A stretch of 64,000 nucleotides of DNA from Chryseobacterium oleae. GTDB taxonomy: Bacteria > Bacteroidota > Bacteroidia > Flavobacteriales > Weeksellaceae. The notes beneath the pieces were generated by a model, which saw only the letters and a list, made by a program, of their open reading frames with translations, made no database searches and was not told where the DNA came from. Below, piece after piece: positions 1 through 64,000 of this stretch. Location: contig NZ_FOVD01000007.1 of NCBI RefSeq assembly GCF_900115055.1, positions 186,001 through 250,000 of the forward strand, in the 5' to 3' direction. The position numbers and the translations under genes are program-made. Numbering within the stretch: position 1 is the stretch's first letter; each line of letters starts with the position of its first letter.

Positions 1-25
1 TTGGTTTATTTTTTGTTATTGATAA

Positions 26-2128
26 CTATTTATTAATTCCCATTTCATATAAAGCAAATGAAATAAGGTCCGCATTTTCACTGATTACTTGTTCAGTGGC
101 TCTTCCTGCACCATGACCTGCATTTTTCTCAATTCTTAGTAAAATAGGATTTTTGCATCCTTGTTTTTCCTGAAGTTCTGCTCCGAATTTGAATGAATGC
201 GCAGGAACTACCCTGTCATCATGATCACTGGTAATGATCATTGTGGATGGATAGCATGTTCCTTTTTTCACATTATGAACGGGAGAATAGGATTTAAGAT
301 ACTCAAACATTTCTTTGCTGTCTTCCGCCGTTCCGTAGTCATAAGACCAGCCTGCTCCGGCAGTGAACTTATTGTATCTCAGCATATCCAGAACGCCTAC
401 ACCCGGGAAAGCTACTTTAGCAAGATCAGGACGCATCGTCATGGTAGCACCTACAAGAAGCCCTCCGTTTGATCTTCCGGACAGCGCCATATATTCTTTT
501 GACGTATAGCCTTTCTTCTGTAAATATTCTCCTGCAGCAATGAAATCTTCGAAAACATTTTTCTTTTGAGTCTTCGTACCCGCATCATGCCATTTTTTAC
601 CATATTCACCACCACCTCTGATATTCGGTACGGCATAAATTCCTCCGTTTTCCATCCAGATGGCATTCACTACAGAGAATGAAGGCTGCAGACTGATGTT
701 GAATCCACCGTAAGAGTAAAGAATCGTAGGATTTTTACCATTAAGCTTGGTTCCTTTTTTATAGTTGATCATCATAGGAACTTTCGTACCGTCTTTTGAA
801 GTATAGAATACCTGCTCAGAAACGTAATCATCCGGATTGAATTTCACTTTCGGCTTCTGATACACTTCCGATTTTCCTGAATCTGCATTAAATTTATATG
901 TAGTTCCCGGTGTGATATAGTTGCTGAAAGAGAAATAAAGCTCTTTTTCTTCTTCTTTACCACCAAAACCGCCAATATTTCCTTTTCCCGGAAGTGTAAT
1001 TTCTCTTACCAGTTTTCCGGCCTTATCAAACTGTTTTACCTGGTCGATAGCATCCACCATGTAAGTGGCAAAGAAATATCCACCACCTGAAGAAATTCCC
1101 AAAACATTGTCTGTTTGTGGAATGACATCTTTCCAGGTTTCAGGGGAAGGATTGGCAATGCTTGTTTTTACAAGACGCATATTAGGAGCATCTTTATCAG
1201 TAAAAATAAAAAGATTATCACCATCCGTATCCACAATATTGACATTGATATCAAAGCCTTTGTTGATCTGTACAAAATCACCGCCTTTCTTCAGGTCTTT
1301 GATGTACAATTCATTTCCATTCGTAGCATTGGCAGCAGAAATAATCAGGTATCTCTGGTCTTCGGAAACACCGGCTCCAAGATATCTTCTAGGCGTTTTA
1401 TCACCTCCGAAAATCAATTGATCTGCAGACTGTTTTGTTCCTAATTTATGGAAAAACACTTTATGTTTATCCGTCATTCCGGAAAGTACGGTTCCTTCTT
1501 TTGGCTTATCGTAGCTTGAATAATAGAATCCGTCATCACCCTGCCATGAAATTCCACTGAATTTTACATCAACAAGTGTTTCATCGATCTGCTTTTTAGT
1601 GATCGCATCGATGATGATGATCTTGTTCCAGTCGCTTCCGCCTTCAGAAATGGAATAGGCAGCCAGGTTTCCTTTTTTGTTGAATGACAGATTGGAAAGT
1701 GAAGTGGTTCCTTTTTCTGAAAATTTATTCGGATCTAAAAAGATTTCCGTTGCTTTGGTCTTATTGTTTGTTCTGTATAGGACAGACTGCGCCTGAAGGC
1801 CGTCATTTTTGTAATAATAGGTGTAATCTCCCTCTTTGAAAGGTGCTGAAATTTTTTCATAATTCCAGATATCTCTCAGCTGATCCTTGATCTTATTTCT
1901 GAACGGAATTTTAGACAGATAGTTCTGGCTGTAGGCTACTTCATCATCTACCCATTTTTTTGTAGCATCAGAATCATTTTCAAGATCTCTGAAAGGGTCA
2001 GCCACTGCAGTACCGAAATAGGTATCTGTCTGACTTCCTTTTATGGCATTAGGATAATTCATTTTTTGAGCATAAAAAGTTGCTGAAAACAAGACTCCAG
2101 CGGTTAATAAAAGAGGTTTAAAATTCAT
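26..2128 (-). CDS. Secreted prolyl oligopeptidase (S9A family)
   Basis: This serine peptidase cleaves oligopeptides after proline and probably acts in the periplasm or outside the cell. The start at 2128 gives 700 residues and a clean signal peptide (MNFKPLLLTAG... ending FYAQ); an in-frame start six codons upstream is less likely. The N-terminal two thirds match the beta-propeller of the family. The C-terminal alpha/beta-hydrolase domain carries GRSNGG with the nucleophile Ser near residue 553, an Asp in DHDDRV, and His in NAGHGAG, so the triad is complete. The length is normal for S9A enzymes (about 700). The gene stands alone, with a terminator belonging to the upstream gene between it and its neighbour. 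Prolyl endopeptidase is a confident family call; the natural substrate is unknown. Confidence 0.93.
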   Translation of the reverse strand: MNFKPLLLTAGVLFSATFYAQKMNYPNAIKGSQTDTYFGTAVADPFRDLENDSDATKKWVDDEVAYSQNYLSKIPFRNKIKDQLRDIWNYEKISAPFKEGDYTYYYKNDGLQAQSVLYRTNNKTKATEIFLDPNKFSEKGTTSLSNLSFNKKGNLAAYSISEGGSDWNKIIIIDAITKKQIDETLVDVKFSGISWQGDDGFYYSSYDKPKEGTVLSGMTDKHKVFFHKLGTKQSADQLIFGGDKTPRRYLGAGVSEDQRYLIISAANATNGNELYIKDLKKGGDFVQINKGFDINVNIVDTDGDNLFIFTDKDAPNMRLVKTSIANPSPETWKDVIPQTDNVLGISSGGGYFFATYMVDAIDQVKQFDKAGKLVREITLPGKGNIGGFGGKEEEKELYFSFSNYITPGTTYKFNADSGKSEVYQKPKVKFNPDDYVSEQVFYTSKDGTKVPMMINYKKGTKLNGKNPTILYSYGGFNISLQPSFSVVNAIWMENGGIYAVPNIRGGGEYGKKWHDAGTKTQKKNVFEDFIAAGEYLQKKGYTSKEYMALSGRSNGGLLVGATMTMRPDLAKVAFPGVGVLDMLRYNKFTAGAGWSYDYGTAEDSKEMFEYLKSYSPVHNVKKGTCYPSTMIITSDHDDRVVPAHSFKFGAELQEKQGCKNPILLRIEKNAGHGAGRATEQVISENADLISFALYEMGINK

Positions 2129-2167
2129 AATCAAGGGTTTTCTCAAAAATACGTAAAGTATACGAAA

Positions 2168-2193
2168 TAAAAAAAAGCCCTGAAACCAGAGCT
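2168..2193 (-). terminator. Intrinsic terminator of the 2223-3585 gene pair
   Basis: Read on the minus strand, a 7-bp stem (AGCTCTG / CAGGGCT, one G-U pair) with a short loop is followed by a run of eight T. It lies just after the stop codon at 2223. Confidence 0.75.
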
Positions 2194-2222
2194 TTTAATA
2201 TAGAAATATTTTCTACAGATCG

Positions 2223-2897
2223 TTATTTAGATCCGAAACTTTCAAAGTAAAAATCGGTTAACCCTGAAACTATTTCATCAGGACCGCCATTCCAATAGTA
2301 TGTTTTTCCATCTTCATTCAACTGATACAGACTAAACTTCTGGTCTGTAACTACCGTTTTATCAGCAGTTTTGAAATCTCTTACGCTTTGAAGCAGGTAT
2401 TTTTTCAGCTCTTCAGGCTTTACATTTTTAATGTCACCAGATGGAATATCGGAAAATTTTGCAGGAACCTTGAAACTTACAGAATAACTCACCTCTGCAA
2501 TTTTTTGATCTTCAACATGTTCATTCTGGACTATTTTCACATCTTTTACAGTAAGTTTTCCTTTTTTGAAATTCTCCATCATCGCACTAAAGTATCCTTC
2601 TGCTTCTTTTCTGCAGGCATCAGCAGTTTCTTTGGAAAAAACGGATAAAAAATGATCAGTGCTTTCTTTCATCATTTCCAGCGATACAGTATTAAAATCA
2701 ACCTGGTAAGCCGTTTCCCCTTCTACAGTTGGTCTTAAATAATCGTTTAGTTTATTCAGAACAGCGGTATCATTGTTCACGAAAGTACCAAAGTACATTT
2801 CAAAGACTTCCGACGGTTTTTTCACCTCGGTCTGCGCCATCAGATTCTGACTTAGAACAGCCAGCATCAGCAATATAATAATCTTAAAATTTTTCAT
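2223..2897 (-). CDS. Secreted protein of unknown function, paralogue A
   Basis: I do not recognise a named family. The 224-residue protein starts with a signal peptide (MKNFKIIILLMLAVLSQNLMAQ) and should be periplasmic or surface exposed. It is a paralogue of the next gene upstream: both share a VKP..VF.MYF.TFV motif after the signal peptide, a central K.KLTVKDVK-like strand region, and a C-terminal F.LYQ...GKTYYWNGGP.E.V...D.YF segment. The two genes are 16 bp apart in the same direction and end at one terminator, so they are probably cotranscribed. There are no transmembrane segments beyond the signal and no obvious catalytic motif. Confidence 0.75.
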   Translation of the reverse strand: MKNFKIIILLMLAVLSQNLMAQTEVKKPSEVFEMYFGTFVNNDTAVLNKLNDYLRPTVEGETAYQVDFNTVSLEMMKESTDHFLSVFSKETADACRKEAEGYFSAMMENFKKGKLTVKDVKIVQNEHVEDQKIAEVSYSVSFKVPAKFSDIPSGDIKNVKPEELKKYLLQSVRDFKTADKTVVTDQKFSLYQLNEDGKTYYWNGGPDEIVSGLTDFYFESFGSK

Positions 2898-2913
2898 ATT
2901 GATATTTAGTTTT

Positions 2914-3585
2914 TTAATGATTTAAGCTTTTAAAATAGGAATCATTCAGCTTCCAGACTAACTCCTGCGGGCCGCCATTCCAGTAATAGGTATTCCCTTC
3001 TTTTTTAACCTGATATAGTTTAAAGGTCTGCTGTACTGTAGTTTTCTTCTCTGATTTTGCAAAAGCTTTCGTTTTGTTTTTCAAATAGCTCTTCAAATCT
3101 TCTGCAGTCATTTTTTTGGCCTCTTCAAGTTTTAACGCAGAAACGTTTGCAGGAACAGGAAAACTGAGATCCACGCTAAGTTCTGTCACCCAACTGTTAT
3201 CTGCATATTCATTTTTGACTTCTTTTATATTTTTCACAACGTATCCGGTATTCTTTACATTGTTTAAAAGAGCCCTGAAATATTCTCGCGCTTCTGGCCT
3301 GCATCCGGCTGCCGTCTCTTTTGGAAGATGGGCAAGGAAACTTTCGGTAAGATTTTGAACCTCATCATTAAAAGATTTGTTCATGTCTATTGTATACGTA
3401 TTTTCTGCTCCGAGGAATGGTACAAGATATTCATTAAGCTGTTGAAGCGCACGTTCATCCTGTTTTACAAAAGTATTAAAATACATCCCGAATACGTGCT
3501 CCGGTTTCACAGCATCCATTTGTGCGGACAGATTCTGAATACACAACAGCAGCATCAGAAATACAATTCTCATCGTTCCTTTCAT
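2914..3585 (-). CDS. Secreted protein of unknown function, paralogue B
   Basis: This 223-residue secreted protein is the upstream partner of paralogue A and probably arose by tandem duplication. It has a signal peptide (start at MKGTMRIVFL, or at the second Met, four codons in) ending near LSAQ. It shares the MYFNTFV motif and the C-terminal YYWNGGPQELV motif with its neighbour. The mature part is rich in Lys and Glu and is predicted to be mostly helical with an alpha/beta C-terminus. The function is unknown; a small ligand-binding fold would fit its size, but this is a guess. Confidence 0.75.
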   Translation of the reverse strand: MKGTMRIVFLMLLLCIQNLSAQMDAVKPEHVFGMYFNTFVKQDERALQQLNEYLVPFLGAENTYTIDMNKSFNDEVQNLTESFLAHLPKETAAGCRPEAREYFRALLNNVKNTGYVVKNIKEVKNEYADNSWVTELSVDLSFPVPANVSALKLEEAKKMTAEDLKSYLKNKTKAFAKSEKKTTVQQTFKLYQVKKEGNTYYWNGGPQELVWKLNDSYFKSLNH

Positions 3586-3617
3586 AGGGTAGTTTTTTAA
3601 TATGCTGAATTTAAAGC

Positions 3618-3645
3618 AAAAAAAAGCTCTTGAAATTCAAGAGCC
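3618..3645 (-). terminator. Intrinsic terminator after prfA
   Basis: On the minus strand a perfect 8-bp stem (GCTCTTGA / TCAAGAGC) is followed by eight T, about 20 bp after the prfA stop codon. Confidence 0.85.
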
Positions 3646-3663
3646 TGATTGATATATCTGTTT

Positions 3664-4749
3664 TTAATAATTCTCTTCTTCTCCCTTCATTTTCTCTGCG
3701 TTTTCTGCCATGATCACGGCATCAATCATTTCAGAGATATCTCCGTTCATATAGGCATCCAGATTATACATGGATTTGTTGATCCTGTGATCTGTCACCC
3801 TTCCCTGAGGATAGTTATAGGTTTTGATCTTTGCAGAACGGTCACCGGTGGAAACCATTGATTTACGTTGTGCTGCAATATCACCCTGAACTTTCTGCAA
3901 TTCGATGTCGTATAGTTTGGTTCTCAACATTTCCATTGCCAATTCACGGTTAGCCAGCTGCGAACGTGCCTGCTGACAAACAACCACCATTCCTGAAGGT
4001 TTGTGCGTCAACTGAACTTTCGTTTCAACTTTGTTTACGTTCTGACCTCCGGCTCCACCTGAACGGGATGTCTGCATTTCAATATCGGCAGGATTCAGTT
4101 CAAAATCCACTTCTTCTGCTTCCGGTAATACGGCAATTGTAATCGCAGAGGTATGAACTCTACCCTGAGATTCCGTTTCAGGAACACGCTGTACACGGTG
4201 AACTCCGGACTCGAATTTCATAATTCCGTAAACGCCTTCTCCTTCCACCTTCATGATCAGTTCTTTGTAGCCTTTTGCTGCTTCATTAGAATCCGTTACT
4301 TCATGTCTCCAGCCTTTTGTTTTGAAGTACATGCTGTACATTCTGTAAATATCTTCCACAAAAATAGCCGCTTCATCACCACCGGTACCGGCACGCAATT
4401 CCACAATGATGTTTTTGTCGTCTGCAGGATCTTTAGGAATCAGTAAAACTTTCAGCTCTTCTTCCAGTCCCGGAAGTTTAGCCTGAGCTTCCATTTTTTC
4501 TTCTTTAGCCAGGTCTACAAGGTCTCTGTCTGAACCATCCGCGATGATTTCATCAGATTCTGCAATATTATCTAAAGCACCTTTATACTGATCATATACT
4601 CTTACAATCTTTCCCAAATCACTGTATTCTTTGTTCAGAGAAGAATATTTTTTTTGATCTGAAATGATATCAGGCTGTATAATAAGGTCTGCAACCTCAT
4701 TATATCTTTGTTTAATAGCTTCTAGTTTTGGAATTAATGATTTAGACAT
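3664..4749 (-). CDS. prfA: Peptide chain release factor 1 (RF1)
   Basis: RF1 recognises UAA and UAG stop codons in the ribosomal A site and triggers hydrolysis of peptidyl-tRNA. The 361-residue length matches the family. The catalytic GGQ lies in [13 protein letters not shown] near residue 235. The [14 protein letters not shown] segment carries the PxT-type tripeptide that marks RF1 rather than RF2 (SPF). The N-terminal domain is a helical hairpin ([23 protein letters not shown]...). The gene is monocistronic: it has its own -7 element upstream and a strong terminator downstream. prmC, often adjacent in other bacteria, is absent. Confidence 0.97.
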
Positions 4750-4768
4750 TCTGCAATTTTTGAGAGTG

Positions 4769-4776
4769 CAAAGATA
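4769..4776 (-). promoter_or_regulatory. Promoter -7 element of prfA
   Basis: TATCTTTG on the minus strand fits the Bacteroidota -7 consensus TAnnTTTG and lies 20 bp before the prfA ATG. No TTG is present at the expected upstream distance, so only half of the promoter is supported. Confidence 0.5.
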
Positions 4777-4913
4777 AGAATTATTAATTCAAATTAAAAT
4801 TCCTTTATACAATCAAATCAGCATAATTTTTTGAACCATTTAGGTTTATGATATTTTTAAGATAATTAAATGCTGTTTTAGCTTAAAACCGAATAACCTG
4901 TTCTATTGAATTA

Positions 4914-6215
4914 TTATTCAGATGGCTTTTTAAAAAACTTTTTATCAACAACATATAAAACAAGTCCAAACGCTACAATCCCCAGTCCAATGATGCTTTC
5001 TTTAGGATTATGGATGAGGGTAAAATAGAGAATATAGATGCTGAAAAGCAGAAAAACGGCCGGAAATACATAAAACAGATTGGATTTAAAAATTTTCCGT
5101 TGATCTTTTTTAAGGAAGAAAACCGTAGAAATAGAGAGGCTGGCGAACAGTTGTAGAATAAATGCGGTATAAACAAAGATCTCTTTAAAACTTCCCGTCA
5201 GGATAATCACCGAAGCTATCACTGCATGGGCAAAAATGGCTCTCACCGGAATTCCCTTTTTATTATTAACAGCCAGTGATCTCCACAAATGATTTTCTTT
5301 CGCAAACGCCTGCGTCAGCCTTGATCCTACCCATAAATAACCACTGATCGTCGCAATCAGCTGCAGGGCAATAAAAATGTTGACGATTTTTCCGAAACCG
5401 ATTCCCAACATATTTCCGGCTGCTTCACCCATCACATCTTCTTTTCCGGCCATCTGACTTACAGGCGCATGTTTCAGCATAATAAAATTGACCAGAAGAT
5501 AACTTACCGTTACGAATACCGTTCCCACAATCAAAGCCCTGGGAAGGTTCTTCTGAACTTGTTTTATTTCTCCTGCGATGTATGATGCAGAATTCCAACC
5601 TGTGTAAGAATAAGTGACAAAAACCAACGAGGTGGCAAAAGCGGGAAGCATGATTTCATCCTGCCAGCTGTTTCCAAATTCCAGACTGTTTCCTGCCGCA
5701 GATCCCGGAAGTACAACACCAAGGATGACCAGAACAATGATAAAAGCAATTTTGATAAAGGTGAAAAAATTATGAAACCTGCTCGAAGTCTTCAGGCTGA
5801 ATGATAATGTCGCAGCCACCAGAAATATGAATCCGATCGCAAAACCGTTTCCAAAAGTGTAATTAAAAGCTGAGAGGTATTTTGACATCGCCAGGGCAGC
5901 CAGAGCAACCGGTGCAGAAAATCCGATAATCAGGGAGATCCAGCTGACCAGATATCCGAAAACAGGATGATAAGTTTCTTTGAGGTAAATATAATCTCCC
6001 CCGTTTCCTTTGAAATAGGATCCAAGCTCCGCGTAGCAAAATGCCCCGAACAAAGCGAGAATCCCGCCAATGATCCACAACAGGAAAATGCTGTAGGTAT
6101 TGGTAATATCAGACAGCTGAAAACCTAAAGTGGTAAATATCCCCGTCCCAATCATATTGGAAACGACGATAGCAGCAGCGGTTTTCCAGCCGATCTGGTG
6201 TGTAGAAGTACTCAT
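4914..6215 (-). CDS. APC-family amino acid permease, probably methionine uptake
   Basis: This inner-membrane amino acid/cation symporter has about 12 hydrophobic segments. The first transmembrane helix carries the APC signature AAAIVVSNMIGTGIF. The ATG at 6215 (MSTSTHQIGW) gives 433 residues, normal for the LAT/APC type, and lies 8 bp after the TonB receptor stop. Longer in-frame starts would overlap the receptor gene and add a non-membrane tail. The gene is the second of a two-gene unit whose leader contains a SAM riboswitch, so methionine or a methionine precursor is the probable substrate. The family is certain; the substrate is inferred from regulation only. Confidence 0.88.
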   Translation of the reverse strand: MSTSTHQIGWKTAAAIVVSNMIGTGIFTTLGFQLSDITNTYSIFLLWIIGGILALFGAFCYAELGSYFKGNGGDYIYLKETYHPVFGYLVSWISLIIGFSAPVALAALAMSKYLSAFNYTFGNGFAIGFIFLVAATLSFSLKTSSRFHNFFTFIKIAFIIVLVILGVVLPGSAAGNSLEFGNSWQDEIMLPAFATSLVFVTYSYTGWNSASYIAGEIKQVQKNLPRALIVGTVFVTVSYLLVNFIMLKHAPVSQMAGKEDVMGEAAGNMLGIGFGKIVNIFIALQLIATISGYLWVGSRLTQAFAKENHLWRSLAVNNKKGIPVRAIFAHAVIASVIILTGSFKEIFVYTAFILQLFASLSISTVFFLKKDQRKIFKSNLFYVFPAVFLLFSIYILYFTLIHNPKESIIGLGIVAFGLVLYVVDKKFFKKPSE

Positions 6216-6222
6216 TGATCTG

Positions 6223-8643
6223 TTAAAAATTAAAATTAAGCCTTCCGAAGAAGTAATTCCCCAGCGTTCCCATCTGAACCGGCGCGTATTTAAACACACC
6301 ATAGTAAGAATTCGCATAGATCTGAAGATCCGGGAAAACATCAAATACATTATTGGCTCCGACGGTCAGGTTGATGGTTTTCGTTATGTCATATCCCACG
6401 CTCACATCCGTTACCACCTTTGGAGAGAAGTTCTGTACTTTTCCGAACGGATAACCGTCTCTGATGACCTGACCAAAATACGTATTTCTTACCATGAAAT
6501 TGAATTTTCCAATGCCATAATTCAGTCCCAGTGAAGCTTTTGTCTTGGGTGAAAGGGTTTCTATGATGTTGATCTGATCCGGGCCGAAAAACTGATCCTG
6601 CGTAGGCACGAGCTTTTCAGGAAAATGGAAATCTTTGATCTTCGTTTCTGTGTAATTTCCTGCTAAGTTGATATTCAAATTTCCGCCGCCGAGTTTCCAG
6701 TCGTAAGTGACCACAACATCAACTCCTTTTGTCTCAGTATCAATGGCATTCGCAAAGAATCTTCCGCTCTCTACATTGTACTGAGCCAGTCTGGGATCTT
6801 CGATATTACTCGTGATGACAATTCTATCCTTTACTTTGATCCAATATCCATCAATGGTTATAAACAATCTGTTGGCAGGTTTCAGTGTAAATCCTGCACT
6901 GGCATTTACAGAAGTTTCCTGTTTTAATTGATCAAATCCGAGTGCTTTTGCCGCATCACTGTCGTTCCTGAAAATTCCTTTGGTCACAATTCCCGATCCT
7001 GAAGTAGAAATATCTGCGTAGGAATTATTAAAATACTGCTGCTGAAGAGAAGGTGCTCTGAAACCTGTTCCCACAGCCGCCCGTACCGCATAGTTTTTTA
7101 CAAACTCATACCTCACCGCCAGTTTTCCATTCAAGGTATTTCCAAAATCTGAATAATTTTCAAATCTTCCGGCCAGGTCTATATTGAACTTTTTAGCGAT
7201 ATCATAAGAAACATCGGCATACACCGCCGCTGAATGTCTTGATTTTTTTACAGCATTATCCGGTGAAAAACCGATAAACGACTGTGAACCTCCATTTCCT
7301 TCCACTGTAGAACCCGGAACGGCCGGATTTCCATTGATGTCATAGCGTGTATAAGATGCTTCATCTCCCGGCTTGATCTCATACTGTTCAAAACGGAATT
7401 CTCCACCAAATGCGATATTAAACTTATTCAGGTTTTTAGAAACATCAAGATTAACCGTATTTTGAAGAAAACTGTGCGCCCCGGCATAAAAACTGGTGGG
7501 AGACTTTGCGCCTAATGAAGCGTTGTTCGTATTATTAACATTGTAATTGAATGTATTGCTTCCGAATGTGTTGCTTAAATCAACGAACCAGTTATTCACA
7601 TTGTATTTTGCGCCTACAGCATATGAAAAATCATAAACCTGCGAGCCCAGAGAAGCCTGGAAGCCGTTGGGATAAATAGAAGACACCACATTGGATGTTT
7701 CACTTGGAAGTCTTCTGAAGCCAAACCCTTTTCCTTCTTTAATACTGAAACCTCCGAAAGAATAGAGTTTCAGGCTTTCACTTAACGGATATTCGGAGTT
7801 AAAAAATAACTGTGCCTGTCTGATCTGTGCATCGCCAATCTGAAAATTAAAATCATCACGGGTAAGCCCTCTTTCTATTAATTTCTGATCATCAAGTGCC
7901 CTCGCTCCTTCCGGGTCATCTGCAAATTCATAGGCAAAATTTTCCCCGAAGATGTCAAGATCATGATTTTGAGTTCTTGTTGTCTTTCCCCGGTGACTCA
8001 GCTGTAGTGAAAGATTCACATAGCTGTCTTTTTTACCCAAAGAAGATCCGTAATTGATTCCTGCCTGATAGGTTTCCCCATCATTTCTCCCACTGATTCC
8101 GTAGGACGCAGAAGCTGATGCTCCGATGTCTTTTTTGAGAATAATATTCACCACTCCTGCGATTGCATCTGAACCGTACTGAGCGGCGGCTCCATCTCTT
8201 AACACTTCAATCCTGTCGATAGCAATCACAGGAATGGTACTTAAATCCGTTCCTACAGACCCGTTTCCTACCGTATTTTGATAATTGACTAATGAAGTAC
8301 TGTGTCTTCTTTTGCCGTTGATCAGCACCAAAACCTGGTCAGGCCCCATTCCTCTTAAAGTCACCGGATCGATATGTTCCGTACCATCTGAAGCAGATTG
8401 TCGCACGGCATTAAATGATGGTATCACATAGTTTAGAAGGTCCTGAACGGTAGTCTGAGGAGCAGATCTCTGCAGCTTTTCTATATTGATAATGTCTACG
8501 GGAACCGGGGTTTCCAGTTTTGTTCTTTTGGCATTCCGGTTTCCTACGATTACCACGTCTTCGATCTGAGTTCCTTTCTCCTGCTCCTGTGCATTCACCA
8601 AAACAGCTCCCAGGAGTATCACAGACAGACTTAATTTTTTCAT
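6223..8643 (-). CDS. TonB-dependent outer-membrane receptor under SAM riboswitch control
   Basis: This 806-residue outer-membrane active transporter has a signal peptide (MKKLSLSVILLGAVLVNAQ). A TonB-box-like stretch (IEDVVIVGNR) follows, then a plug domain with PVTLRGMGPDQVLVLINGKRR and IDRIEVLRDGAAAQYGSDAIAGVVNI, and a beta-barrel ending in an aromatic residue (FGRLNFNF). There is no carboxypeptidase-like N-terminal domain and no SusD partner, so it is not a SusC protein. The leader contains a SAM-I aptamer and the next gene is an amino acid permease. Together these suggest import of methionine, or of a sulfur compound or cofactor needed to make it, across both membranes. The receptor family is firm; the ligand is inferred. 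Confidence 0.92.
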   Translation of the reverse strand: MKKLSLSVILLGAVLVNAQEQEKGTQIEDVVIVGNRNAKRTKLETPVPVDIINIEKLQRSAPQTTVQDLLNYVIPSFNAVRQSASDGTEHIDPVTLRGMGPDQVLVLINGKRRHSTSLVNYQNTVGNGSVGTDLSTIPVIAIDRIEVLRDGAAAQYGSDAIAGVVNIILKKDIGASASASYGISGRNDGETYQAGINYGSSLGKKDSYVNLSLQLSHRGKTTRTQNHDLDIFGENFAYEFADDPEGARALDDQKLIERGLTRDDFNFQIGDAQIRQAQLFFNSEYPLSESLKLYSFGGFSIKEGKGFGFRRLPSETSNVVSSIYPNGFQASLGSQVYDFSYAVGAKYNVNNWFVDLSNTFGSNTFNYNVNNTNNASLGAKSPTSFYAGAHSFLQNTVNLDVSKNLNKFNIAFGGEFRFEQYEIKPGDEASYTRYDINGNPAVPGSTVEGNGGSQSFIGFSPDNAVKKSRHSAAVYADVSYDIAKKFNIDLAGRFENYSDFGNTLNGKLAVRYEFVKNYAVRAAVGTGFRAPSLQQQYFNNSYADISTSGSGIVTKGIFRNDSDAAKALGFDQLKQETSVNASAGFTLKPANRLFITIDGYWIKVKDRIVITSNIEDPRLAQYNVESGRFFANAIDTETKGVDVVVTYDWKLGGGNLNINLAGNYTETKIKDFHFPEKLVPTQDQFFGPDQINIIETLSPKTKASLGLNYGIGKFNFMVRNTYFGQVIRDGYPFGKVQNFSPKVVTDVSVGYDITKTINLTVGANNVFDVFPDLQIYANSYYGVFKYAPVQMGTLGNYFFGRLNFNF

Positions 8644-8741
8644 CTTTCGTTCTTGTAAATTAATAATAAAATGCTTCCGCAGACCTGATCCGCAGTTAAT
8701 AAAAAAGACTTCAAGAAATGGAATTGCTGTCAGAATAGTGA

Positions 8742-8855
8742 CTTTTGCTCATCTTCCCCGCAACGGGCTGGAATTAGCACCTTTACACTTTTTAGAGACG
8801 TGCAGGTTGCTAAGGTTTCATAGGGCCAAATCCCTCCACCTTTCTTGATAAATCT
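8742..8855 (-). promoter_or_regulatory. SAM-I (S-box) riboswitch
   Basis: The minus-strand leader contains the conserved S-box core blocks in order: ATCAAGAAAGGTGGAGGGA, TGGCCCTATGAAACC, TAGCAACC, AAGGTGCTAATTCCAGC and a closing GAAGATGAG. These form P1 (TTATC with GATGA), the kink-turn/P2 and the P3-P4 core of the class I SAM aptamer. The 5' edge lies at the expected transcription start of the promoter at 8860-8890. About 100 nt separate the aptamer from the TonB receptor start codon. I could not find a convincing terminator there, so the expression platform is unresolved. Confidence 0.9.
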
Positions 8856-8859
8856 ACTG

Positions 8860-8890
8860 CAAAAGTAGACTAATATTTTTAATTGACCAA
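8860..8890 (-). promoter_or_regulatory. Promoter of the SAM-riboswitch operon
   Basis: On the minus strand, TTG (8890-8888) is followed after 20 bp by TACTTTTG (8867-8860), a full match to the Bacteroidota -33 TTG / -7 TAnnTTTG pattern. Transcription would start a few bases downstream, at the 5' edge of the aptamer. Confidence 0.75.
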
Positions 8891-8935
8891 AAGAGGAATC
8901 GCTGAAATAATGATCCGAAAAATAATTTAAATTAA

Positions 8936-9051
8936 CCACAGATTTCTCAGATGCACACAGATGTTTGCACTTTATTAAGGTTGTTTTATTCAGTATAATT
9001 TATAGATGAATATTAATTTTGATTCAATCATGTATGTACATCTGAGAAATT
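8936..9051. repeat. Intergenic inverted repeat with a CACAGAT-type motif
   Basis: The arm AGATTTCTCAGATG (8940-8953) is matched in inverse orientation by CATCTGAGAAATT (9039-9051), about 85 bp away. The left arm lies inside a CCACAGATTTCTCAGATGCA-like stretch that resembles one near 31097-31127. No ORF lies between the arms. It may be a small non-autonomous or degenerate element. Confidence 0.45.
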
Positions 9052-9063
9052 AGGGGTCTAAAA

Positions 9064-9097
9064 AAATAAAAAGGGATAATTTTCATTACCCCTTTTG
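9064..9097 (-). terminator. Intrinsic terminator after the GH13 gene
   Basis: On the minus strand, AAAAGGGGTAAT and ATTATCCCTTTTT form a long stem around a 4-base loop, followed by A/T-rich sequence. It begins about 7 bp after the stop codon at 9104. Confidence 0.8.
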
Positions 9098-9103
9098 TTT
9101 TTA

Positions 9104-11941
9104 TTATTGAATGATCATCTTCTGAATGGCTGTACCTGTTTCAGAGCGGAGATGAACGAGATAGGTTCCCGGTGGGTAATCCGCTTTGAGTTCATAGGTT
9201 CCGTTTTCCTGATTTAATTTAAATGAATCCATTCTTTTACCACTCAAATCAAAAATGACGATCTCTCCGTTCTTCGCTTTATGGTAAATTAATTTTGCAG
9301 AGCCGTTTTTCACAGGATTATCTGCAATCTGAAGGGATAATTTGTTGGCAGCATTCACATCCATTGTTAACAATGCTCCTGTGTAATTTCCAAAAATCCT
9401 GAACTCTCCCGGCTGCAGCATAACCGGAGCTGTTGTAGAAGCAAAATTTGAGATGGATTGATCCATTAAGTTTTGCCATTGCCCTGCGTATGGAAAATAA
9501 GGGACTACATTCTGCGCCGAAGTGCTGTAATTGGCAAGAACCACCACATTTTTCATTCCGTTTATGGTATTATCGTACACATAGATCCTTGTAATAAGAC
9601 CTTGCGGATCATTGGTCAGGTTATTTGATTCTATCGTATAGGTTTTTGACTTGAAAACGGGATAAGTCTTTCTTATATTGATAATTTTAGCCCAGGTATC
9701 ATAAACCGCTTTTCTGTTTGCATTGGTATCATAGCCCAATGTGAAGGCAACAGGCTTTTCATCTGTACGGCAACCGCTGTTGATGCTTCCGTCTGCACAA
9801 CGGTTGATACTGAATTCATACCCCAGTTCTCCAAACTGCCAGATCATTTTCGGGCCTGGAATGGTAAAGAAGGTCGCCCCGAATGTCTTCATTCTTTCAA
9901 GAGCCGTGTTCAGATTGGTGACATTGTAGCCTCCGTTCACCGCTCCGTACGCAAGGTTCTTGAACATCAGTCTTTCTTCATCGTGACTTTCTCCATATCC
10001 TACAGCATGCATATTGGTAAAGCCGTGAAGGGAGTGATTCATTCTGTCATAATTGCTGTTCTCTGCGTACCCCATCGTGTTTTGATTGTATGGATCAGTC
10101 TGCTTATTCCACAGCATTACGCCTTTTCCTTCAGCAACTCTGTAGTTCGCCCACTGCTGCTCTTCCGCATCTGTTCCCAAATGTTCGAAAATCATATAAG
10201 AATTAGGATCTATGGCCCACTGCCTGTCTGCATAATGTTTCATAATATCTACTCTGTCCTGCTGGTAAGCATTGGTACAGGCTTCATCATTTTCTGAACA
10301 GTTTTGGGTAAAACCTTTCGTTAAATCCCAACGGAATCCATCGATATGATATTCAGTCAGCCATTGCTGAAGACTTCTTTCAACGTAATATTGAGTTGAA
10401 GGACTTGTGTGGTTAAAATCATTGAATACATTATAGGAATGCTTGGGAACCTGATTGAAATAAGGATTGTTGGCTGCAATCTCCCCGAAACCATCTCCAT
10501 CAGGATCTATATTCCACAGTCTGGCCAGTGGAGAGCGTCCTGTTGCATGATTAAAGGCGATATCTAAAATAACAGCGATTCCGTTCTGGTGGCATAGATC
10601 TACAAATTCTTTGAATTTTTCAGGCGTTCCGTACGCTTTATCCAGCGCATAGTGAAAAGATGTGTTATAACCCCAGGATAAGTTGCCTTCAAATTCCATA
10701 ATCGGAAGCAGTTCAATGGCATTGATGTTTAAGTTTTTCAAATAGGAAATCTTATTGATGAGTGACTGCCAGTTTTTTTCTTGTGTAAAATCTCTCAGTA
10801 ATAATTCATACACCACCAAATCTTCCTTTGCCGGTCTCTGAAAATTGGTCACCTGCCAGCTGTAAGGAGTCTGACCGGTTTTAAAGGTTGAAACTTCAAA
10901 GCCCTGACCTGCAGGAAATGGAGGTAAATTGGGATAGGTTGTGCTTGAAATCCACTGATCATCATAGGACGATAAAATCTGCGGTGAATAAGGATCCGCC
11001 ACTTTTTTAAGATCATTGGTTCTGTACTGGAAAGTATATAACTGTTGTGGAGTCAGGCCATTTAATTCAATCCAGTAAAGATCAGGATTCGCGGTATCTC
11101 TTTTCATTAAATAAGCATCATTTACCGCCCAGTTATTAAAACTTCCGATAACGTGCACAAAATTTTTATGAGGCGCGTACAGGGCAAGTCCCACTTTCGT
11201 CTGGTCTGAAGAATGATAATTAATCCCCTGTCTGATCCAGCCGGGAATAGTTTCTGAAACTACAGTCCTGGGAATCTGCAGCAGGAAAGCAGCGTTCTTT
11301 GAGTTGGAATTTATATCAGTAGCAATCAGTTCCATGTTGGCATCCTGAGTCACCGTATAGCTATAGGTGTAAGATTGTGAAGGAGCAGATGCAGTATTCA
11401 CAACTGTTCCGTTTGCCTTTAACTGAAACGTCGCATCTACATTAGTCGTCGCTGTAATATTAACAGACGTTCCTGCCGGAATTGTAGTCAGGCTATTCGC
11501 TGCCGGGTTGGTCAGCGTTAAATTTAAAAGACCAACATTAACAAAAATATCCGGGGAGGTCTGATGGGAGCCCGTTTTATCTTTTAGCAGAAATCCAAAC
11601 CTCCCGATTCCCGTTCTTCCGAAAAAAGCTGTTGGAGTCATGGTTAAGGAATAGGTATCTGCAGCTGAATTGTAAGTGAGTTTATTCAGATCACTGGAAC
11701 TGTTCCAGCTTCCATTGGTAGGACAATCCTGGCTGTTCTGATAATTGGTATCAAATGACCATGACCAAATGTAGATGGCATTATTTGAAACATTCCAGGC
11801 TGATTCATCGATCTGATCTCCCGGAATGGTTAGGGTAACCGCATCCGTTTCATTGAACGGACTGGGAGTAACGGTATAATTGATCTGCCCGAAAACCAAC
11901 GCTGCAACAAGCAGATAAACAAGGGAATAAAACTTCTTCAT
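9104..11941 (-). CDS. T9SS-exported GH13 alpha-amylase-family enzyme
   Basis: This 945-residue secreted glycoside hydrolase probably acts on alpha-glucans at the cell surface. A signal peptide (MKKFYSLVYLLVAALVFGQ) is followed by Ig/E-set-like beta domains (about 20-340, including a CBM48-like segment with HVIGSFNNWAVNDAYLM). The GH13 barrel has the four conserved regions: DIAFNH, GFRWDLTKGF (nucleophile Asp), YMIFEHLG (acid/base Glu) and ESHDEERL. The last 80 residues form a type A T9SS sorting domain (ADNPVKNGSAKLIY... GTYLVHLRSETGTAIQKMIIQ). No SusC/SusD genes are adjacent, so it is an isolated enzyme and not part of a polysaccharide utilisation locus. Exact specificity is not readable from sequence. 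Confidence 0.93.
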   Translation of the reverse strand: MKKFYSLVYLLVAALVFGQINYTVTPSPFNETDAVTLTIPGDQIDESAWNVSNNAIYIWSWSFDTNYQNSQDCPTNGSWNSSSDLNKLTYNSAADTYSLTMTPTAFFGRTGIGRFGFLLKDKTGSHQTSPDIFVNVGLLNLTLTNPAANSLTTIPAGTSVNITATTNVDATFQLKANGTVVNTASAPSQSYTYSYTVTQDANMELIATDINSNSKNAAFLLQIPRTVVSETIPGWIRQGINYHSSDQTKVGLALYAPHKNFVHVIGSFNNWAVNDAYLMKRDTANPDLYWIELNGLTPQQLYTFQYRTNDLKKVADPYSPQILSSYDDQWISSTTYPNLPPFPAGQGFEVSTFKTGQTPYSWQVTNFQRPAKEDLVVYELLLRDFTQEKNWQSLINKISYLKNLNINAIELLPIMEFEGNLSWGYNTSFHYALDKAYGTPEKFKEFVDLCHQNGIAVILDIAFNHATGRSPLARLWNIDPDGDGFGEIAANNPYFNQVPKHSYNVFNDFNHTSPSTQYYVERSLQQWLTEYHIDGFRWDLTKGFTQNCSENDEACTNAYQQDRVDIMKHYADRQWAIDPNSYMIFEHLGTDAEEQQWANYRVAEGKGVMLWNKQTDPYNQNTMGYAENSNYDRMNHSLHGFTNMHAVGYGESHDEERLMFKNLAYGAVNGGYNVTNLNTALERMKTFGATFFTIPGPKMIWQFGELGYEFSINRCADGSINSGCRTDEKPVAFTLGYDTNANRKAVYDTWAKIINIRKTYPVFKSKTYTIESNNLTNDPQGLITRIYVYDNTINGMKNVVVLANYSTSAQNVVPYFPYAGQWQNLMDQSISNFASTTAPVMLQPGEFRIFGNYTGALLTMDVNAANKLSLQIADNPVKNGSAKLIYHKAKNGEIVIFDLSGKRMDSFKLNQENGTYELKADYPPGTYLVHLRSETGTAIQKMIIQ

Positions 11942-12013
11942 TTCTTTATTTTTATCGAATATAGTATTAATTTTCTTTTTTATACTTCATTTCACAGTGA
12001 AAAAATAAGTCAT

Positions 12014-12046
12014 AAAAAAAGACCCATGAAAAATTCCATGAGCCTT
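12014..12046 (-). terminator. Probable terminator downstream of the FISUMP-protein gene
   Basis: On the minus strand, GGCTCATG and CATGGGTC form a stem with G-U pairs, followed by seven T. It lies about 110 bp beyond the stop at 12157, with another GC-rich hairpin (GGGGCT/AGCCCT) in between near 12110-12130. Confidence 0.6.
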
Positions 12047-12156
12047 TACGATAAAAGTAATTGTAATGAACTTTTTTTAAAATAAATCAATGTATGCCTT
12101 TACAACAAAGGGCTTTCCTAAAAAAGCCCCTGCTGATCAATCAAACGTATCGGGAC

Positions 12157-14229
12157 TTAGTTTTTAATAATTTTCTTAGAAAAAACCTGTCCGTTCTTTA
12201 ACTTTAATTCTACAATATAAATTCCATTCGGAAGTCCGTTCATATGGATCTGGTTATTGGAAAACTGGATATTATTCAGTTTCTGTCCTACCATATTGAT
12301 GACACTGACGCTTTCGATCAATGCATCTGCTTTGATATTAAGAACACCGTTCGTAGGGTTTGGATAAAATCCTACTGCTGATGTATTTTTGATGATATCT
12401 GATGTTCCTAAAGCAGAACCTGTCTTGATGCATCTTACTGCAGACCCCTGCCCTCTCATCGCTCCTGAAGAAGGATTGGCAATAGTAGCCCCTATGTATA
12501 GGTATTTCCCACCTGAGTTGGAGGTGTCAGAGCTCCAGAAATATCCTCTTTGCCCTGCGAACGTAAGGGCTCCGTTGGAAGAGCTTCTGTATCCTGATGC
12601 AGGCAGCTTCAGGTAACTGTTGTAGGCCGTTCCCGGATTTGCAATATGATCTGACTCCACAGCGGCTGCCCACTCAGCCTGGGAAGGCATTTTCCAACCC
12701 GGTCCTACAGCCATACAAGGATCTACTCCTACATTGTTGGAAACATTCGCTGCATTGGAAGCCGTCCATTTGTCGGTAGCGGCAAAAGTACTCCACCATG
12801 ATCCGATGATGAAAGCATTAGAACCAGCCAGTCCGTCCGGTGAATTCGGTGTTGTAGGCGCTGCCGTAGCCGAATTTCTCAGCTGGTGACCATCATCCCA
12901 TCTTCCCCACTGGAAAAGATCTCCGTACGATGCTTCATCCCCTAATGAAGATGCTACCTGGGAACTTCCAAGGTTCTGTTGCATCCAGATATTTCCCTCG
13001 GCTCCTCTTACCGTTGAATACGTTACCGTTTGTCCACGATAAGTAAAAGTTACACAACCCGTATCTCCTGCATTGTTTCCAGGATCTGTATTGGTGCATC
13101 CCGGAGGCGTTCCGTTCAGTGGAATTCTTTTCACTTTGGTACCATCTTCTGAATAAGCAAGTACTAAATAATTATTAGCCTTATCAATTGCAAGGTCATT
13201 ATATTTAGCTTCTCCTGTGGAAATAAAATCTCCACCATAGGTTACCCAATTCTGCGCAGCAGTATCGAATTTATAGACCGTATTTCTTAATAAGTCGTTG
13301 TCTTCAAAACGGCTGGCTACTACAAAAGGCTCTCCGGATGCCGTCACTGTAATCGCTACATGCTGTACTCTCCCACTAGAAAAATCAGCCTGACCAAGCT
13401 GTATCCATGCATTTCCGTTAAATTTCTTAACGTTAAGTTTCTGACCGTTTGCTGAACTGGCAACGTAAGCCACATAAAGATTATTGTTACCATCGATCGC
13501 AATATCAGAGGTATACTGTTCTGAAGAAGAAGCCGCATCTACGATCGTTCCTCCCACCAATGTCCACGTATCTGTAGCTACCGCTGATGTACTGTTCTCA
13601 TATACTCTTACACCCGATGCGATATTGCATGTATAAATTTTCTGATTGGACCCAATCACCATTTCTGCAAATGATGCTCCGTTTGAAAAGCCTGTATTTC
13701 CTACCTGCTCCCAGGCTCCGTTTGCATAACGTTGTACAGTTCCTGAGTTCTGTCCCCCGAATGTAAACAGTACATTGGATGGAGAAACCGCGGAAGCATG
13801 ATAGTTGGCAGCAGATTCCGTAGCTTTTGGAAGCTGTGTCCATGAAGTACCGTTAAACTGACGGACTGCAATTCCGGATCCCGGATATCCTACCTGATTG
13901 GTGTAAAAAATATTTCCTAAACCGTCAAGAGATAATGAATTAAAGGTTGCTGTACCCTCTGTAATTCCTGCTGTACCTCCTACATAAGACCATGAAGTCC
14001 CGTTGAATTTCTGCACAGAACCTTTAGCCACTGAGGTATCATAATAAGAAAGATAATAGTTCCCAGCCTGATCTACTGCCAGATTGTTATAGCTGCTTCC
14101 TCCTGCTGAAACTCCCTGCGCACCTCCTACATCTTCCCATTGCTGGGCATATAGATAACTTCCTGCGATGGTTAGCAAGGCCAAACCTGCTCCTATTTTA
14201 CGGATCGCAAAATGTAAATTTTGAAACAT
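12157..14229 (-). CDS. T9SS-exported FISUMP-domain protein with beta-propeller-like repeats
   Basis: This 690-residue secreted protein has a signal peptide (ending SYLYAQ). About 350 residues of repeats follow, built on the pattern W..VGG...G...YNNLAVD..GN.YLSYYD, which suggests a beta-propeller. A domain of the Fibrobacter major paralogous (FISUMP) type (about 395-605) carries W.QQNLG, YGDLFQWGRWDDGHQLR, PGWKMPSQAEWAAAV and SAVRCIK. A T9SS type A sorting domain ends it (GFYPNPTNGVLNI... NGIYIVELKLKNGQVFSKKIIKN). The protein is probably anchored on or released from the cell surface. Its role is unknown; the architecture suggests binding or adhesion rather than catalysis. Confidence 0.85.
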   Translation of the reverse strand: MFQNLHFAIRKIGAGLALLTIAGSYLYAQQWEDVGGAQGVSAGGSSYNNLAVDQAGNYYLSYYDTSVAKGSVQKFNGTSWSYVGGTAGITEGTATFNSLSLDGLGNIFYTNQVGYPGSGIAVRQFNGTSWTQLPKATESAANYHASAVSPSNVLFTFGGQNSGTVQRYANGAWEQVGNTGFSNGASFAEMVIGSNQKIYTCNIASGVRVYENSTSAVATDTWTLVGGTIVDAASSSEQYTSDIAIDGNNNLYVAYVASSANGQKLNVKKFNGNAWIQLGQADFSSGRVQHVAITVTASGEPFVVASRFEDNDLLRNTVYKFDTAAQNWVTYGGDFISTGEAKYNDLAIDKANNYLVLAYSEDGTKVKRIPLNGTPPGCTNTDPGNNAGDTGCVTFTYRGQTVTYSTVRGAEGNIWMQQNLGSSQVASSLGDEASYGDLFQWGRWDDGHQLRNSATAAPTTPNSPDGLAGSNAFIIGSWWSTFAATDKWTASNAANVSNNVGVDPCMAVGPGWKMPSQAEWAAAVESDHIANPGTAYNSYLKLPASGYRSSSNGALTFAGQRGYFWSSDTSNSGGKYLYIGATIANPSSGAMRGQGSAVRCIKTGSALGTSDIIKNTSAVGFYPNPTNGVLNIKADALIESVSVINMVGQKLNNIQFSNNQIHMNGLPNGIYIVELKLKNGQVFSKKIIKN

Positions 14230-14380
14230 ATCTAATATTATTTTTAATTATTCTAAATTTAATTTAATTTTGCGCAAAATTACTTTACATTCTTAACCCT
14301 GAGTTATCATTTCCAAACTTTTTGTTATCTGATGTAAGGCTTTTGTTTCAAATTGTACCCTACCCGTAAAATCATTTCCT

Positions 14381-15250
14381 ATGAAGAATCTCTCCAGGAA
14401 TGGACTGTTATTCAGTTCCGACAACATCAAGATCGTCATGCAGGAAGACCCACAGCCTGAAAAGTTTTCAAGATTGCATATGATTGAAAGCAGGGCAAGT
14501 TTCAGCCTCCTTTTTCTGCTAAGTCCCAATATTAAACTGGAAGCCAATGACTGTGAGACCAAATTTCTGTTCAGGAAAAACCAGTATATTCTTCATTATT
14601 CATCACAGGAAAGTACCGCAGAGCTTTGGACAGAAAGCCAGGAAGCCTTAAAATATTTTCAGATTCAGATTAATTATCAATATATTTTTAACCTCATCGA
14701 TCCGGAATCGAGCAAGGAAAATGCAGATATTCTGGAAAACATGATCCGGAACAATTATATTTTTCTTCATCAAAGAACGCCACCTTATATGACTGTGGAA
14801 ATGCATATGATCCTGAACGAGCTGATCAGTTATTCTAAAAAAGGAATGGTGCAGCGGTTATTTGTAGAAGCCAAGATCATTAAGCTGCTAATTTTAATTT
14901 TTGAACAGTTCAATGAAAAAAACACCATACAGACGGAGCCTGGAACTTCGTTTGTGATTAAAAAATTCATTGATGAAAATTATCATAAAAATATCCGTGC
15001 GGAAGATATCGGAAAGCTTACCGGAATCAATCAGAATAAGATCAGGAAAGAATTTAAAGCCCAATATCAGATGACGGTTTCCGATTATATTTCAGAACTG
15101 AGAATGCTGAAAGCGAAGAAAATGATCATCGACAAAGGTATTATGATCAAAGAAATTGCGATTGAATGCGGCTATGAATATGTGCAGAACTTCACCCGGG
15201 CATTCAAAAAAAAATTCGGGGTTTCTCCGGAAAAACTGAGAAACGGATAA
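14381..15250 (+). CDS. AraC-family transcriptional regulator
   Basis: This 289-residue DNA-binding protein has a C-terminal AraC/XylS double helix-turn-helix (about 185-289): IRAEDIGKLTGINQNKIRKEF, then IKEIAIECGYEYVQNFTRAF, ending FGVSPEKLRNG. The N-terminal half has no recognised sensor domain. The gene diverges from the FISUMP-protein gene, 150 bp away, and may regulate it, but this is only positional. It is followed by its own terminator. Confidence 0.9.
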   Translation: MKNLSRNGLLFSSDNIKIVMQEDPQPEKFSRLHMIESRASFSLLFLLSPNIKLEANDCETKFLFRKNQYILHYSSQESTAELWTESQEALKYFQIQINYQYIFNLIDPESSKENADILENMIRNNYIFLHQRTPPYMTVEMHMILNELISYSKKGMVQRLFVEAKIIKLLILIFEQFNEKNTIQTEPGTSFVIKKFIDENYHKNIRAEDIGKLTGINQNKIRKEFKAQYQMTVSDYISELRMLKAKKMIIDKGIMIKEIAIECGYEYVQNFTRAFKKKFGVSPEKLRNG

Positions 15251-15258
15251 TAAATAGA

Positions 15259-15288
15259 AAAACCGCCTAAAAAATTAAGCGGTTTATA
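15259..15288 (+). terminator. Terminator after the AraC regulator
   Basis: AACCGCCTAA and TTAAGCGGTT form a stem just after the stop codon; the T tract is weak (TTATATATG). Confidence 0.6.
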
Positions 15289-15349
15289 TATGTTGTTTTG
15301 CTTTGATATTACTTTTTCAGAATTAAGGTGAAAAAGCAATGACAGTCAA

Positions 15350-15634
15350 TTAATGATGATGTCCGTGATCGTGTAGGAAAGGTCCGTTTCCTTTAGGATT
15401 GCTGAAGACTACTTCTACGCCTTCCTGCTCATTAAGTTCTTTTCTTCTGATATCTTCAGGATCAAAAGGTTTTACTTTTCCGAAATATTCTTTCAGACCT
15501 TCAGTTAACCACATAGGGATTACCAAACCGAAGAACATGAAGATACACCAGAACCCTACTAAGAACATAATTATAAAGAATACAGTCCATAGGAACTGGT
15601 AGAACGGCCAAAATGCTGATAAAATCGTTATCAT
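15350..15634 (-). CDS. Small membrane protein with a His-rich tail
   Basis: The function is unknown. The ATG at 15634 gives 94 residues that begin with two hydrophobic segments (ITILSAFWPFYQFLWTVFFI, then a MFLVGFWCIFMFFGLVI region). A charged cytoplasmic or periplasmic tail follows, ending HDHGHHH. A longer start 18 codons upstream would add a basic leader before the membrane segments and looks less natural. The terminal His cluster could bind a divalent metal. The gene stands alone between convergent AraC and the co-directional class I fumarase gene. Confidence 0.65.
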   Translation of the reverse strand: MITILSAFWPFYQFLWTVFFIIMFLVGFWCIFMFFGLVIPMWLTEGLKEYFGKVKPFDPEDIRRKELNEQEGVEVVFSNPKGNGPFLHDHGHHH

Positions 15635-15727
15635 TCTCTTAAAGATTTTAGGCAAAAATAGGACTTTTTTGCGTTGTACACAAAACATACACGCCCTATT
15701 TTCTAATTTATTTTGATTTTAAACTAA

Positions 15728-17335
15728 TTAATGGGCAAGATCAGCGAAGAAGTCATTGCCTTTATCGTCCGTAATGATGAACGCCGGGAAGTCTTTTACT
15801 TCGATCTTTCTTACTGCTTCCATCCCTAATTCAGGGAAGTCTACGATATCCACAGACACAATATTGTCTTTGGCAAGAATCGCTGCCGGTCCGCCGATAG
15901 ATCCCAGATAGAAGCCTCCGTATTTACCGCAAGCCGTGGTCACGTCTTTACTTCTGTTTCCTTTGGCCAGCATGATCATGCTTCCGCCATGGCTCTGGAA
16001 CTCGTCTACATAAACATCCATTCTTCCGGCAGTGGTAGGTCCGAAACTTCCTGAAGCCATTCCTTCCGGAGTTTTTGCAGGTCCTGCGTAATAGATCGGG
16101 TGATTTTTGAAATATTCCGGCATCGGTTGTCCGCTGTCGATGATTTCTTTGATTTTTGCGTGGGCAATATCTCTGGCAACGATAAGCGTTCCGTTTAATT
16201 TTAATCTTGTTTTGATAGGATATTTAGACAGCTCAGCCAATATCTCAGGCATTGGCTTGTTCAGATTGATTTCAACAGCTTCCTCCAGGTGTGGTGGCGT
16301 ATCCGGTAAGAATCTCTTCGGATTTTCTTCCAACTGCTCTAGGAAAATACCTTCTTTTGTAATTTTCCCTTTGATATTTCTGTCTGCAGAACATGAAACT
16401 CCCATTCCTACAGGGCAAGAAGCAGCATGACGCGGAAGCCTGATCACTCTTACATCATGGGTAAGGTATTTCCCTCCAAACTGTGCTCCGATAGCACTTT
16501 CCTGGCAGATTTTCTGAACTTTAGCTTCCCATTCAAGGTCTCTGAAAGCTTGTCCGCCTTCATTTCCTTCTGTCGGAAGGTTGTCGTAATATTTTGCAGA
16601 TGCTTTTTTCACAGCAGCAAGATTCGCTTCAGCAGAAGTTCCCCCGATGACAAGCGCCAGGTGATAAGGCGGGCATGCAGCCGTTCCAAGGTCTGAGATT
16701 CTTTCTTTTACAAATGCTTCAAGAGACTTTTCATTCAATAATGATTTTGTCTTTTGGTATAAGAATGTTTTGTTGGCAGATCCTCCTCCTTTCGTTAAAA
16801 ACAAAAATTCGTAATAATCTCCTTTTTTAGCATAAATATCAATCTGTGCCGGAAGATTAGAACCGGAATTCTTTTCGTCAAACATCGTCAAAGGAACCAC
16901 CTGAGAATATCTTAGGTTTCTTTTCTGATAAGTATTGTAAATTCCTTTGCTCAGGTATTCTCCGTCATCCACTCCTGTGTAAACACTTTCTCCTTTTTTA
17001 CCCATGACAATCGCCGTACCTGTGTCCTGGCAAGAAGGAAGAGCGCCTTCCACCGCCACAGCAGCATTCTGCAAGAGATTGTAAGCAACGAACCTGTCGT
17101 TATCTGTAGCTTCCGGATCATCGATGATTTTTCTGAGACTTTCAAGGTGAGAAGAACGAAGCATGAAAGAAACATCCGCCATAGCTTCTTCGGCCAAAAG
17201 CTCCAGTCCTTTCGGATCAATGGTTAAGATCTCTCTTTCTCCTAATTGTTCAACCTTTACATAGTCTGATGTCAATTTTTTATACACCGTATCATCTTTC
17301 TGGATCGGATACGGATCCTGATATCTAAAATCCAT
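15728..17335 (-). CDS. Class I fumarate hydratase (iron-sulfur, FumA/FumB type)
   Basis: This enzyme converts fumarate and malate reversibly in the TCA cycle with a [4Fe-4S] cluster. The 535-residue protein is the fused alpha-beta form. The three expected cluster cysteines are visible in PSCQDTGTA (near 100), TAACPPYH (near 220) and AASCPVGMG (near 310). The C-terminal beta domain has [24 protein letters not shown]. It lies head-to-head with the class II enzyme gene, 136 bp apart, so the cell has an oxygen-sensitive and an oxygen-stable version side by side. Confidence 0.95.
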
Positions 17336-17351
17336 TCAATTTTTGTTTGTG

Positions 17352-17359
17352 CAAAAATA
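17352..17359 (-). promoter_or_regulatory. Promoter -7 element of the class I fumarase gene
   Basis: TATTTTTG on the minus strand fits TAnnTTTG and lies 16 bp before the ATG at 17335. No clear -33 TTG was found. Confidence 0.4.
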
Positions 17360-17471
17360 CGTCATCCTTAAAAAAACATGAGTAAAATCACTCATCCATA
17401 TTGATATTTATAATGGTTATAAATTGCGGGATTCTGCGTTTATGATTAACTTTATAAAAATTTCAATCACA

Positions 17472-18866
17472 ATGAATTACAGAATAGAAAAGGATACTAT
17501 GGGGGAGGTTCAGGTGCCTGCTGACAAGTTTTGGGGAGCACAGACTGAACGTTCAAGAAACAATTTTAAGATCGGACCTGAGGGTTCTATGCCTCACGAA
17601 ATCATTGAAGCTTTTGCATTTTTAAAGAAGGCAGCTGCTTATACCAATACGGATCTTGGTGTTCTTCCCGCAGAAAAAAGAGATATGATCGCTAAAGTAT
17701 GTGACGAAATCCTGGAAGGAAAACTTAACGACCAGTTTCCTCTGGTGATCTGGCAGACGGGTTCAGGGACACAGTCCAATATGAATATCAATGAAGTGGT
17801 TTCCAACAGAGCTCACGTAAATAATGGCGGAACTTTAGGCGATAAATCTGAAATTCACCCGAATGACGATGTGAACAAATCCCAGTCTTCCAATGATACT
17901 TACCCAACGGCAATGCATATTGCTGCTTACAAAAAAGTGGTTGAAGTAACGATTCCGGCTGTTGAAAAATTAAAAAATACAATTGCAGCAAAGGCGGAAG
18001 CATTTAAAGATATTGTAAAAATCGGGAGAACTCACCTTATGGATGCCACTCCCCTTACGCTTGGACAGGAATTTTCAGGCTACAAAGCTCAGCTTGAATA
18101 TGGTCTGAAAGCGTTGAAAAACACCCTTCCTCACCTTTCTGAACTTGCTTTGGGCGGAACTGCCGTAGGTACGGGACTAAACACCCCAAATGGTTATGAT
18201 GTAAAAGTTGCTGAATATATTGCGAAGTTTACCAATCACCCGTTTGTTACAGCTGAGAATAAATTTGAAGCTCTGGCTGCTCACGATGCTATTGTGGAAT
18301 CCCACGGTGCTTTAAAACAACTGGCTGTTTCTTTATTCAAGATAGCTCAGGATATCAGATTGCTGGCTTCAGGTCCACGTTCGGGAATCGGGGAAATTCA
18401 TATTCCTGAAAATGAGCCGGGATCTTCTATTATGCCCGGGAAAGTAAATCCTACGCAGAATGAAGCAATGACTATGGTTTGCGCTCAGGTTCTTGGAAAT
18501 GATACGACAATCTCTTTTGCAGGAACTCAGGGGAATTATGAGCTTAATGTGTTCAAACCTGTTATGGCGTACAACTTCCTTCAGTCTGCTCAGTTAATCG
18601 CGGATGCATGTATTTCATTCAATGATCACTGTGCGGAAGGTATTGAACCGAATCATGAGAGAATTAAAGAACTGGTAGACAAATCATTAATGCTTGTTAC
18701 CGCCTTAAATACCCACATAGGTTACGAAAATGCAGCGAAGATTGCAAAAACAGCCCACAAAAACGGAACGACTTTAAAAGAAGAAGCTGTAGGCCTTGGC
18801 TTTTTAACAGCTGAGCAGTTTGACGAATGGGTGAAGCCGGAAGATATGGTGGGAAGCCTTAAATAG
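17472..18866 (+). CDS. fumC: Class II fumarate hydratase
   Basis: This enzyme hydrates fumarate to L-malate without a metal cofactor. The ATG at 17472 ([28 protein letters not shown]) gives 464 residues, close to the usual 460-467; an earlier in-frame ATG would add 16 residues that do not belong to the family. The superfamily signature [17 protein letters not shown] is intact. [10 protein letters not shown] and the [21 protein letters not shown] region carry active-site residues. It is divergent from the class I fumarase gene and is followed by a terminator. Confidence 0.96.
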
Positions 18867-19041
18867 ATAAAGGTTTGGGAGATGGACGATGGAGGCTGGA
18901 AGATACTATTCGCCATTAATTTTTAAGAGATCCCTTACAATATATCAAGTGTGATTTAAGAATTAATAAAAATGCTTTGTAGTATGTTTTAGACCATAAC
19001 AACTTTAATTTCCCTTACATTTAAATAGATTGAACAATAAG

Positions 19042-19074
19042 AAAACCTCAGAAATTCTGGGGTTTTTATTTTTA
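19042..19074 (+). terminator. Terminator between fumC and the peptide genes
   Basis: AAACCTCAG and CTGGGGTTT form a stem (one G-U pair), followed by a T-rich tract. It separates fumC transcription from the three peptide genes. Confidence 0.75.
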
Positions 19075-19159
19075 GTAAAACACTGACGTACAATTTTTTA
19101 TAAAAACATATGCTATAATTTTATTTTTTCCTATATTAGTGATATACAAAACTTAATCT

Positions 19160-19354
19160 ATGAAAAATTTAAAAAAATTACACAGAGATCATTTAAGAGA
19201 AGTAATGGGAGGACATACATGCCCGAACAATCTCGTTCATGTAGAGTTTAACGGCTATCATGCATGCTGCCTGAATATGCCTCCTGAAGGAAATCCGTGC
19301 AAAGGAAAATTCTGCTTTATTCCTGAGGGAATGTGTTCCAGTGAACCTATGTAA
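19160..19354 (+). CDS. GG-leader six-cysteine peptide 1
   Basis: This 64-residue precursor has an 18-residue leader (MKNLKKLHRDHLREVMGG) ending in a double glycine, the kind cut by C39-peptidase ABC exporters. Small 'bacteriocin-like' proteins with this leader are common in Chryseobacterium. The 46-residue core has cysteines at 21, 36, 37, 47, 52 and 59, giving C-X14-CC-X9-C-X4-C-X6-C, enough for three disulfides or for thioether links. Conserved core motifs are NGYHxCC, MPPxGNPCKG and a C-terminal PM. It is the first of three tandem copies. No exporter, peptidase or modification enzyme lies next to it. The activity is unknown. Confidence 0.8.
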   Translation: MKNLKKLHRDHLREVMGGHTCPNNLVHVEFNGYHACCLNMPPEGNPCKGKFCFIPEGMCSSEPM

Positions 19355-19382
19355 GATAAAACGCTAATTAGACTATTTCCCT

Positions 19383-19577
19383 ATGAAAAATTTAAAAAAA
19401 CTAAACAGAAATCTCTTAAAAGAAGTTCTAGGAGGGCACACCTGTCCGGGTACTACGATTCATTTACAATATAACGGGTATCATGTCTGCTGCATCAGAA
19501 TGCCTCCCGGTGGTAATCCATGTAAAGGGACATTATGTCTTATTGAAGAAGGAACGTGTTCAGGAGATCCAATGTAA
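19383..19577 (+). CDS. GG-leader six-cysteine peptide 2
   Basis: This 64-residue precursor is a paralogue of peptide 1, with cysteines at exactly the same positions (21, 36, 37, 47, 52, 59) and the same leader end (KEVLGG). The core begins HTCPG and keeps NGYHVCC, MPPGGNPCKG and the terminal PM. Exposed positions between the cysteines vary, as expected for a diversifying family. It follows peptide 1 after 28 bp; that spacer is nearly the same as the one before peptide 3, which indicates serial duplication of a gene-plus-spacer unit. Confidence 0.8.
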   Translation: MKNLKKLNRNLLKEVLGGHTCPGTTIHLQYNGYHVCCIRMPPGGNPCKGTLCLIEEGTCSGDPM

Positions 19578-19605
19578 AATAAAACTTTAATTAAACTATT
19601 TTCCC

Positions 19606-19812
19606 ATGAAAAACCTGAAAAAATTCAACAGAGCCAGCCTGAAAGAAGTATTTGGAGGGGCTGTTGTTCCACGCTGTCCGCCGAACTGGTATCTTGTCCA
19701 ATATAACGGTTATTACGCATGCTGTAGCGTTCCTACAGACAATCCCTGCCAGGGAATGTGTATGGTGCATGTTGATATGTGTGCTACACCGATCGAGGAA
19801 GATCCTATTTAA
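19606..19812 (+). CDS. GG-leader six-cysteine peptide 3 (divergent)
   Basis: This 68-residue precursor is the most divergent of the trio. The leader is kept (MKNLKKFNRASLKEVFGG). The core starts AVVPRC and has cysteines at 24, 39, 40, 48, 52 and 59, so the order C-X14-CC-C-C-X6-C is retained while the middle loops shrink to X7 and X3. It keeps NGYYACC and NPCQG but ends in an acidic tail (EEDPI) instead of PM. A strong hairpin follows at 19826-19850. Confidence 0.78.
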   Translation: MKNLKKFNRASLKEVFGGAVVPRCPPNWYLVQYNGYYACCSVPTDNPCQGMCMVHVDMCATPIEEDPI

Positions 19813-19825
19813 AATAATTGATGGA

Positions 19826-19855
19826 AAGGCCGGAACTTGTTTCCGGCCTTTTTAT
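19826..19855. terminator. Bidirectional terminator between the peptide genes and the DyP peroxidase gene
   Basis: A perfect 10-bp GC-rich stem (AAGGCCGGAA / TTCCGGCCTT) with a short loop is followed on the plus strand by T-rich sequence. The two units converge here, so it probably ends both transcripts. Confidence 0.85.
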
Positions 19856-20791
19856 TTATCCTGAAAATTCATCCAGCATATTTCTGGTAGGAACAAAGAA
19901 AAGCGTTCCGGTAACTGCTGTACTGAAATCTAAAATTCTGTCGTAATTGCCCGGTGGATCTCCGATGAACATATTCGTCAGCATTTTCTTCGTTGTGCTG
20001 AATGTACTGGCATAAGCTATGAAATACGTTCCGAACTCATTGGAAGAAGGGTTTCCGAAAGGCATATTGTCTCTTACAATCTTAAGCTCTTCCCCGTTTT
20101 CCCCTTCAATATTAGCCAAAGCAATATGGGAATTGGATGGTTTTACAGCATCCGACATTTCTATATCATTTTCTTTTGACCTTCCGATCACTTTTTCCTG
20201 CTCTTCTGTGGACAGCCCTTTCCAGGCATCCATATTGTGAAGGTATTTCTGAACAAATAAGTAGCTGCCGCCCTTATACTGAAGATCTTCATCCCCGATT
20301 TTTGCAAAATAATCCCGGTCTTCTCCATGCGGATTTTCAGTTCCATCTACAAAGCCAAGAATAGAACGGGCATCCCAATATTTGAATCCATGGATTTCAA
20401 GAATACTTTCGGCAACGGAGCTCAAAAGTTTTGAGATCTCTATCGCCATATCGAAAATAAGACTTTTATTATCTGCTCTCAGATGAAAATGAAGATCTCC
20501 GGGCGTAGAAACGGCCGTATGTTTTACGCCTTTAATTTCTTCAAAACTGATCAGTTCTTTCGGCAACGGTGTCGGAAGTTCCAGTTTTTTCCAGGCATCA
20601 GCACCAATTCCCATCACGCAGCTTACTCTACTGTCCGGAAACCTGTTAAAAGCTGAATTATTAAGATTGAGGACCAAAGCACAAAGCTGCTGGAAAACAT
20701 CTTTCAGCTGCGGGCTGTTATTCAGTTTCCACACCATGAAAATAGTGTTGCTGTTAGGATAGTCTGTGACGTTTTGTGATTCTATACTCAT
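19856..20791 (-). CDS. Dye-decolourising (DyP-type) heme peroxidase
   Basis: This 311-residue heme peroxidase oxidises phenolic or other substrates with H2O2. The signature GFVDG with the catalytic Asp is at 146-150 (GFVDGTENP). The proximal heme ligand is probably His222 (NSHIALAN). The distal Arg lies in KIVRDNMPFG near 240. No signal peptide is visible, so it is cytoplasmic or packaged, for example in an encapsulin shell, but no encapsulin gene is nearby. The C-terminus lacks a clear cargo-loading tag. It is followed upstream by an ABC transporter pair transcribed in the same direction with a 15-bp gap, so it may be part of that operon. Confidence 0.93.
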   Translation of the reverse strand: MSIESQNVTDYPNSNTIFMVWKLNNSPQLKDVFQQLCALVLNLNNSAFNRFPDSRVSCVMGIGADAWKKLELPTPLPKELISFEEIKGVKHTAVSTPGDLHFHLRADNKSLIFDMAIEISKLLSSVAESILEIHGFKYWDARSILGFVDGTENPHGEDRDYFAKIGDEDLQYKGGSYLFVQKYLHNMDAWKGLSTEEQEKVIGRSKENDIEMSDAVKPSNSHIALANIEGENGEELKIVRDNMPFGNPSSNEFGTYFIAYASTFSTTKKMLTNMFIGDPPGNYDRILDFSTAVTGTLFFVPTRNMLDEFSG

Positions 20792-20806
20792 TATTTTTTA
20801 TATCAG

Positions 20807-21526
20807 TTAAACTTCTGCCGGCGTAGACACCTGATCTGCAAAATACTGTTCAAGATCCTTCAATGTTTCCGGATTGGTCTTGATGTCTTTCACAAGCTGT
20901 CCTTTATTCACAACAACAATTCTGTTACAGACTTCTGTCGTATGGGAAAGGTCATGGCTAGAGATCAGAAAAGTAACCCCATCCTGCTTTGAAAGTTCTT
21001 TAATTAAGTTTTTAAGTTTAATCTGGGTTGATGGATCCAGATTCGCAAAAGGTTCATCTAAGATAATGATTTCCGGATTTCCGATGACAGCTCCTATGAT
21101 TCCTACCTTTTTCTGGTTTCCTTTTGATAAATCACGGACATATTTTCCAGAATTAAGAATTTCTCCATTGAAAAAATCATGGAAAGGTTTTAAAAATTCG
21201 TCTACAGAAGCTTTATTCTGCCCTCTCAGTTCTCCGATGAAATAGAAATATTCTTCAGGCGTCAGATAGCCGATCAGGAAAGTATCATCTACAAAAGCAG
21301 ACACTTTGTTTTTCCAGGCTTCAGATTCATTGACTTTAATATCCTCGATGCTTACAAAACCTGTCGTAGGCTGGATCAGATCAAGCATAAGACTAAAAAG
21401 CGTCGTTTTCCCGGCTCCATTATTTCCTACCAGCCCAAAAGTTTCACCGTTAGGAATTTCAAGATGCTCAATATTAAGAACTGTAGCAGTTCCGTAGGTC
21501 TTGGATAAGTTATTGATGGTAATCAT
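20807..21526 (-). CDS. ABC transporter ATP-binding protein
   Basis: This 239-residue ATPase subunit belongs to an ABC-2-like exporter. Walker A GNNGAGKT is at 34-41. The signature is LSKGNQKKVGI (LSKGN in place of LSGGQ, common in drug and bacteriocin-immunity exporters). Walker B is IIILDEPFANLDP, with the switch His in ISSHD. The gene starts 3 bp after the stop of the permease gene, so the two are translationally linked. Substrate unknown. Confidence 0.92.
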   Translation of the reverse strand: MITINNLSKTYGTATVLNIEHLEIPNGETFGLVGNNGAGKTTLFSLMLDLIQPTTGFVSIEDIKVNESEAWKNKVSAFVDDTFLIGYLTPEEYFYFIGELRGQNKASVDEFLKPFHDFFNGEILNSGKYVRDLSKGNQKKVGIIGAVIGNPEIIILDEPFANLDPSTQIKLKNLIKELSKQDGVTFLISSHDLSHTTEVCNRIVVVNKGQLVKDIKTNPETLKDLEQYFADQVSTPAEV

Positions 21527-21529
21527 AAT

Positions 21530-22996
21530 TTAGTCTTTGTTTTTAAATGCGTCCAGCGTACTGTATTTTTCGCGTTTGTATTGTTTAACGATGATATCGA
21601 ATATTCTTTCTCTCAGCATAAATCCTACAAGTCCCAAAATAGCAATGCTTACAACACCTGCCGTGATTCCAAAGAAGTATTTTGACAGAGCAAAAACGCC
21701 CATAGGAAGTAACATTTTCGGAATCAGAAGGAGCATAGATTTCAGATTAAAACTGTTTTTCTGTCCTATCCTTTTTTCTTTTGAATTAAGATCGATCTGC
21801 GTTTTATTATACGCACCAGACCATAGGGTAAGCTGGGAATTCACCCCGATATTATAAATCCCTGCTGCAAAAAATGTGATATAAAGCTCCCAACCAAAAT
21901 AGGCGTAAAATAAGGCAATGATAATTGAAGCTGCTGTCATGATGTTGATCAGCCACCATTTTGCTTTGAGATATTCTTTGTAAGGAACATTCAGAGTCAT
22001 CATTAAGGGGTAATAAGAACTGTCGAACGAAGGAACTCTCTGCCCGAAAAGAAACTGAAAACCTCCGGTCACAAACAGCCCCATAAACATCATCATGGCC
22101 GGTGTTTTGTAAATTGTAGAAGAGAACATCAGCAATCCGTAGAAAAGGAAGAAAAAACTTCCGATCAGAATTCCTTTGGTGACTTTATTCCTTCTCAGCA
22201 TTTTGATATCGTTGTTGATAAATGTTCCGATGACACCGTATTTATTTAGGAAGGCAATATTTTCAGTTTTCCCAAACTGCTTCTTCGCTTCGAGTCCCTG
22301 ATCCAGATAGAATTCTTTACGAACGTAGCTGAAACAGATTCGCCATAAGCCAAAGAACAGAACAATTGGAATTATAATCCAGTAAGGAGTCTGGTAGAAA
22401 CTATAAATAAATTTTTCCGAGTAAGAAAGTACGGGTACAATATTGTAATAGCCAAGCGCACCCACCCCGGCAAATACACAGCCTATGATGATCGCAATCG
22501 TTTCTTTATCATTGAACTGGATATTGATAAAATTATTCAGATAAAATAAAAAGGAAATTCCGATGAACCAGGTTAAAATACCTACAATACTGTATCCATT
22601 GAACATTGCAATGATCGAAAATGTAATGAAGAACAGGGAATTCAGCCAGCTCAATGCGGAAAGAAAGGTTTTCACAAGCATATAATTGACCAGCGTATTT
22701 TTGGGAATATTCTGGGTCAGGAAAGGCTTGATATTCTGGGTGGACATTTCCTGCCAGATATACTTGAAAATCAAATCTGCAGCCCATGCTATTACTAAAA
22801 ATTTTGAAACAACTTTTAAAGGATCCTGATGCATTTCGTCCCGTACGTAGAAGAACACTGCAAAAGCGCCTCCTGCCAGACAGGCCATAAAATAAAGGAT
22901 TCCTATAAAACGAAGGATTTTCATGGCCAGATTCACGCCTACAGAAGTACCGCGGAAAAAGCTCTTGATTTCCAGTCTGAGGAACTTTAGAAACAT
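21530..22996 (-). CDS. DUF5687-family ABC transporter permease
   Basis: This 488-residue integral membrane protein has around 12 hydrophobic segments and matches the DUF5687 permeases that pair with ABC ATPases in Bacteroidota. It begins MFLKFLRLEIKSFFRGTSVG and has an amphipathic N-terminus typical of ABC-2 permeases. It is the first gene of a unit permease-ATPase, possibly extended by the DyP peroxidase gene. Whether the pair exports the nearby six-cysteine peptides is open: there is no C39 peptidase domain, and the peptides are on the opposite strand. Confidence 0.85.
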   Translation of the reverse strand: MFLKFLRLEIKSFFRGTSVGVNLAMKILRFIGILYFMACLAGGAFAVFFYVRDEMHQDPLKVVSKFLVIAWAADLIFKYIWQEMSTQNIKPFLTQNIPKNTLVNYMLVKTFLSALSWLNSLFFITFSIIAMFNGYSIVGILTWFIGISFLFYLNNFINIQFNDKETIAIIIGCVFAGVGALGYYNIVPVLSYSEKFIYSFYQTPYWIIIPIVLFFGLWRICFSYVRKEFYLDQGLEAKKQFGKTENIAFLNKYGVIGTFINNDIKMLRRNKVTKGILIGSFFFLFYGLLMFSSTIYKTPAMMMFMGLFVTGGFQFLFGQRVPSFDSSYYPLMMTLNVPYKEYLKAKWWLINIMTAASIIIALFYAYFGWELYITFFAAGIYNIGVNSQLTLWSGAYNKTQIDLNSKEKRIGQKNSFNLKSMLLLIPKMLLPMGVFALSKYFFGITAGVVSIAILGLVGFMLRERIFDIIVKQYKREKYSTLDAFKNKD

Positions 22997-23047
22997 ATCT
23001 TAGTTTTTTTATATTAGTAAATATAAAGTAAAATATGTTACAGTTTT

Positions 23048-24697
23048 TTAGCCAATTAACTCTTTTGCCTGTGCCAGAGCAGCCTCAGTAATTTTGCTTC
23101 CGGACAGAAGCTGGGCGATTTCGTTTAGTTTTTCTTCGTCATTCAGAGGAATGATGGTAGATTGTGTTTTGCCGGAAATATCACGTTTTACAACTTTATA
23201 ATTGTCATTTCCTTTGGCTGCAACCTGTGCGAGATGGGAAATAACGATAAGCTGCATATCCGCAGACATTTCTCGCATCAGATTTCCTATTTCTTCGGCT
23301 ACTTTCCCTGAAACTCCGGTATCAATTTCATCCAGAATCAGGGTTGGAAGTTCATCGCTCTCTGCAATGATCTTTTTCACCGCAAGCATTACTCTGGATC
23401 TTTCACCACCGGAAATAGCCGTCTGGATAGGTTTTAAAGGAAAACCTGAGTTAGCCTGGAAGAGTAACTGTATATTTTCTTTTCCGAATGCATTAAACTC
23501 AGCTGTATCCTGAAGTTCAATATCCACTTTCGCTTTTTCAAGACCCAGTTTTTTCAGAAGCCCTTCTGCTTTTTTGATGAAGACAGGAACGGATTTTTTT
23601 CTGTTTTTTGAGAGTTTTTCAGCAAGAGTCTGAAGTGTTTTTTCTTTTTTGGAAATATTTTCCTCAATCTCCGCAATATGATCTTCGAGTTCCGAAGCAC
23701 CTTTCTGCTCACCTGCCAGCTGATCTCTGAGCGCTTTCAGTTCATCCAGATCAGAAACACTATGCTTCAGAAATAAAGCATTGATTTTATTATTAAGCTC
23801 AACAAGAATCGCGAGATTGGCCGGATTGATTTCTATTCTTTCCGATTCATTTTCAAGTTCGGAAATGATGTCTTTCAGTTCTACAAAAGAGGTTTCCAGC
23901 CTTTCATCAAGTTCTGAAAAACCATTGGATACTTCTGCAATTCTGGAAAGTTTATGTTTAGCTTCGTTAAAAAACGACAGAATTCCTACTTCTTCCTGAT
24001 GAAATCTGGAAAGGATCTGTACCAGATTTTCGGAAATCATCTCCGCATTTTCCTGAATAGATAACTGATTCTGAAGGTCTTCATAATCTACATCATCCAG
24101 TTTCAGTTCTTCCAGTTCGTTCAGGAGAAAATCTTTGTAATCACTTTCTTTTCTGTTCTCAGAAAGCTGGGTCTGAAGTTTTTTAAGCTGTATTTTTAAA
24201 CTCTGGTAGTCTGAAAATTCATTCTGATAGTCTTCAATGCCCTTCTTGTTTTCAGAAAGTCCGTCAATAATTTTAAACTGATATTCTGAAGTAAAAAGGT
24301 TAGAAGTTTCAAACTGGGAATGAATATCGATCAGTTTTGAAGACAGTTCTTTAAGCACATCAAGGGTCACCGGCACATCATTAATGAACGCCCTGGATTT
24401 CCCCGAAGGAAGAATTTCCCTTCTGATGATGGTGTGATGCTCATAGTCCAGGTCATTTTCGATAAAGAATTTTTTGAACTGGTTATTGAGATCAAATTCG
24501 GTCTCTACAATGCTTTTCTCTTCCGATTTGGAAATAGATTTTACTTCTGCCCTTTCGCCAAGGATCAGCCTTAAGGCCCCTAAAATAATGGATTTACCAG
24601 CTCCGGTCTCCCCGGTAATTACCTGCAAACCGTTATTCAGTGATACTTCAAGGGTATCAATCAGGGCAAAATTTTTAATGTAAATTCTCGAAAGCAT
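23048..24697 (-). CDS. recN: DNA repair ATPase RecN
   Basis: This SMC-like protein acts in double-strand break repair. The 549 residues fit the family. Walker A GETGAGKS is at 29-36. A long coiled-coil centre (about 150-370) contains FETSNLFTSEYQF near its start. The C-terminal half has SGGERSRVMLAVK, LPTLILDEIDTGVSG (Walker B) and ISHLAQVAAKG. It has its own complete promoter at 24724-24753 and heads away from porD. Confidence 0.96.
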   Translation of the reverse strand: MLSRIYIKNFALIDTLEVSLNNGLQVITGETGAGKSIILGALRLILGERAEVKSISKSEEKSIVETEFDLNNQFKKFFIENDLDYEHHTIIRREILPSGKSRAFINDVPVTLDVLKELSSKLIDIHSQFETSNLFTSEYQFKIIDGLSENKKGIEDYQNEFSDYQSLKIQLKKLQTQLSENRKESDYKDFLLNELEELKLDDVDYEDLQNQLSIQENAEMISENLVQILSRFHQEEVGILSFFNEAKHKLSRIAEVSNGFSELDERLETSFVELKDIISELENESERIEINPANLAILVELNNKINALFLKHSVSDLDELKALRDQLAGEQKGASELEDHIAEIEENISKKEKTLQTLAEKLSKNRKKSVPVFIKKAEGLLKKLGLEKAKVDIELQDTAEFNAFGKENIQLLFQANSGFPLKPIQTAISGGERSRVMLAVKKIIAESDELPTLILDEIDTGVSGKVAEEIGNLMREMSADMQLIVISHLAQVAAKGNDNYKVVKRDISGKTQSTIIPLNDEEKLNEIAQLLSGSKITEAALAQAKELIG

Positions 24698-24723
24698 GGA
24701 TTAGCTGATTACTTTAAGTAATG

Positions 24724-24753
24724 CAAATATAGAATTTAGTATTCGGTATTCAA
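24724..24753 (-). promoter_or_regulatory. Promoter of recN
   Basis: On the minus strand, TTG (24753-24751) is followed after 19 bp by TATATTTG (24731-24724), a full match to the Bacteroidota pattern, 27 bp before the recN ATG. Confidence 0.7.
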
Positions 24754-24772
24754 TGGCTAAAGCCGGTGGATT

Positions 24773-25675
24773 TTATTTCCACTTGCTCCATTTATTCTCA
24801 GAATATTTGGGCGTAAAGATCATCATCAGCTGCTTAAGGTCATTCATGACAAGCCCTCCATTGTTTCCTGAATTGAAAACATTGAAAATTTCGTCACTTT
24901 TATTATCTAAGAAAAGATTGAAGTAATAAGACTGCTGGAATGAGTTTTCATACATTTTCAACTGCATGAGTGCGTCAAAGATCACTTTTTTTGCGGCCGT
25001 CTGATCCTGATTGAACAGATTATCCAAACCTGCCCTGTGATAGGTATACATCGTAGACCTTAATTGGCTCCAGTTCGGATTGATGATCTCATTGATCAGT
25101 ATGGTACGGCTTCGCGGCTCATTGATGACATTCCACCCTTCATAGTTTCTGTTCTGCGAATTTTGAGCAATTTGCTGTGCTTTTGAGAACCATGCCGTTC
25201 CTCCCATAGACTGGAAGCTGTCTGCATCATACCCTAAGATGACATAAACATAAAAACTGATCACATCAATAAGATTTTTTCCAGAAAACTGTCTTTCATT
25301 AAACACCAGGTTTTCATTTTCCACATATTCAAATGCAAATCTCTGGTCCTGAAGGTTGACTAACGGTGACTCATAACTTGTATTGTACACCGGACGCACA
25401 GCCTGGATCACAATGCTTCCTTTAAAACGGTTTCCGTCTCTTTCAGCAACTACGACTGCAAAATTACATTTGATCTTCTCGAAATTCTGAAGCTTTTTCC
25501 CCGTCCAGCTGGTATTGTTGATAAAGTCTCTAAGACTTTTCTCCAGCGCTTTATAGGCCTGCTGGTTACTTCCTCCCAGCTGTTGGGAGTTGATCTGTAC
25601 TGTTGCAAGCAGTTCCTGGGAAAAACTCAGATTATATATAAAAAGCAGCAAGAATAGGCTTATGATTTTTTTCAT
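24773..25675 (-). CDS. porD: PorD (DUF4835), type IX secretion accessory protein
   Basis: This 300-residue periplasmic protein has a signal peptide (MKKIISLFLLLFIYNLSFSQ) and matches the DUF4835 family. Features are ELLATVQINSQQLGGSNQQAYKALEKSLRDFINNT near the N-terminus, VYVILGYDADSF in the middle, and a C-terminal MIFTPKYSENKWSKWK. PorD is needed for type IX secretion in Porphyromonas, which agrees with the T9SS sorting domains encoded elsewhere in the window. It follows coaBC after 36 bp. The order bamD-rpoZ-coaBC-porD-recN is a common flavobacterial arrangement. Confidence 0.85.
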   Translation of the reverse strand: MKKIISLFLLLFIYNLSFSQELLATVQINSQQLGGSNQQAYKALEKSLRDFINNTSWTGKKLQNFEKIKCNFAVVVAERDGNRFKGSIVIQAVRPVYNTSYESPLVNLQDQRFAFEYVENENLVFNERQFSGKNLIDVISFYVYVILGYDADSFQSMGGTAWFSKAQQIAQNSQNRNYEGWNVINEPRSRTILINEIINPNWSQLRSTMYTYHRAGLDNLFNQDQTAAKKVIFDALMQLKMYENSFQQSYYFNLFLDNKSDEIFNVFNSGNNGGLVMNDLKQLMMIFTPKYSENKWSKWK

Positions 25676-25711
25676 TATCTATTAAAAATTGAGAACGGAA
25701 ATTTATTAAAA

Positions 25712-26917
25712 TTATTTTAAAATCTGAGACTCAACAAAATCCAGAATATCTTTAGCCACTTCATCTTTGGACTTCAGGTCGAATTCCTGTTTTCCAGTTT
25801 TGGTAAATATCTTGATTTTATTGGTGTCATTTTTAAAGCCTGCGCCTTCATCACGAAGGGAGTTCAGGACGATCATGTCAAGGTTTTTCTTTTCCAGCTT
25901 TCCTTTCGCATTTTCTTCTTCATTCTGGGTTTCCAGCGCAAAGCCTACCAGAAACTGATGGGTTTTCTTTTCGCCCATGGTTTTAAGAATGTCCGGGTTT
26001 TTCACCAGTTCGATGGTTAAATTATCATCATTCTTTTTAATTTTCTCTTTTGCCACCTCTTTTGGAGCGTAGTCCGCTACTGCAGCGCTCGCAATACCAA
26101 TATCCACGCGGTCATAAAATTCAAAAACTTTATTCAGCATTTCTTTGGCAGAGGTTACTTTATGGAGTTTAATATTCTTATCAGTAGTCGTCTGAGAACT
26201 AGGTCCGGAGATCAGGATCACTTCTGCCCCTCTCTTTGAAGCTTCTTCCGCAAGAGAGAACCCCATTTTCCCGGAGGAATGATTCCCGATAAATCTTACA
26301 GGATCAATGGCTTCATAAGTAGGACCGGCCGTGATCAGCACTGTTTTTCCTTCAAGGCTTTTGCTGTGATTTTGCGAAGTAAAAAATTGGTCAACGGTTT
26401 TAAAAATCGTCTCCGGTTCCGCCATTCTTCCCTGCCCGATCAGGCCGCTGGCGAGCTCACCACTTTCTGCCGGAATGATAAAATGTCCGTAATCTTCCGC
26501 CATTTCAAGATTCTGCTTGGTGGAAGGATGCACATACATATCAAGATCCATGGCTGGAGCGATAAATATGGGGCATTTCGCAGACATATAGGTGGCAATC
26601 ACCAGGTTATCACACATTCCGTGGATCATCTTGGCTAATGTATTGGCCGTGCATGGCGCAACGATGATGACATCTGCCCAAAGGGCCATTTCCACATGAC
26701 TGTTCCAGGTACCGTTATCACTGTAAAAATCTGAATATACAGGCTTTTTTGAAAGCGTTGAAAGACTTAGTTTCGTTACAAACTGTTCTGCATCGGGCGT
26801 CATAATCACCTGAACTTCGGCACCTTTTTTCACAAAATCCCGGATCAGGAAATGAATTTTATAGGCCGCAATTCCTCCAGAAACAGCGATAAGTATCTTT
26901 TTACCGGAAACACTCAT
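25712..26917 (-). CDS. coaBC: Bifunctional phosphopantothenoylcysteine decarboxylase / phosphopantothenate-cysteine ligase
   Basis: This enzyme carries out two steps of coenzyme A synthesis: coupling of cysteine to 4'-phosphopantothenate, then decarboxylation. The 401 residues hold an N-terminal flavin-dependent CoaC domain (GGIAAYK, HVEMALWADVIIVAPCTANTLAK with the active-site His, and the substrate loop APAMDLDMY). The C-terminal CoaB domain has VLITAGPTYEAIDPVRFIGNHSSGKMG and SAAVADYAPK, with the KIKK and NPDIL motifs. It is a housekeeping gene between rpoZ and porD. Confidence 0.95.
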   Translation of the reverse strand: MSVSGKKILIAVSGGIAAYKIHFLIRDFVKKGAEVQVIMTPDAEQFVTKLSLSTLSKKPVYSDFYSDNGTWNSHVEMALWADVIIVAPCTANTLAKMIHGMCDNLVIATYMSAKCPIFIAPAMDLDMYVHPSTKQNLEMAEDYGHFIIPAESGELASGLIGQGRMAEPETIFKTVDQFFTSQNHSKSLEGKTVLITAGPTYEAIDPVRFIGNHSSGKMGFSLAEEASKRGAEVILISGPSSQTTTDKNIKLHKVTSAKEMLNKVFEFYDRVDIGIASAAVADYAPKEVAKEKIKKNDDNLTIELVKNPDILKTMGEKKTHQFLVGFALETQNEEENAKGKLEKKNLDMIVLNSLRDEGAGFKNDTNKIKIFTKTGKQEFDLKSKDEVAKDILDFVESQILK

Positions 26918-26982
26918 TTAGTTTTAATTTTTGAAATACTAAATTACTTATTTTTTCGCACAAAGACGGGTACAAACAGACA

Positions 26983-27016
26983 AAGGTCATAAAAGAATTG
27001 AATTCCCTTATGACCT
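26983..27016 (-). terminator. Probable terminator after rpoZ
   Basis: On the minus strand, AAGGTCATAA and TTATGACCTT form a 10-bp stem that can extend through GAATT/AATTC. The following T tract is short. Confidence 0.6.
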
Positions 27017-27040
27017 TCATATGATTAAAAACAAAAATAA

Positions 27041-27364
27041 TTATTTTCTGTCTTCTGTCTTTCTGAAATAGATATCTTCATTCAGCCATTCTTCGATAGC
27101 AATAGAAGTAGGCTTAGGAAGTTTTTCGTAATGTTTAGAGATTTCAATCTGTTCTCTGTTTTCGAAAACTTCTTCCAATGTAGAATTGTGCACAGCAAAC
27201 TCGTCTAATTTATTGTGAAGTTCCGTACGGATCTCCGCGTTGATCTGCTCTGCTCTCTTTCCCATGATAACAATAGCTTCATAGATTGAACCTACTTTAT
27301 CTTCAATCTTGTCTTTATCGTAAGTAATAGTATTTACTTCTGCTTTTGTATCTTTTACACTCAT
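27041..27364 (-). CDS. rpoZ: RNA polymerase omega subunit (Bacteroidota type)
   Basis: This 107-residue protein helps assemble and stabilise RNA polymerase. The N-terminal core VGSIYEAIVIMGKRAEQIN corresponds to the omega helix that contacts beta-prime. The rest is a charged helical tail typical of the Bacteroidota version, longer than the 90 residues of E. coli. It follows bamD after 41 bp; TAAATTTG at 27401-27394 on the minus strand could be its -7 element. Confidence 0.85.
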   Translation of the reverse strand: MSVKDTKAEVNTITYDKDKIEDKVGSIYEAIVIMGKRAEQINAEIRTELHNKLDEFAVHNSTLEEVFENREQIEISKHYEKLPKPTSIAIEEWLNEDIYFRKTEDRK

Positions 27365-27405
27365 TTTGAGAAAATTATTTTATTTTAAGATGGCAAATTT
27401 ACGAA

Positions 27406-28401
27406 TTATCTTTGGATTTTGAAAGTGGCCGCCGGAGGAGGGGTACTAAGTGCCGCACTATCCCTCTGGATCTGCATTGCCTTCTTTTCATTGCTGATCT
27501 GATCTTTGATCTGCTGCTCCGTTTTATTTTTTTCAGCCGTCTTTTCCGCCTCTTTTTTCTGTCTTGCCGTTAATGCTGCAATTCTTGCATCATTTTGTTT
27601 TTTTACAACTGCAAAATTGATTTTTTCCTTTTCCAGTTTTGTTCTCAGATCCAATGCTGTTTTGGAATATTCTGTATTCGGAAGTTCTTTTTCTACCACT
27701 CTGGTATAAGCCAAAGCACTTTCTATACGCTCTCCTTTAAGGTCATAGACTGATTTTGCAGCCAGTTCATAGCGGGATTTCATGATAAAGTCATAGATCT
27801 TCGGACGAAGTTTTGTACTTGGAAAATCTTCCAGTACGTTTTCTAAAGCCACATTAGCCGCTTTATACTCACCCATTTTGAAATACTGTCTTGCATTTTC
27901 GTATGCTTTGAATTCTAATTTATAAGACAGTTCATCCACCAGCTGGCTGATATTTTTAGATCGCTCAGAATTAGGATAATTCGTCAGGAAGTCCTGAAGC
28001 TCATTGATCGCTGTTTCTGTAGTAGACTGGTCCAGATTATAATCCATAGAACCTTCGTAGTAGCATAATGCAGACATATATGCAGCTTCTTCAGCTCTTG
28101 GGTCTTTCGGGAAGTTTACGGCAAAGTTTTTAAACTGGTGTCCTGCCAGTTTATAGCTTTTCTCATAATAATTGGCATAAGCAGTATTAAAACCTACGTT
28201 TGGAAAATCATCCGTTCCCGCTACCAGGTTAGTCAACCTGTCATAGAGAGCTAATGCATTTTTCCAATTCTTTTTGGCGAAATTTTCATTCGCTGCTTTT
28301 AAGATGACGTTCTTGTCAGCACTCTTCATTGCCCTTTCCTGCTGGCTTACGCATGAAGAAACAACTGCTACAGCAAAAAGACCTAAAATATATTTTTTCA
28401 T
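27406..28401 (-). CDS. bamD: Outer membrane assembly lipoprotein BamD
   Basis: BamD is the essential lipoprotein of the BAM complex that folds outer-membrane beta-barrels. The 331-residue precursor has a lipoprotein signal (MKKYILGLFAVAVVSSC, lipidated Cys17). It then has five TPR-like repeats (for example WKNALALYDRL, YKLAGHQFKNFAVNFPKDPRAEEAAYMSALCYYEGS and YPNSERSKNISQLVDEL). The C-terminal 80 residues are a Lys/Glu/Gln-rich coiled coil, an extension usual in Flavobacteriia. A TAnnTTTG element (TATTTTTG) lies at 28450-28457 on the minus strand. Confidence 0.92.
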   Translation of the reverse strand: MKKYILGLFAVAVVSSCVSQQERAMKSADKNVILKAANENFAKKNWKNALALYDRLTNLVAGTDDFPNVGFNTAYANYYEKSYKLAGHQFKNFAVNFPKDPRAEEAAYMSALCYYEGSMDYNLDQSTTETAINELQDFLTNYPNSERSKNISQLVDELSYKLEFKAYENARQYFKMGEYKAANVALENVLEDFPSTKLRPKIYDFIMKSRYELAAKSVYDLKGERIESALAYTRVVEKELPNTEYSKTALDLRTKLEKEKINFAVVKKQNDARIAALTARQKKEAEKTAEKNKTEQQIKDQISNEKKAMQIQRDSAALSTPPPAATFKIQR

Positions 28402-28449
28402 ATAAAAAATTCAACAGTTTTCGGATTCTACAGCCGATTTACTAATTTG

Positions 28450-28457
28450 CAAAAATA
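28450..28457 (-). promoter_or_regulatory. Promoter -7 element of bamD
   Basis: TATTTTTG on the minus strand, 48 bp before the bamD ATG, fits TAnnTTTG; the upstream TTG is at a non-standard distance. Confidence 0.4.
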
Positions 28458-28504
28458 TAACTTTTTTGTCAATAGATTTTTTTTTATGAATATTTAACGT
28501 AAAT

Positions 28505-29134
28505 TTAGTCTGCAGCGTATCCCAAAATGGCAAAAACACTGAGCAAAAGATTCATTCTTACTTTTTTCTCCGCTTCTTTTGTATAAGCTTCCTCATTTTT
28601 ACTCGGAACATACAGCTCGTAGAAATTTTTATTCCGGATAACAAATAATGTAGAACCAATGATCATCGTCAGGATATCTTCAGGCTTGGGAGTGAAAGTA
28701 AATACGCCCGAAGCCACACCTTTTTTAATCACATCATCCAGTTTCTTTACAAACAGCTGATAGAAGTCCAGCAGCTCGTCTTTTAAATTTTCCGTATGTC
28801 TGAGCTCCTGAGTGACAAATCCGTGGAAATAATTATATTTGAATAGTTGGGAAACAATATATTTGATGATCTCTCTCAGCTGCATTTCCGGTTTACCGTC
28901 TTTAATGGTATCTGCAAATTCTGAAAAGTTCTCTCTGGTCTTCAGCACCCGGTACTGATAGAGGTAAGACATCATTTTTTCTTTGGAACCAAAGTAATAG
29001 GAAATCATGGCCACATTGATATTGGCCTTGGAACAGATATCTCTTACAGAAGTTCCCTCATACCCTTTCTTGGCAATAAGTTCCTCTGCAATGTCCAGAA
29101 TATGGATCTGTTTTTCCGTAAATTTTTTTCTCAT
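28505..29134 (-). CDS. TetR-family transcriptional regulator
   Basis: This 209-residue repressor-type protein (or 212 if started three codons earlier) has an N-terminal helix-turn-helix: ILDIAEELIAKKGYEGTSVRDICSKANINVAMISYYFGSKEKMM, residues about 8-55. The C-terminal helical domain would bind an unknown ligand. It diverges from the tatD-tcdA-rnpA unit. A palindrome in the shared intergenic region (29178-29191) is a good candidate operator, so it probably controls itself and perhaps the divergent unit. Confidence 0.9.
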   Translation of the reverse strand: MRKKFTEKQIHILDIAEELIAKKGYEGTSVRDICSKANINVAMISYYFGSKEKMMSYLYQYRVLKTRENFSEFADTIKDGKPEMQLREIIKYIVSQLFKYNYFHGFVTQELRHTENLKDELLDFYQLFVKKLDDVIKKGVASGVFTFTPKPEDILTMIIGSTLFVIRNKNFYELYVPSKNEEAYTKEAEKKVRMNLLLSVFAILGYAAD

Positions 29135-29177
29135 GAAGTGCACTTTGAGTAAAGTTAAGAAATTTTTAACACAATTA

Positions 29178-29191
29178 TAAACGTTCGTTTA
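29178..29191. promoter_or_regulatory. Candidate TetR operator
   Basis: The palindrome TAAACG-TT-CGTTTA lies between the divergent TetR gene and the tatD-like gene, with partly matching AT flanks. The position and symmetry fit a TetR-dimer site, but no binding evidence exists. Confidence 0.5.
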
Positions 29192-29221
29192 ATAATTTTA
29201 AATTAATTTTCTGAATAATCG

Positions 29222-29229
29222 TACTTTTG
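29222..29229 (+). promoter_or_regulatory. Promoter -7 element of the tatD-tcdA-rnpA unit
   Basis: TACTTTTG matches TAnnTTTG and ends only 3 bp before the ATG at 29233. If used, transcription would start at or beside the start codon, giving an almost leaderless mRNA. No TTG at the expected upstream distance was seen. Confidence 0.45.
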
Positions 29230-29232
29230 TTA

Positions 29233-29859
29233 ATGGATTTTTTTGATTTTCACCACCATAAGAAGAATACGCTCTATGGGATTTACAATATAGACTTCGG
29301 AACGGTTCCCCCGGAATCTCCTTATTCTATAGGCATACATCCTAAAGATATCACTGTGGATTCTGTGGAGGAACAGTTCAGCTGGCTGGAATCAAACATC
29401 ACTGAAAACTGCCTTGCCATCGGAGAATGCGGGCTGGATTCCATGGTTCCGATTCCTCAAAAGATCCAGGAACAGATTTTTTTAAGACAGATTCTTATTT
29501 CCAACGAGATCAAAAAACCTCTGATTATACACTGTGTAAGAAAGTTTTATGAGGTGATTTCTTTTAAAAAGAAAGCCAGACAGGCCGTTATTATTCATGG
29601 TTTCAACAAAAAGGAACGTATTGCGGAAGACCTGCTGAAAAATAATTTTTATTTGAGTTTTGGAAAAGCTGTTTTGTATCATTTATCTTTGCAGGAAATT
29701 GTAAGGAATACTCCCCTGGACAAAATGTTTTTAGAAACTGATAATGAATGCTTTAATATTGAAGAATTGTATTCAAAAGTTTCGGAGTTAAAGGGGATTT
29801 CTTTGGAACAACTGAACGAACAGATTTTAGAAAATTTAGACACGATAAAGAATGGATAA
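29233..29859 (+). CDS. TatD-family metal-dependent hydrolase
   Basis: This 208-residue protein belongs to the TatD-type TIM-barrel nuclease/hydrolase family. The ATG at 29233 is chosen over an upstream TTG in the promoter region. Metal-binding residues are visible in order: FHHH (residues 6-9), GECGLD (Glu), LIIHCVRKF (His), VIIHGFN (His) and LETDNE (Asp). It is shorter than the usual 250-260 residues. Its last 8 bases overlap the tcdA start, so the two are translationally coupled. TatD enzymes have been linked to DNA end processing and quality control; the substrate here is unknown. Confidence 0.88.
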   Translation: MDFFDFHHHKKNTLYGIYNIDFGTVPPESPYSIGIHPKDITVDSVEEQFSWLESNITENCLAIGECGLDSMVPIPQKIQEQIFLRQILISNEIKKPLIIHCVRKFYEVISFKKKARQAVIIHGFNKKERIAEDLLKNNFYLSFGKAVLYHLSLQEIVRNTPLDKMFLETDNECFNIEELYSKVSELKGISLEQLNEQILENLDTIKNG

Positions 29860-30577
29860 GTACTGGCTGGAGAGAACGGAGCTCCTGATGAAAGAAGAAG
29901 GACTGGAAAAGCTTAATAAGGCCAATGTCCTGGTTATAGGTTTAGGAGGCGTAGGTTCTTTCGCTGCAGAATTTTTGGCCAGAGCAGGTGTGGGACATAT
30001 GACGATTGTAGACGGCGACACCGTAGACATTACAAACATCAACAGGCAACTTCCGGCATTGCGCTCGACAGTAGGACAGCATAAAGTAGAAGTCGTGGCA
30101 GAAAGACTATTGGACATCAATCCGGATCTTAAATTAATCAAAATCAATGAATTCCTGAATCCGGAAAGAATGGACGAAGTGCTTGATTCTGATAAATTTA
30201 ATTATATCTTAGACTGTATTGACAGCATTACGCCAAAACTGTTTTTAATTAAAGCCGCCAAAAGAAGAAAAATAAAACTGGTGAGCTCTATGGGAGCCGG
30301 CGGAAAAACAGATCCAAGTAAGGTCATGGTAAGAGACATCAGCAAAACGCAGAACTGTTTCCTTGCCAGACAAATCAGAAAAAGACTTAAAAAAGAAAAT
30401 ATCAATAAAGGTTTCAGATGTGTTTTTTCCAATGAACTTCAACAGGAGGAAAGTCTGAAATTAACAGACGGGGCCAACTATAAAAGGTCTTTCTACGGCA
30501 CTATCAGCTATATTCCTGCGATCTTCGGATTGTATGCAGCTGCTGAAGTGATTAATTATTTAGTGAAACAAGATTAA
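29852..30577 (+). CDS. tcdA: tRNA threonylcarbamoyladenosine dehydratase
   Basis: This E1-like enzyme converts t6A37 of tRNA to its cyclic form, using ATP. The 241 residues match the TcdA/CsdL length. The nucleotide-binding GLGGVGS is at 30-36, followed by DGDTVDITNINRQ, the GQHKVEV segment and DCIDSITPK, then SSMGAGGKTDPSKV. It sits in an overlapping unit with tatD-like upstream and rnpA downstream (one-base stop/start overlap), linking it to tRNA processing. Confidence 0.9.
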   Translation: MDKYWLERTELLMKEEGLEKLNKANVLVIGLGGVGSFAAEFLARAGVGHMTIVDGDTVDITNINRQLPALRSTVGQHKVEVVAERLLDINPDLKLIKINEFLNPERMDEVLDSDKFNYILDCIDSITPKLFLIKAAKRRKIKLVSSMGAGGKTDPSKVMVRDISKTQNCFLARQIRKRLKKENINKGFRCVFSNELQQEESLKLTDGANYKRSFYGTISYIPAIFGLYAAAEVINYLVKQD

Positions 30578-30948
30578 TGAGCTACACCTACTCCAGAGAA
30601 GAAAAACTCAAGAAAAACACTGAGATTGCTTTACTTTTTGACAAAGGTAAATGGAGAACCTGTGGAAATCTAAGGATTATCATTCTGAAAGATAAACCCA
30701 ACCTGCAGGTAGACAGCCATAAATTTGGAGTTTCTGTTTCTAAAAGATATTTTAAGAAGGCGGTGCACAGAAATCGTGTCAAAAGGCTTTTAAGAGAATG
30801 TTACCGTCTGAATAAAGATTTATTTAAAGAGGCTTTCGGAGAAAAAACGCTGGCGATGATGTTTTGGGTTTCACCTGAAATGCCGGCTAAGTTTCAGGAT
30901 GTAGAGGAGCAGTTTATTAAGCTGTGCCAGATGCAGAAAAGATCTTAA
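30577..30948 (+). CDS. rnpA: Ribonuclease P protein component
   Basis: This basic 123-residue protein is the cofactor of the RNase P ribozyme, which trims tRNA 5' ends. The conserved RNR box is at 64-77 (HRNRVKRLLRECYR), preceded by FGVSVSKRYFKKAV. The start codon overlaps the tcdA stop (TAATG). In many bacteria rnpA follows rpmH; here it is in a tRNA-maturation unit and rpmH is not in the window. Confidence 0.95.
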   Translation: MSYTYSREEKLKKNTEIALLFDKGKWRTCGNLRIIILKDKPNLQVDSHKFGVSVSKRYFKKAVHRNRVKRLLRECYRLNKDLFKEAFGEKTLAMMFWVSPEMPAKFQDVEEQFIKLCQMQKRS

Positions 30949-31308
30949 TAATGTAACAATGGAGCAGTGTAAAAGTTTACCAATGAAATAATGCGTAAGA
31001 TGTGAGGCTTTTTATTTTTCCCCGCTGATTAGACATATTTCACTGAGGAAAGCTGAAAACTGAGACTTGTTTTTGCTTAATGCTTTTTTATTTTTTCACC
31101 ACGGATTACACAGATTTTCACAGATGGGAAGGGGGAAATAAATGTTCCTTCTCCAAAATATACCGTCACTTTTTTCTGTCACGATGCACGAAATTTTATA
31201 AAGGAATTCGGGTATTTGTCTATTAAAAAAATGATAGAGGTTTAAATTTTTGTAAAAACTTGTATAGTTTTTGTAATTTTAGGGAAAACAATAAATCTGA
31301 AAATTAAA
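30949..31308. other. Intergenic region with a CACAGAT-type repeat
   Basis: No gene was found in these 360 bp. A CACCACGGATTACACAG stretch followed by ATTTTCACAGATGG occupies 31097-31127 and resembles the sequence at 8936-8964. A T-rich tract precedes it. The DUF4126 gene starts at 31309 after AT-rich DNA with TATAGTTTTTG, an imperfect -7 box. Confidence 0.5.
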
Positions 31309-31911
31309 ATGTTAGATCATATTCCCTACCTCTCTTACGTTCTGAGTGCCTTTATCGGTATCGGGTTGGCAGCGGCAACCGGCTTCAGAGTTTTTCTGCC
31401 AATGTTTGCGGTAAGTCTCGCTTCTTATTTCCACTGGATCCCGATGAATGAGCATTTTGAATGGCTTTCCGGCCTTCCTGCACTTATTACCACCGGTATT
31501 GCGACTATCGCTGAGATATTAGCGTATTACATCCCTTTTGTAGATCATTTGCTGGATACCATTTCGGTTCCTCTGGCGACTGTAGCAGGCTCTGTTTTAT
31601 TTGCCAGTCAGTTTGCAGATCTGGGAACTTTTCCACAGTGGGGTCTTGCACTGATTGCCGGGGGAGGAACTGCAGCTACGATAAGTTCGGGTTTTGCGGG
31701 GATTCGGGCGGCTTCTACCGCTACAACGGGTGGTTTGGGAAATTCGGTGGTGGGAACTACTGAAACAGCCGGAGCGGGCATTATGTCCATACTGGCAATG
31801 GCAGCACCGGTGATTGCGGCTTTGTTTGCTGTTATTCTGATTATTCTGATCGTTGTTTTCGGCCGGAAAATATGGCGGAAATTCAGGAAAAAAAATGTAG
31901 AACAGCTTTAA
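31309..31911 (+). CDS. DUF4126 membrane protein
   Basis: This 200-residue integral membrane protein has about five hydrophobic segments and glycine/alanine-rich helices (GIGLAAATGFRVFLPMFAVSLASYFHW, PQWGLALIAGGGTAATISSG, SIGTTET-like loop GNSVVGTTETAGAG). It matches the DUF4126 family. The C-terminus is basic and cytoplasmic (RKIWRKFRKKN). Function unknown. Its stop codon overlaps that of the convergent TPR gene by 4 bp, with no terminator visible between them. Confidence 0.85.
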   Translation: MLDHIPYLSYVLSAFIGIGLAAATGFRVFLPMFAVSLASYFHWIPMNEHFEWLSGLPALITTGIATIAEILAYYIPFVDHLLDTISVPLATVAGSVLFASQFADLGTFPQWGLALIAGGGTAATISSGFAGIRAASTATTGGLGNSVVGTTETAGAGIMSILAMAAPVIAALFAVILIILIVVFGRKIWRKFRKKNVEQL

Positions 31912-33020
31912 TTCTTACATTGAAGATTCGCTTTGGGGCTATCTTTGAGAATTATTGAACGGACTCTTTCTGTATTTTCTCTGGATTTCAGAAGGCAGTA
32001 GAATTTAAACACCTTTGTTAAAAGACTAACATCATTGTTGGGAATAAGGGCCTCAAATTTTTTCAGACTTTCTACAGCTTCTTTATTTTTTTTAAGCTGC
32101 TCATAATTGAACACACTTAGCAACAGTAATTTTGTCCTGTCTGTAGGAGCAAAGGTCTCTTTTCCATTCTCATCCTCAATGGTTTCAAAAGCTTTTTCGG
32201 GATCTATTTCAGCTGTGAGCTGTACTGTTTTATGGGTTTCCTCAAGAGCTTTTTGATTCTGTCCGGTCGCCATAAAAGATTGGATTTTAATATTTTTATA
32301 GGTCAATATCTCAAAGTCATCCAATTCTGTATTCTTCTCCGCTAAGTTAATCGTATTCAGAGTCTCTGCATATTTTTTCTTGGCAAAAAGAAGTTGAGTT
32401 TTATTGAAAAGAGCAAGGCTGTTTTGAGGATCCGATGCCAGAATTTTGTTATTGATTTTTAAAGCATCTTCATTCTTTCCGGACGATGTAAGGTCAGCTG
32501 CTTTATTCAGCTGAATATCTCTATTTTCGGCAGCAGTGGTGTTTCCTGAAAGGTATTTGGTCACCAAGGACTTAAATTCCTGTGACATGGCCTGGTAATA
32601 CTCAAGATACTTAACATCATAGAAAGAATTGGGTTTTCCGTCTGATTCAAGAAATTTTTCGAAATTATGGGTAATCAGTTCTACCTGAAACTCTCCTTTC
32701 ACATAATGTATGGTAGCTGCGCAGGAAAAATTATAATTCCTGTCTTTTGTTTTATTTATTTTTTGAAAAATGACTACCGATTCTATTTTTTCAAATGAAG
32801 TAAAGGAAGATGATGATTCATTCCAGTCTTTATTTTTAAATAGTGCTGCCCTTGGTATTTCAAGGAGTCTCGTGATCACGGTTTCTTCCTTAAGGTTCTT
32901 TGCAGGAACTGTAAATTCATGAGTCAAAGTAGCTACGGGAAATACTTCACCCGGATTTACCTGTGCCGAAGCAAAGGATAAACAAGCAAACAGAAAAATA
33001 CAGACTAAGCGTACAATCAT
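31908..33020 (-). CDS. Secreted TPR-like protein
   Basis: This 370-residue exported protein has a signal peptide (MIVRLVCIFLFACLSFASA). A beta-rich N-terminal domain precedes tetratricopeptide-like helices (about 160-340): ALKINNKILASDPQNSLALFNKTQLLFAKKKYAETLNTINLAEK. It starts exactly where the Glu-rich gene stops, so it is cotranscribed with that gene and with lptE. A protein-interaction role at the envelope is plausible; no specific function is known. Confidence 0.8.
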   Translation of the reverse strand: MIVRLVCIFLFACLSFASAQVNPGEVFPVATLTHEFTVPAKNLKEETVITRLLEIPRAALFKNKDWNESSSSFTSFEKIESVVIFQKINKTKDRNYNFSCAATIHYVKGEFQVELITHNFEKFLESDGKPNSFYDVKYLEYYQAMSQEFKSLVTKYLSGNTTAAENRDIQLNKAADLTSSGKNEDALKINNKILASDPQNSLALFNKTQLLFAKKKYAETLNTINLAEKNTELDDFEILTYKNIKIQSFMATGQNQKALEETHKTVQLTAEIDPEKAFETIEDENGKETFAPTDRTKLLLLSVFNYEQLKKNKEAVESLKKFEALIPNNDVSLLTKVFKFYCLLKSRENTERVRSIILKDSPKANLQCKN

Positions 33021-35081
33021 TTATTTTCCGCTTTTGATGATATTCACCTCTTCAATTCTGCTGTCGAAATAAGCAACTCTTTCAGGATATTTTTTCTTTA
33101 AAATACCAAAGGCTTTAATGGCTTTTGAATACAGTTTTTGTTCCAGATACAGATTGGCCAGTGTTTCTGTCATCAGGTGAGAAATATCATCGTTCTTTTC
33201 TCTGACAACATAGGTACTTTCGTCTCTTAACTGACTGATCTTAGGATTGTTTTCGATAAAGGCTTCAATAACCTTTTCCTGGATAGGGATTATTTCTTCT
33301 TCTACCTCTTCTTTCTGTACAACAACCTCTTCTTCTGCTGGTCGGTCTATTTTAAGCCAGCTCTGCCATGTATTGATAAAACCGGGAACATTGCTGTCAG
33401 ACGGTGTCTGTACAGTATTCTGAGCTTTAACTTCCTGAACGGGCTCTTCTGGCTGTATGTTTTCTTTTTCTCTTTTTTCTACGGATAAACTTGAGATATC
33501 TGAACCGAAGAAAGAAACATTCATCACAGGAGCTTCTTCTCCTTTAGGTGTTTTTATTTCAGTAACTTCTTCAGAGACTTTACCATCTGTATGTTGTTCT
33601 TCTATCGTTTCAGGCGTTTCTTCTGCGGCAGGTACAATTTGCTCTTCTGAAACTGTTTCAGCTTCTTTTTGAGGCTCTTCGGTCATTTCTGCAGCAACTT
33701 CTTCCTGCTTTTCTTCTACAACAGAGATATCCTCCTGTTTTGGAGCTTCAGTTTTAGGAGCGGGAACTGTCTGTTCTTTGGAGATCATAGAATCCGGTAC
33801 ATTAGATTCCAGGCTCATAGGTTTCCATGCGGAGACTTCCTGAGCGACGATCTTCTGTTCTTCCGATTTTTCTACTATTACTTCCGGCTCTTCATTTTGT
33901 ATAGGCTGTTCTGTGGTCTCTTCTTGTTTTTCAGGAGCAGATTCCTCAGTCGTTTTCGGTTCTTCTTTTTCAGTGGACCAGAAGTGGAAATTCTGGGTCT
34001 CGGCAAAACTGATCTCGTGGTCGGCAGTTTCAGGTTCCTCATGGTCAACCTTTGGAGCTGACTGAGCTTCTTTCATTTTCTTTTCGACCTCTTCGATCAG
34101 GCGTCTCATTTCTTCCTCATGCTTATTCACATTCGGTTTAGAGACTTCCGGAGCTATCGCTTCATCATCACTGTTTGCCTGGATTTTAACGTCCGGCAGG
34201 AATTCATCCATTCCATGGAAACTGATTTCCGCATGCGGTTCATCTTCATTTTCAGCTTCAGCAATAACTTCAGAGTCCTCCTCTGCTTCAATGACTACCG
34301 GTTCTTCAACAGTTTCTTTCTGTTCTTCTGTTTCCGGTTCGATTGCTTCTACTTCGTGGAAGCTTACTTCTTCCTTATTATCGATTTCCTGTTCCTCAAC
34401 TGGTTCATCGATTTGATCTTCATCAATAATCAATTCAGGAGTGAATTCTACTCCGGCTTCTGAATTTTCTGACGGTTCATTATTTTCTGCTTCTACTTCG
34501 TGTACAGATTCTTCTTTAAGATTTTCTGTAACAGGTTCTGTTTTTTGAGTCACAATTACCCCTGATTCCAGTGTGGATTCAAGATCTATGACTTCGGAAT
34601 GGGTTTCATCCAGGAAGTTTTCTTCTCCTTCAAAAAGAATTCTGTTTCTCTCGCCATCCACATGGATATGTTTGATCTCCTGAACAGGCGGTATCATAGA
34701 GGCCACTGCCTCATACTGATCCTGCTTTTTATCGGAAGGCTCTTCTCTCTTTATAGGGAAAGCTTTGTCTTTGTAGGAATATTTCACAGCCTTTTCTGTG
34801 GTTTTGGAAGGCTGTTTTTCTTCTGCCGTTTCTGGTTTCGGTTCGCGCTGAATCTTCCCGTTGATCAGCTGATAAAGAAGTTTTTTATCGGTGGTATAGG
34901 CCGCCGTTGTAGAAAGTTCTTTCTGATAGTTTTCTTTATCATAAAGGTGTACCCCAAACAAATGAAGTGCCCTGATGTTCTGGACATAAGGAAAAGCATG
35001 GATTTCTTCTTTCAAAAGACCGAGATCTTCTGACTGAATATTTTTGGGGTTCTTTAATAATTCTAAAACTCTGGGATTCAT
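33021..35081 (-). CDS. Glu-rich, mostly disordered protein with conserved ends
   Basis: This 686-residue acidic protein has no signal peptide. The first 80 residues are ordered (MNPRVLELLKNPKNIQSEDLGLLKEEIHAFPYVQNIRALHL...). A low-complexity centre (about 85-560) is very rich in Glu, Val, Pro and Gln. The last 110 residues are helical and TPR-like (FIENNPKISQLR, HLMTETLANLYLEQKLYSKAIKAFGILKKKYPERVAYF). Both ends look like docking modules joined by a long charged tether. It lies 1 bp after lptE. I know no experimentally assigned function. Antisense frames across the repeat-rich centre are open but are by-products of codon bias. Confidence 0.82.
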   Translation of the reverse strand: MNPRVLELLKNPKNIQSEDLGLLKEEIHAFPYVQNIRALHLFGVHLYDKENYQKELSTTAAYTTDKKLLYQLINGKIQREPKPETAEEKQPSKTTEKAVKYSYKDKAFPIKREEPSDKKQDQYEAVASMIPPVQEIKHIHVDGERNRILFEGEENFLDETHSEVIDLESTLESGVIVTQKTEPVTENLKEESVHEVEAENNEPSENSEAGVEFTPELIIDEDQIDEPVEEQEIDNKEEVSFHEVEAIEPETEEQKETVEEPVVIEAEEDSEVIAEAENEDEPHAEISFHGMDEFLPDVKIQANSDDEAIAPEVSKPNVNKHEEEMRRLIEEVEKKMKEAQSAPKVDHEEPETADHEISFAETQNFHFWSTEKEEPKTTEESAPEKQEETTEQPIQNEEPEVIVEKSEEQKIVAQEVSAWKPMSLESNVPDSMISKEQTVPAPKTEAPKQEDISVVEEKQEEVAAEMTEEPQKEAETVSEEQIVPAAEETPETIEEQHTDGKVSEEVTEIKTPKGEEAPVMNVSFFGSDISSLSVEKREKENIQPEEPVQEVKAQNTVQTPSDSNVPGFINTWQSWLKIDRPAEEEVVVQKEEVEEEIIPIQEKVIEAFIENNPKISQLRDESTYVVREKNDDISHLMTETLANLYLEQKLYSKAIKAFGILKKKYPERVAYFDSRIEEVNIIKSGK

Positions 35082-35082
35082 C

Positions 35083-35604
35083 TTACCAATTGGCTACAAT
35101 ATCGTTAAATATCTTGTTAATAATTCTGTCTGTCACCAGCTTCACCTGGGAAGCTTCTATCTGACTCTGCGTCAGGTCACTGTTGAAAACCGCTTCATCC
35201 GTATAGGTTCTGTCGAAACTGGAATCCGGATGTACTTTGTTTTCGTAATGTACTTTCACACTGATCGTCAGTTTGCTCTGTGCCTGCTGTACTACACCAC
35301 CCGAAGGGTTCTGTGTGGTATTGGAGCTGATCGTAGTAGGTGAGAAACCGTAGTCGGAAATTTCACCTTCTATCAAAATATCAGGATTTGATTTTGTTCC
35401 TTTTAAAGTGGTTCTCTGCAGGAATCTGTTCTGGATATCCGTAGAAAACTGCTGGGAAAGTGTTGGGTTCACAAGGGCTGCATTATTGGGAAATTCATTG
35501 ATCTGAACGGTCTTCTCATCCGTCAGTGAAGATCCTGTAAATGAGTAACACTGATGAAACAGCGAAAGAATGACCAACCCAAATATTATTTTTAATTTAC
35601 TCAT
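35083..35604 (-). CDS. lptE: LPS-assembly lipoprotein LptE
   Basis: This 173-residue lipoprotein plugs the LptD barrel that delivers LPS to the cell surface. The signal MSKLKIIFGLVILSLFHQC ends in a lipidation Cys near residue 19. The mature part has the family pattern NEFPNNAALVNPTLSQQFSTDIQNRFLQRT, ILIEGEISDYGFSPTTI, LTISVKVHYEN and RIINKIFNDIVANW. The start overlaps the end of the upstream membrane-protein gene by 4 bp. Confidence 0.88.
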   Translation of the reverse strand: MSKLKIIFGLVILSLFHQCYSFTGSSLTDEKTVQINEFPNNAALVNPTLSQQFSTDIQNRFLQRTTLKGTKSNPDILIEGEISDYGFSPTTISSNTTQNPSGGVVQQAQSKLTISVKVHYENKVHPDSSFDRTYTDEAVFNSDLTQSQIEASQVKLVTDRIINKIFNDIVANW

Positions 35605-36293
35605 ACCATTTTTTGATTTAAAGACTCCAAAACATCTTTATAAGCAGCATACTTAATGCAGATTCCCAAAGGTATAGAAAACAGGATTCCTATTCCGCAT
35701 GCGATGATTCCAAGCTGAGATATAAAGCCTACTACAATTGAGAATAAAAGGATCATAAAAAAGTTTTTCTTGGCAATTTTCCAGGAAAGTCTGTATGCTT
35801 CTCTTACGCTTGTGATTCTATACAGCGAGATCAAAGGCTGTATAAAATACATAGATATGGACAGAATCATAATAAATATCATAATCAGCATCACCCACAA
35901 TCCCATTCCACCTGCCAGTAAGGCTGCACCGGTATCTGACACCTGTCCACCTTCATTATCGGCAGCAATCAAAAACGGGACTAGTATAAATTGTATCGGA
36001 ATCATGGCCACCATACATATCGCGAAAATAAGCAGAAACAATTTCAGATACACTACGAAATCCGTAAAGTCGAAAATATCTCCTGCTGAAACCTGCTGAC
36101 CTTCATCTACTTTTTTGCAGATCTTATAGAAGTTGCCCAGTCCAAGAATCCCACAGAAAGGGATAAAGCTTATGACAAACAGGAGCAGTGTAGCTACGAT
36201 AAAGCCACCAATATCTTTTTTGAACAGATCTGTTCCCCGGGATACATATTTCCCGATATTAAAATCATAATCTTTTACTTCTAAATTCTTCAT
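35601..36293 (-). CDS. Multispanning membrane protein of unknown function
   Basis: This 230-residue protein has about five transmembrane segments (for example GFIVATLLLFVISFIPFCGI, LFLLIFAICMVAMIPIQFILV, MILLFSIVVGFISQLGIIACGIGILF). The cytoplasmic N-terminus is MKNLEVKDYDFNIGKYVSRG. It resembles uncharacterised flavobacterial membrane proteins near lptE. It overlaps lptE by 4 bp and lies 9 bp after the sigma-54 activator gene, so it is part of the same operon. Confidence 0.78.
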   Translation of the reverse strand: MKNLEVKDYDFNIGKYVSRGTDLFKKDIGGFIVATLLLFVISFIPFCGILGLGNFYKICKKVDEGQQVSAGDIFDFTDFVVYLKLFLLIFAICMVAMIPIQFILVPFLIAADNEGGQVSDTGAALLAGGMGLWVMLIMIFIMILSISMYFIQPLISLYRITSVREAYRLSWKIAKKNFFMILLFSIVVGFISQLGIIACGIGILFSIPLGICIKYAAYKDVLESLNQKMV

Positions 36294-36302
36294 TCCTGTG
36301 TA

Positions 36303-37589
36303 TTAGTCTTCTAAGTTATATTGTTTTATTTTTCTGTATAATGTTCTCTGTGAAATGCCAAGCTCGTCCGCAGCTCTGTTTCTGCGCCCTTTATGCTTCT
36401 CTAACGCTTTGATAATTAAATCTTTTTCATTATTCTGAAGCGATAAGGATTCCGGTCTGTTCTCTTCTATTTCTATATCTTCAATATCTTCGTAGCTGTC
36501 ATCAGCATTTGAAATAATGGTTGGCGACGTTTGTACCACCGGCGATTTATCTTCGAAATAGAGCAGTGAATTCTGTGCTACAGGCTGATTCTGTTCTGCA
36601 GAATAGATCCTATTGATCAGGTTTTTCTCCTGGTTACTCAGATCAGCGGTTCCTTTGTTTTTGATCAGTTCTGAAGTTAGCGATTTTAAATCATTAATAT
36701 CACTTCTCATATCGAAGAGAATTTTATACATGATTTCTCTTTCGCTTCCAAAATCACTCTGCTTCTGAGAGTTCTGATTATTGACCACCATCGGAAGATG
36801 GGTTTCCATGGGAATATATTCAGCGAGTTTCTCCACTGTTATTTCGCGGTTTCTTTCTACCACAGTCATCTGCTCTACCAGATTTCTTAACTGACGGATG
36901 TTTCCCGGGAACGTATAATTTTCAATATAATGAACGGCACTAGGCTCCAACTCCAGTTCCGGCATTCTGTATTTTTCTGCAAAATCTATAGAAAACTTTC
37001 TGAATAGCAGGTGAATATCTCCTTTTCTTTCTCTCAAAGGAGGCATATCGATCTGAACGGTATTTAAACGGTAGAATAAATCTTCACGGAATCGTCCGTC
37101 GTGAATGGCTTTCATCATATTGACGTTCGTAGCTGCTACAATTCTCACATTGGTTTTCTGAACCTGTGAAGAACCCACTTTCATAAATTCACCACTTTCC
37201 AGGACTCTCAAAAGACGAACCTGGGTCTGAAGGGGAAGTTCTCCCACCTCATCAAGGAATATGGTTCCACCGTCTGCTACTTCAAAATATCCTTTTCTGG
37301 TGGCTGTAGCTCCGGTAAATGCACCTTTTTCGTGCCCGAACAGTTCAGAATCTATCGTTCCTTCCGGAATAGCTCCACAGTTGACGACGATATAAGGCTG
37401 ATGTTTTCTTTTGGATTCTGAATGGATGATTTTCGGGATAAATTCTTTCCCTACTCCACTTTCTCCGATGACCAGAACGGAAATATCTGTAGGTGCCACC
37501 TGAATTGATTTTTCCAGTGCCCTGTTCAGTGCAGGAAAGTTTCCGATGATTCCAAAGCGGTTTTTTATGTTTTGTAAGTCGTTGCTCAT
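36303..37589 (-). CDS. Sigma-54-dependent transcriptional activator (no receiver domain)
   Basis: This 428-residue AAA+ activator opens sigma-54 promoters. Walker A GESGVGKE is at 42-49, the sigma-contacting GAFTGA loop at about 89-94, Walker B in [13 protein letters not shown], and an arginine-finger region [12 protein letters not shown]-terminal Fis-type helix-turn-helix reads [34 protein letters not shown]. It lacks an N-terminal receiver or sensory domain, so its activity is probably set by its level or by a partner. It precedes the lptE block, suggesting an envelope link. Confidence 0.93.
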
Positions 37590-37622
37590 AAGTAAATTTT
37601 TGATTATTGATTTAATAATAAT

Positions 37623-38420
37623 CTACAGGGCCTCAATCTGTTTCCTGTAGACTTTGTTAAAGTGATGAGTGTAGACATCTTTCATGGTCTTGCCCTCATC
37701 ATAAGTCCTTAATGCTAAGGTTTTTAAATCCAAATAATCTTTGTTTCTGATCTTAGAAACTTTACTTTTAAAATATATATTCTCCGCAAAGTCGTATTCT
37801 TTGCTCTGTTTTTCGAAATTTTCTGAAGCTTTGTCGTATCTGCCCAGCTCGAAATAGGTCACTCCCAGCTGGTAATGGTCATACATCCCTTTGAAATAGC
37901 CTTTTGACAATAAAGCTTTTTCAATGATGGCTGCCGATTTTTCTTTCTGCCCCAAAGCACTGTAAGCCATGGCTTTCACCACTTCCAGGTGATAATCTCC
38001 GTTTAAAGATCTTCCTAAGTCTTCAGGATAGTATTTTTTTAATGCTTCTAAATCCTGAACAGCTCCGTTGTAATCGCGCAGAAACTGGAATTTACACCAG
38101 CCTCTGTAGCCCAGATGCATTTTAGGATCTACGGCAACCGCCTTATCAATAAGGACTTTCCAGGTTACAAAATCTCCGTTCTTAAGATATGGAACGGCTT
38201 TTTCCATATAGGAATTAGAGAAATCGGGGCACAATCCGATGGCTTTATCAAAAGCTTCCTGAGATTCCCTGCTGCCCTGTCTGTCCGAAGCCCAGTTGTA
38301 TAACTCACAAGCTTTTTTGCAGTTCTCACCCTCTACTGCGTTACAGTTGACCTGCGCAATAGTATTGGTGTAAACGATAAGCATCAAAAAGCTAAGGTAA
38401 TACCTCTGAAACTTTTCCAT
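37623..38420 (-). CDS. Secreted TPR protein
   Basis: This protein of about 265 residues has a signal peptide (MEKFQRYYLSFLMLIVYTNTIAQ; ATG at 38420, with another two codons upstream). TPR-like helices include FDKAIGLCPDFSNSYMEKAVPYLKNGDF, AVAVDPKMHLGYRGWCKFQFLRDYNGAVQDLEALKKYYP and LGRYDKASENFEKQSKEYDF. Its first bases overlap the end of the small lipoprotein gene, so the two are coupled. Function unknown. Confidence 0.8.
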   Translation of the reverse strand: MEKFQRYYLSFLMLIVYTNTIAQVNCNAVEGENCKKACELYNWASDRQGSRESQEAFDKAIGLCPDFSNSYMEKAVPYLKNGDFVTWKVLIDKAVAVDPKMHLGYRGWCKFQFLRDYNGAVQDLEALKKYYPEDLGRSLNGDYHLEVVKAMAYSALGQKEKSAAIIEKALLSKGYFKGMYDHYQLGVTYFELGRYDKASENFEKQSKEYDFAENIYFKSKVSKIRNKDYLDLKTLALRTYDEGKTMKDVYTHHFNKVYRKQIEAL

Positions 38421-38904
38421 TTTCAATTTTATAGGTTAAATACTGATAATAGCCTACTTTAAAACCTTTTATCTCTTTCGGGATCCAGCCGTCCAGAGAT
38501 TTTGTAAACCTCAGCAAACGGTCTCCCAGTTCTTTATCTAAAACTGTTTCCTTTAGCTCTGCATTCATTTGCTGAACTCTGAACAGTCCTGTTTTTCCTT
38601 CACAATTTACTAAAAATCTTACGGTAATGTACCCGTTCGTTTTAGTTTCGGAAGATATTTTTTCTTTTTCAAGTTTTTCTATAATGGCGATTTTCTCTCC
38701 TTTATAGTCAAACTCTTTTGATCCCTGATAATACTGAAGATTGACCAGCTTTTCCGTGGTGCATCTTTTAAATGCAGGATCATCCAGTTTTTCATCAAAT
38801 TCGATATCTCCAACGGTTAAAGGATATTTGCTCATGCTTTTTTCGGTCTGACATGACATCAGCACAAAAGAAAATAATGCAAAAAAACAAACCGCCCTGA
38901 TCAA
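38392..38904 (-). CDS. Small lipoprotein of unknown function
   Basis: This 170-residue protein has a lipoprotein signal (MIRAVCFFALFSFVLMSC). It has no recognised domain; a segment GYITVRFLVNCEGKTGLFRVQQMNAEL resembles the strand region of TonB-C-like folds. It starts 9 bp after the miaB stop and overlaps the next TPR gene by about 29 bp, so it is cotranscribed with both. Confidence 0.78.
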   Translation of the reverse strand: MIRAVCFFALFSFVLMSCQTEKSMSKYPLTVGDIEFDEKLDDPAFKRCTTEKLVNLQYYQGSKEFDYKGEKIAIIEKLEKEKISSETKTNGYITVRFLVNCEGKTGLFRVQQMNAELKETVLDKELGDRLLRFTKSLDGWIPKEIKGFKVGYYQYLTYKIENGKVSEVLP

Positions 38905-38913
38905 GATCTCAAA

Positions 38914-40359
38914 TTATTCTGCTGTTCTCCCTAAAAGTGTGCCCTGTGTATTGTCATAGACAAAAACGTTCACAATGTCACCTATTTTCTGTCCTTCCAG
39001 CACATCAAATACACAAACCGCGTTCTGAGAGTTTCTTCCTTTCCACTGGTTTTCATTTTTTCTGGACGTCCCTTCGATCAGAATCTGGTGTGTTCTTCCT
39101 ACGTAAGTCTCCATTCTTTTTCTGGATAACTCACGTTGAAGCTCGATCACTTCATTCAGACGTCTCTGCTTCACTTCAAATGGAATATTATCTTCCATCT
39201 TTTTATGCGCAGGCGTTCCCGGTCTTTCTGAATAAGCGAACATATAACCGTAGTCATATTCCACTTCCTTCATCAGGCTTAGTGTATCCTGGTGATCTTC
39301 TTCCGTTTCATTACAGAAACCAATGATCATATCCTGGGAAAAAGCAATATCTGGAACGATCTCCTTTGCTTTTCTGATTAAATCTAAATATTCCTCACGG
39401 GTATGCTGTCTGTTCATGGCAAGAAGCATATTGTTGCTTCCGCTCTGTACAGGAAGGTGAACGTAGTTACAGATGTTGTCGTGTTTTGCAATCATTCTGA
39501 ATACATCCAGACTCATATCCTGAGGGTTGGAAGTAGAGAATCTCACTCTCATTTCCGGAACGGCTTTAGCCACTAAATCAAGCAGCTGTGCAAAATTAAC
39601 CGCTGTAGCTTTCTGCATTTCAGAAGCTTTAACGAAGTCTTTCTTTGGACCTCCTCCGTACCATAAGTAAGAGTCTACATTCTGGCCCAAAAGGGTAATT
39701 TCTTTATATCCGTTATCTAAAAGATTTTTACATTCTTCAATGATAGAGTGCGGATCACGGCTTCTTTCTCTTCCTCTGGTAAACGGAACCACACAGAACG
39801 TGCACATATTATCGCAGCCTCTGGTGATGGTTACAAATGCCGTAACGCCGTTTCCGCCTAAACGGACCGGGTTGATATCTGCATACGTTTCTTCTTTGGA
39901 AAGGATTACGTTGATGGCATCTCTTCCGTCTTCCGTTTCCTTAAGCAGGTTCGGAAGGTCTCTGTACGCATCAGGGCCTACAACAAGATCTACCAGCTGT
40001 TCTTCTTCTAAGAATTTGGTTTTCAGTCGTTCTGCCATGCACCCTAAAACCCCAACCGTCATGCTTGGTTTTTCTTTCTTCAGTCTTTTGAACTGGGCAA
40101 GGCGCATTCTTACGGTCTGCTCCGCTTTTTCACGGATAGAACAGGTATTTAAAAGGATAAGGTCTGCTTCTTCTACTTTCAGCGTGGTATTGTACCCCTG
40201 CTCATTAAGAATAGATGCAACAATCTCAGAATCAGAAAAATTCATCTGGCAGCCGTAGCTTTCCAGAAAGAGCTTTTTAGAATTCTCAGGACGTTCAGCG
40301 ATAGCAAAAGCTTCTCCCTGTTTTGTTTCGTCTATATATTTTTCCTGCACAATGATCAA
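38914..40359 (-). CDS. miaB: tRNA-2-methylthio-N6-dimethylallyladenosine synthase
   Basis: This radical-SAM methylthiotransferase adds a 2-methylthio group to i6A37 of tRNAs. The 481 residues contain the N-terminal MTTase domain ([13 protein letters not shown] with the first cluster Cys near 37; [19 protein letters not shown]). The radical-SAM motif is [22 protein letters not shown]-terminal TRAM domain reads [15 protein letters not shown]...[10 protein letters not shown]. It has a -7 element at 40432-40439. Confidence 0.97.
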
Positions 40360-40431
40360 TTTAAGTTCAATGTTTAAGAGGTAAAGTTCAGTCTTGATTC
40401 ATGAATTTTCACTCCTAAACAGATTAGTCTG

Positions 40432-40439
40432 CAAAGATA
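40432..40439 (-). promoter_or_regulatory. Promoter -7 element of miaB
   Basis: TATCTTTG on the minus strand, about 70 bp before the miaB ATG, fits TAnnTTTG; no upstream TTG at the usual distance. Confidence 0.4.
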
Positions 40440-40481
40440 CAAAATATTGTGACAGAATGGCAGGAGATTATTTTGAGAAAA

Positions 40482-41177
40482 TTAAAGACTTAACGACAGT
40501 TGATAAGTTGAAATTAGTGGCTGGCCTCTGAATGTTTCCGGGCTCCATTTTTTATCAATTTTTTCTACCGCTTCTACAATTTTTTCTTTGTCTAATGAAT
40601 CCAGATCGCCAGATTCAACATATATATTATTGAGAATGCCTTCCTGATTTACCTTAAATCTAATATTCACCTTCAATCCGTTGGCATTTTTGATTTTTTG
40701 CTTTTTTACGTTGTTACTTAGCTTACTTTTAAACGCCTCTATCCCACCAGGAAATTGAGCTTCTTTTTTTAATCCTTCCGTAGTATAGCCTTCTTTAAAA
40801 TTTGCAAAATAATCTATTGGATAAAACAGGATCGAAAATTTCTTTTGTTTTCCCGAATTATCACTCCATTTTTTCAATTTATTCACTTCTTGAAAAGCTT
40901 TCAAAAAAAGTTCTGTAACACAATCTTCATTGAACTTTTTATTTACAACTTTTGCTTCACCATTTACAATTTCTATGGCAGCCAAAAACATTTCAGATGG
41001 CTTATTATTACATGGCTTAAAATTATTTTTAATCAGAATATCGTTCAAATCTTTATAAAATTGAACGGGGCCGCCTTCATAGGGGTTCGTGTTTTCAGGC
41101 AGAAGGTCAAAGGTTTGCGCTTTGACGAAAACAGATATGAATAGAAAAAAAATGATCTTAAATAATTTTTTCATCAT
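40482..41177 (-). CDS. Secreted TonB-C-like protein 1
   Basis: This 231-residue exported protein has a signal peptide ending FVKAQ. The N-terminal motif NPYEGGPVQFYKDLNDILIKNNFKPCNN recurs in the neighbour at 41224. The C-terminal 70 residues resemble the TonB C-terminal fold (VNIRFKVNQEGILNNIYVESGDLDSLDKEKIVEAVEKIDKKWSPETFRGQPL). There is no proline-rich linker and no inner-membrane anchor other than the cleavable signal, so it is not a normal TonB energy transducer. Confidence 0.75.
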   Translation of the reverse strand: MMKKLFKIIFFLFISVFVKAQTFDLLPENTNPYEGGPVQFYKDLNDILIKNNFKPCNNKPSEMFLAAIEIVNGEAKVVNKKFNEDCVTELFLKAFQEVNKLKKWSDNSGKQKKFSILFYPIDYFANFKEGYTTEGLKKEAQFPGGIEAFKSKLSNNVKKQKIKNANGLKVNIRFKVNQEGILNNIYVESGDLDSLDKEKIVEAVEKIDKKWSPETFRGQPLISTYQLSLSL

Positions 41178-41223
41178 GATTTTGATATTTGGATTATACT
41201 GAACAGAGACGACAAACTTATTT

Positions 41224-41946
41224 CTACCTTGGCGGATTAAAGTTTAATGGAAGTGTATAAAAGGACTCTACAGGCTCTCCGTTTCTTTTTGCAGGAGTCC
41301 ACTTTTTCTTTCGCATTCTTTTAATACCATCCAGTATCCTTTGGTCGAATTCAGAATTTCCTGAAGATTCTTTCAGTTGTACATTCTCCATTTTCCCTTC
41401 ATTGCTAACGACAAAAGTTACCACGAGCTTAAAAGGCTTGTTCCACACAAAATCACTGATATCAATCTGCCTTGCCACTTCTGCTCTAAAACGGCTCATC
41501 CCTCCTGGCATTTCCAGGATTGTTGCAATGTCCTGTGTAGTATATCCATCTTTATATCTATTGAACATAATATCAGGTGAAATAAGAAAACTTGTTACTG
41601 CCGGTTTTTTTATTCCATTAATAACTGCAGGTTTCCATTTGTTCATGTACTCCAGAACTTTTATTCCCAATTCGAAAGCACATTTATTGTTGGATGCGGC
41701 TGATGAATTATCTATACCATATTTTACAGAGGCATCTTCGTATACAACTAACTTAAGATTATACAACTCATTCTTGTCTTTGCAAGGTTTCAATCTTTTA
41801 TCTATAAGTATTTGGTGAAAGTCACGATAAAACTGTACTTCTCCACCATCGTAGGAATCCATCCCTTTTGGATAATCTACTGGCGCTTCCTGTCCTGAAA
41901 CTTTCAGAGAAAACACGGTCAGCAATAAAAACAGTATTCTAATCAT
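41224..41946 (-). CDS. Secreted TonB-C-like protein 2
   Basis: This 240-residue protein has a signal peptide (MIRILFLLLTVFSLKVSG; the ATG at 41946 is preferred to one four codons upstream). It shares the N-terminal MDSYDGGEVQFYRDFHQILIDKRLKPC motif with TonB-C-like protein 1. The TonB-C-like end reads LVVTFVVSNEGKMENVQLKESSGNSEFDQRILDGIKRMRKKKWTPAKRNGEPV. It overlaps the preceding gene by 8 bp, so translation is probably coupled. Confidence 0.75.
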   Translation of the reverse strand: MIRILFLLLTVFSLKVSGQEAPVDYPKGMDSYDGGEVQFYRDFHQILIDKRLKPCKDKNELYNLKLVVYEDASVKYGIDNSSAASNNKCAFELGIKVLEYMNKWKPAVINGIKKPAVTSFLISPDIMFNRYKDGYTTQDIATILEMPGGMSRFRAEVARQIDISDFVWNKPFKLVVTFVVSNEGKMENVQLKESSGNSEFDQRILDGIKRMRKKKWTPAKRNGEPVESFYTLPLNFNPPR

Positions 41947-42346
41947 GATCATAACCATGGGTACTGAAATTAACCTTCACCGTAATTTTAGAATCTACAG
42001 GTGTATTTTCTTTCATGGCCGGCTTCCATTTTCCTTTGATCTTTTTCATTGCATACTTCACATCATCTATAAACATTTCACTGTTTTTAATTTTGGGAAG
42101 AACATCCAGGCGATTCATTTTACCATCCGGAGCGATATTGATTAAAAAAATAACTTTCCCGTTAATCGCATAGCTCTGGGTATCTACATACGCATAAAGC
42201 ATATCCATGAACTGCTTACGGAAAGCTTCATCACCACCCGGAAATTCTGCTTTCTGAGTATAAGTTACTTCAGTTTGTGTCGCCTGTTGAGAGAAGCCAT
42301 TAATTGCAATGAACAATAAAGGCACTAATAAAAGGTATTTTTTCAT
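41939..42346 (-). CDS. Secreted TonB-C-like protein 3
   Basis: This 135-residue protein has a signal peptide (MKKYLLLVPLLFIAINGFSQ) and an almost bare TonB-C-like domain: EFPGGDEAFRKQFMDMLYAYVDTQSYAINGKVIFLINIAPDGKMNRLDVLPKIKNSEMFIDDVKYAMKKIKGKWKPAMKENTPVDSKI. The FPGG.EAF start is typical of such domains. It is the most compact of the four, 9 bp after TonB-C-like protein 4. Confidence 0.75.
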   Translation of the reverse strand: MKKYLLLVPLLFIAINGFSQQATQTEVTYTQKAEFPGGDEAFRKQFMDMLYAYVDTQSYAINGKVIFLINIAPDGKMNRLDVLPKIKNSEMFIDDVKYAMKKIKGKWKPAMKENTPVDSKITVKVNFSTHGYDHD

Positions 42347-42355
42347 AGAATGAGT

Positions 42356-42841
42356 TTAGAGATCTGTGGCTATAGAGGAGAAACTCATTTTAAGTTTGAT
42401 TTGTGAAGAAACGGGTTGTCCGTTGCATGAAGCAGGAACCCAGCTTTTTTTGATACGTCTTACCACATATTTCATATCATCAAAAAAGTAAGCACTGTTG
42501 GAAACTTTAGGGCTTCCTTCGATATTGGTTACTTTTCCGGTCTGATCTACGGTAAGAGTGAATGTAAAATCTCCGTTCAGAACGTAAAAATCTGAATTCA
42601 GATAATCATACATGAATTTTCGCAGTGTTTCTTTGTAAACCGTAACACCGCCTTCAAATGCTGCAGGTTTAAAATCGTTACAGTTTTTAATCGCAACCTG
42701 TAAAAGAGGCTCCTTAATATCTATCTTCAATAAGTTTTTATTGATCTCCGTGATCGGATTATCGTCTCTGTCTTCAACGTCCTGTTGAGCCCATGTAAAA
42801 TTGGCAACAAGGAGTGCTATAAATAATGTAAAAGCTTTCAT
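42356..42841 (-). CDS. Secreted TonB-C-like protein 4
   Basis: This 161-residue protein has a signal peptide (MKAFTLFIALLVANFTWAQ) and a TonB-C-like domain (FEGGVTVYKETLRKFMYDYLNSDFYVLNGDFTFTLTVDQTGKVTNIEGSPKVSNSAYFFDDMKYVVRRIKKSWVPASCNGQPVSSQI). It is the first gene of the four-gene run and the closest relative of protein 3. Its role is unknown. Confidence 0.75.
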   Translation of the reverse strand: MKAFTLFIALLVANFTWAQQDVEDRDDNPITEINKNLLKIDIKEPLLQVAIKNCNDFKPAAFEGGVTVYKETLRKFMYDYLNSDFYVLNGDFTFTLTVDQTGKVTNIEGSPKVSNSAYFFDDMKYVVRRIKKSWVPASCNGQPVSSQIKLKMSFSSIATDL

Positions 42842-42897
42842 AGATCCGTATTCATTGATTATTAATACAAAGTTAATTATTTAAATGCTTTACTAAA

Positions 42898-42927
42898 AAG
42901 AAAAACTTCAGGCTTTCACCTGAAGTT
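42898..42927 (-). terminator. Terminator of the poxB-MFS unit
   Basis: On the minus strand, AACTTCAGG and CCTGAAGTT form a perfect 9-bp stem followed by TTTCTTTTT, about 20 bp beyond the MFS gene stop. Confidence 0.85.
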
Positions 42928-42948
42928 GATAAATTATTTAAATTTCTT

Positions 42949-44193
42949 TTAAGCATTCAAAGCTTGCGTCTGTGCTTTGCTTCCCGTTTCTTTTAACATA
43001 AATGAAATCAAAACCGCCAGCACAATTCCTGCGATCCAAAATAATATGGAATATTGAAAATGCATTTCTCCAGATGAAGTTTCCAGACTTTTCCCGAACC
43101 ATATACTGAATAGCGGACTCACCAAGGTAGTTACTCCGAAAGTAATAAAATTAATAGCACCTGTAGCACTTCCTTTCACATAATCCGGATTCGCTTCTTT
43201 AATGATAGAATATGGAATCATTGCAGCTCCGGAACCAAGCCCGAAAATAAACATACTGATCTTCGCAGGATAAAGCTCAGGAAAGTAGATCAGTTGCAGA
43301 AAGCTTAAAATCATCAGAATTGCCCCGCCCATCAGAACGGGTTTTCTTCTTCCTATTTTATCTGTAATAAATCCTAAAAGCGGACATCCGAATACCCAGC
43401 CAAAAGCCACCATAGCACTCGTTATAGCAGCATCATGAAATACAAATCCTTTGTCTTTTTCGAAGAATGCAACGCCCCAGGTCATGGCAAATATCGTAGT
43501 TGGTGCAAACAGAAGTCCCGAAATAATGCCGCACAGCCAGGATTGCGGGTTTTTAAAAACGATCTTATACGGTTCTAGATATCCTACTTTTTTAACTTCT
43601 TCTCCAGACTGTACCTCAGATTGTTTTTCGCCGGGAATGACCAGAAACAGACAGAATGCTGTAATTACGGTAATAATCCCGGACCAAAGCCAGAAAGTAT
43701 CAATATTAATCCCTTCCTCAACCCATGGTCCTACCACAAACTGTCCGGCAGTTCCGCCCAGCATTCCGATGCATTGTGTAAATCCAACGGCCGTTGCCAG
43801 GGATTTTGAAGAAAATCCTTTGCTTGCCAGATAGACACATCCCGGAAACGCAAAAGCACATCCCGCTCCCTGAAGCAGCCTTCCCGCTACACCACCGGAA
43901 TAGGCAGACGCGAGAAAAAGCAGACAGCCGATTCCCAGAATTAAAGCTCCTGCAAAAAGAGACCTTTTCCCTCCGAATTTATCCAGAGCTATTCCCGCAA
44001 TCAGGCTACAGGTGGAATACGTATAATAATAGGTTCCGATCAGGCTGACCAGTTTCAGTTCTGTTGTACTGAAATTGCTGACCAATTCCGGGATCATTAC
44101 TGCCGGTGCCGAACGGACTACATAATCCAGAAAGTAAAACACCAGCCCGAATACCCAGGCGATAATATAAAATCTTTTTAAGGAAGCACTCAT
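42949..44193 (-). CDS. MFS transporter
   Basis: This 414-residue major-facilitator protein has 12 predicted membrane segments. MFS loop motifs are seen in DKFGGKRSLFAGA (after helix 2) and DKIGRRKPVLMGG (after helix 8). The start codon overlaps the stop of the poxB-type gene by one base, so the transporter is translated with that enzyme and may carry its substrate or product, such as pyruvate or another carboxylate. The substrate is not readable from sequence. Confidence 0.88.
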   Translation of the reverse strand: MSASLKRFYIIAWVFGLVFYFLDYVVRSAPAVMIPELVSNFSTTELKLVSLIGTYYYTYSTCSLIAGIALDKFGGKRSLFAGALILGIGCLLFLASAYSGGVAGRLLQGAGCAFAFPGCVYLASKGFSSKSLATAVGFTQCIGMLGGTAGQFVVGPWVEEGINIDTFWLWSGIITVITAFCLFLVIPGEKQSEVQSGEEVKKVGYLEPYKIVFKNPQSWLCGIISGLLFAPTTIFAMTWGVAFFEKDKGFVFHDAAITSAMVAFGWVFGCPLLGFITDKIGRRKPVLMGGAILMILSFLQLIYFPELYPAKISMFIFGLGSGAAMIPYSIIKEANPDYVKGSATGAINFITFGVTTLVSPLFSIWFGKSLETSSGEMHFQYSILFWIAGIVLAVLISFMLKETGSKAQTQALNA

Positions 44194-45926
44194 TACAGCA
44201 GTCCTTTAATATGTTTGTAATTCGTTTTAACCGTATCCAGAACTTCTTCCATTTTTCCACCCAACATGAGCTGAGCCATAGATTTCGTCATCCCCAGCAC
44301 CTGATCGAAATCTATTTTCGGAGGAAGAGCAAGTGCATTCGGATTCGTAAAGATGTTGAGAAGGTATGGTCCGTTATAAGCCAGACATTCTTTTATCGCG
44401 TCTTCCACTTCTTCCGGCTTGTGAACATTTTTTCCGGGATAGCCCATCGCCTGTGCGACCATGGCAAAATCCGGGTTGATCATATCCGTTTCATTATCCG
44501 GCATTCCGCCTACTTCCATTTCCAGTTTTACCATTCCGAGGGTTCTGTTATTGAAAACAATTAATTTGACCGGAAGTTTATATTGAAATATCGTTGCCAT
44601 ATCTCCGAGAAGCATAGACAATCCGCCATCTCCGCACAGGGCAATTACTTCTCTGCCCGGATGAGCTAAAGAAGCTCCTATAGCCATCGGCATAGCATTG
44701 GCCATCGATCCGTGATTGAAAGATCCCAGCATTTTTCTTTCGCCGGTTCCTGTAATAAATCTGGCACCCCACACACAGCACATTCCAGTATCTACGGTAA
44801 AAATAGCGTCCTTCTTAGCCAACTGATCCAAAGTATGTGCTACATATTCAGGCTGAATAGCATCTTCCTTTCCGGAATCCTTCACGTAGGTGAGCTGACT
44901 TTCTTTTACTTTTTCATAAAATGCCAGCTGCTCATTCAGAAAGTGGACATCTGTTTTTTCTTCAAGTAACGGTAGCAAAGCTTTGATGGTTTCTTTGACA
45001 TCCCCTGCCAAGCCAAGCTCCAGCTTCGCTCTTCTTCCCAGTCTTTCAGGGCTTTCGTCGATCTGAACAATTTTATTTTTTACCGGCATGAATTTCTGAT
45101 AGGGGAAATCGGTTCCCAGCATGATCAGAAGATCGGCCTCGTGCATGGCATGATAAGCGGATGGAAATCCCAGAAGGCCAGTAAGTCCGACTTCATTGGG
45201 ATTATTCGGCTGAATAGCCATTTTCCCACGGAAAGAATATCCTACCGGAGCTTTTAAAAATTTTGACAACTCTACTACCTCAGCATTGGCTTCTCCTGCC
45301 CCGATTCCGCAATACAGCGTCACTTTTTTGCTTTCATTAATCAAAGCTGCCAGACGTTTCAATTCGTCGTCTGAAGGCCTGATCACAGGGTTTGTCTTAA
45401 ATATCTGGGTAGAAGTAGATCCCTCTTCGGCATCAAGCTCTGACACGTCTCCAGGAAGTCCAATCACGGCTACTCCTTTTTTTGAAATCGCGTGTTGGAT
45501 GGCTGTCTGCAATGTTCTCTGTACCTGTTCAGGTCTGGTGATCATCTGATTGTAATGGCTGCAGTCATCAAATAGCTTTATGGTATTGGTTTCCTGGAAA
45601 TAATCCATCCCCATTTCGTCACTGGGAATCGTGGATGCAATAACAAGCATCGGAACATGAGATTTGTGCGCTTCATAGACTCCATTGATCAAATGAACGT
45701 GTCCCGGGCCACAGCTTCCTGCACATACCGCAAAGCCATCGAGCTCAGCTTCTGCGGCGGCGGCATAGGCACCTACTTCTTCATGTCTTACATGGATCCA
45801 TTCGATGCTGCTTTTTTTAACGGCAATATTAAGATGATTAAGACTGTCGCCGGTTACTGCATAAATTCTTTTCACATTGGCATTTTCGAGCATTTCAACA
45901 ATCTGCTCTGCTATGTTTTTAGCCAT
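44193..45926 (-). CDS. poxB: PoxB-type thiamine-diphosphate enzyme (pyruvate oxidase / quinone pyruvate dehydrogenase)
   Basis: This 577-residue ThDP enzyme probably decarboxylates pyruvate to acetate and CO2, passing electrons to quinone. The N-terminal domain has VTGDSLNHLN, the ThDP-activating Glu in HVRHEEVGAYAAAA, and CAGSCGPGHVHLINGVYEAHKSHVPML, very like E. coli PoxB. The ThDP-binding motif begins CGDGGLSMLLGDMAT and ends FNN about 25 residues later. The C-terminus is of PoxB length and may include the membrane-binding tail. It is the first gene of a two-gene unit with the MFS transporter. Confidence 0.88.
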   Translation of the reverse strand: MAKNIAEQIVEMLENANVKRIYAVTGDSLNHLNIAVKKSSIEWIHVRHEEVGAYAAAAEAELDGFAVCAGSCGPGHVHLINGVYEAHKSHVPMLVIASTIPSDEMGMDYFQETNTIKLFDDCSHYNQMITRPEQVQRTLQTAIQHAISKKGVAVIGLPGDVSELDAEEGSTSTQIFKTNPVIRPSDDELKRLAALINESKKVTLYCGIGAGEANAEVVELSKFLKAPVGYSFRGKMAIQPNNPNEVGLTGLLGFPSAYHAMHEADLLIMLGTDFPYQKFMPVKNKIVQIDESPERLGRRAKLELGLAGDVKETIKALLPLLEEKTDVHFLNEQLAFYEKVKESQLTYVKDSGKEDAIQPEYVAHTLDQLAKKDAIFTVDTGMCCVWGARFITGTGERKMLGSFNHGSMANAMPMAIGASLAHPGREVIALCGDGGLSMLLGDMATIFQYKLPVKLIVFNNRTLGMVKLEMEVGGMPDNETDMINPDFAMVAQAMGYPGKNVHKPEEVEDAIKECLAYNGPYLLNIFTNPNALALPPKIDFDQVLGMTKSMAQLMLGGKMEEVLDTVKTNYKHIKGLL

Positions 45927-46148
45927 AATTACTATTTTTTGGTGGTTATTTTAGTTATAGAATACTGAAGAAAGTATAGATGGGCAGGCCTTGTAAGCAT
46001 TAAAAAATCCTTCCCTCTCTCAAATTTAGCTAATAAATTACAATTCTGAGGTTTCTATAGTATTAAAATTTCAACAGGTTTAAGAGAAATTAAAATTCGG
46101 AGACTGAAAGAAAGTTACGAGATACAGGGTGAGAGTTTCGGGTGAATC

Positions 46149-46180
46149 GGTTGTCAGTTGTCAGTTGTTGGTTGCTGGTT
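46149..46180. repeat. Degenerate GTTGTCA microrepeat
   Basis: GGTTGTCAGTTGTCAGTTG and a degenerate continuation (TTGGTTGCTGGTT) form about four 7-bp units in noncoding DNA. It looks like simple-sequence expansion. Confidence 0.55.
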
Positions 46181-46237
46181 AATCGCAATCAAGCTAATGA
46201 GTTATTGTTTTATGTTTAGATTCTCTGCTCTTGTTTG

Positions 46238-46478
46238 GGCTTAGTTTCAAAACTTAGGGAAGAAATGAATTTTTTTTCACGCAAAGTTCTATGAAAAATG
46301 CTTTTGAATTAGAGGAGGCAAAGAGTTCGACTCCGTCAATGATGAAGCTGCCGGATAGCGTCTGCTTAATCGAATCAATTTCATTGATTCCGCCTTTGCT
46401 CCCCTTTATCAATAGATTAATCAATTTCTTTGCGTAATAAAAAAACCTTATCCGCATCTTAAGTTTTGAGACTGATCC
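46238..46478. mobile_element. MITE-like element, copy 1
   Basis: This 241-bp noncoding segment is bounded by imperfect inverted repeats: left arm GGCTTAGTTTCAAAACTTAG, right arm the complement of GGATCAGTCTCAAAACTTAA (17 of 21 positions agree). An inner inverted pair CGCAAAG (46280) and CTTTGCG (46428) extends the symmetry, so the whole element can fold into a long hairpin. The same end sequence bounds a 247-bp element at 62915-63161 with a different interior. It encodes no transposase. Confidence 0.65.
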
Positions 46479-46544
46479 ACTTTTTATCTAGCCCCGAAGC
46501 TTTGGAATTGATCTCTTCTTTTTTCTTGATTCTAACTTCTAAAA

Positions 46545-46573
46545 CAAAAAACTCCGCATTAATCTGCGGAGTC
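46545..46573 (-). terminator. Terminator of lysA
   Basis: On the minus strand, ACTCCGCA and TGCGGAGT form a perfect stem followed by six T, about 20 bp after the lysA stop. Confidence 0.9.
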
Positions 46574-46593
46574 TTTGTTATTTATAGTTGATA

Positions 46594-47793
46594 TTAAATT
46601 ACTTCTATCTGATTTCTTAATAAATCTTCAAATTCATCTCTCTTACGGATCAGGAGTGCTTTCCCGTCTAAGAACAGAACCTCAGCCGGCTTTAATCTTG
46701 AATTGAAGTTTGAACTCATTTCAAAACCGTAAGCCCCTGCATTATGGAAAGCCAGAATATCTCCTTCTCTTACCTCATTCAGTTTTCTGTCCCAGGCAAA
46801 TGTATCGGTTTCACAGATGTTTCCTACTACCGTATAAATTCTTTCCGCTCCTTTTGGATTAGAAAGGTTTTCGATCTTGTGATAAGAGTCGTAGAACATC
46901 GGACGGATCAGGTGATTAAATCCTGAATTTACCCCTACAAATACAGTAGCTGTCGTTTGCTTAATGACATTAGCTTTTACTAAAAGATATCCGCTTTTTC
47001 CTACCAAGAATTTTCCCGGTTCAAACCAAAGTTCGAATTTTCTTCCTGTAGATTTTGTGAAATCGGATATTACTTTTTCCACCTTCTTACCTAATGTTCT
47101 CACGTCTGTTTCTTCTTCGCTATCCTGATAAGGAATTTTGAAACCGCTTCCCATATCCAGATATTTAAGATTAGGGAAATGCTCGGAAAGTTCCAGCATG
47201 ATATCCAGTGCCTGAAGGAAAACGTCCGGATCTTTGATCTCGCTTCCTGTGTGCATGTGAAGACCTTCCACATTAAGGTTGGTACTTTTCATCACTCTTT
47301 CGATATGACGAACCTGGTGGATAGAGATCCCGAACTTGCTGTCGATATGTCCCGTTGAAATTTTATAGTTTCCGCCCGCGAAAATATGCGGATTGATTCT
47401 TACAAGGATAGGATACGTATTTCCGTATTTATTCCCGAACTGCTCAAGAATAGAGATATTATCTATGTTAATATGAACTCCGAAAGCCATTGCTTCTTCT
47501 ATTTCAGCCAGGTCTACACAGTTGGGAGTAAACAGGATTTTCTCTTTCGGAAATCCTACCTTTAGTCCTAGTCTGACTTCATTAATAGATACACAATCCA
47601 AAGAAGCACCCAAGTTCTTGACGTACTTTAAAATGTTGATGTTCGTCAACGCCTTTGCCGCATAGAAAAACTTTGTGTGTTTTAAAAAAGAGGATGTAAG
47701 TTTCTCGTATTGAACTTTGATGGATTCAGCATCATAAACATACACCGGGGTGCCAAAATCATTGGCAATCTTTAATAATTCTTTTGAATTCAT
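46594..47793 (-). CDS. lysA: Diaminopimelate decarboxylase
   Basis: This PLP enzyme makes L-lysine from meso-diaminopimelate, the last step of lysine synthesis. The 399 residues fit the family. The PLP lysine is K47 in FYAAKALTN. HMHTGSEI, LDMGSGFKIPY (glycine-rich phosphate loop), EPGKFLVGKSG and the C-terminal CETDTFAWDR / NAGAYGFEMSSNFNSR are conserved. It is monocistronic. Its leader contains a Lys-rich 23-codon ORF and a strong terminator just before the start codon, which points to attenuation by lysine supply. Confidence 0.95.
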   Translation of the reverse strand: MNSKELLKIANDFGTPVYVYDAESIKVQYEKLTSSFLKHTKFFYAAKALTNINILKYVKNLGASLDCVSINEVRLGLKVGFPKEKILFTPNCVDLAEIEEAMAFGVHINIDNISILEQFGNKYGNTYPILVRINPHIFAGGNYKISTGHIDSKFGISIHQVRHIERVMKSTNLNVEGLHMHTGSEIKDPDVFLQALDIMLELSEHFPNLKYLDMGSGFKIPYQDSEEETDVRTLGKKVEKVISDFTKSTGRKFELWFEPGKFLVGKSGYLLVKANVIKQTTATVFVGVNSGFNHLIRPMFYDSYHKIENLSNPKGAERIYTVVGNICETDTFAWDRKLNEVREGDILAFHNAGAYGFEMSSNFNSRLKPAEVLFLDGKALLIRKRDEFEDLLRNQIEVI

Positions 47794-47809
47794 AATTTTA
47801 TTTTAACAT

Positions 47810-47843
47810 AAAAAAAGGCAGATTCTTAGATAAAGAACCTGCC
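47810..47843 (-). terminator. Attenuator terminator in the lysA leader
   Basis: On the minus strand, GGCAGGTTCTT and AAGAATCTGCC form an 11-bp stem with a single G-U pair and a 5-base loop (TATCT), followed by seven T. It ends about 16 bp before the lysA start codon and about 31 bp after the leader-peptide stop. There is no other gene it could serve, since the upstream gene at 48037 ends 190 bp away with the promoter in between. Confidence 0.8.
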
Positions 47844-47874
47844 ACATTGATTATTTTTATGCAAGACAAGTCTT

Positions 47875-47946
47875 TTAAATATTCCAAACCTTAGAGAACT
47901 TTACAGTTCCCTTTTTTCCAGTTTTAATTTGTTTAAAATGTTGCAT
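47875..47946 (-). CDS. Candidate lysine-rich leader peptide of lysA
   Basis: This 23-codon ORF (ATG at 47946, TAA at 47875) lies in the lysA leader. Six of its 23 residues are Lys (positions 5, 8, 11, 12, 16 and 19), far above average. Its placement between a -7 element (47966-47973) and an intrinsic terminator just upstream of lysA is the classical arrangement of an amino-acid attenuator. The segment GGGAAC within it can pair with a nearby GTTC or, by wobble pairs, with GTTCTT of the terminator stem, so alternative folds are possible. Translation is not shown; AT-rich DNA can yield Lys codons by chance. Confidence 0.5.
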   Translation of the reverse strand: MQHFKQIKTGKKGTVKFSKVWNI

Positions 47947-47965
47947 TGCTTCTATTTATTTTTTG

Positions 47966-47973
47966 CAAAAATA
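47966..47973 (-). promoter_or_regulatory. Promoter -7 element of lysA
   Basis: TATTTTTG on the minus strand fits TAnnTTTG. It would start a transcript of about 165 nt before the lysA ATG, including the leader ORF. The -33 region has only CTG at a 17-bp spacing. Confidence 0.5.
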
Positions 47974-48036
47974 CTATTTATTTTTTATTTCAGGAGAATT
48001 GATTTCAAAACATCTTCTTTTTGAAGGCCTTATGGA

Positions 48037-48711
48037 TCAATCGTGTTTGGTAATTTTGAGGTCTGTGAAATGCCCAAGCGTACCCGGACCAATCCAAAGT
48101 CCGACCTTTCCGCGCTGACTTGCTCCCTGTTTCAGATCATTGACAATTAAAGTAGGTTGAGAGGCGCCATTCACAAAAAGTTTTGCAGTTTCATCCTTTA
48201 CTTCTATTTTCACTTTAATCCATTCGGCGGGCACCATATCGGCATAGGCTTCATATTTCTCCGGGGTTTCTTTTCGTAATTTTTCCCAGGGATAGCCTGG
48301 CCAGGAAATATATTGAGTAGAATGGTTTCTGCGCACCTGATCATTGGCTCGTCCGTTCGTTGGCCGCAAATAGAAAACTTCCATTTTAGAAATATCATCG
48401 GTCACCCGGAAAGCAATTCCTACAAAGCCACGGGCCGTTTCACTGGCGGTCGAATTGGTTTGTCCGGAAATCGTAGCTTCGATAATGCCATTGTGAAAAT
48501 CTGTATTTTTCAGCACAGCCAATGTCTTTTCATTGGTGACTTCTCCCTGAATTTCAATAACCAAAGCATTTTTATTTTTGTACTTCCCTTCTTTCACACT
48601 TACCTGAGAAGGAAGCACATCCGTTGTTTTCAACGATAAATTTTGCGCTTTGGATAAAGCAAAGGTTAGAATACTTAAGACCAAAGTTCCCCATAATTTT
48701 TTACTGATCAT
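48037..48711 (-). CDS. Secreted DUF1080 / LamG-like protein
   Basis: This 224-residue exported protein has a signal peptide (MISKKLWGTLVLSILTFALSKAQ). The mature part has the jelly-roll pattern of the 3-keto-disaccharide hydrolase (DUF1080) group: ALVIEIQGEVTNEKTLAVLKNTDFHNGIIEATISGQ, GFVGIAFRVTDD...EVFYLRPTNGR, and WIKVKIEVKDETAKLFVNGASQPTLIV followed by GKVGLWIGPGTLGHFTDLKI. The fold is supported; substrate and activity are unknown. It is a single gene. Confidence 0.82.
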   Translation of the reverse strand: MISKKLWGTLVLSILTFALSKAQNLSLKTTDVLPSQVSVKEGKYKNKNALVIEIQGEVTNEKTLAVLKNTDFHNGIIEATISGQTNSTASETARGFVGIAFRVTDDISKMEVFYLRPTNGRANDQVRRNHSTQYISWPGYPWEKLRKETPEKYEAYADMVPAEWIKVKIEVKDETAKLFVNGASQPTLIVNDLKQGASQRGKVGLWIGPGTLGHFTDLKITKHD

Positions 48712-48777
48712 AGCTTTGCGATTTTAATATTGAACGAAGCTTGAAGATAATAAAAATCAGGACTTAATGGGTCAATT

Positions 48778-50001
48778 TTATTTAGGCAGTGGTAAGGTCT
48801 CAAAATCTCCTCTGAGCAATGCCAGCTGAAGATCATTATGAAGATCCGTAGAAGGTAACGGAAGATCAATTTTCAGCTTCGCAAGCTTGCTCATGGTTTG
48901 AATCTGCGTAAACAGGTCGTAAAAACCATAAGACATGACTTTTCCGTTTCCAATGATCAGGAACATTTTTTCTCCTAATTTTTTTCCCTGTCCCAGCCAC
49001 AATTCATTTCTCTTTCTGAAATCAATCTTTTTCATGAAAACATTGACATCATTAAATTCTTCGTGCAAACTGATAAACTGAACTGCTTTTGTGCCCTGAG
49101 TAAATGATTTGAATTTAAGGATAGGCTTTTCGGCTTTATTAAGTTTATTTTTTTCAACAATGTATTTATTGTTTTTGAAATACAACCCGAACTGAAACGC
49201 TTCTTTTTTCTTGATATTTTTGGAATTCAGGATCAGCTTGGCAATAATATCTGAACCTGTAAGCTCATAATTGATCTGCTCAACCTCTCTCTGAATCTCT
49301 TCCCACCTCTTGGATTTGGAATTAAATACTTTCTTTGAAAATTTATTGATATCCTGAACGTAATCCGATAAAATGATCTTCCCCGCTTCATTCTGGAAGT
49401 AGACAAAACCTTTTTCATTCGGAAGATCCTGAGTCAGGATTTTGATTTTATTAATGTAGGTCTTGGCATTGGTTTCATCATGCTGCTTCTGGATGATTTC
49501 ATTTTCTGTATCTTTTGAGATCAGCAGTTTGAACAGTTCCAATGTTGCTCTTGCGTCACCATCTGCCCTGTGATGATTCGTTAACGGAATTCCAAGCGAT
49601 TTTACCAATTTCCCCAATGAATAACTTACCTCATCCGGGATCATTTTCTTCGCTAAAGGAATGGTATCTAAAGTATTGGTCTGAAAATCATAACCCAGCC
49701 TTTTGAAAGACTGGCGCAGCATTCTGTAATCAAAATCAATATTGTGCCCTACGAGGATGGTATTCTGAGTGATTTCAATGACTCTTTTGGCTATTTCATG
49801 AAATTTAGGAGCGGTTTTGACCATTTTGGGCGTAATACTTGTCAGTTTCTGCACAAAAGGGGTAATATCACTTTCAGGATTTACGAGAGATATAAACTGG
49901 TCAGTAATTTTCTGGCCATCATACCTGTAGATGGCTATATCTATAATGCATTCATTTCTATAACCTGCACCATTACTTTCTATATCTATAATCGAATACA
50001 T
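48778..50001 (-). CDS. DnaQ-like 3'-5' exonuclease with degenerate GIY-YIG module
   Basis: The 407-residue protein has an N-terminal DEDD exonuclease of the Pol III epsilon type: DIES at 6-9, HNIDFD at 86-91 and HHRADGDA at 143-150, so the catalytic residues are present. After a linker, residues about 190-270 align by pattern with a UvrC-like GIY-YIG nuclease (LPNEKGFVYFQNEAGKII, then YELTGSDIIAKLIL). The GIY is replaced by GFV and the YIG by residues around LSD, so this part is probably not catalytic. The rest (270-407) resembles the UvrC/Cho-type C-terminal region. It may act in repair or proofreading. Confidence 0.85.
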   Translation of the reverse strand: MYSIIDIESNGAGYRNECIIDIAIYRYDGQKITDQFISLVNPESDITPFVQKLTSITPKMVKTAPKFHEIAKRVIEITQNTILVGHNIDFDYRMLRQSFKRLGYDFQTNTLDTIPLAKKMIPDEVSYSLGKLVKSLGIPLTNHHRADGDARATLELFKLLISKDTENEIIQKQHDETNAKTYINKIKILTQDLPNEKGFVYFQNEAGKIILSDYVQDINKFSKKVFNSKSKRWEEIQREVEQINYELTGSDIIAKLILNSKNIKKKEAFQFGLYFKNNKYIVEKNKLNKAEKPILKFKSFTQGTKAVQFISLHEEFNDVNVFMKKIDFRKRNELWLGQGKKLGEKMFLIIGNGKVMSYGFYDLFTQIQTMSKLAKLKIDLPLPSTDLHNDLQLALLRGDFETLPLPK

Positions 50002-50318
50002 TGAATTGTAGTTATACTGCTATTTTTTTGATTAATATTAATAATTCCCGTCATCATCAGCCCGGAACATAAACTTATGAGCCTTAGTACATAACCCATG
50101 CCATCTGTCCCTGTCAGCTGCAATTGTATCTGCTGCCTGTCTTTGATATTCACAAGAACACCGTAGAACGTACACACAGACTGATCAACGAAAATTATTC
50201 CGCCCAATAACTGATACAGCCATTTTTTATCCACCAGTAAAGGCAGTCCTGCTAAAATAACAAAAATTATGTCAAAAAAAGTAAAACGGGCATTGATACT
50301 GTCCATTGCCAGCTTCAA
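49986..50318 (-). CDS. Small membrane protein (hypothetical)
   Basis: This 110-residue ORF overlaps the start of the exonuclease gene by 16 bp. It has two or three hydrophobic segments (FFDIIFVILAGLPLLVD, WLYQLLGGIIFVDQSV, YVLRLISLCSGLMMTGIINI). No family is recognised. The overlap with a co-directional gene and the membrane pattern favour a real gene, but the codon support is weak, and the C-terminal residues read through the exonuclease start. Confidence 0.5.
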   Translation of the reverse strand: MKLAMDSINARFTFFDIIFVILAGLPLLVDKKWLYQLLGGIIFVDQSVCTFYGVLVNIKDRQQIQLQLTGTDGMGYVLRLISLCSGLMMTGIININQKNSSITTIQCIRL

Positions 50319-50397
50319 AACGGCTTGCCCGATCCAATAAAAAGCTGATACTCTTCTCTTAGCAGGATTATTTTTTTATAGAATTAATTTTAAAACC

Positions 50398-51924
50398 TTA
50401 TCTCTTTCTTCCTCCCAATCCGAACATTCCCAGGATGGCTTTTGCCCCTTCACGCATCAAAGTGCTGGTAAAAGTTCTTCCGGCTTTACTTTGAAGCACC
50501 TGTTCAAACATTCCCGGCTCTTCTTTCACCGGCTTTGTCTTTTGGGTAGGTGCAGGATTTTGGGCTGCCTGCTCCATTCTGTTCGTTAATATTTCATATG
50601 CTGATTCCTTATCAACAGGCTGTTCGTATTTAGCAACCAAAGCAGAATTCCCTGTTAATTCCGAAATTTCCGCATCACTTAAAACATCCATTCTCGATTC
50701 CGGAGAGATCAGATAGGTGTGAACAAGCGGTGTAGGAATCCCTTTTTCATCCAAAGCGGTCACAAATGCTTCTCCGATCCCCAGATTCTGGATCAGGCTT
50801 GATGCATTATAAAACTCCGTTGTCGGATAGTTTTCAACAGCTTTCGTAATTTCTTTTTTATCTTTTGCGGTAAATCCTCTCAAAGCATGCTGAATCTTCA
50901 GTCCCAGCTGAGACAAAACATTTTCAGGAACATCGCCCGGAATCTGTGTGATAAAATAAATCCCCACTCCTTTGGAACGGATCAGTTTTACCATCGTCTC
51001 AATTTGTGAAAGCAGTGCTTTTGAAGCTTCATCAAAAATCAGGTGGGCTTCGTCTATGAAAAGAACTAATTTTGGTTTTCCGCTGTCTCCTTCTTCAGGG
51101 AAAGTCATATAAATTTCGGCAAAAAGCGACAGCATAAATGTAGAAAACAACTGTGGCTTACTCTGAATCTCGGCTACTCTTAAAATGTTTACGACTCCTT
51201 TTCCATCTCTGGTTTCAAGAAGGTCATGAACATCAAAGCTTAATTCACCGAAGAAATCAGAAGCTCCCTGCTGCTCAAGCGCAACAATAGATCTTAGAAT
51301 CGTACCCAAAGAAGCCGAAGCAATGGATCCGTAGTTGGCCGCCAGTTCAGCTTTTCCCTGTGCATTGTCTGTTACGTACTGCAGAACTTTTTTTAAATCA
51401 TTTAAATCAATTAATGGAAGACCTTTATCATCACAATATTTGAAAACAATAGACATGATACTTTGTTGAGTATCATTCAGTTCAAGAATTTTGCTTAATA
51501 AAACAGGTCCGAATTCCGTCACAGTCGCCCTTAGCTTAACTCCTTTTCCTCCGGAAATACTCATCAGCTCTACCGGGAAGGTTTGTGGATTGTAGGGAAG
51601 CTGCGTTTTAGCATACCTTTCTTCAATGATAGGATTCATCTGTCCCGCTTCTGCAATTCCTGAAAAGTCTCCTTTAATATCTAAAACCAAAGAAGGAATT
51701 CCGGCGTGAGAAAGCTGTTCAGCAAAAACCTGCAGCGTTTTCGTCTTACCTGTTCCTGTAGCGCCTGCAATAAGTCCATGTCGGTTGATTGTTTTCAAAG
51801 GAATCGTTACGTTGACTTCCGGGACAACTTCCCCGTCCAGCATTCCTTTTCCTAATATAATGTGCTCTCCTTTTGAAGTATATCTTGAATTCAGTTCTTC
51901 AATAAATTGTGTTTTGTCTGCCAT
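50398..51924 (-). CDS. HerA-like ATPase (DUF853 family)
   Basis: This 508-residue HerA/FtsK-type ATPase is a putative DNA translocase or helicase. Walker A is in AGATGTGKTKT (near 54-64). Walker B is LVLFIDEAHLIFDEA, with the sensor region IYFITQIPGDVPENVLSQLGLKIQHALRGFTAKD. It is a widely distributed protein of unproven role. It diverges from the secreted-protein gene at 52080, with an inverted repeat between them. Confidence 0.9.
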   Translation of the reverse strand: MADKTQFIEELNSRYTSKGEHIILGKGMLDGEVVPEVNVTIPLKTINRHGLIAGATGTGKTKTLQVFAEQLSHAGIPSLVLDIKGDFSGIAEAGQMNPIIEERYAKTQLPYNPQTFPVELMSISGGKGVKLRATVTEFGPVLLSKILELNDTQQSIMSIVFKYCDDKGLPLIDLNDLKKVLQYVTDNAQGKAELAANYGSIASASLGTILRSIVALEQQGASDFFGELSFDVHDLLETRDGKGVVNILRVAEIQSKPQLFSTFMLSLFAEIYMTFPEEGDSGKPKLVLFIDEAHLIFDEASKALLSQIETMVKLIRSKGVGIYFITQIPGDVPENVLSQLGLKIQHALRGFTAKDKKEITKAVENYPTTEFYNASSLIQNLGIGEAFVTALDEKGIPTPLVHTYLISPESRMDVLSDAEISELTGNSALVAKYEQPVDKESAYEILTNRMEQAAQNPAPTQKTKPVKEEPGMFEQVLQSKAGRTFTSTLMREGAKAILGMFGLGGRKR

Positions 51925-52011
51925 CTGATCTTTTTTTAACTTATAAATATAAAAGTTTTTGCAAAATATTCGGGTATTAAAGTCATATTACATGATTAAA
52001 TTTAGTTTTAA

Positions 52012-52042
52012 CTTGTACAAATAATACTTAATTTAGTACAAG
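52012..52042. repeat. Inverted repeat in a divergent intergenic region
   Basis: CTTGTAC (52012-52018) and GTACAAG (52036-52042) form a perfect 7-bp inverted repeat with a 17-bp spacer; AAGTACAAC follows as a third half-site. It lies between the HerA-like gene and the gene at 52080 and could be an operator or hairpin. Confidence 0.4.
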
Positions 52043-52079
52043 AAAGTACAACTCATTTCATATGCAGCATCCCATTATG

Positions 52080-53132
52080 TTCAGGAAAAATTTACTGATT
52101 ATTTTTTCCCTTGTATTCGCAACTGTTTTCTCCCAACAAAGGGCACAGCCGGCAAAGTTATCGGCAAAGGGAGATTATACCCATGAATCAACTTCCACTA
52201 TATTCCCGGCGTTATGGTCAGGGTTTCAGCGGGAGGCGATCTACTCTTATGATCTTAAAAACAATCATTTGGCAGTAGGCTACGTTCAGCAAACAACGAA
52301 AAAAAATAAAACAACACTTACGCTCTACATTTATCCTAAAAAAGAAATTGACAATCAGCTGTTAAGAGATGAATTTTCTACCTACGAGTATGCTCTTAAC
52401 CAGAATTCCAACAAAGGTACCGATCTCAAACCTTCATTCGGAAGTGCTTCCAATGAGCATCTGAAAGTCAACTATATATATTCCATTTTTGATCATTCCA
52501 TGGGGCAGCCTGATTTTTTTAAAGGGGTAAAATACACAGACAAAAAGTCTCTTCTCGCAATCTACGAATGTGGAGGCTGGGGCTTTAAGATCAGAATATC
52601 CAGTGATGATATGACCTCAGATCAGATCGCGGAATTAAAAGACAAAACCGAAAACTATTTCGGACTGCTGAATATTGCGTCTAAAAGACCTCTTCCGATA
52701 AGCAAAACTCCCGACATCGTTCTATCTCCTGTGGTCAAAAGAGATTCTATGATGATTAATTCTACAATCACCGCTGCACAGGCAAAAATTGAATGGCTGG
52801 GAACTCATTTGGAAAAGAAAGAGCTGCTCACAGGTTTCAATGATATGAATATTGATTCTGAGGTATTTGCCATTGAAAAAATGATAGAGTTTTATAAAAA
52901 ACATGAAAAAGACTGGACTATGGACCGGGATACTAAAAAATATTTTGATGAAATGATCCGAATAGCCGACAACGGAAAAATCAAAGATCACATTTACGAA
53001 AAATACAACAGACTGATTAATTATGAACAGGGAGCAGCCAGAAAAGACGATTACATCCAGTTCAGGATAGATAAAAACATTTCGGAAGACACCAATCAGA
53101 TTTTGTATAAAATATTTTATAAATTAGAATAA
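52080..53132 (+). CDS. Secreted protein of unknown function
   Basis: No family is recognised. The ATG at 52080 (MFRKNLLIIFSLVFATVFSQ) gives a proper signal peptide and 350 residues; an upstream in-frame ATG adds six. The mature part has a beta-rich N-terminal domain (AVGYVQQTTKKNKTTLTLYIYPKKE; LAIYECGGWGFKIRISSDDMTSDQIAELKDK). A helical C-terminal part follows (AIEKMIEFYKKHEKDWTMDRDTKKYFDEMIRIADNG). It precedes the MBL-rhodanese gene by 114 bp and is probably separate from it. Confidence 0.75.
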   Translation, partial: FRKNLLIIFSLVFATVFSQQRAQPAKLSAKGDYTHESTSTIFPALWSGFQREAIYSYDLKNNHLAVGYVQQTTKKNKTTLTLYIYPKKEIDNQLLRDEFSTYEYALNQNSNKGTDLKPSFGSASNEHLKVNYIYSIFDHSMGQPDFFKGVKYTDKKSLLAIYECGGWGFKIRISSDDMTSDQIAELKDKTENYFGLLNIASKRPLPISKTPDIVLSPVVKRDSMMINSTITAAQAKIEWLGTHLEKKELLTGFNDMNIDSEVFAIEKMIEFYKKHEKDWTMDRDTKKYFDEMIRIADNGKIKDHIYEKYNRLINYEQGAARKDDYIQFRIDKNISEDTNQILYKIFYKLE

Positions 53133-53246
53133 ATAAAGGGTATATAGATTTATTCTATCGTTATAGTTTCTCTATAATGACCCGTTTTAAAAATAAAACC
53201 CGATTTTTGTAGATTAATATCAATAACAAAATTGTTTATAAATAAG

Positions 53247-54656
53247 ATGAAAGTTGAACAAATATATACAGGATGCCTTGCCCAGGGAGCATATTATATT
53301 GTATCAGAAAATGAAGCTGTGATTATTGATCCTTTGAGAGAGGTTAAACCTTATCTGGATCGCCTTGATAAAGACCATGTAACTTTAAAATATATTTTTG
53401 AGACCCATTTCCACGCTGATTTCGTTTCAGGACATTTGGATCTGAGTAAAAAAACAGGAGCTCCTATTGTTTACGGACCTACCGCACAGCCTGCATTTGA
53501 GGCTATCATCGCTGAAGACAACCAGATCTTTGAGATCGGAAACATAAAAATCAAAGTACTGCATACTCCCGGACATACGATGGAGAGCACCACTTACCTT
53601 TTAATAGATGAAAACGGAACCGAAACCGCTATTTTTACTGGTGACACTCTGTTTTTAGGAGATGTCGGAAGACCAGATCTTGCGCAAAAAGCAACCAGTC
53701 TTACCCAAGAAGATCTTGCAGGAATTCTGTATGACAGTCTTCATACCAAAATTCTTCCATTGGATGACAGCATTACGGTTTACCCTGCGCACGGTGCCGG
53801 TTCAGCATGTGGAAAAAATATGCAGAAAGAAACCGTGGACATTCTGGGAAATCAGAAAAAGACCAATTATGCGCTTAACCAGCCGGATAAAGAATCATTT
53901 ATCAGAGAAGTTCTTGACGGCCTTACCGCTCCACCGAAATATTTCGGAATGAATGTAGCGATGAACAAAGGCGGATACGAAAGCCTTGATGTGGTGATGA
54001 CTAAAGGATTAAGCCCTATTGCTGCCGAAGATTTCGAAGATTTTGCAGAAGAAACCGGTGCCTTGATTTTAGATACAAGAAGCCCGGCAGAATTCCACAA
54101 AGGATTTATTCCTAATTCTGTCAACATAGGTTTGAAAGGAGATTTCGCGCCATGGGTTGGAAATATGATCGTAGATGTGAAACACCCTATTCTTCTTGTT
54201 GCTGATGAAGGAACTGAAGAAGAAGTGATTACCCGATTAAGCAGAGTCGGATTCGACAATGTGGTAGGATATTTGGACGGAAGCTTTGCATCATGGAAAT
54301 CTACAGGAAAAGAAACTGATGAAATTAAAAGGATAACTCCTGCTGAATTCGCAGAACAGTTTACAGAAAACGCTAAAGTAATCGATGTAAGAAAACTGAC
54401 TGAATATTCTGCTGAACATGTTGACAATGCATTCAACAAGCCATTGGACACCATCAGCGACTGGGTAAAAACCATTGATGATTCTGAACATTTCTTCCTG
54501 CACTGTGCCGGAGGATACAGAAGCATGATCGCAGCAAGCATCCTTAACGCACACGGAATCAGGAATTTTACTGAAATAGAAGGAGGCTTCAACGGCATCA
54601 AAAAAACAGAAAAATTACCGACTACAGATTTTGTTTGTCAGTCCAAAACATTATAG
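53247..54656 (+). CDS. MBL-fold persulfide dioxygenase-like protein with two rhodanese domains
   Basis: The 469-residue protein (ATG at 53247; an earlier ATG adds five residues) joins an ETHE1-like metallo-beta-lactamase domain to two rhodanese domains. The metal site is visible in THFHADFVSGH (residues 53-63), HTPGHTMES, FTGDTLFLGDVGRPDL and YPAHGAGSACG. The first rhodanese domain (about 270-360) has no Cys in its loop (LLVADEGTEEE) and should be inactive. The second (about 375-465) has the active Cys in FLHCAGGYRS. Enzymes of this type oxidise glutathione or low-molecular-weight persulfide to sulfite and handle sulfane sulfur. It is followed directly by a rhodanese lipoprotein and a thioredoxin. 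Confidence 0.9.
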   Translation: MKVEQIYTGCLAQGAYYIVSENEAVIIDPLREVKPYLDRLDKDHVTLKYIFETHFHADFVSGHLDLSKKTGAPIVYGPTAQPAFEAIIAEDNQIFEIGNIKIKVLHTPGHTMESTTYLLIDENGTETAIFTGDTLFLGDVGRPDLAQKATSLTQEDLAGILYDSLHTKILPLDDSITVYPAHGAGSACGKNMQKETVDILGNQKKTNYALNQPDKESFIREVLDGLTAPPKYFGMNVAMNKGGYESLDVVMTKGLSPIAAEDFEDFAEETGALILDTRSPAEFHKGFIPNSVNIGLKGDFAPWVGNMIVDVKHPILLVADEGTEEEVITRLSRVGFDNVVGYLDGSFASWKSTGKETDEIKRITPAEFAEQFTENAKVIDVRKLTEYSAEHVDNAFNKPLDTISDWVKTIDDSEHFFLHCAGGYRSMIAASILNAHGIRNFTEIEGGFNGIKKTEKLPTTDFVCQSKTL

Positions 54657-54657
54657 T

Positions 54658-55035
54658 ATGCTGAAAGGAAGGATCTTCGGATATATTCTGACTTGCGCTT
54701 TAGTGTTAACAGCCTGTAAAACAACGGCTACAGCTGGCTATCCAAAAGCAGACATCAAACAAATAGTTAACAGTTCTGATGTCACACTGGTCGATGTAAG
54801 AATTCAGGAACAGTATGAAGCAGGAACCGCGAAAGGTGCTGTCAACATTCCTTTAGCTGAAATACAGAACAATATCGGTTCGTTAAAAGGCAAAAAGGTA
54901 GTTGTTTTCTGCAATAAAGGAATCCAGGCTGACCAGGCAATGGAAATCTTAAAGAAAAACAGCGTGGAAGCTTACGACGGCACCAGCTGGAAAAATGTAA
55001 AAGCTATTCAGGATGAAACAGCTTCCGGAAAATAA
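54658..55035 (+). CDS. Rhodanese-like lipoprotein
   Basis: This 125-residue sulfurtransferase-type protein starts 1 bp after the MBL-rhodanese stop (ATG at 54658). The lipoprotein signal is MLKGRIFGYILTCALVLTAC, so it is anchored in a membrane facing the periplasm. The rhodanese fold is clear (VTLVDVRIQEQYEAGTAKGAVNIPLAEIQNNIGSLKGKKVVVFCNKGIQADQAMEIL). The active-site Cys is in VFCNKG. It probably takes sulfane sulfur outside the cytoplasm. Confidence 0.88.
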   Translation: MLKGRIFGYILTCALVLTACKTTATAGYPKADIKQIVNSSDVTLVDVRIQEQYEAGTAKGAVNIPLAEIQNNIGSLKGKKVVVFCNKGIQADQAMEILKKNSVEAYDGTSWKNVKAIQDETASGK

Positions 55036-55096
55036 AATATAACAACCATCAGGATTGATCTTATGAAGCCTGATGGTTTACAAAAAAACCATAACT

Positions 55097-55396
55097 ATGT
55101 CACAAAAATTTCAGGAAATCATCAATTCGGAAAGACCGGTACTTATTGATTTTTTTGCCACGTGGTGTCAGCCATGTAAAGTACAATCATCAGTTTTAAA
55201 TACTGTAAAGGAAAATATAGGCGAAGGAGCCAGAATCATCAAAGTAGATGTAGACCAATATCCGGCTTTGGCAGCTCAGTACGGAGTGAGAGGTGTTCCT
55301 ACCCTTGCCGTCTTCAAAAATGGCGAACTCTTATGGAAAGAAAGCGGTGTCCATGATGTGAATTCACTTACGGAACTGCTTAAACAATATGCTTAA
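55097..55396 (+). CDS. Thioredoxin
   Basis: This 99-residue thioredoxin (ATG at 55097; an upstream ATG would add eight residues) has the active site WCQPC at residues 23-27, where the usual Gly of WCGPC is Gln. The conserved cis-Pro is in VRGVPTLAVFKNGE. There is no signal peptide. It closes the sulfur-handling unit and may reduce protein disulfides or persulfides there. Confidence 0.92.
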   Translation: MSQKFQEIINSERPVLIDFFATWCQPCKVQSSVLNTVKENIGEGARIIKVDVDQYPALAAQYGVRGVPTLAVFKNGELLWKESGVHDVNSLTELLKQYA

Positions 55397-55400
55397 TTAG

Positions 55401-55450
55401 ACTGAGGCTAAGGTTTAGGCTCATATTAAAGTCTAAACCTCAGCCTTAAT
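55401..55450. terminator. Convergent terminator region
   Basis: GCTAAGGTTTAGGC and GTCTAAACCTCAGC form a 14-bp imperfect stem with a 10-base loop, between the thioredoxin gene and the convergent amidase gene. T-rich sequence follows on the plus strand, and AT-rich sequence on the other. Confidence 0.65.
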
Positions 55451-56203
55451 TTATAATTCAAGTGAAAATCGATCTCTGTCGTTCAGAAACTGGAAATGTT
55501 GCCTGAAATCTTTTAATTCATCCATATTCAGCTCTGCAGAGATGATATTTCCGTTCTTTTGAGAAATTTCCGTTCCATCGGCAAAAAAACAGTGTGAGCT
55601 TTCCTGGTAAAAAAGATTATTACCGTCCGTTCCAATTCTATTTAAACCAAAAACAAAAGACAGGTTTTCTATAGCTCTTGCTTTTAAAAGATGCTCCCAG
55701 GCTCCTACTCTTTTTTCAGGCCAGTTGGCAATATACAGGATGGCATCATAATCGTCATTATTCCTTGCAAAAACAGGGAAACGAAGATCATAGCATACCT
55801 GCAACAATATCCTGAATCCTTTATAATTCACAATTTCTCTCTTATATCCCGGACTATACACTTTATCTTCTCCTGAAAATGAAAACAGGTGTCTTTTATC
55901 ATAGAAAAAACTTTCAGAATCAGGTTGCACAAAGTACATTCTGTTGTAAAAATGTCCACCTTGCTCTACAGGAGCACTCCCACAGAAGGCTGCATTTTTT
56001 TCTTTAGCCATTTTCTTCAGAAACTCCAGAGATTCTTCATTTCTGTCCGAAACTTCAGCCGCATCCATACAAAAACCGGTAGAGAACATTTCAGGAAGCA
56101 GGAAAATATCAGCCTCCACCTCTTTAAAGTGTTCTTCGATTAGTTGAAAATTTTTGTCTTTGTTTTTCCAGACAATATCTAAATTAAGTCCTGCTATTCT
56201 CAT
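55451..56203 (-). CDS. Carbon-nitrogen hydrolase (omega-amidase, Nit2/YafV type)
   Basis: This 250-residue nitrilase-superfamily amidase has the catalytic triad in order: Glu38 (LPEMFSTGF), Lys in FYDKRHLFSFSGED, and Cys in LLQVCYDLRFPVF. The family usually hydrolyses alpha-ketoglutaramate or alpha-ketosuccinamate, repairing the by-products of glutamine transaminases, including the transaminase of methionine salvage. Length is normal. It faces the sulfur unit from the other strand. Confidence 0.9.
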   Translation of the reverse strand: MRIAGLNLDIVWKNKDKNFQLIEEHFKEVEADIFLLPEMFSTGFCMDAAEVSDRNEESLEFLKKMAKEKNAAFCGSAPVEQGGHFYNRMYFVQPDSESFFYDKRHLFSFSGEDKVYSPGYKREIVNYKGFRILLQVCYDLRFPVFARNNDDYDAILYIANWPEKRVGAWEHLLKARAIENLSFVFGLNRIGTDGNNLFYQESSHCFFADGTEISQKNGNIISAELNMDELKDFRQHFQFLNDRDRFSLEL

Positions 56204-56309
56204 AAACTTTGTTAAATAACTTCAATAAAAATACGATTTTCCAATGATTTCGGTTCTATTTTTGATGAGGATATTTTTCATTATTATCATTTAATAAAAA
56301 GTAAAGTTT

Positions 56310-56750
56310 ATGAAGAAATTGTTTTTTGTGTTGATGATCGCTTTTTTCGGAACAGCAGCCAACGCTCAGGCTTATACAGGAAAAGGTGACCAGAAAATTC
56401 AGCTGGGACTGAGTGCATGGGGTTATGGAACGGGAGTTACGGGAACTTATGACTATGGGCTTAACAAGCTTATATCGGTAGGTGCCGGTCTTAATGCGTA
56501 TTTTGGCGACTATAAAGATAATGACAAAGACAACCGTGTTTTTGTATTCGGAAGACTGAATTTCCACCTTCAGGAAGCGCTTGATTTGCCGTCCAAATGG
56601 GACATCTATCCCGGTGTAGACGTAGGAGTGCTGGGTAGAGATTTTGGAATCGGAGCGCACATTGGAGCCCGTTACTTTTTCACAGAGAAAGTGGGTGTTT
56701 TTGCAGAAGTAGGCAACAACGGCAGTATCGGTGTTTCTTTCAATCTGTAA
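56310..56750 (+). CDS. Small outer-membrane beta-barrel-like protein (DUF6646)
   Basis: This 146-residue exported protein has a signal peptide (MKKLFFVLMIAFFGTAANAQ). Alternating strands follow (YGTGVTGTYDYGLNKLISVGAGLNAYFG, VFGRLNFHLQEALDLPSKWDIYPGVDVGVLGRDFGIGAHIGARYFFTEKVGVFAEVGNNGSIGVSFNL), ending in Leu after an aromatic residue. This fits a small beta-barrel of the DUF6646 type. Function unknown. Confidence 0.82.
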   Translation: MKKLFFVLMIAFFGTAANAQAYTGKGDQKIQLGLSAWGYGTGVTGTYDYGLNKLISVGAGLNAYFGDYKDNDKDNRVFVFGRLNFHLQEALDLPSKWDIYPGVDVGVLGRDFGIGAHIGARYFFTEKVGVFAEVGNNGSIGVSFNL

Positions 56751-56768
56751 TATCCGCTAAATATATGA

Positions 56769-56797
56769 CAAAGCTTCTCATTTAGAGGGGCTTTTTT
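56769..56797 (+). terminator. Terminator after the DUF6646 gene
   Basis: AAGCTTCTC and GAGGGGCTT form a stem with two G-U pairs followed by a T-rich tract. Confidence 0.6.
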
Positions 56798-56799
56798 AT

Positions 56800-56829
56800 T
56801 TGGCATAGTTTTGATAATTGTTACCTTTG
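56800..56829 (+). promoter_or_regulatory. Promoter of rseP
   Basis: TTG (56800-56802) is followed after 19 bp by TACCTTTG (56822-56829), a full match to the Bacteroidota pattern, 24 bp before the rseP ATG. Confidence 0.7.
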
Positions 56830-56853
56830 CAAATTAAAATCTAAAATTTATTA

Positions 56854-58335
56854 ATGGAATTAGCAATCAAGATTTTCCAGTTCATACTAAGTATTTCTAT
56901 TTTAGTGGTTCTTCATGAGCTTGGACACTTTTTACCGGCAAAATGGTTTAAGACCAGAGCTGAGAAATTCTTCCTGTTTTTCGATCCATGGATTTCGATC
57001 TTTTCAATGAAGAAGATCAACGGAAAATGGCAGTATAAATTTCTTTCCAAAAACCTTCCGGATACAGAAACTATCGTGGTAGACGGAAAAGAGAAAGAAG
57101 TTCCTATCGATATATCAAAACTTCCTGACAACGACTGGAGAAAACATCCGGAACAGACGAAATACGGAATCGGATGGCTTCCTTTCGGTGGTTACGTAAA
57201 AATCGCCGGAATGATTGACGAAAGTATGGACACCGAGCAGATGAAAAAACCTGCAGAACCATGGGAATTCAGATCAAAACCGGCCTGGCAGAGACTGATC
57301 ATTATGCTTGGAGGAGTTACGGTTAACTTTTTTCTGGCGTGGATTATTTTCGGATGTCTTTCGTATTTCAACGGGGAAACATCTTTTGATACGACAAGAG
57401 TGGAGGCACCGATGCATTATACCAGTATTGCAAAAGCAATGGGCTTTGAGGATGGTGATAAAATCTTAAAAGTAGACGGAAAAGTTCAGAACAACCTGGA
57501 TAAGCTGTCTTTAGATATTTTATTAAGTGACCAGGTAACGGTTTTAAGAAAAGGTCAGGATGTTACTTTTAACACAAATGACGACGGAAAAGCACTGGCT
57601 TTCAAAGATGAAAACCCAAGAGCATTCCTTACACCAAGATATGCACCAATAATTGACACCATCGTGAATCCTAAAACGGCTGAGGCAGGTTTAAAAATAG
57701 GAGATCAGGTGGCTTCGGTAAACGGTCAGAAAATCAGTTATTATGACGAGCTGCAGGGTGTTGTTGTAAAAAATGCCGGAAAGACTATCAATATGGAGGT
57801 AATAAGAGCTGACGCAGTGCAGCCTTTAAGCCTTGAGGTTTCTAAGGAAGGTACTTTAGGGATTGCTTCTTATAAGCAACTTCAAAAATATGCCAATACA
57901 CAGCATTTCACTTTCGTGCAGTCTATCGGAAGAGGATTTACGAGAAGTATTGAAAGCTTAACGTATCAGGTGAAGCAGTTTAAACTGGTATTCAACAAAA
58001 AAGTTCAGGGATATAAGAAAGTGGGAGGTCCGCTAGCGATCATCAAGAATATGCCGGTTGAGAAGTCGAAAGACGGATCGGTATCAGTGAACTGGAGTAT
58101 GTTCTGGAGTTTTACAGCGATGTTCTCTGTATGGTTGGCATTCCTTAACCTGATTCCTATCCCGGGTCTTGACGGTGGTCACGTATTATTTACGCTATGG
58201 GAAGTGATTACGGGGAAACCTGTTCCTCAGAAAGTCCTGGAAAACGCACAAATGATCGGGGTTATCTTCCTGTTAGGATTGATGTTACTGATCTTCGGAA
58301 GCGACATTTTCAAAGCAGTGACCGGCAGTTTATAA
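56854..58335 (+). CDS. rseP: RseP-type site-2 zinc metalloprotease
   Basis: This 493-residue intramembrane protease cleaves membrane-bound anti-sigma factors and signal peptides. The first membrane helix carries the zinc motif HELGH at residues 21-25. The last third has NLIPIPGLDGGHV (the LDG motif). A PDZ domain in the middle reads AGLKIGDQVASVNGQKISYYDELQGVVVKNAGK. Three to four membrane helices are visible. A complete promoter precedes it. Confidence 0.94.
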   Translation: MELAIKIFQFILSISILVVLHELGHFLPAKWFKTRAEKFFLFFDPWISIFSMKKINGKWQYKFLSKNLPDTETIVVDGKEKEVPIDISKLPDNDWRKHPEQTKYGIGWLPFGGYVKIAGMIDESMDTEQMKKPAEPWEFRSKPAWQRLIIMLGGVTVNFFLAWIIFGCLSYFNGETSFDTTRVEAPMHYTSIAKAMGFEDGDKILKVDGKVQNNLDKLSLDILLSDQVTVLRKGQDVTFNTNDDGKALAFKDENPRAFLTPRYAPIIDTIVNPKTAEAGLKIGDQVASVNGQKISYYDELQGVVVKNAGKTINMEVIRADAVQPLSLEVSKEGTLGIASYKQLQKYANTQHFTFVQSIGRGFTRSIESLTYQVKQFKLVFNKKVQGYKKVGGPLAIIKNMPVEKSKDGSVSVNWSMFWSFTAMFSVWLAFLNLIPIPGLDGGHVLFTLWEVITGKPVPQKVLENAQMIGVIFLLGLMLLIFGSDIFKAVTGSL

Positions 58336-58363
58336 TTTTTTTGAAATTTTTTCTAAAAAATAT

Positions 58364-58394
58364 TTGTAAGGTATAAATATTCGTCCTATATTTG
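58364..58394 (+). promoter_or_regulatory. Promoter of tRNA-Asn copy 1
   Basis: TTG (58364-58366) is followed after 20 bp by TATATTTG (58387-58394). It lies 23 bp before the tRNA. Confidence 0.75.
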
Positions 58395-58416
58395 CACCAC
58401 TTAAAACAAAGGACAT

Positions 58417-58493
58417 TCCTCCTTAGCTCAGTTGGTTAGAGCATCTGACTGTTAATCAGAGGGTCGCTGGTTCGAGCCCAGCAGGAGGAGCCA
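58417..58493 (+). tRNA. tRNA-Asn (GUU), copy 1
   Basis: This complete cloverleaf has acceptor TCCTCCT/AGGAGGA, D-loop AGTTGGTTAGA, anticodon stem TCTGA/TCAGA with loop CTGTTAA (anticodon GTT), and T-loop TTCGAGC, with an encoded CCA at 58491-58493. An identical copy lies at 62775-62851. Confidence 0.97.
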
Positions 58494-58496
58494 AAA

Positions 58497-58526
58497 AGAC
58501 TTACAGAAATGTAGGTCTTTTTTTTT
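58497..58526 (+). terminator. Terminator after tRNA-Asn copy 1
   Basis: AGACTTACA and TGTAGGTCT form a 9-bp stem with a 4-base loop and one G-U pair, followed by a long T run. The same hairpin follows the second tRNA copy. Confidence 0.9.
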
Positions 58527-58611
58527 GCTTTAAACTTTTCAGATTTGATAAATCAATTATATCTTAGCATTAAATTAATAGTACAATAGGGTATAAATAT
58601 CAAATTGCTTC

Positions 58612-61600
58612 ATGAAAAAACTTTATATTTCATTATTAACAGCGTTTTCTATCATTCAGATTTCAGCGCAGGAAAAATCTTACTTTTTATCAAGTCCTTC
58701 ACTTAGCCCTGACGGAAAAACTGCTTATTTCGCTTATGACGGAGACATTTGGAAAGCAGATTCTAATGGAGGAAACGCATCCAGAATTACAGCTTTGGAA
58801 GGAGAAGAAATTAACCCTCGTATCTCTCCCGACGGAAAATGGCTGGCGTTCAGCTCCAATCAGTATGGTAATTATGATGTTTATATAATGCCTGTAGAAG
58901 GCGGCACCATCAAACAACTCACCTTCCATACCGGAAAGGATGAAATAGAAAACTGGGGATGGGACAGCAAAACGCTTTATTTTACTTCAAACAGAAATAA
59001 TAATTTTGGAAGTTTTAAAACGACCATTGAGGGAAAAACTCCACAAAAACTTTTTAACAATTACTTTAATAACACCAGTGGACTCGCCGAAACTCCTTCG
59101 GGAGAATATCTTTTCACAAGCTCTTCGGAAGCCGCCAATCAGACGCACCGTAAGCGTTATAAAGGCGAAAACAACCCTGATATTTTAGGATACAATCCAC
59201 AGAGCAGCGCTTTCAAACAATACACGAATTACGAAGGAAAAGATTTCAATCCAACTGTCGATAAAAATGGCGTCATTTATTTTATCTCTGATGAGAATAA
59301 TAACGAATACAACCTTTATCAAATTGAAAACGGCAAAAAGACACCGCTGACTCAATTTGACACCTCTATCAAAAAACCTTTTGTTTCCGCAAACGGATCC
59401 AAAGTCATCTTTGAAAAGGACTATCAACTCTATATTTATGATGTTCCGACAAAAAGCACAAAGGCCCTGAACGTCAGCCTGAACACCAATAAAACACTGG
59501 AAAAAGAACAAAATTTCAGCGTGGAAAACAATATTTCCTATTATAATGTTTCACCGGACGGTAAAAAGATGGCTTTTGTAAGCCGCGGCGTCTTGTTTGT
59601 ATCTGATATTGAAGGAAAATTCACCCAGCAAATTTCCAATGGAAAGGAACGTGTCATGGAAGTAAAATGGCTGAAAGACAATCGCACCTTACTTTTTAGC
59701 CAAACCGACAAGGGTTATCAGAACTGGTTCAGTATTACCGCAGACGGAAAGGGCCAACCTAAACAATTGACCCAAGATTTACGCAACAATCGCAGTATTA
59801 CCCTTAATCATGATCTTACAAAGGCGGTTTATCTAAGCGGCCGTGATGAAGTAAGAATAATGGATCTGAAAAACTTCAAGTCTACCACGATTGTAAAAGA
59901 TGAAATCTGGGCTTTCCAAAATTCAAGACCTTCTTTTTCTCCTAACAGCGAATATGTATTATTCTCCGCAAAAAGGAATTTCGAGCTGGATATTTTCATT
60001 TACAACATCAAAAAGAACCAAACCATAAACCTTACCAATACAGGCGTTTCAGAGGAAGATCCGTTCTGGTCTCCTAATGGTAAATACATTTATTTCAGCA
60101 GCGACAGAACCAATCCGTCCTATCCTTTAGGCATGCAAAAATCCAATATTTACCGCATGGCTCTGGACTGGTTTGATGAACCTTATAAATCTGAAAAATT
60201 CGACAAACTTTTTGTTGAAGAGAAAAAAGATAAAGAATCCCCCAAAACAACAAAGGACACCAAAGAGAAAAAAGACGAAGACAAAGACAAGAAGAAAGAC
60301 AAAGAACCCGTTATAAAGGAGCTCAAAGTAAATCCGGAAAACACACTGGAAAGGATAGAATTGGTGACCGACAGATACGGATATCAGGACGATCCTATAG
60401 TTTTTGCTGATGACAAGAAAGAGATTTTATTGTTTAATTCTAATCAGGATAATGGGAAAAAGCAGCTGTTCAAAAAGGTTTTTACTGATTTTGAGCCTGC
60501 AAAATCTGAAAAAGTCTTCGATAAAGAGGCTTCCAATATTACCAGAATTGAAAAAAATCTTTTCGCCTTAATAGAAGGGAATATTTACAAAATGACCCTG
60601 GACGCATTAAAGCCGGAAAAAATTAATATTCAATATACTTTTGATAAGGATCTGGCTTCCGAATTCACTCAGATGTATGATGAAGCCTGGACAGGTGTTG
60701 AAGAAAATTTTTATGATGAAAACTTTCACGGCATCAACTGGAAAGCAAAAAAGGAACAGTACGCCAAATATCTACCATATGTAAACAACCGAAACGATCT
60801 GCGAATTCTATTAAATGATCTTTTGGGTGAACTTAATTCTTCACACACCGGTTTTTCTTCATCCGGAAAAGAGGAAACCAGATATCTGAACTATTTTACA
60901 AACGAAGCCGGAATTGTATTTAAAACAGATCAGCCTTATACCGTAGAAAGCATTGTGCGAAAATCCCCGGCATTCCGCACGGATGTTGATATTAAGCCCG
61001 GAGATCAGCTTATTGCCGTGAACGGAAAAAATGTTGATGCCAGCGAAAACCGCGAATCCTATTTTACAAGTCCGAAAAAGCAGGATGAGCTGATTCTTAC
61101 TTTCAGCCGTAACGGGAAAAATATAACAACAAAAGTACACCCGATTGCCAATCCAGATCTAAAAGGACTGCTTTATGATGACTGGATATTCAACAACCGC
61201 CAACGCGTGAATAAGCTTAGTGATAATCGTATTGCTTATTCTTACATGAAAAACATGTCCACCGACGAACTGGACCGTTTCCTGCTGGATATGGTAGAAC
61301 AGGAAAACAGGAAAGACGCCGTCATCCTTGATCTACGATACAACACCGGCGGAAATGTTCATGATAAAGTACTGAATTTCCTGGCTCAGAAGCCTTATTT
61401 GCAGTGGAAATACCGTGAAGGAAAAATGACGACTCAACCCAACTTTGCTCCTTCCGGGAAACCTATCGTTCTTCTGATTAATGAAGCCTCACTAAGTGAT
61501 GCTGAATTGACTGCAGCCGGCTTTAAAGCACTGAAACTGGGGAAAATCATCGGCCAGGACACCTATCGATGGATCATCTTCACTTCTGGAAAAAGTCTGG

Positions 61601-61782
61601 TGGATGGCTCTTATTACAGACTGCCTTCGTGGGGAACCTACACCCTTGATGGGCAGAATCTTGAAAAAACAGGGGTAAAACCGGATATTTACATTAAAAA
61701 CACCTTCATAGACCGCCAAAAAGACAATGATCCTCAACTGGAACGGGCTGTTCAGGAAATACTGAAAGACTTAAAGAAATAG
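58612..61782 (+). CDS. Secreted tricorn-like S41 protease
   Basis: This 1056-residue exported serine protease has a signal peptide (MKKLYISLLTAFSIIQISAQ). A PD40/TolB-like propeller follows (LSPDGKTAYFAYDGDIW, ISPDGKWLAFSSNQYGNYDVYIMP, FSPNSEYVLFSAKRN). A very Lys/Glu/Asp-rich linker (about 540-570) separates it from a C-terminal S41 core. That core has a tricorn-type helical segment (YDEAWTGVEENFYDENFHGINWKAKKEQYAKYLPYVNNRNDL), the SSHTG motif with a catalytic Ser-His (near 746), a PDZ domain (VDIKPGDQLIAVNGKNV) and the nucleophile region NEASLSDAELTAAGFKAL. It is close in plan to archaeal tricorn but secreted. It lies between two identical tRNA-Asn genes. Confidence 0.92.
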   Translation: MKKLYISLLTAFSIIQISAQEKSYFLSSPSLSPDGKTAYFAYDGDIWKADSNGGNASRITALEGEEINPRISPDGKWLAFSSNQYGNYDVYIMPVEGGTIKQLTFHTGKDEIENWGWDSKTLYFTSNRNNNFGSFKTTIEGKTPQKLFNNYFNNTSGLAETPSGEYLFTSSSEAANQTHRKRYKGENNPDILGYNPQSSAFKQYTNYEGKDFNPTVDKNGVIYFISDENNNEYNLYQIENGKKTPLTQFDTSIKKPFVSANGSKVIFEKDYQLYIYDVPTKSTKALNVSLNTNKTLEKEQNFSVENNISYYNVSPDGKKMAFVSRGVLFVSDIEGKFTQQISNGKERVMEVKWLKDNRTLLFSQTDKGYQNWFSITADGKGQPKQLTQDLRNNRSITLNHDLTKAVYLSGRDEVRIMDLKNFKSTTIVKDEIWAFQNSRPSFSPNSEYVLFSAKRNFELDIFIYNIKKNQTINLTNTGVSEEDPFWSPNGKYIYFSSDRTNPSYPLGMQKSNIYRMALDWFDEPYKSEKFDKLFVEEKKDKESPKTTKDTKEKKDEDKDKKKDKEPVIKELKVNPENTLERIELVTDRYGYQDDPIVFADDKKEILLFNSNQDNGKKQLFKKVFTDFEPAKSEKVFDKEASNITRIEKNLFALIEGNIYKMTLDALKPEKINIQYTFDKDLASEFTQMYDEAWTGVEENFYDENFHGINWKAKKEQYAKYLPYVNNRNDLRILLNDLLGELNSSHTGFSSSGKEETRYLNYFTNEAGIVFKTDQPYTVESIVRKSPAFRTDVDIKPGDQLIAVNGKNVDASENRESYFTSPKKQDELILTFSRNGKNITTKVHPIANPDLKGLLYDDWIFNNRQRVNKLSDNRIAYSYMKNMSTDELDRFLLDMVEQENRKDAVILDLRYNTGGNVHDKVLNFLAQKPYLQWKYREGKMTTQPNFAPSGKPIVLLINEASLSDAELTAAGFKALKLGKIIGQDTYRWIIFTSGKSLVDGSYYRLPSWGTYTLDGQNLEKTGVKPDIYIKNTFIDRQKDNDPQLERAVQEILKDLKK

Positions 61783-61832
61783 AAAGCCAGGAATCAGGTT
61801 GTGGATTGCACAGACCGTAAATGGGATTCTAT

Positions 61833-61873
61833 AAAAAAATAGAGGCTGTCTTTTGAACAGCCTCTATTTTTTT
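61833..61873 (+). terminator. Terminator after the S41 protease gene
   Basis: A 15-bp perfect stem (AAAAAATAGAGGCTG / CAGCCTCTATTTTTT) with a T-rich tail, between the S41 gene and the ATPase gene. The AT flanks make it readable on both strands. Confidence 0.9.
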
Positions 61874-61918
61874 GCATATATTTTGCATGATAAAAAATCA
61901 TTTAATCAAATAAACATC

Positions 61919-62638
61919 ATGCCTTATCTGTCCAGGATATATTTAAAAGACGAACATCCTAAAGATTATCCTTTTAATCTTCCTTTTCTGAGCAACGGTT
62001 TAGATCTGAAACTTAAAAGCAATGTCACTTTTTTCGTTGGAGAAAACGGGATTGGTAAATCTACCCTTTTGGAGGCTATTGCAGAGAAGTGTGATTTTAA
62101 TGCAGCGGGAGGCAGCCGGAATCATCGTTATGATTTCCACAAAACCGAATCCGGACTGTCCGATTATCTTACTCTTTCCTGGAAAACCAAGACCGCTCAG
62201 GGATTTTTCATGAGAGCCGAGAGTTTTTTCAACTTCGCCACCTATATTGATGAAGTCGCTAAGGAAGATGCAAGAGTTCTGGACGCATACGGAGGTAAAT
62301 CCCTGCACCAACAGTCCCATGGCGAGGCATTCCTGTCATTATTCCACAATCACTTCCAGAATGGGCTTTATATTCTCGATGAGCCTGAGTCTGCCCTTTC
62401 ACCCCAAAGACAGCTTTCATTATTATCCATCATTCACAAACTGGAGAAAGCCGGAAAAGCTCAGTTTATTATTTCAACCCATTCACCGATTCTGATGTGT
62501 TATCCCGGCGCTGAAATTTATTTATTGGACGATAAAATTCAACAGACAAATTATAAAGAAACCGAACACTATCAGCTAACAAAGAATTTTTTAGAATCTC
62601 CGGAGCACTATTTCCGGCATTTATTTGAAGATTATTAG
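61919..62638 (+). CDS. AAA-family ABC-type ATPase (COG3910-like)
   Basis: This 239-residue soluble ATPase (ATG at 61919; an upstream ATG would add 22 residues overlapping the terminator) has Walker A GENGIGKS at 41-48, Walker B LYILDEPESALSP, and the switch region FIISTHSPIL. It lacks membrane segments and a transporter partner. The family is common but uncharacterised; such proteins resemble the ATPase part of overcoming-lysogenization-defect and RecF-like proteins. It sits between the S41 gene and the second tRNA-Asn. Confidence 0.87.
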   Translation: MPYLSRIYLKDEHPKDYPFNLPFLSNGLDLKLKSNVTFFVGENGIGKSTLLEAIAEKCDFNAAGGSRNHRYDFHKTESGLSDYLTLSWKTKTAQGFFMRAESFFNFATYIDEVAKEDARVLDAYGGKSLHQQSHGEAFLSLFHNHFQNGLYILDEPESALSPQRQLSLLSIIHKLEKAGKAQFIISTHSPILMCYPGAEIYLLDDKIQQTNYKETEHYQLTKNFLESPEHYFRHLFEDY

Positions 62639-62720
62639 AGTTAAATAAAAAGAGACTGAAATATTTCTATCTGAAATTCAACATTTTTGGTTAAAATTGA
62701 CGGTAAATTGGGGATAAAAT

Positions 62721-62751
62721 TTGCCTGATATTAATATTCCTTTTATATTTG
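62721..62751 (+). promoter_or_regulatory. Promoter of tRNA-Asn copy 2
   Basis: TTG (62721-62723) is followed after 20 bp by TATATTTG (62744-62751), the same spacing and -7 box as copy 1. Confidence 0.75.
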
Positions 62752-62774
62752 CAGCACCTTAAACAGAGGAAAAT

Positions 62775-62851
62775 TCCTCCTTAGCTCAGTTGGTTAGAGC
62801 ATCTGACTGTTAATCAGAGGGTCGCTGGTTCGAGCCCAGCAGGAGGAGCCA
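62775..62851 (+). tRNA. tRNA-Asn (GUU), copy 2
   Basis: The sequence is identical to the tRNA at 58417-58493, with anticodon GTT and an encoded CCA (62849-62851). The downstream terminator is also the same apart from one A and the T-run length, so about 110 bp is duplicated 4.36 kb away. Confidence 0.97.
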
Positions 62852-62853
62852 AA

Positions 62854-62881
62854 AGACTTACAGAAATGTAGGTCTTTTTTT
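62854..62881 (+). terminator. Terminator after tRNA-Asn copy 2
   Basis: The hairpin is the same AGACTTACA/TGTAGGTCT stem as at copy 1, followed by seven T. Confidence 0.9.
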
Positions 62882-62914
62882 GTGCCCTGAATTCAAATAA
62901 CCTGTCATTATTAA

Positions 62915-63161
62915 GGATCAATTTCAAAACTTAGGGAGCAGTTTTTTTTAAACATTAAGAAATTAAGATCTTAAACGATGGGCGCTTAAAGAACTTAAAA
63001 AAAATCAATTTATTGATTTCTTCATTCATAACAATAAGCATACTGCTTAAATCCTTAATGTTTAAATTAAGAAATAAACTAAAGTTTATTGAGGTTAAAG
63101 AAATTAAGGTCAATTTTAAACAGATTGTAATTATTTTACTTCCCAAGTTTTGAGATTAATC
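62915..63161. mobile_element. MITE-like element, copy 2
   Basis: This 247-bp AT-rich noncoding segment has ends GGATCAATTTCAAAACTTAG (left) and, read inward from the right, GATTAATCTCAAAACTTGGG. These match each other and the ends of the element at 46238-46478. The interior differs from copy 1 but also contains inverted stretches (AAACATTAAG at about 62952, CTTAATGTTT at about 63053). No transposase is encoded; a 63-codon open frame inside it is not supported. Confidence 0.65.
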
Positions 63162-63361
63162 TATCATTAACGAGTCTCAAAAATTGAAACGTAAACGAAA
63201 ATTTACTGCTCTCGCTGATTATACGAAAGCATAAATCTGCATCATCTGATTAATCTGCTTGAGATATTTAATCCTCCCACTGTTTTCATGAGAATCAATA
63301 AAATTAATTTCTTCATAGCTTCCTTTATAAACCTGCTGTAAAAACATCCCCATTTTTCTAC

Positions 63362-63646
63362 TTTTCCACAAAACAGTAAAAACGTTAGTTATTTCTTCTT
63401 ATTTACAACAACTACGAAATCCACAATCCAAGACCCATATTTGTGGAAAAACATTCTTTAACAAAATAATCAGCTGAAAATAAAACAATTACCATTGTTA
63501 ATAACCTGTGGAAAAACTATTAAGAAGATATGAGTACATTATGAAGAACACTTTAAAAACTTGTGGACAAACTGTGAATAGTGTGTCAGAAACCTGTGAA
63601 AAGCCCATTGATAAATGAAATTATAGTGTGAAGAAATTGTGGAAAA
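63362..63646. other. Cluster of DnaA-box-like sites: candidate replication origin
   Basis: In 285 bp of AT-rich noncoding DNA there are four near-consensus DnaA boxes of the form TGTGGAAAA: 63442-63450, 63507-63515 and 63638-63646 on plus, 63362-63370 on minus. TGTGGACAA lies at 63562-63570, and weaker TGTGAATAG (63573) and TGTGAAAAG (63595) sites follow. Each differs from TGTGGATAA by one to three bases. A very AT-rich stretch (63720-63870) to the right could be the unwinding element. Bacteroidota origins are often not beside dnaA, so the missing dnaA does not exclude this. Confidence 0.45.
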
Positions 63647-63788
63647 CGATGGGATTAGCGGAAATCAACCCCCGACAATTAATCCCATTTTCACCTTTTT
63701 TGTATCAGCTTTAATCGTGTTTATTTTTATTATGAAATACATTCCTATTAAGTAATTAAAGATCACAATCTTTTACTGTTATTTTCGT

Positions 63789-63804
63789 TACATTTGTAGT
63801 TTTG
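63789..63804 (+). promoter_or_regulatory. Overlapping -7 elements before the partial secreted-protein gene
   Basis: TACATTTG (63789-63796) and TAGTTTTG (63797-63804) both match TAnnTTTG and lie back to back, about 90 bp before the ATG. Neither has a TTG at the expected distance. Confidence 0.35.
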
Positions 63805-63891
63805 TGATTTTTCATAGAAAACGTTAAAAAATATGATCTTTTTTAAATAAACAGCACGCTTTTTGTTTGTGCTAATTGCCTGAAGAACCAA

Positions 63892-64000
63892 ATGATGTTA
63901 AATAACAACTCTAAATATTATAACCTTTTTTTTCTGCTTTTTATATCCACTCTTACGTATGCCCAAAACACAGCAAACGGCAGAATTACAGATGCGAAAA
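63892..64000 (+). CDS. Secreted protein, N-terminus only (runs off the window)
   Basis: The first 36 codons of a larger gene are present, starting at ATG 63892 (or the next ATG at 63895). They encode a signal peptide (hydrophobic FFLLFISTLTYA, cleavage before QN), followed by TANGRITDAK. That last motif fits the start of a carboxypeptidase-regulatory-like or TonB-receptor N-terminal domain, but too little is visible to name the protein. Confidence 0.7.
   Translation, partial: MMLNNNSKYYNLFFLLFISTLTYAQNTANGRITDAK

Follow-up and report, generated by a model that had tools for sequence, protein, structure and literature searches.

Within the 64,000-nucleotide stretch of Chryseobacterium oleae DNA analysed here (the window; part of contig C15), three short genes in tandem encode peptides with a double-glycine (GG) leader and a six-cysteine core. 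The question raised by this locus is by which machinery such peptides could be cut, exported and folded, with no exporter encoded beside them. An earlier note on the window had proposed processing by an exporter encoded elsewhere, and had offered both disulfides and thioether links for the cores.

Peptide genes of the window and their relatives

The open reading frames, together with the NCBI leader model NF047798 (leader_Chryseo, 'bacteriocin-like protein'), confirmed the three tandem genes with an 18-residue MKNLKK..GG leader; that the leader belongs to this named family had been missed. Features were assigned on the forward strand as follows.

19041..19067, + strand: terminator-like hairpin in the gap between fumC and the peptide genes (hairpin scan; conserved across aligned loci)
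19132..19145, + strand: TATATTAGTGATAT element, candidate promoter or regulator site, 14 bases 5' of the first start codon
19160..19354, + strand: GG-leader six-cysteine peptide 1 (type A, starting GG/HTCP; ORF, 64 aa)
19160..19213, + strand: double-glycine leader of peptide 1, 18 residues (NF047798 positions 1-18)
19355..19382, + strand: spacer 1, 28 bp (22/28 positions equal to spacer 2)
19383..19577, + strand: GG-leader six-cysteine peptide 2 (type A; ORF, 64 aa)
19383-19436, + strand: leader of peptide 2, 18 residues (NF047798 positions 1-18)
19578..19605, + strand: spacer 2, 28 bp (22/28 positions equal to spacer 1)
19606..19812, + strand: GG-leader six-cysteine peptide 3 (type B, acidic tail; ORF, 68 aa)
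19606-19659, + strand: leader of peptide 3, 18 residues (NF047798 positions 1-18)
19825..19856, + strand: terminator-like inverted repeat 3' of peptide 3, AAAGGCCGGAA..TTCCGGCCTTTTT (read from the sequence; absent from the terminator-scan output)

In all three peptides the GG stands directly before the core. The cysteines are spaced C-X14-CC-X9-C-X4-C-X6-C in peptides 1 and 2 and C-X14-CC-X7-C-X3-C-X6-C in peptide 3, whose C-terminus is IEEDPI; the common scaffold, the equal positions in the first two copies and the shorter loops and acidic tail of the third were thus as first described. NF047798 scores were 21.6, 23.9 and 24.4 bits for peptides 1, 2 and 3, respectively, against a cut-off of 23.5 bits, so that peptide 1 falls slightly under it and peptides 2 and 3 pass. 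The model shares the 18 leader positions with the window peptides and is silent on core, exporter and disulfides. Cleavage after GG would most likely yield miniproteins of 46-50 residues, for which the calculated monoisotopic masses with three disulfides are 5075.101, 4897.113 and 5585.358 (peptides 1, 2 and 3; +6.05 each when reduced). Cores 1 and 3 contain only 3 Ser+Thr per 6 Cys, core 2 contains 6, and the type A cores carry an N-terminal His and three His in total.

The peptides were compared with several collections. Pfam gave no match, six-cysteine core included; NCBIfam gave, besides NF047798, only the CCPGW family, far under its cut-off; PHROGs gave one chance match (E 0.12); a sequence search of solved structures with peptide 1 gave chance matches only (best E 1.9); and no plasmid record was found to encode a relative of peptide 1. 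Structure prediction, which the earlier note had proposed for all three cores, was carried out for peptide 1 (AlphaFold, 26-row alignment) and gave a model of moderate quality only (pLDDT 69, about 80 in the core); Foldseek with this model returned no solved relative (best E 4.0).

The window neighbours, by Pfam, are two fumarases (one being fumC), a Dyp peroxidase, an ABC ATPase, a DUF5687 membrane protein and an AraC-type regulator, with no peptide-modifying enzyme among them (no LanB/LanC/LanM, no radical-SAM maturase). Only 293 bases separate the peptide set from fumC, and 43 bases from the oppositely oriented Dyp peroxidase gene, so that an adjacent immunity gene has no room at the window locus. 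Because a hairpin parts the peptide genes from fumC and TATATTAGTGATAT precedes the first start codon, the genes probably form their own transcription unit, a small operon; TATATTAGTGATAT is near-invariant before the first peptide in 10 aligned loci (the window and nine others). TTAGTGA was also seen 5' of four other C. oleae GG-peptide genes (C16:126216, C7:638812, C4:2726, C14:238014) and is possibly a promoter or regulator site common to several of them. A Bacteroidetes-type -7 promoter motif occurred 5' of 17 of the 69 C. oleae GG peptides, with 10.5 expected; this enrichment was set aside as unconvincing, as shuffles reached 20. All Rfam matches in positions 18800-20000 of the window were below the gathering score. 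The ABC pair at 20807-22996, already noted to lack a peptidase domain and to lie on the other strand, was rejected as exporter on both grounds (no C39 domain, opposite strand); it was also absent beside peptide relatives in five loci (L262-L265, L270).

A profile of the three peptides was run across 320 genomes of the family, as had been suggested, and 62 of them held relatives at E ≤ 3.8e-8, most matching over their whole length; at E ≤ 1e-3 matches were obtained in 165 genomes, many through the leader alone. Since relatives occur in 62/320 genomes and synonymous substitutions greatly outweigh non-synonymous ones, the window ORFs are not regarded as chance. Distinct peptide sets stood beside fumC, a Dyp peroxidase or the ABC pair in 35 of the 46 fetched; of the remaining 11, six come from loci of ~3.2 kb, too short to tell neighbours. 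Two loci (L111, L113) proved to be accidents of the pattern, not core-family members, and were taken out of the initial 48 sets.

Two types recur, A (GG/HTCP, NGYHACC) and B (CP..YNGYYACC, acidic tail), arranged A, A, B in the window and as A plus B or a single type at other loci. An alignment of 26 members shows no variation in the six cysteines, in NGY and NPC or in the GG of the leader; NPC and NGY vary in more distant relatives, and the His of type A is not conserved in type B. With only pairs below saturation counted, median dN/dS between type A orthologues was 0.16 in the leader (198 of 325 pairs) and 0.22 in the core (93 of 325); for type B it was 0.15 in the leader (83 of 91 pairs) and 0.09 in the core (80 of 91). 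Because of these values the orthologues are judged to be conserved under purifying selection, not diversifying. The earlier description of a diversifying family is therefore unsupported for orthologues; copies within one tandem do differ from each other, the second and third sharing 64% and 51% identity with peptide 1. Between ORFs 1 and 2, 142 of the 195 bases are equal. We infer that the three-gene set arose via tandem duplication. The two spacers are 28 bp long, as had been stated; 'nearly identical' was somewhat strong for 22 matching positions of 28.

A decayed type B copy was observed in C. carnipullorum (L115:6001-6192, L271:4489-4680), its core out of register after the first cysteine. 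Stops reported inside window-peptide relatives of two other genomes (G106, G216) are natural ends and no sign of decay.

Leader family, C39 exporters and the VKOR-thioredoxin fusion

In the C. oleae genome NF047798 gave 69 matches at E ≤ 1, 45 of them over cut-off, spread over nine contigs and with cores very different from one another. After removal of one identical duplicate, 68 distinct peptides remained, with four cysteines in 20, six in 42, eight in 5 and five in one, i.e., an even non-zero count in 67/68. At loci of other genomes 142 of 145 distinct cores were even (2, 4 or 6 Cys; 63/66 when clustered), the exceptions being two odd cores (5 and 7 Cys) and one stunted core without Cys (L240). 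Peptides were chosen for this count by leader only, and the C. oleae leaders hold zero cysteines, so the selection cannot cause the parity. A looser leader pattern also yields odd counts, partly from frames of other genes; one such peptide with five Cys (L229) has another leader type. The five-Cys peptide belongs to a family seen in two genomes (C15:282777-282830 in C. oleae and L232:13503-13667), and the seven-Cys leader peptide lies at L226:4701-4907 (G279).

Paired cysteines would give such even counts, although any periplasmic oxidase could do the pairing. Disulfides are likely in view of both the parity and the VKOR-thioredoxin oxidase in the exporter cassette described below, and the earlier suggestion of disulfide-rich peptides gains support on both counts. 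In PMC12421883, even Cys counts of exported proteins are used as a disulfide sign.

A genome search for C39 exporters, as the earlier note had proposed, returned three C39 peptidase-ABC proteins, on contigs C14, C8 and C7, two of them standing with Lan or radical-SAM genes; neither the window nor the rest of contig C15 yielded a C39 domain, in agreement with the absence of a nearby exporter. The C7 protein stands with a split LanB and a LanC (locus L118:9844-17495), and a candidate precursor whose leader ends LQGG (L118:18198-18392) lies ~700 bases past LanC on the other strand. The C8 protein stands with a radical-SAM/SPASM protein (locus L117:417-7645), whose scores against the NCBIfam maturase equivalogs listed fall well short of their cut-offs; its candidate precursor lies just before, with a leader ending LLKGG. 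The C8 locus also has an outer-membrane beta-barrel gene, and its candidate precursor (2945-3124) contains CKC. Neither candidate precursor carries the leader_Chryseo leader. The C14 cassette (L116) comprises a C39-ABC protein, a HlyD-type adaptor (PF13437 in L116:6735-8033), a VKOR-thioredoxin protein and two embedded leader_Chryseo peptides with six Cys each. Because a separate candidate precursor with another leader stands at each of the C7 and C8 exporters, the C14 exporter is most likely the one that would serve the window peptides, and the claim of an exporter encoded elsewhere thereby acquires a named candidate, unlinked to the window (C14 versus C15).

Cassettes of this kind recur. In 39 further loci, read as the surroundings of fusions or leader matches in other genomes, fusion, C39-ABC and HlyD were all present in 33; the six remaining loci lacked one or more cassette genes in the stretch read. 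At least one peptide passing the leader model was encoded in 25 of the 33 complete cassettes. Of the other eight, four contain GG peptides with different leaders (L216, L227-L229), and in four (L223, L224, L230, L231) no leader-type or GG peptide was seen. A genome of another genus (G216) has a match to the window-peptide profile (E 3.8e-8) between VKOR fusion and HlyD (L216:6137-6334). Its core, C-X8-CC-X9-C-X4-C-X6-C, differs from the window scaffold in its shorter first loop, and its leader, somewhat different in kind, does not pass the leader model. By its cysteine pattern, this one case places the window scaffold inside an exporter cassette.

The VKOR-thioredoxin protein of the C14 cassette has 502 residues. 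Besides its VKOR and thioredoxin domains, it has an N-terminal stretch of 112 residues that resembles the C39 family minus the segment with the catalytic cysteine. Alignment of the fusion N-terminus with the C39 domain of the exporters by hhalign gave a probability of 90 and an E-value of 1.5e-6. PF03412 matched in 17 of 25 fusion members, weakly in C. oleae (15.3 bits; cut-off 22). Among distant relatives, 10 of the 17 loci (L278-L294) were tested, with PF03412 over cut-off in four (38.7-46.9 bits), below it in five and absent in one; the four strong matches begin at profile position 16-23, the catalytic Cys being position 13. The C39-like stretch is cysteine-free, save for one Cys in two distant members, and the CxxC motifs of the VKOR and thioredoxin domains are retained. 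We infer that the N-terminus is a dead, leader-binding C39-like domain on a disulfide oxidase. A sequence search of solved structures with the C39-like domain gave no match, and an AlphaFold model of a fusion relative (three-row alignment, pLDDT 44) was left unused. The cassette VKOR domain is the only one found in the C. oleae genome, and none of the 11 genus genomes without the fusion had a VKOR domain at E ≤ 0.01, which together suggest that it is not the housekeeping oxidase of the genus.

Across 320 genomes, leader family (E ≤ 1e-3) and fusion (E ≤ 1e-10) occurred together in 172, the leader alone in 4, the fusion alone in 9 and neither in 135. Within the genus Chryseobacterium (173 genomes) the respective counts were 159, 1, 3 and 10, and outside it 13, 3, 6 and 125 (Fisher p = 4e-73 overall, 6e-13 within and 1e-11 outside the genus); some of the fusions counted as present are fragments (G275, G303) or split (G258). 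Three leader-only genomes (G006, G009, G256) have one weak leader match each; the fourth (G083) has four leader matches with neither fusion nor C39, which speaks against a hub that serves the leader. Of the fusion-only genus genomes, one (G151) does carry a window-type peptide, and in two (G102, G044) no leader match and no window-type peptide were seen. A C39 domain was present in 159 of 160 leader-bearing and in 10 of 13 leaderless genus genomes; by these counts the fusion tracks the leader, and C39 alone does not. The fusion is present in every one of the 62 genomes with window-type peptides, and in 57 of 57 within the genus, where p is 0.01 as most genus genomes have the fusion anyway. On a single-gene tree, rough and limited to 30 of the 173 genus genomes chosen to include every exception, no fewer than 7 changes were counted for the fusion and no fewer than 8 for the leader family, with six places common by eye; because of these several separate losses, relatedness alone does not appear to make the co-occurrence.

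Proposed pathway, alternatives and related systems

From the sequence evidence we consider it probable that the window genes encode three-disulfide miniproteins addressed by their leader and cut and exported in trans by the distant C39-ABC/HlyD/VKOR-fusion hub. This reading builds on what is observed, namely the peptides, their common leader, the cysteine parity, the cassette anatomy with its embedded peptides and the co-occurrence; export, cleavage, oxidation and tethering would proceed as follows. The 18-residue leader would be an address common to dozens of scattered precursors and be read in trans by the one cassette on another contig. The active C39 peptidase-ABC exporter would cut after GG, and the core would be moved out with the HlyD-type adaptor and a putative outer-membrane channel, its six cysteines being paired by the VKOR-thioredoxin protein as it emerges. 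The dead C39-like domain would tether leader, precursor or exporter to the oxidase; with the leader read on the cytoplasmic face and oxidation taking place outside the inner membrane, this tether may couple the steps across the membrane.

For the mature peptides, microcin-like antagonism is ranked first among the possible roles, at somewhat less than an even chance, and signalling second, as a rather unlikely one. The purifying selection and the stable locus disfavour a rapidly evolving toxin with a dedicated immunity gene, whereas an arsenal or signal set is favoured by the many different cores in one genome.

Class II microcins (CvaB/CvaA-type export) are encoded together with their exporter and an immunity gene. 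The window peptides could be ordinary bacteriocins of this type, exported by C39-ABC/HlyD and oxidised by general oxidases, with the VKOR fusion a mere neighbour. A GG leader combined with C39-ABC and a HlyD-type adaptor is known equipment for microcin export in Gram-negatives, and NCBI names the leader family bacteriocin-like. We regard this as unlikely, since it is the fusion and not C39 that tracks the leader, no second VKOR was found in C. oleae, the gaps at the window locus leave no room for an immunity gene, and the orthologues are under purifying selection. Unlike microcin genes, the dozens of precursor genes here are scattered and apparently served in trans, in association with a VKOR oxidase. 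A role as metal-binding or redox (thiol) peptides, not stabilised by disulfides, would suit six Cys in about 46 residues and the three His of type A, the N-terminal one included. It is quite improbable in view of the near-perfect parity over many different cores, the associated disulfide oxidase and the missing conservation of His in type B. Slightly less probable still are enzymatic crosslinks (lanthionine or radical-SAM thioether) installed by enzymes elsewhere in the genome. The C7 and C8 loci would offer such enzymes with a C39 exporter, but both have their own candidate precursors with different leaders, the cores are mostly poor in Ser+Thr, a thioether partner needs no even Cys number, and the window neighbours include no modifying enzyme; the thioether part of the earlier proposal is thus left unsupported. 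That the genes are relics, unexported precursors in decaying tandem copies, is highly improbable, as apart from the out-of-frame C. carnipullorum copy low dN/dS applies to leader and core alike and the six cysteines are invariant.

Several parts of the proposed disulfide pathway are known: the GG leader, export by C39 proteins with HlyD, bacteriocin clusters that include thiol oxidoreductases, and one system serving many precursors. The sublancin cluster encodes SunT with BdbA/BdbB, and pediocin has a thiol-disulfide accessory protein. As here, a C39 exporter is encoded with thiol-disulfide oxidoreductases, there for one disulfide-containing bacteriocin; unlike here, one precursor per cluster is served, the oxidoreductases are DsbB/DsbA-type proteins, and the oxidase has no C39-like domain. 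In the prochlorosins ProcM acts in trans on many scattered precursors with a common leader, which is the arrangement proposed here, except that ProcM forms lanthionines whereas disulfides would be formed by the cassette. VKOR-C39 fusions may already have been catalogued. In the literature searched, which leaves most subscription papers outside, no paper was found that joins VKOR with C39 or double-glycine peptides, none that treats a VKOR-thioredoxin pair in Bacteroidetes, and none that describes a scattered library served by an oxidase bearing a C39-like domain. The mycobacterial VKOR-DsbA pathway, as described in PMC12421883, likewise pairs a VKOR disulfide oxidase with a thioredoxin-fold partner and serves essential proteins, whereas the cassette VKOR is fused to a C39-like domain and absent from the leaderless relatives tested. 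On leaders and precursor peptides of Chryseobacterium, the literature found deals with graspetides and other peptides (PMC8939145 among it).

If the proposed pathway is right, an annotation as 'bacteriocin-like', present in 160 of 173 genus genomes and often multicopy, would become a testable pathway of one exporter, one oxidase and dozens of cystine miniproteins, i.e., a natural system by which a Gram-negative folds disulfide-rich peptides oxidatively and exports them under the address of a leader; it would also supply targets for mass spectrometry.

DUF805b RNA and other features of the cassettes

The Rfam family DUF805b (RF02914), an orphan cis-regulatory RNA, was found ~20 bases 5' of seven leader-type GG-peptide genes of C. 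oleae, i.e., both peptides of the C14 cassette and five more, one match being slightly below the gathering score. Matches at the cassette were as follows.

L116:8295-8327, - strand: DUF805b RNA (Rfam)
L116:10927-10961, - strand: DUF805b RNA (Rfam)

The C. oleae genome holds 15 matches at E ≤ 1.5e-5, 10 of them over the gathering score, and DUF805b also precedes seven other genes; none was found at the window operon (Rfam, positions 18800-20000). A scan of 18 other cassettes gave 17 matches that exceed the gathering score; they are spread over 13 of the cassettes, and each lies, by position, just before a GG peptide. DUF805b was not mentioned in the literature searched, and the GG-peptide genes are a possible context for this orphan RNA. 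The candidate lanthipeptide precursor on C7 has a DUF805b match upstream that is below the gathering score.

A wider reading is put forward tentatively, as somewhat more doubtful than not: one leader would be read by active and dead C39-fold domains, which would couple cleavage, export and disulfide folding, with part of the library and the lanthipeptide precursor under DUF805b. If true, the system would parallel, with disulfide chemistry, the one-enzyme-many-substrates systems known for RiPPs.

In one genome (G279) a stretch beside the VKOR fusion (L226:7333-7536) matches only the first 68 residues of C39-ABC, and a nearly complete C39-ABC copy follows ~4 kb on (L226:11700-13909), with a frame change near residue 594. 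Of the 18 cassettes scanned, 11 (L240-L247, L249, L252, L253) have a tRNA gene on the opposite strand at most ~2 kb past HlyD.
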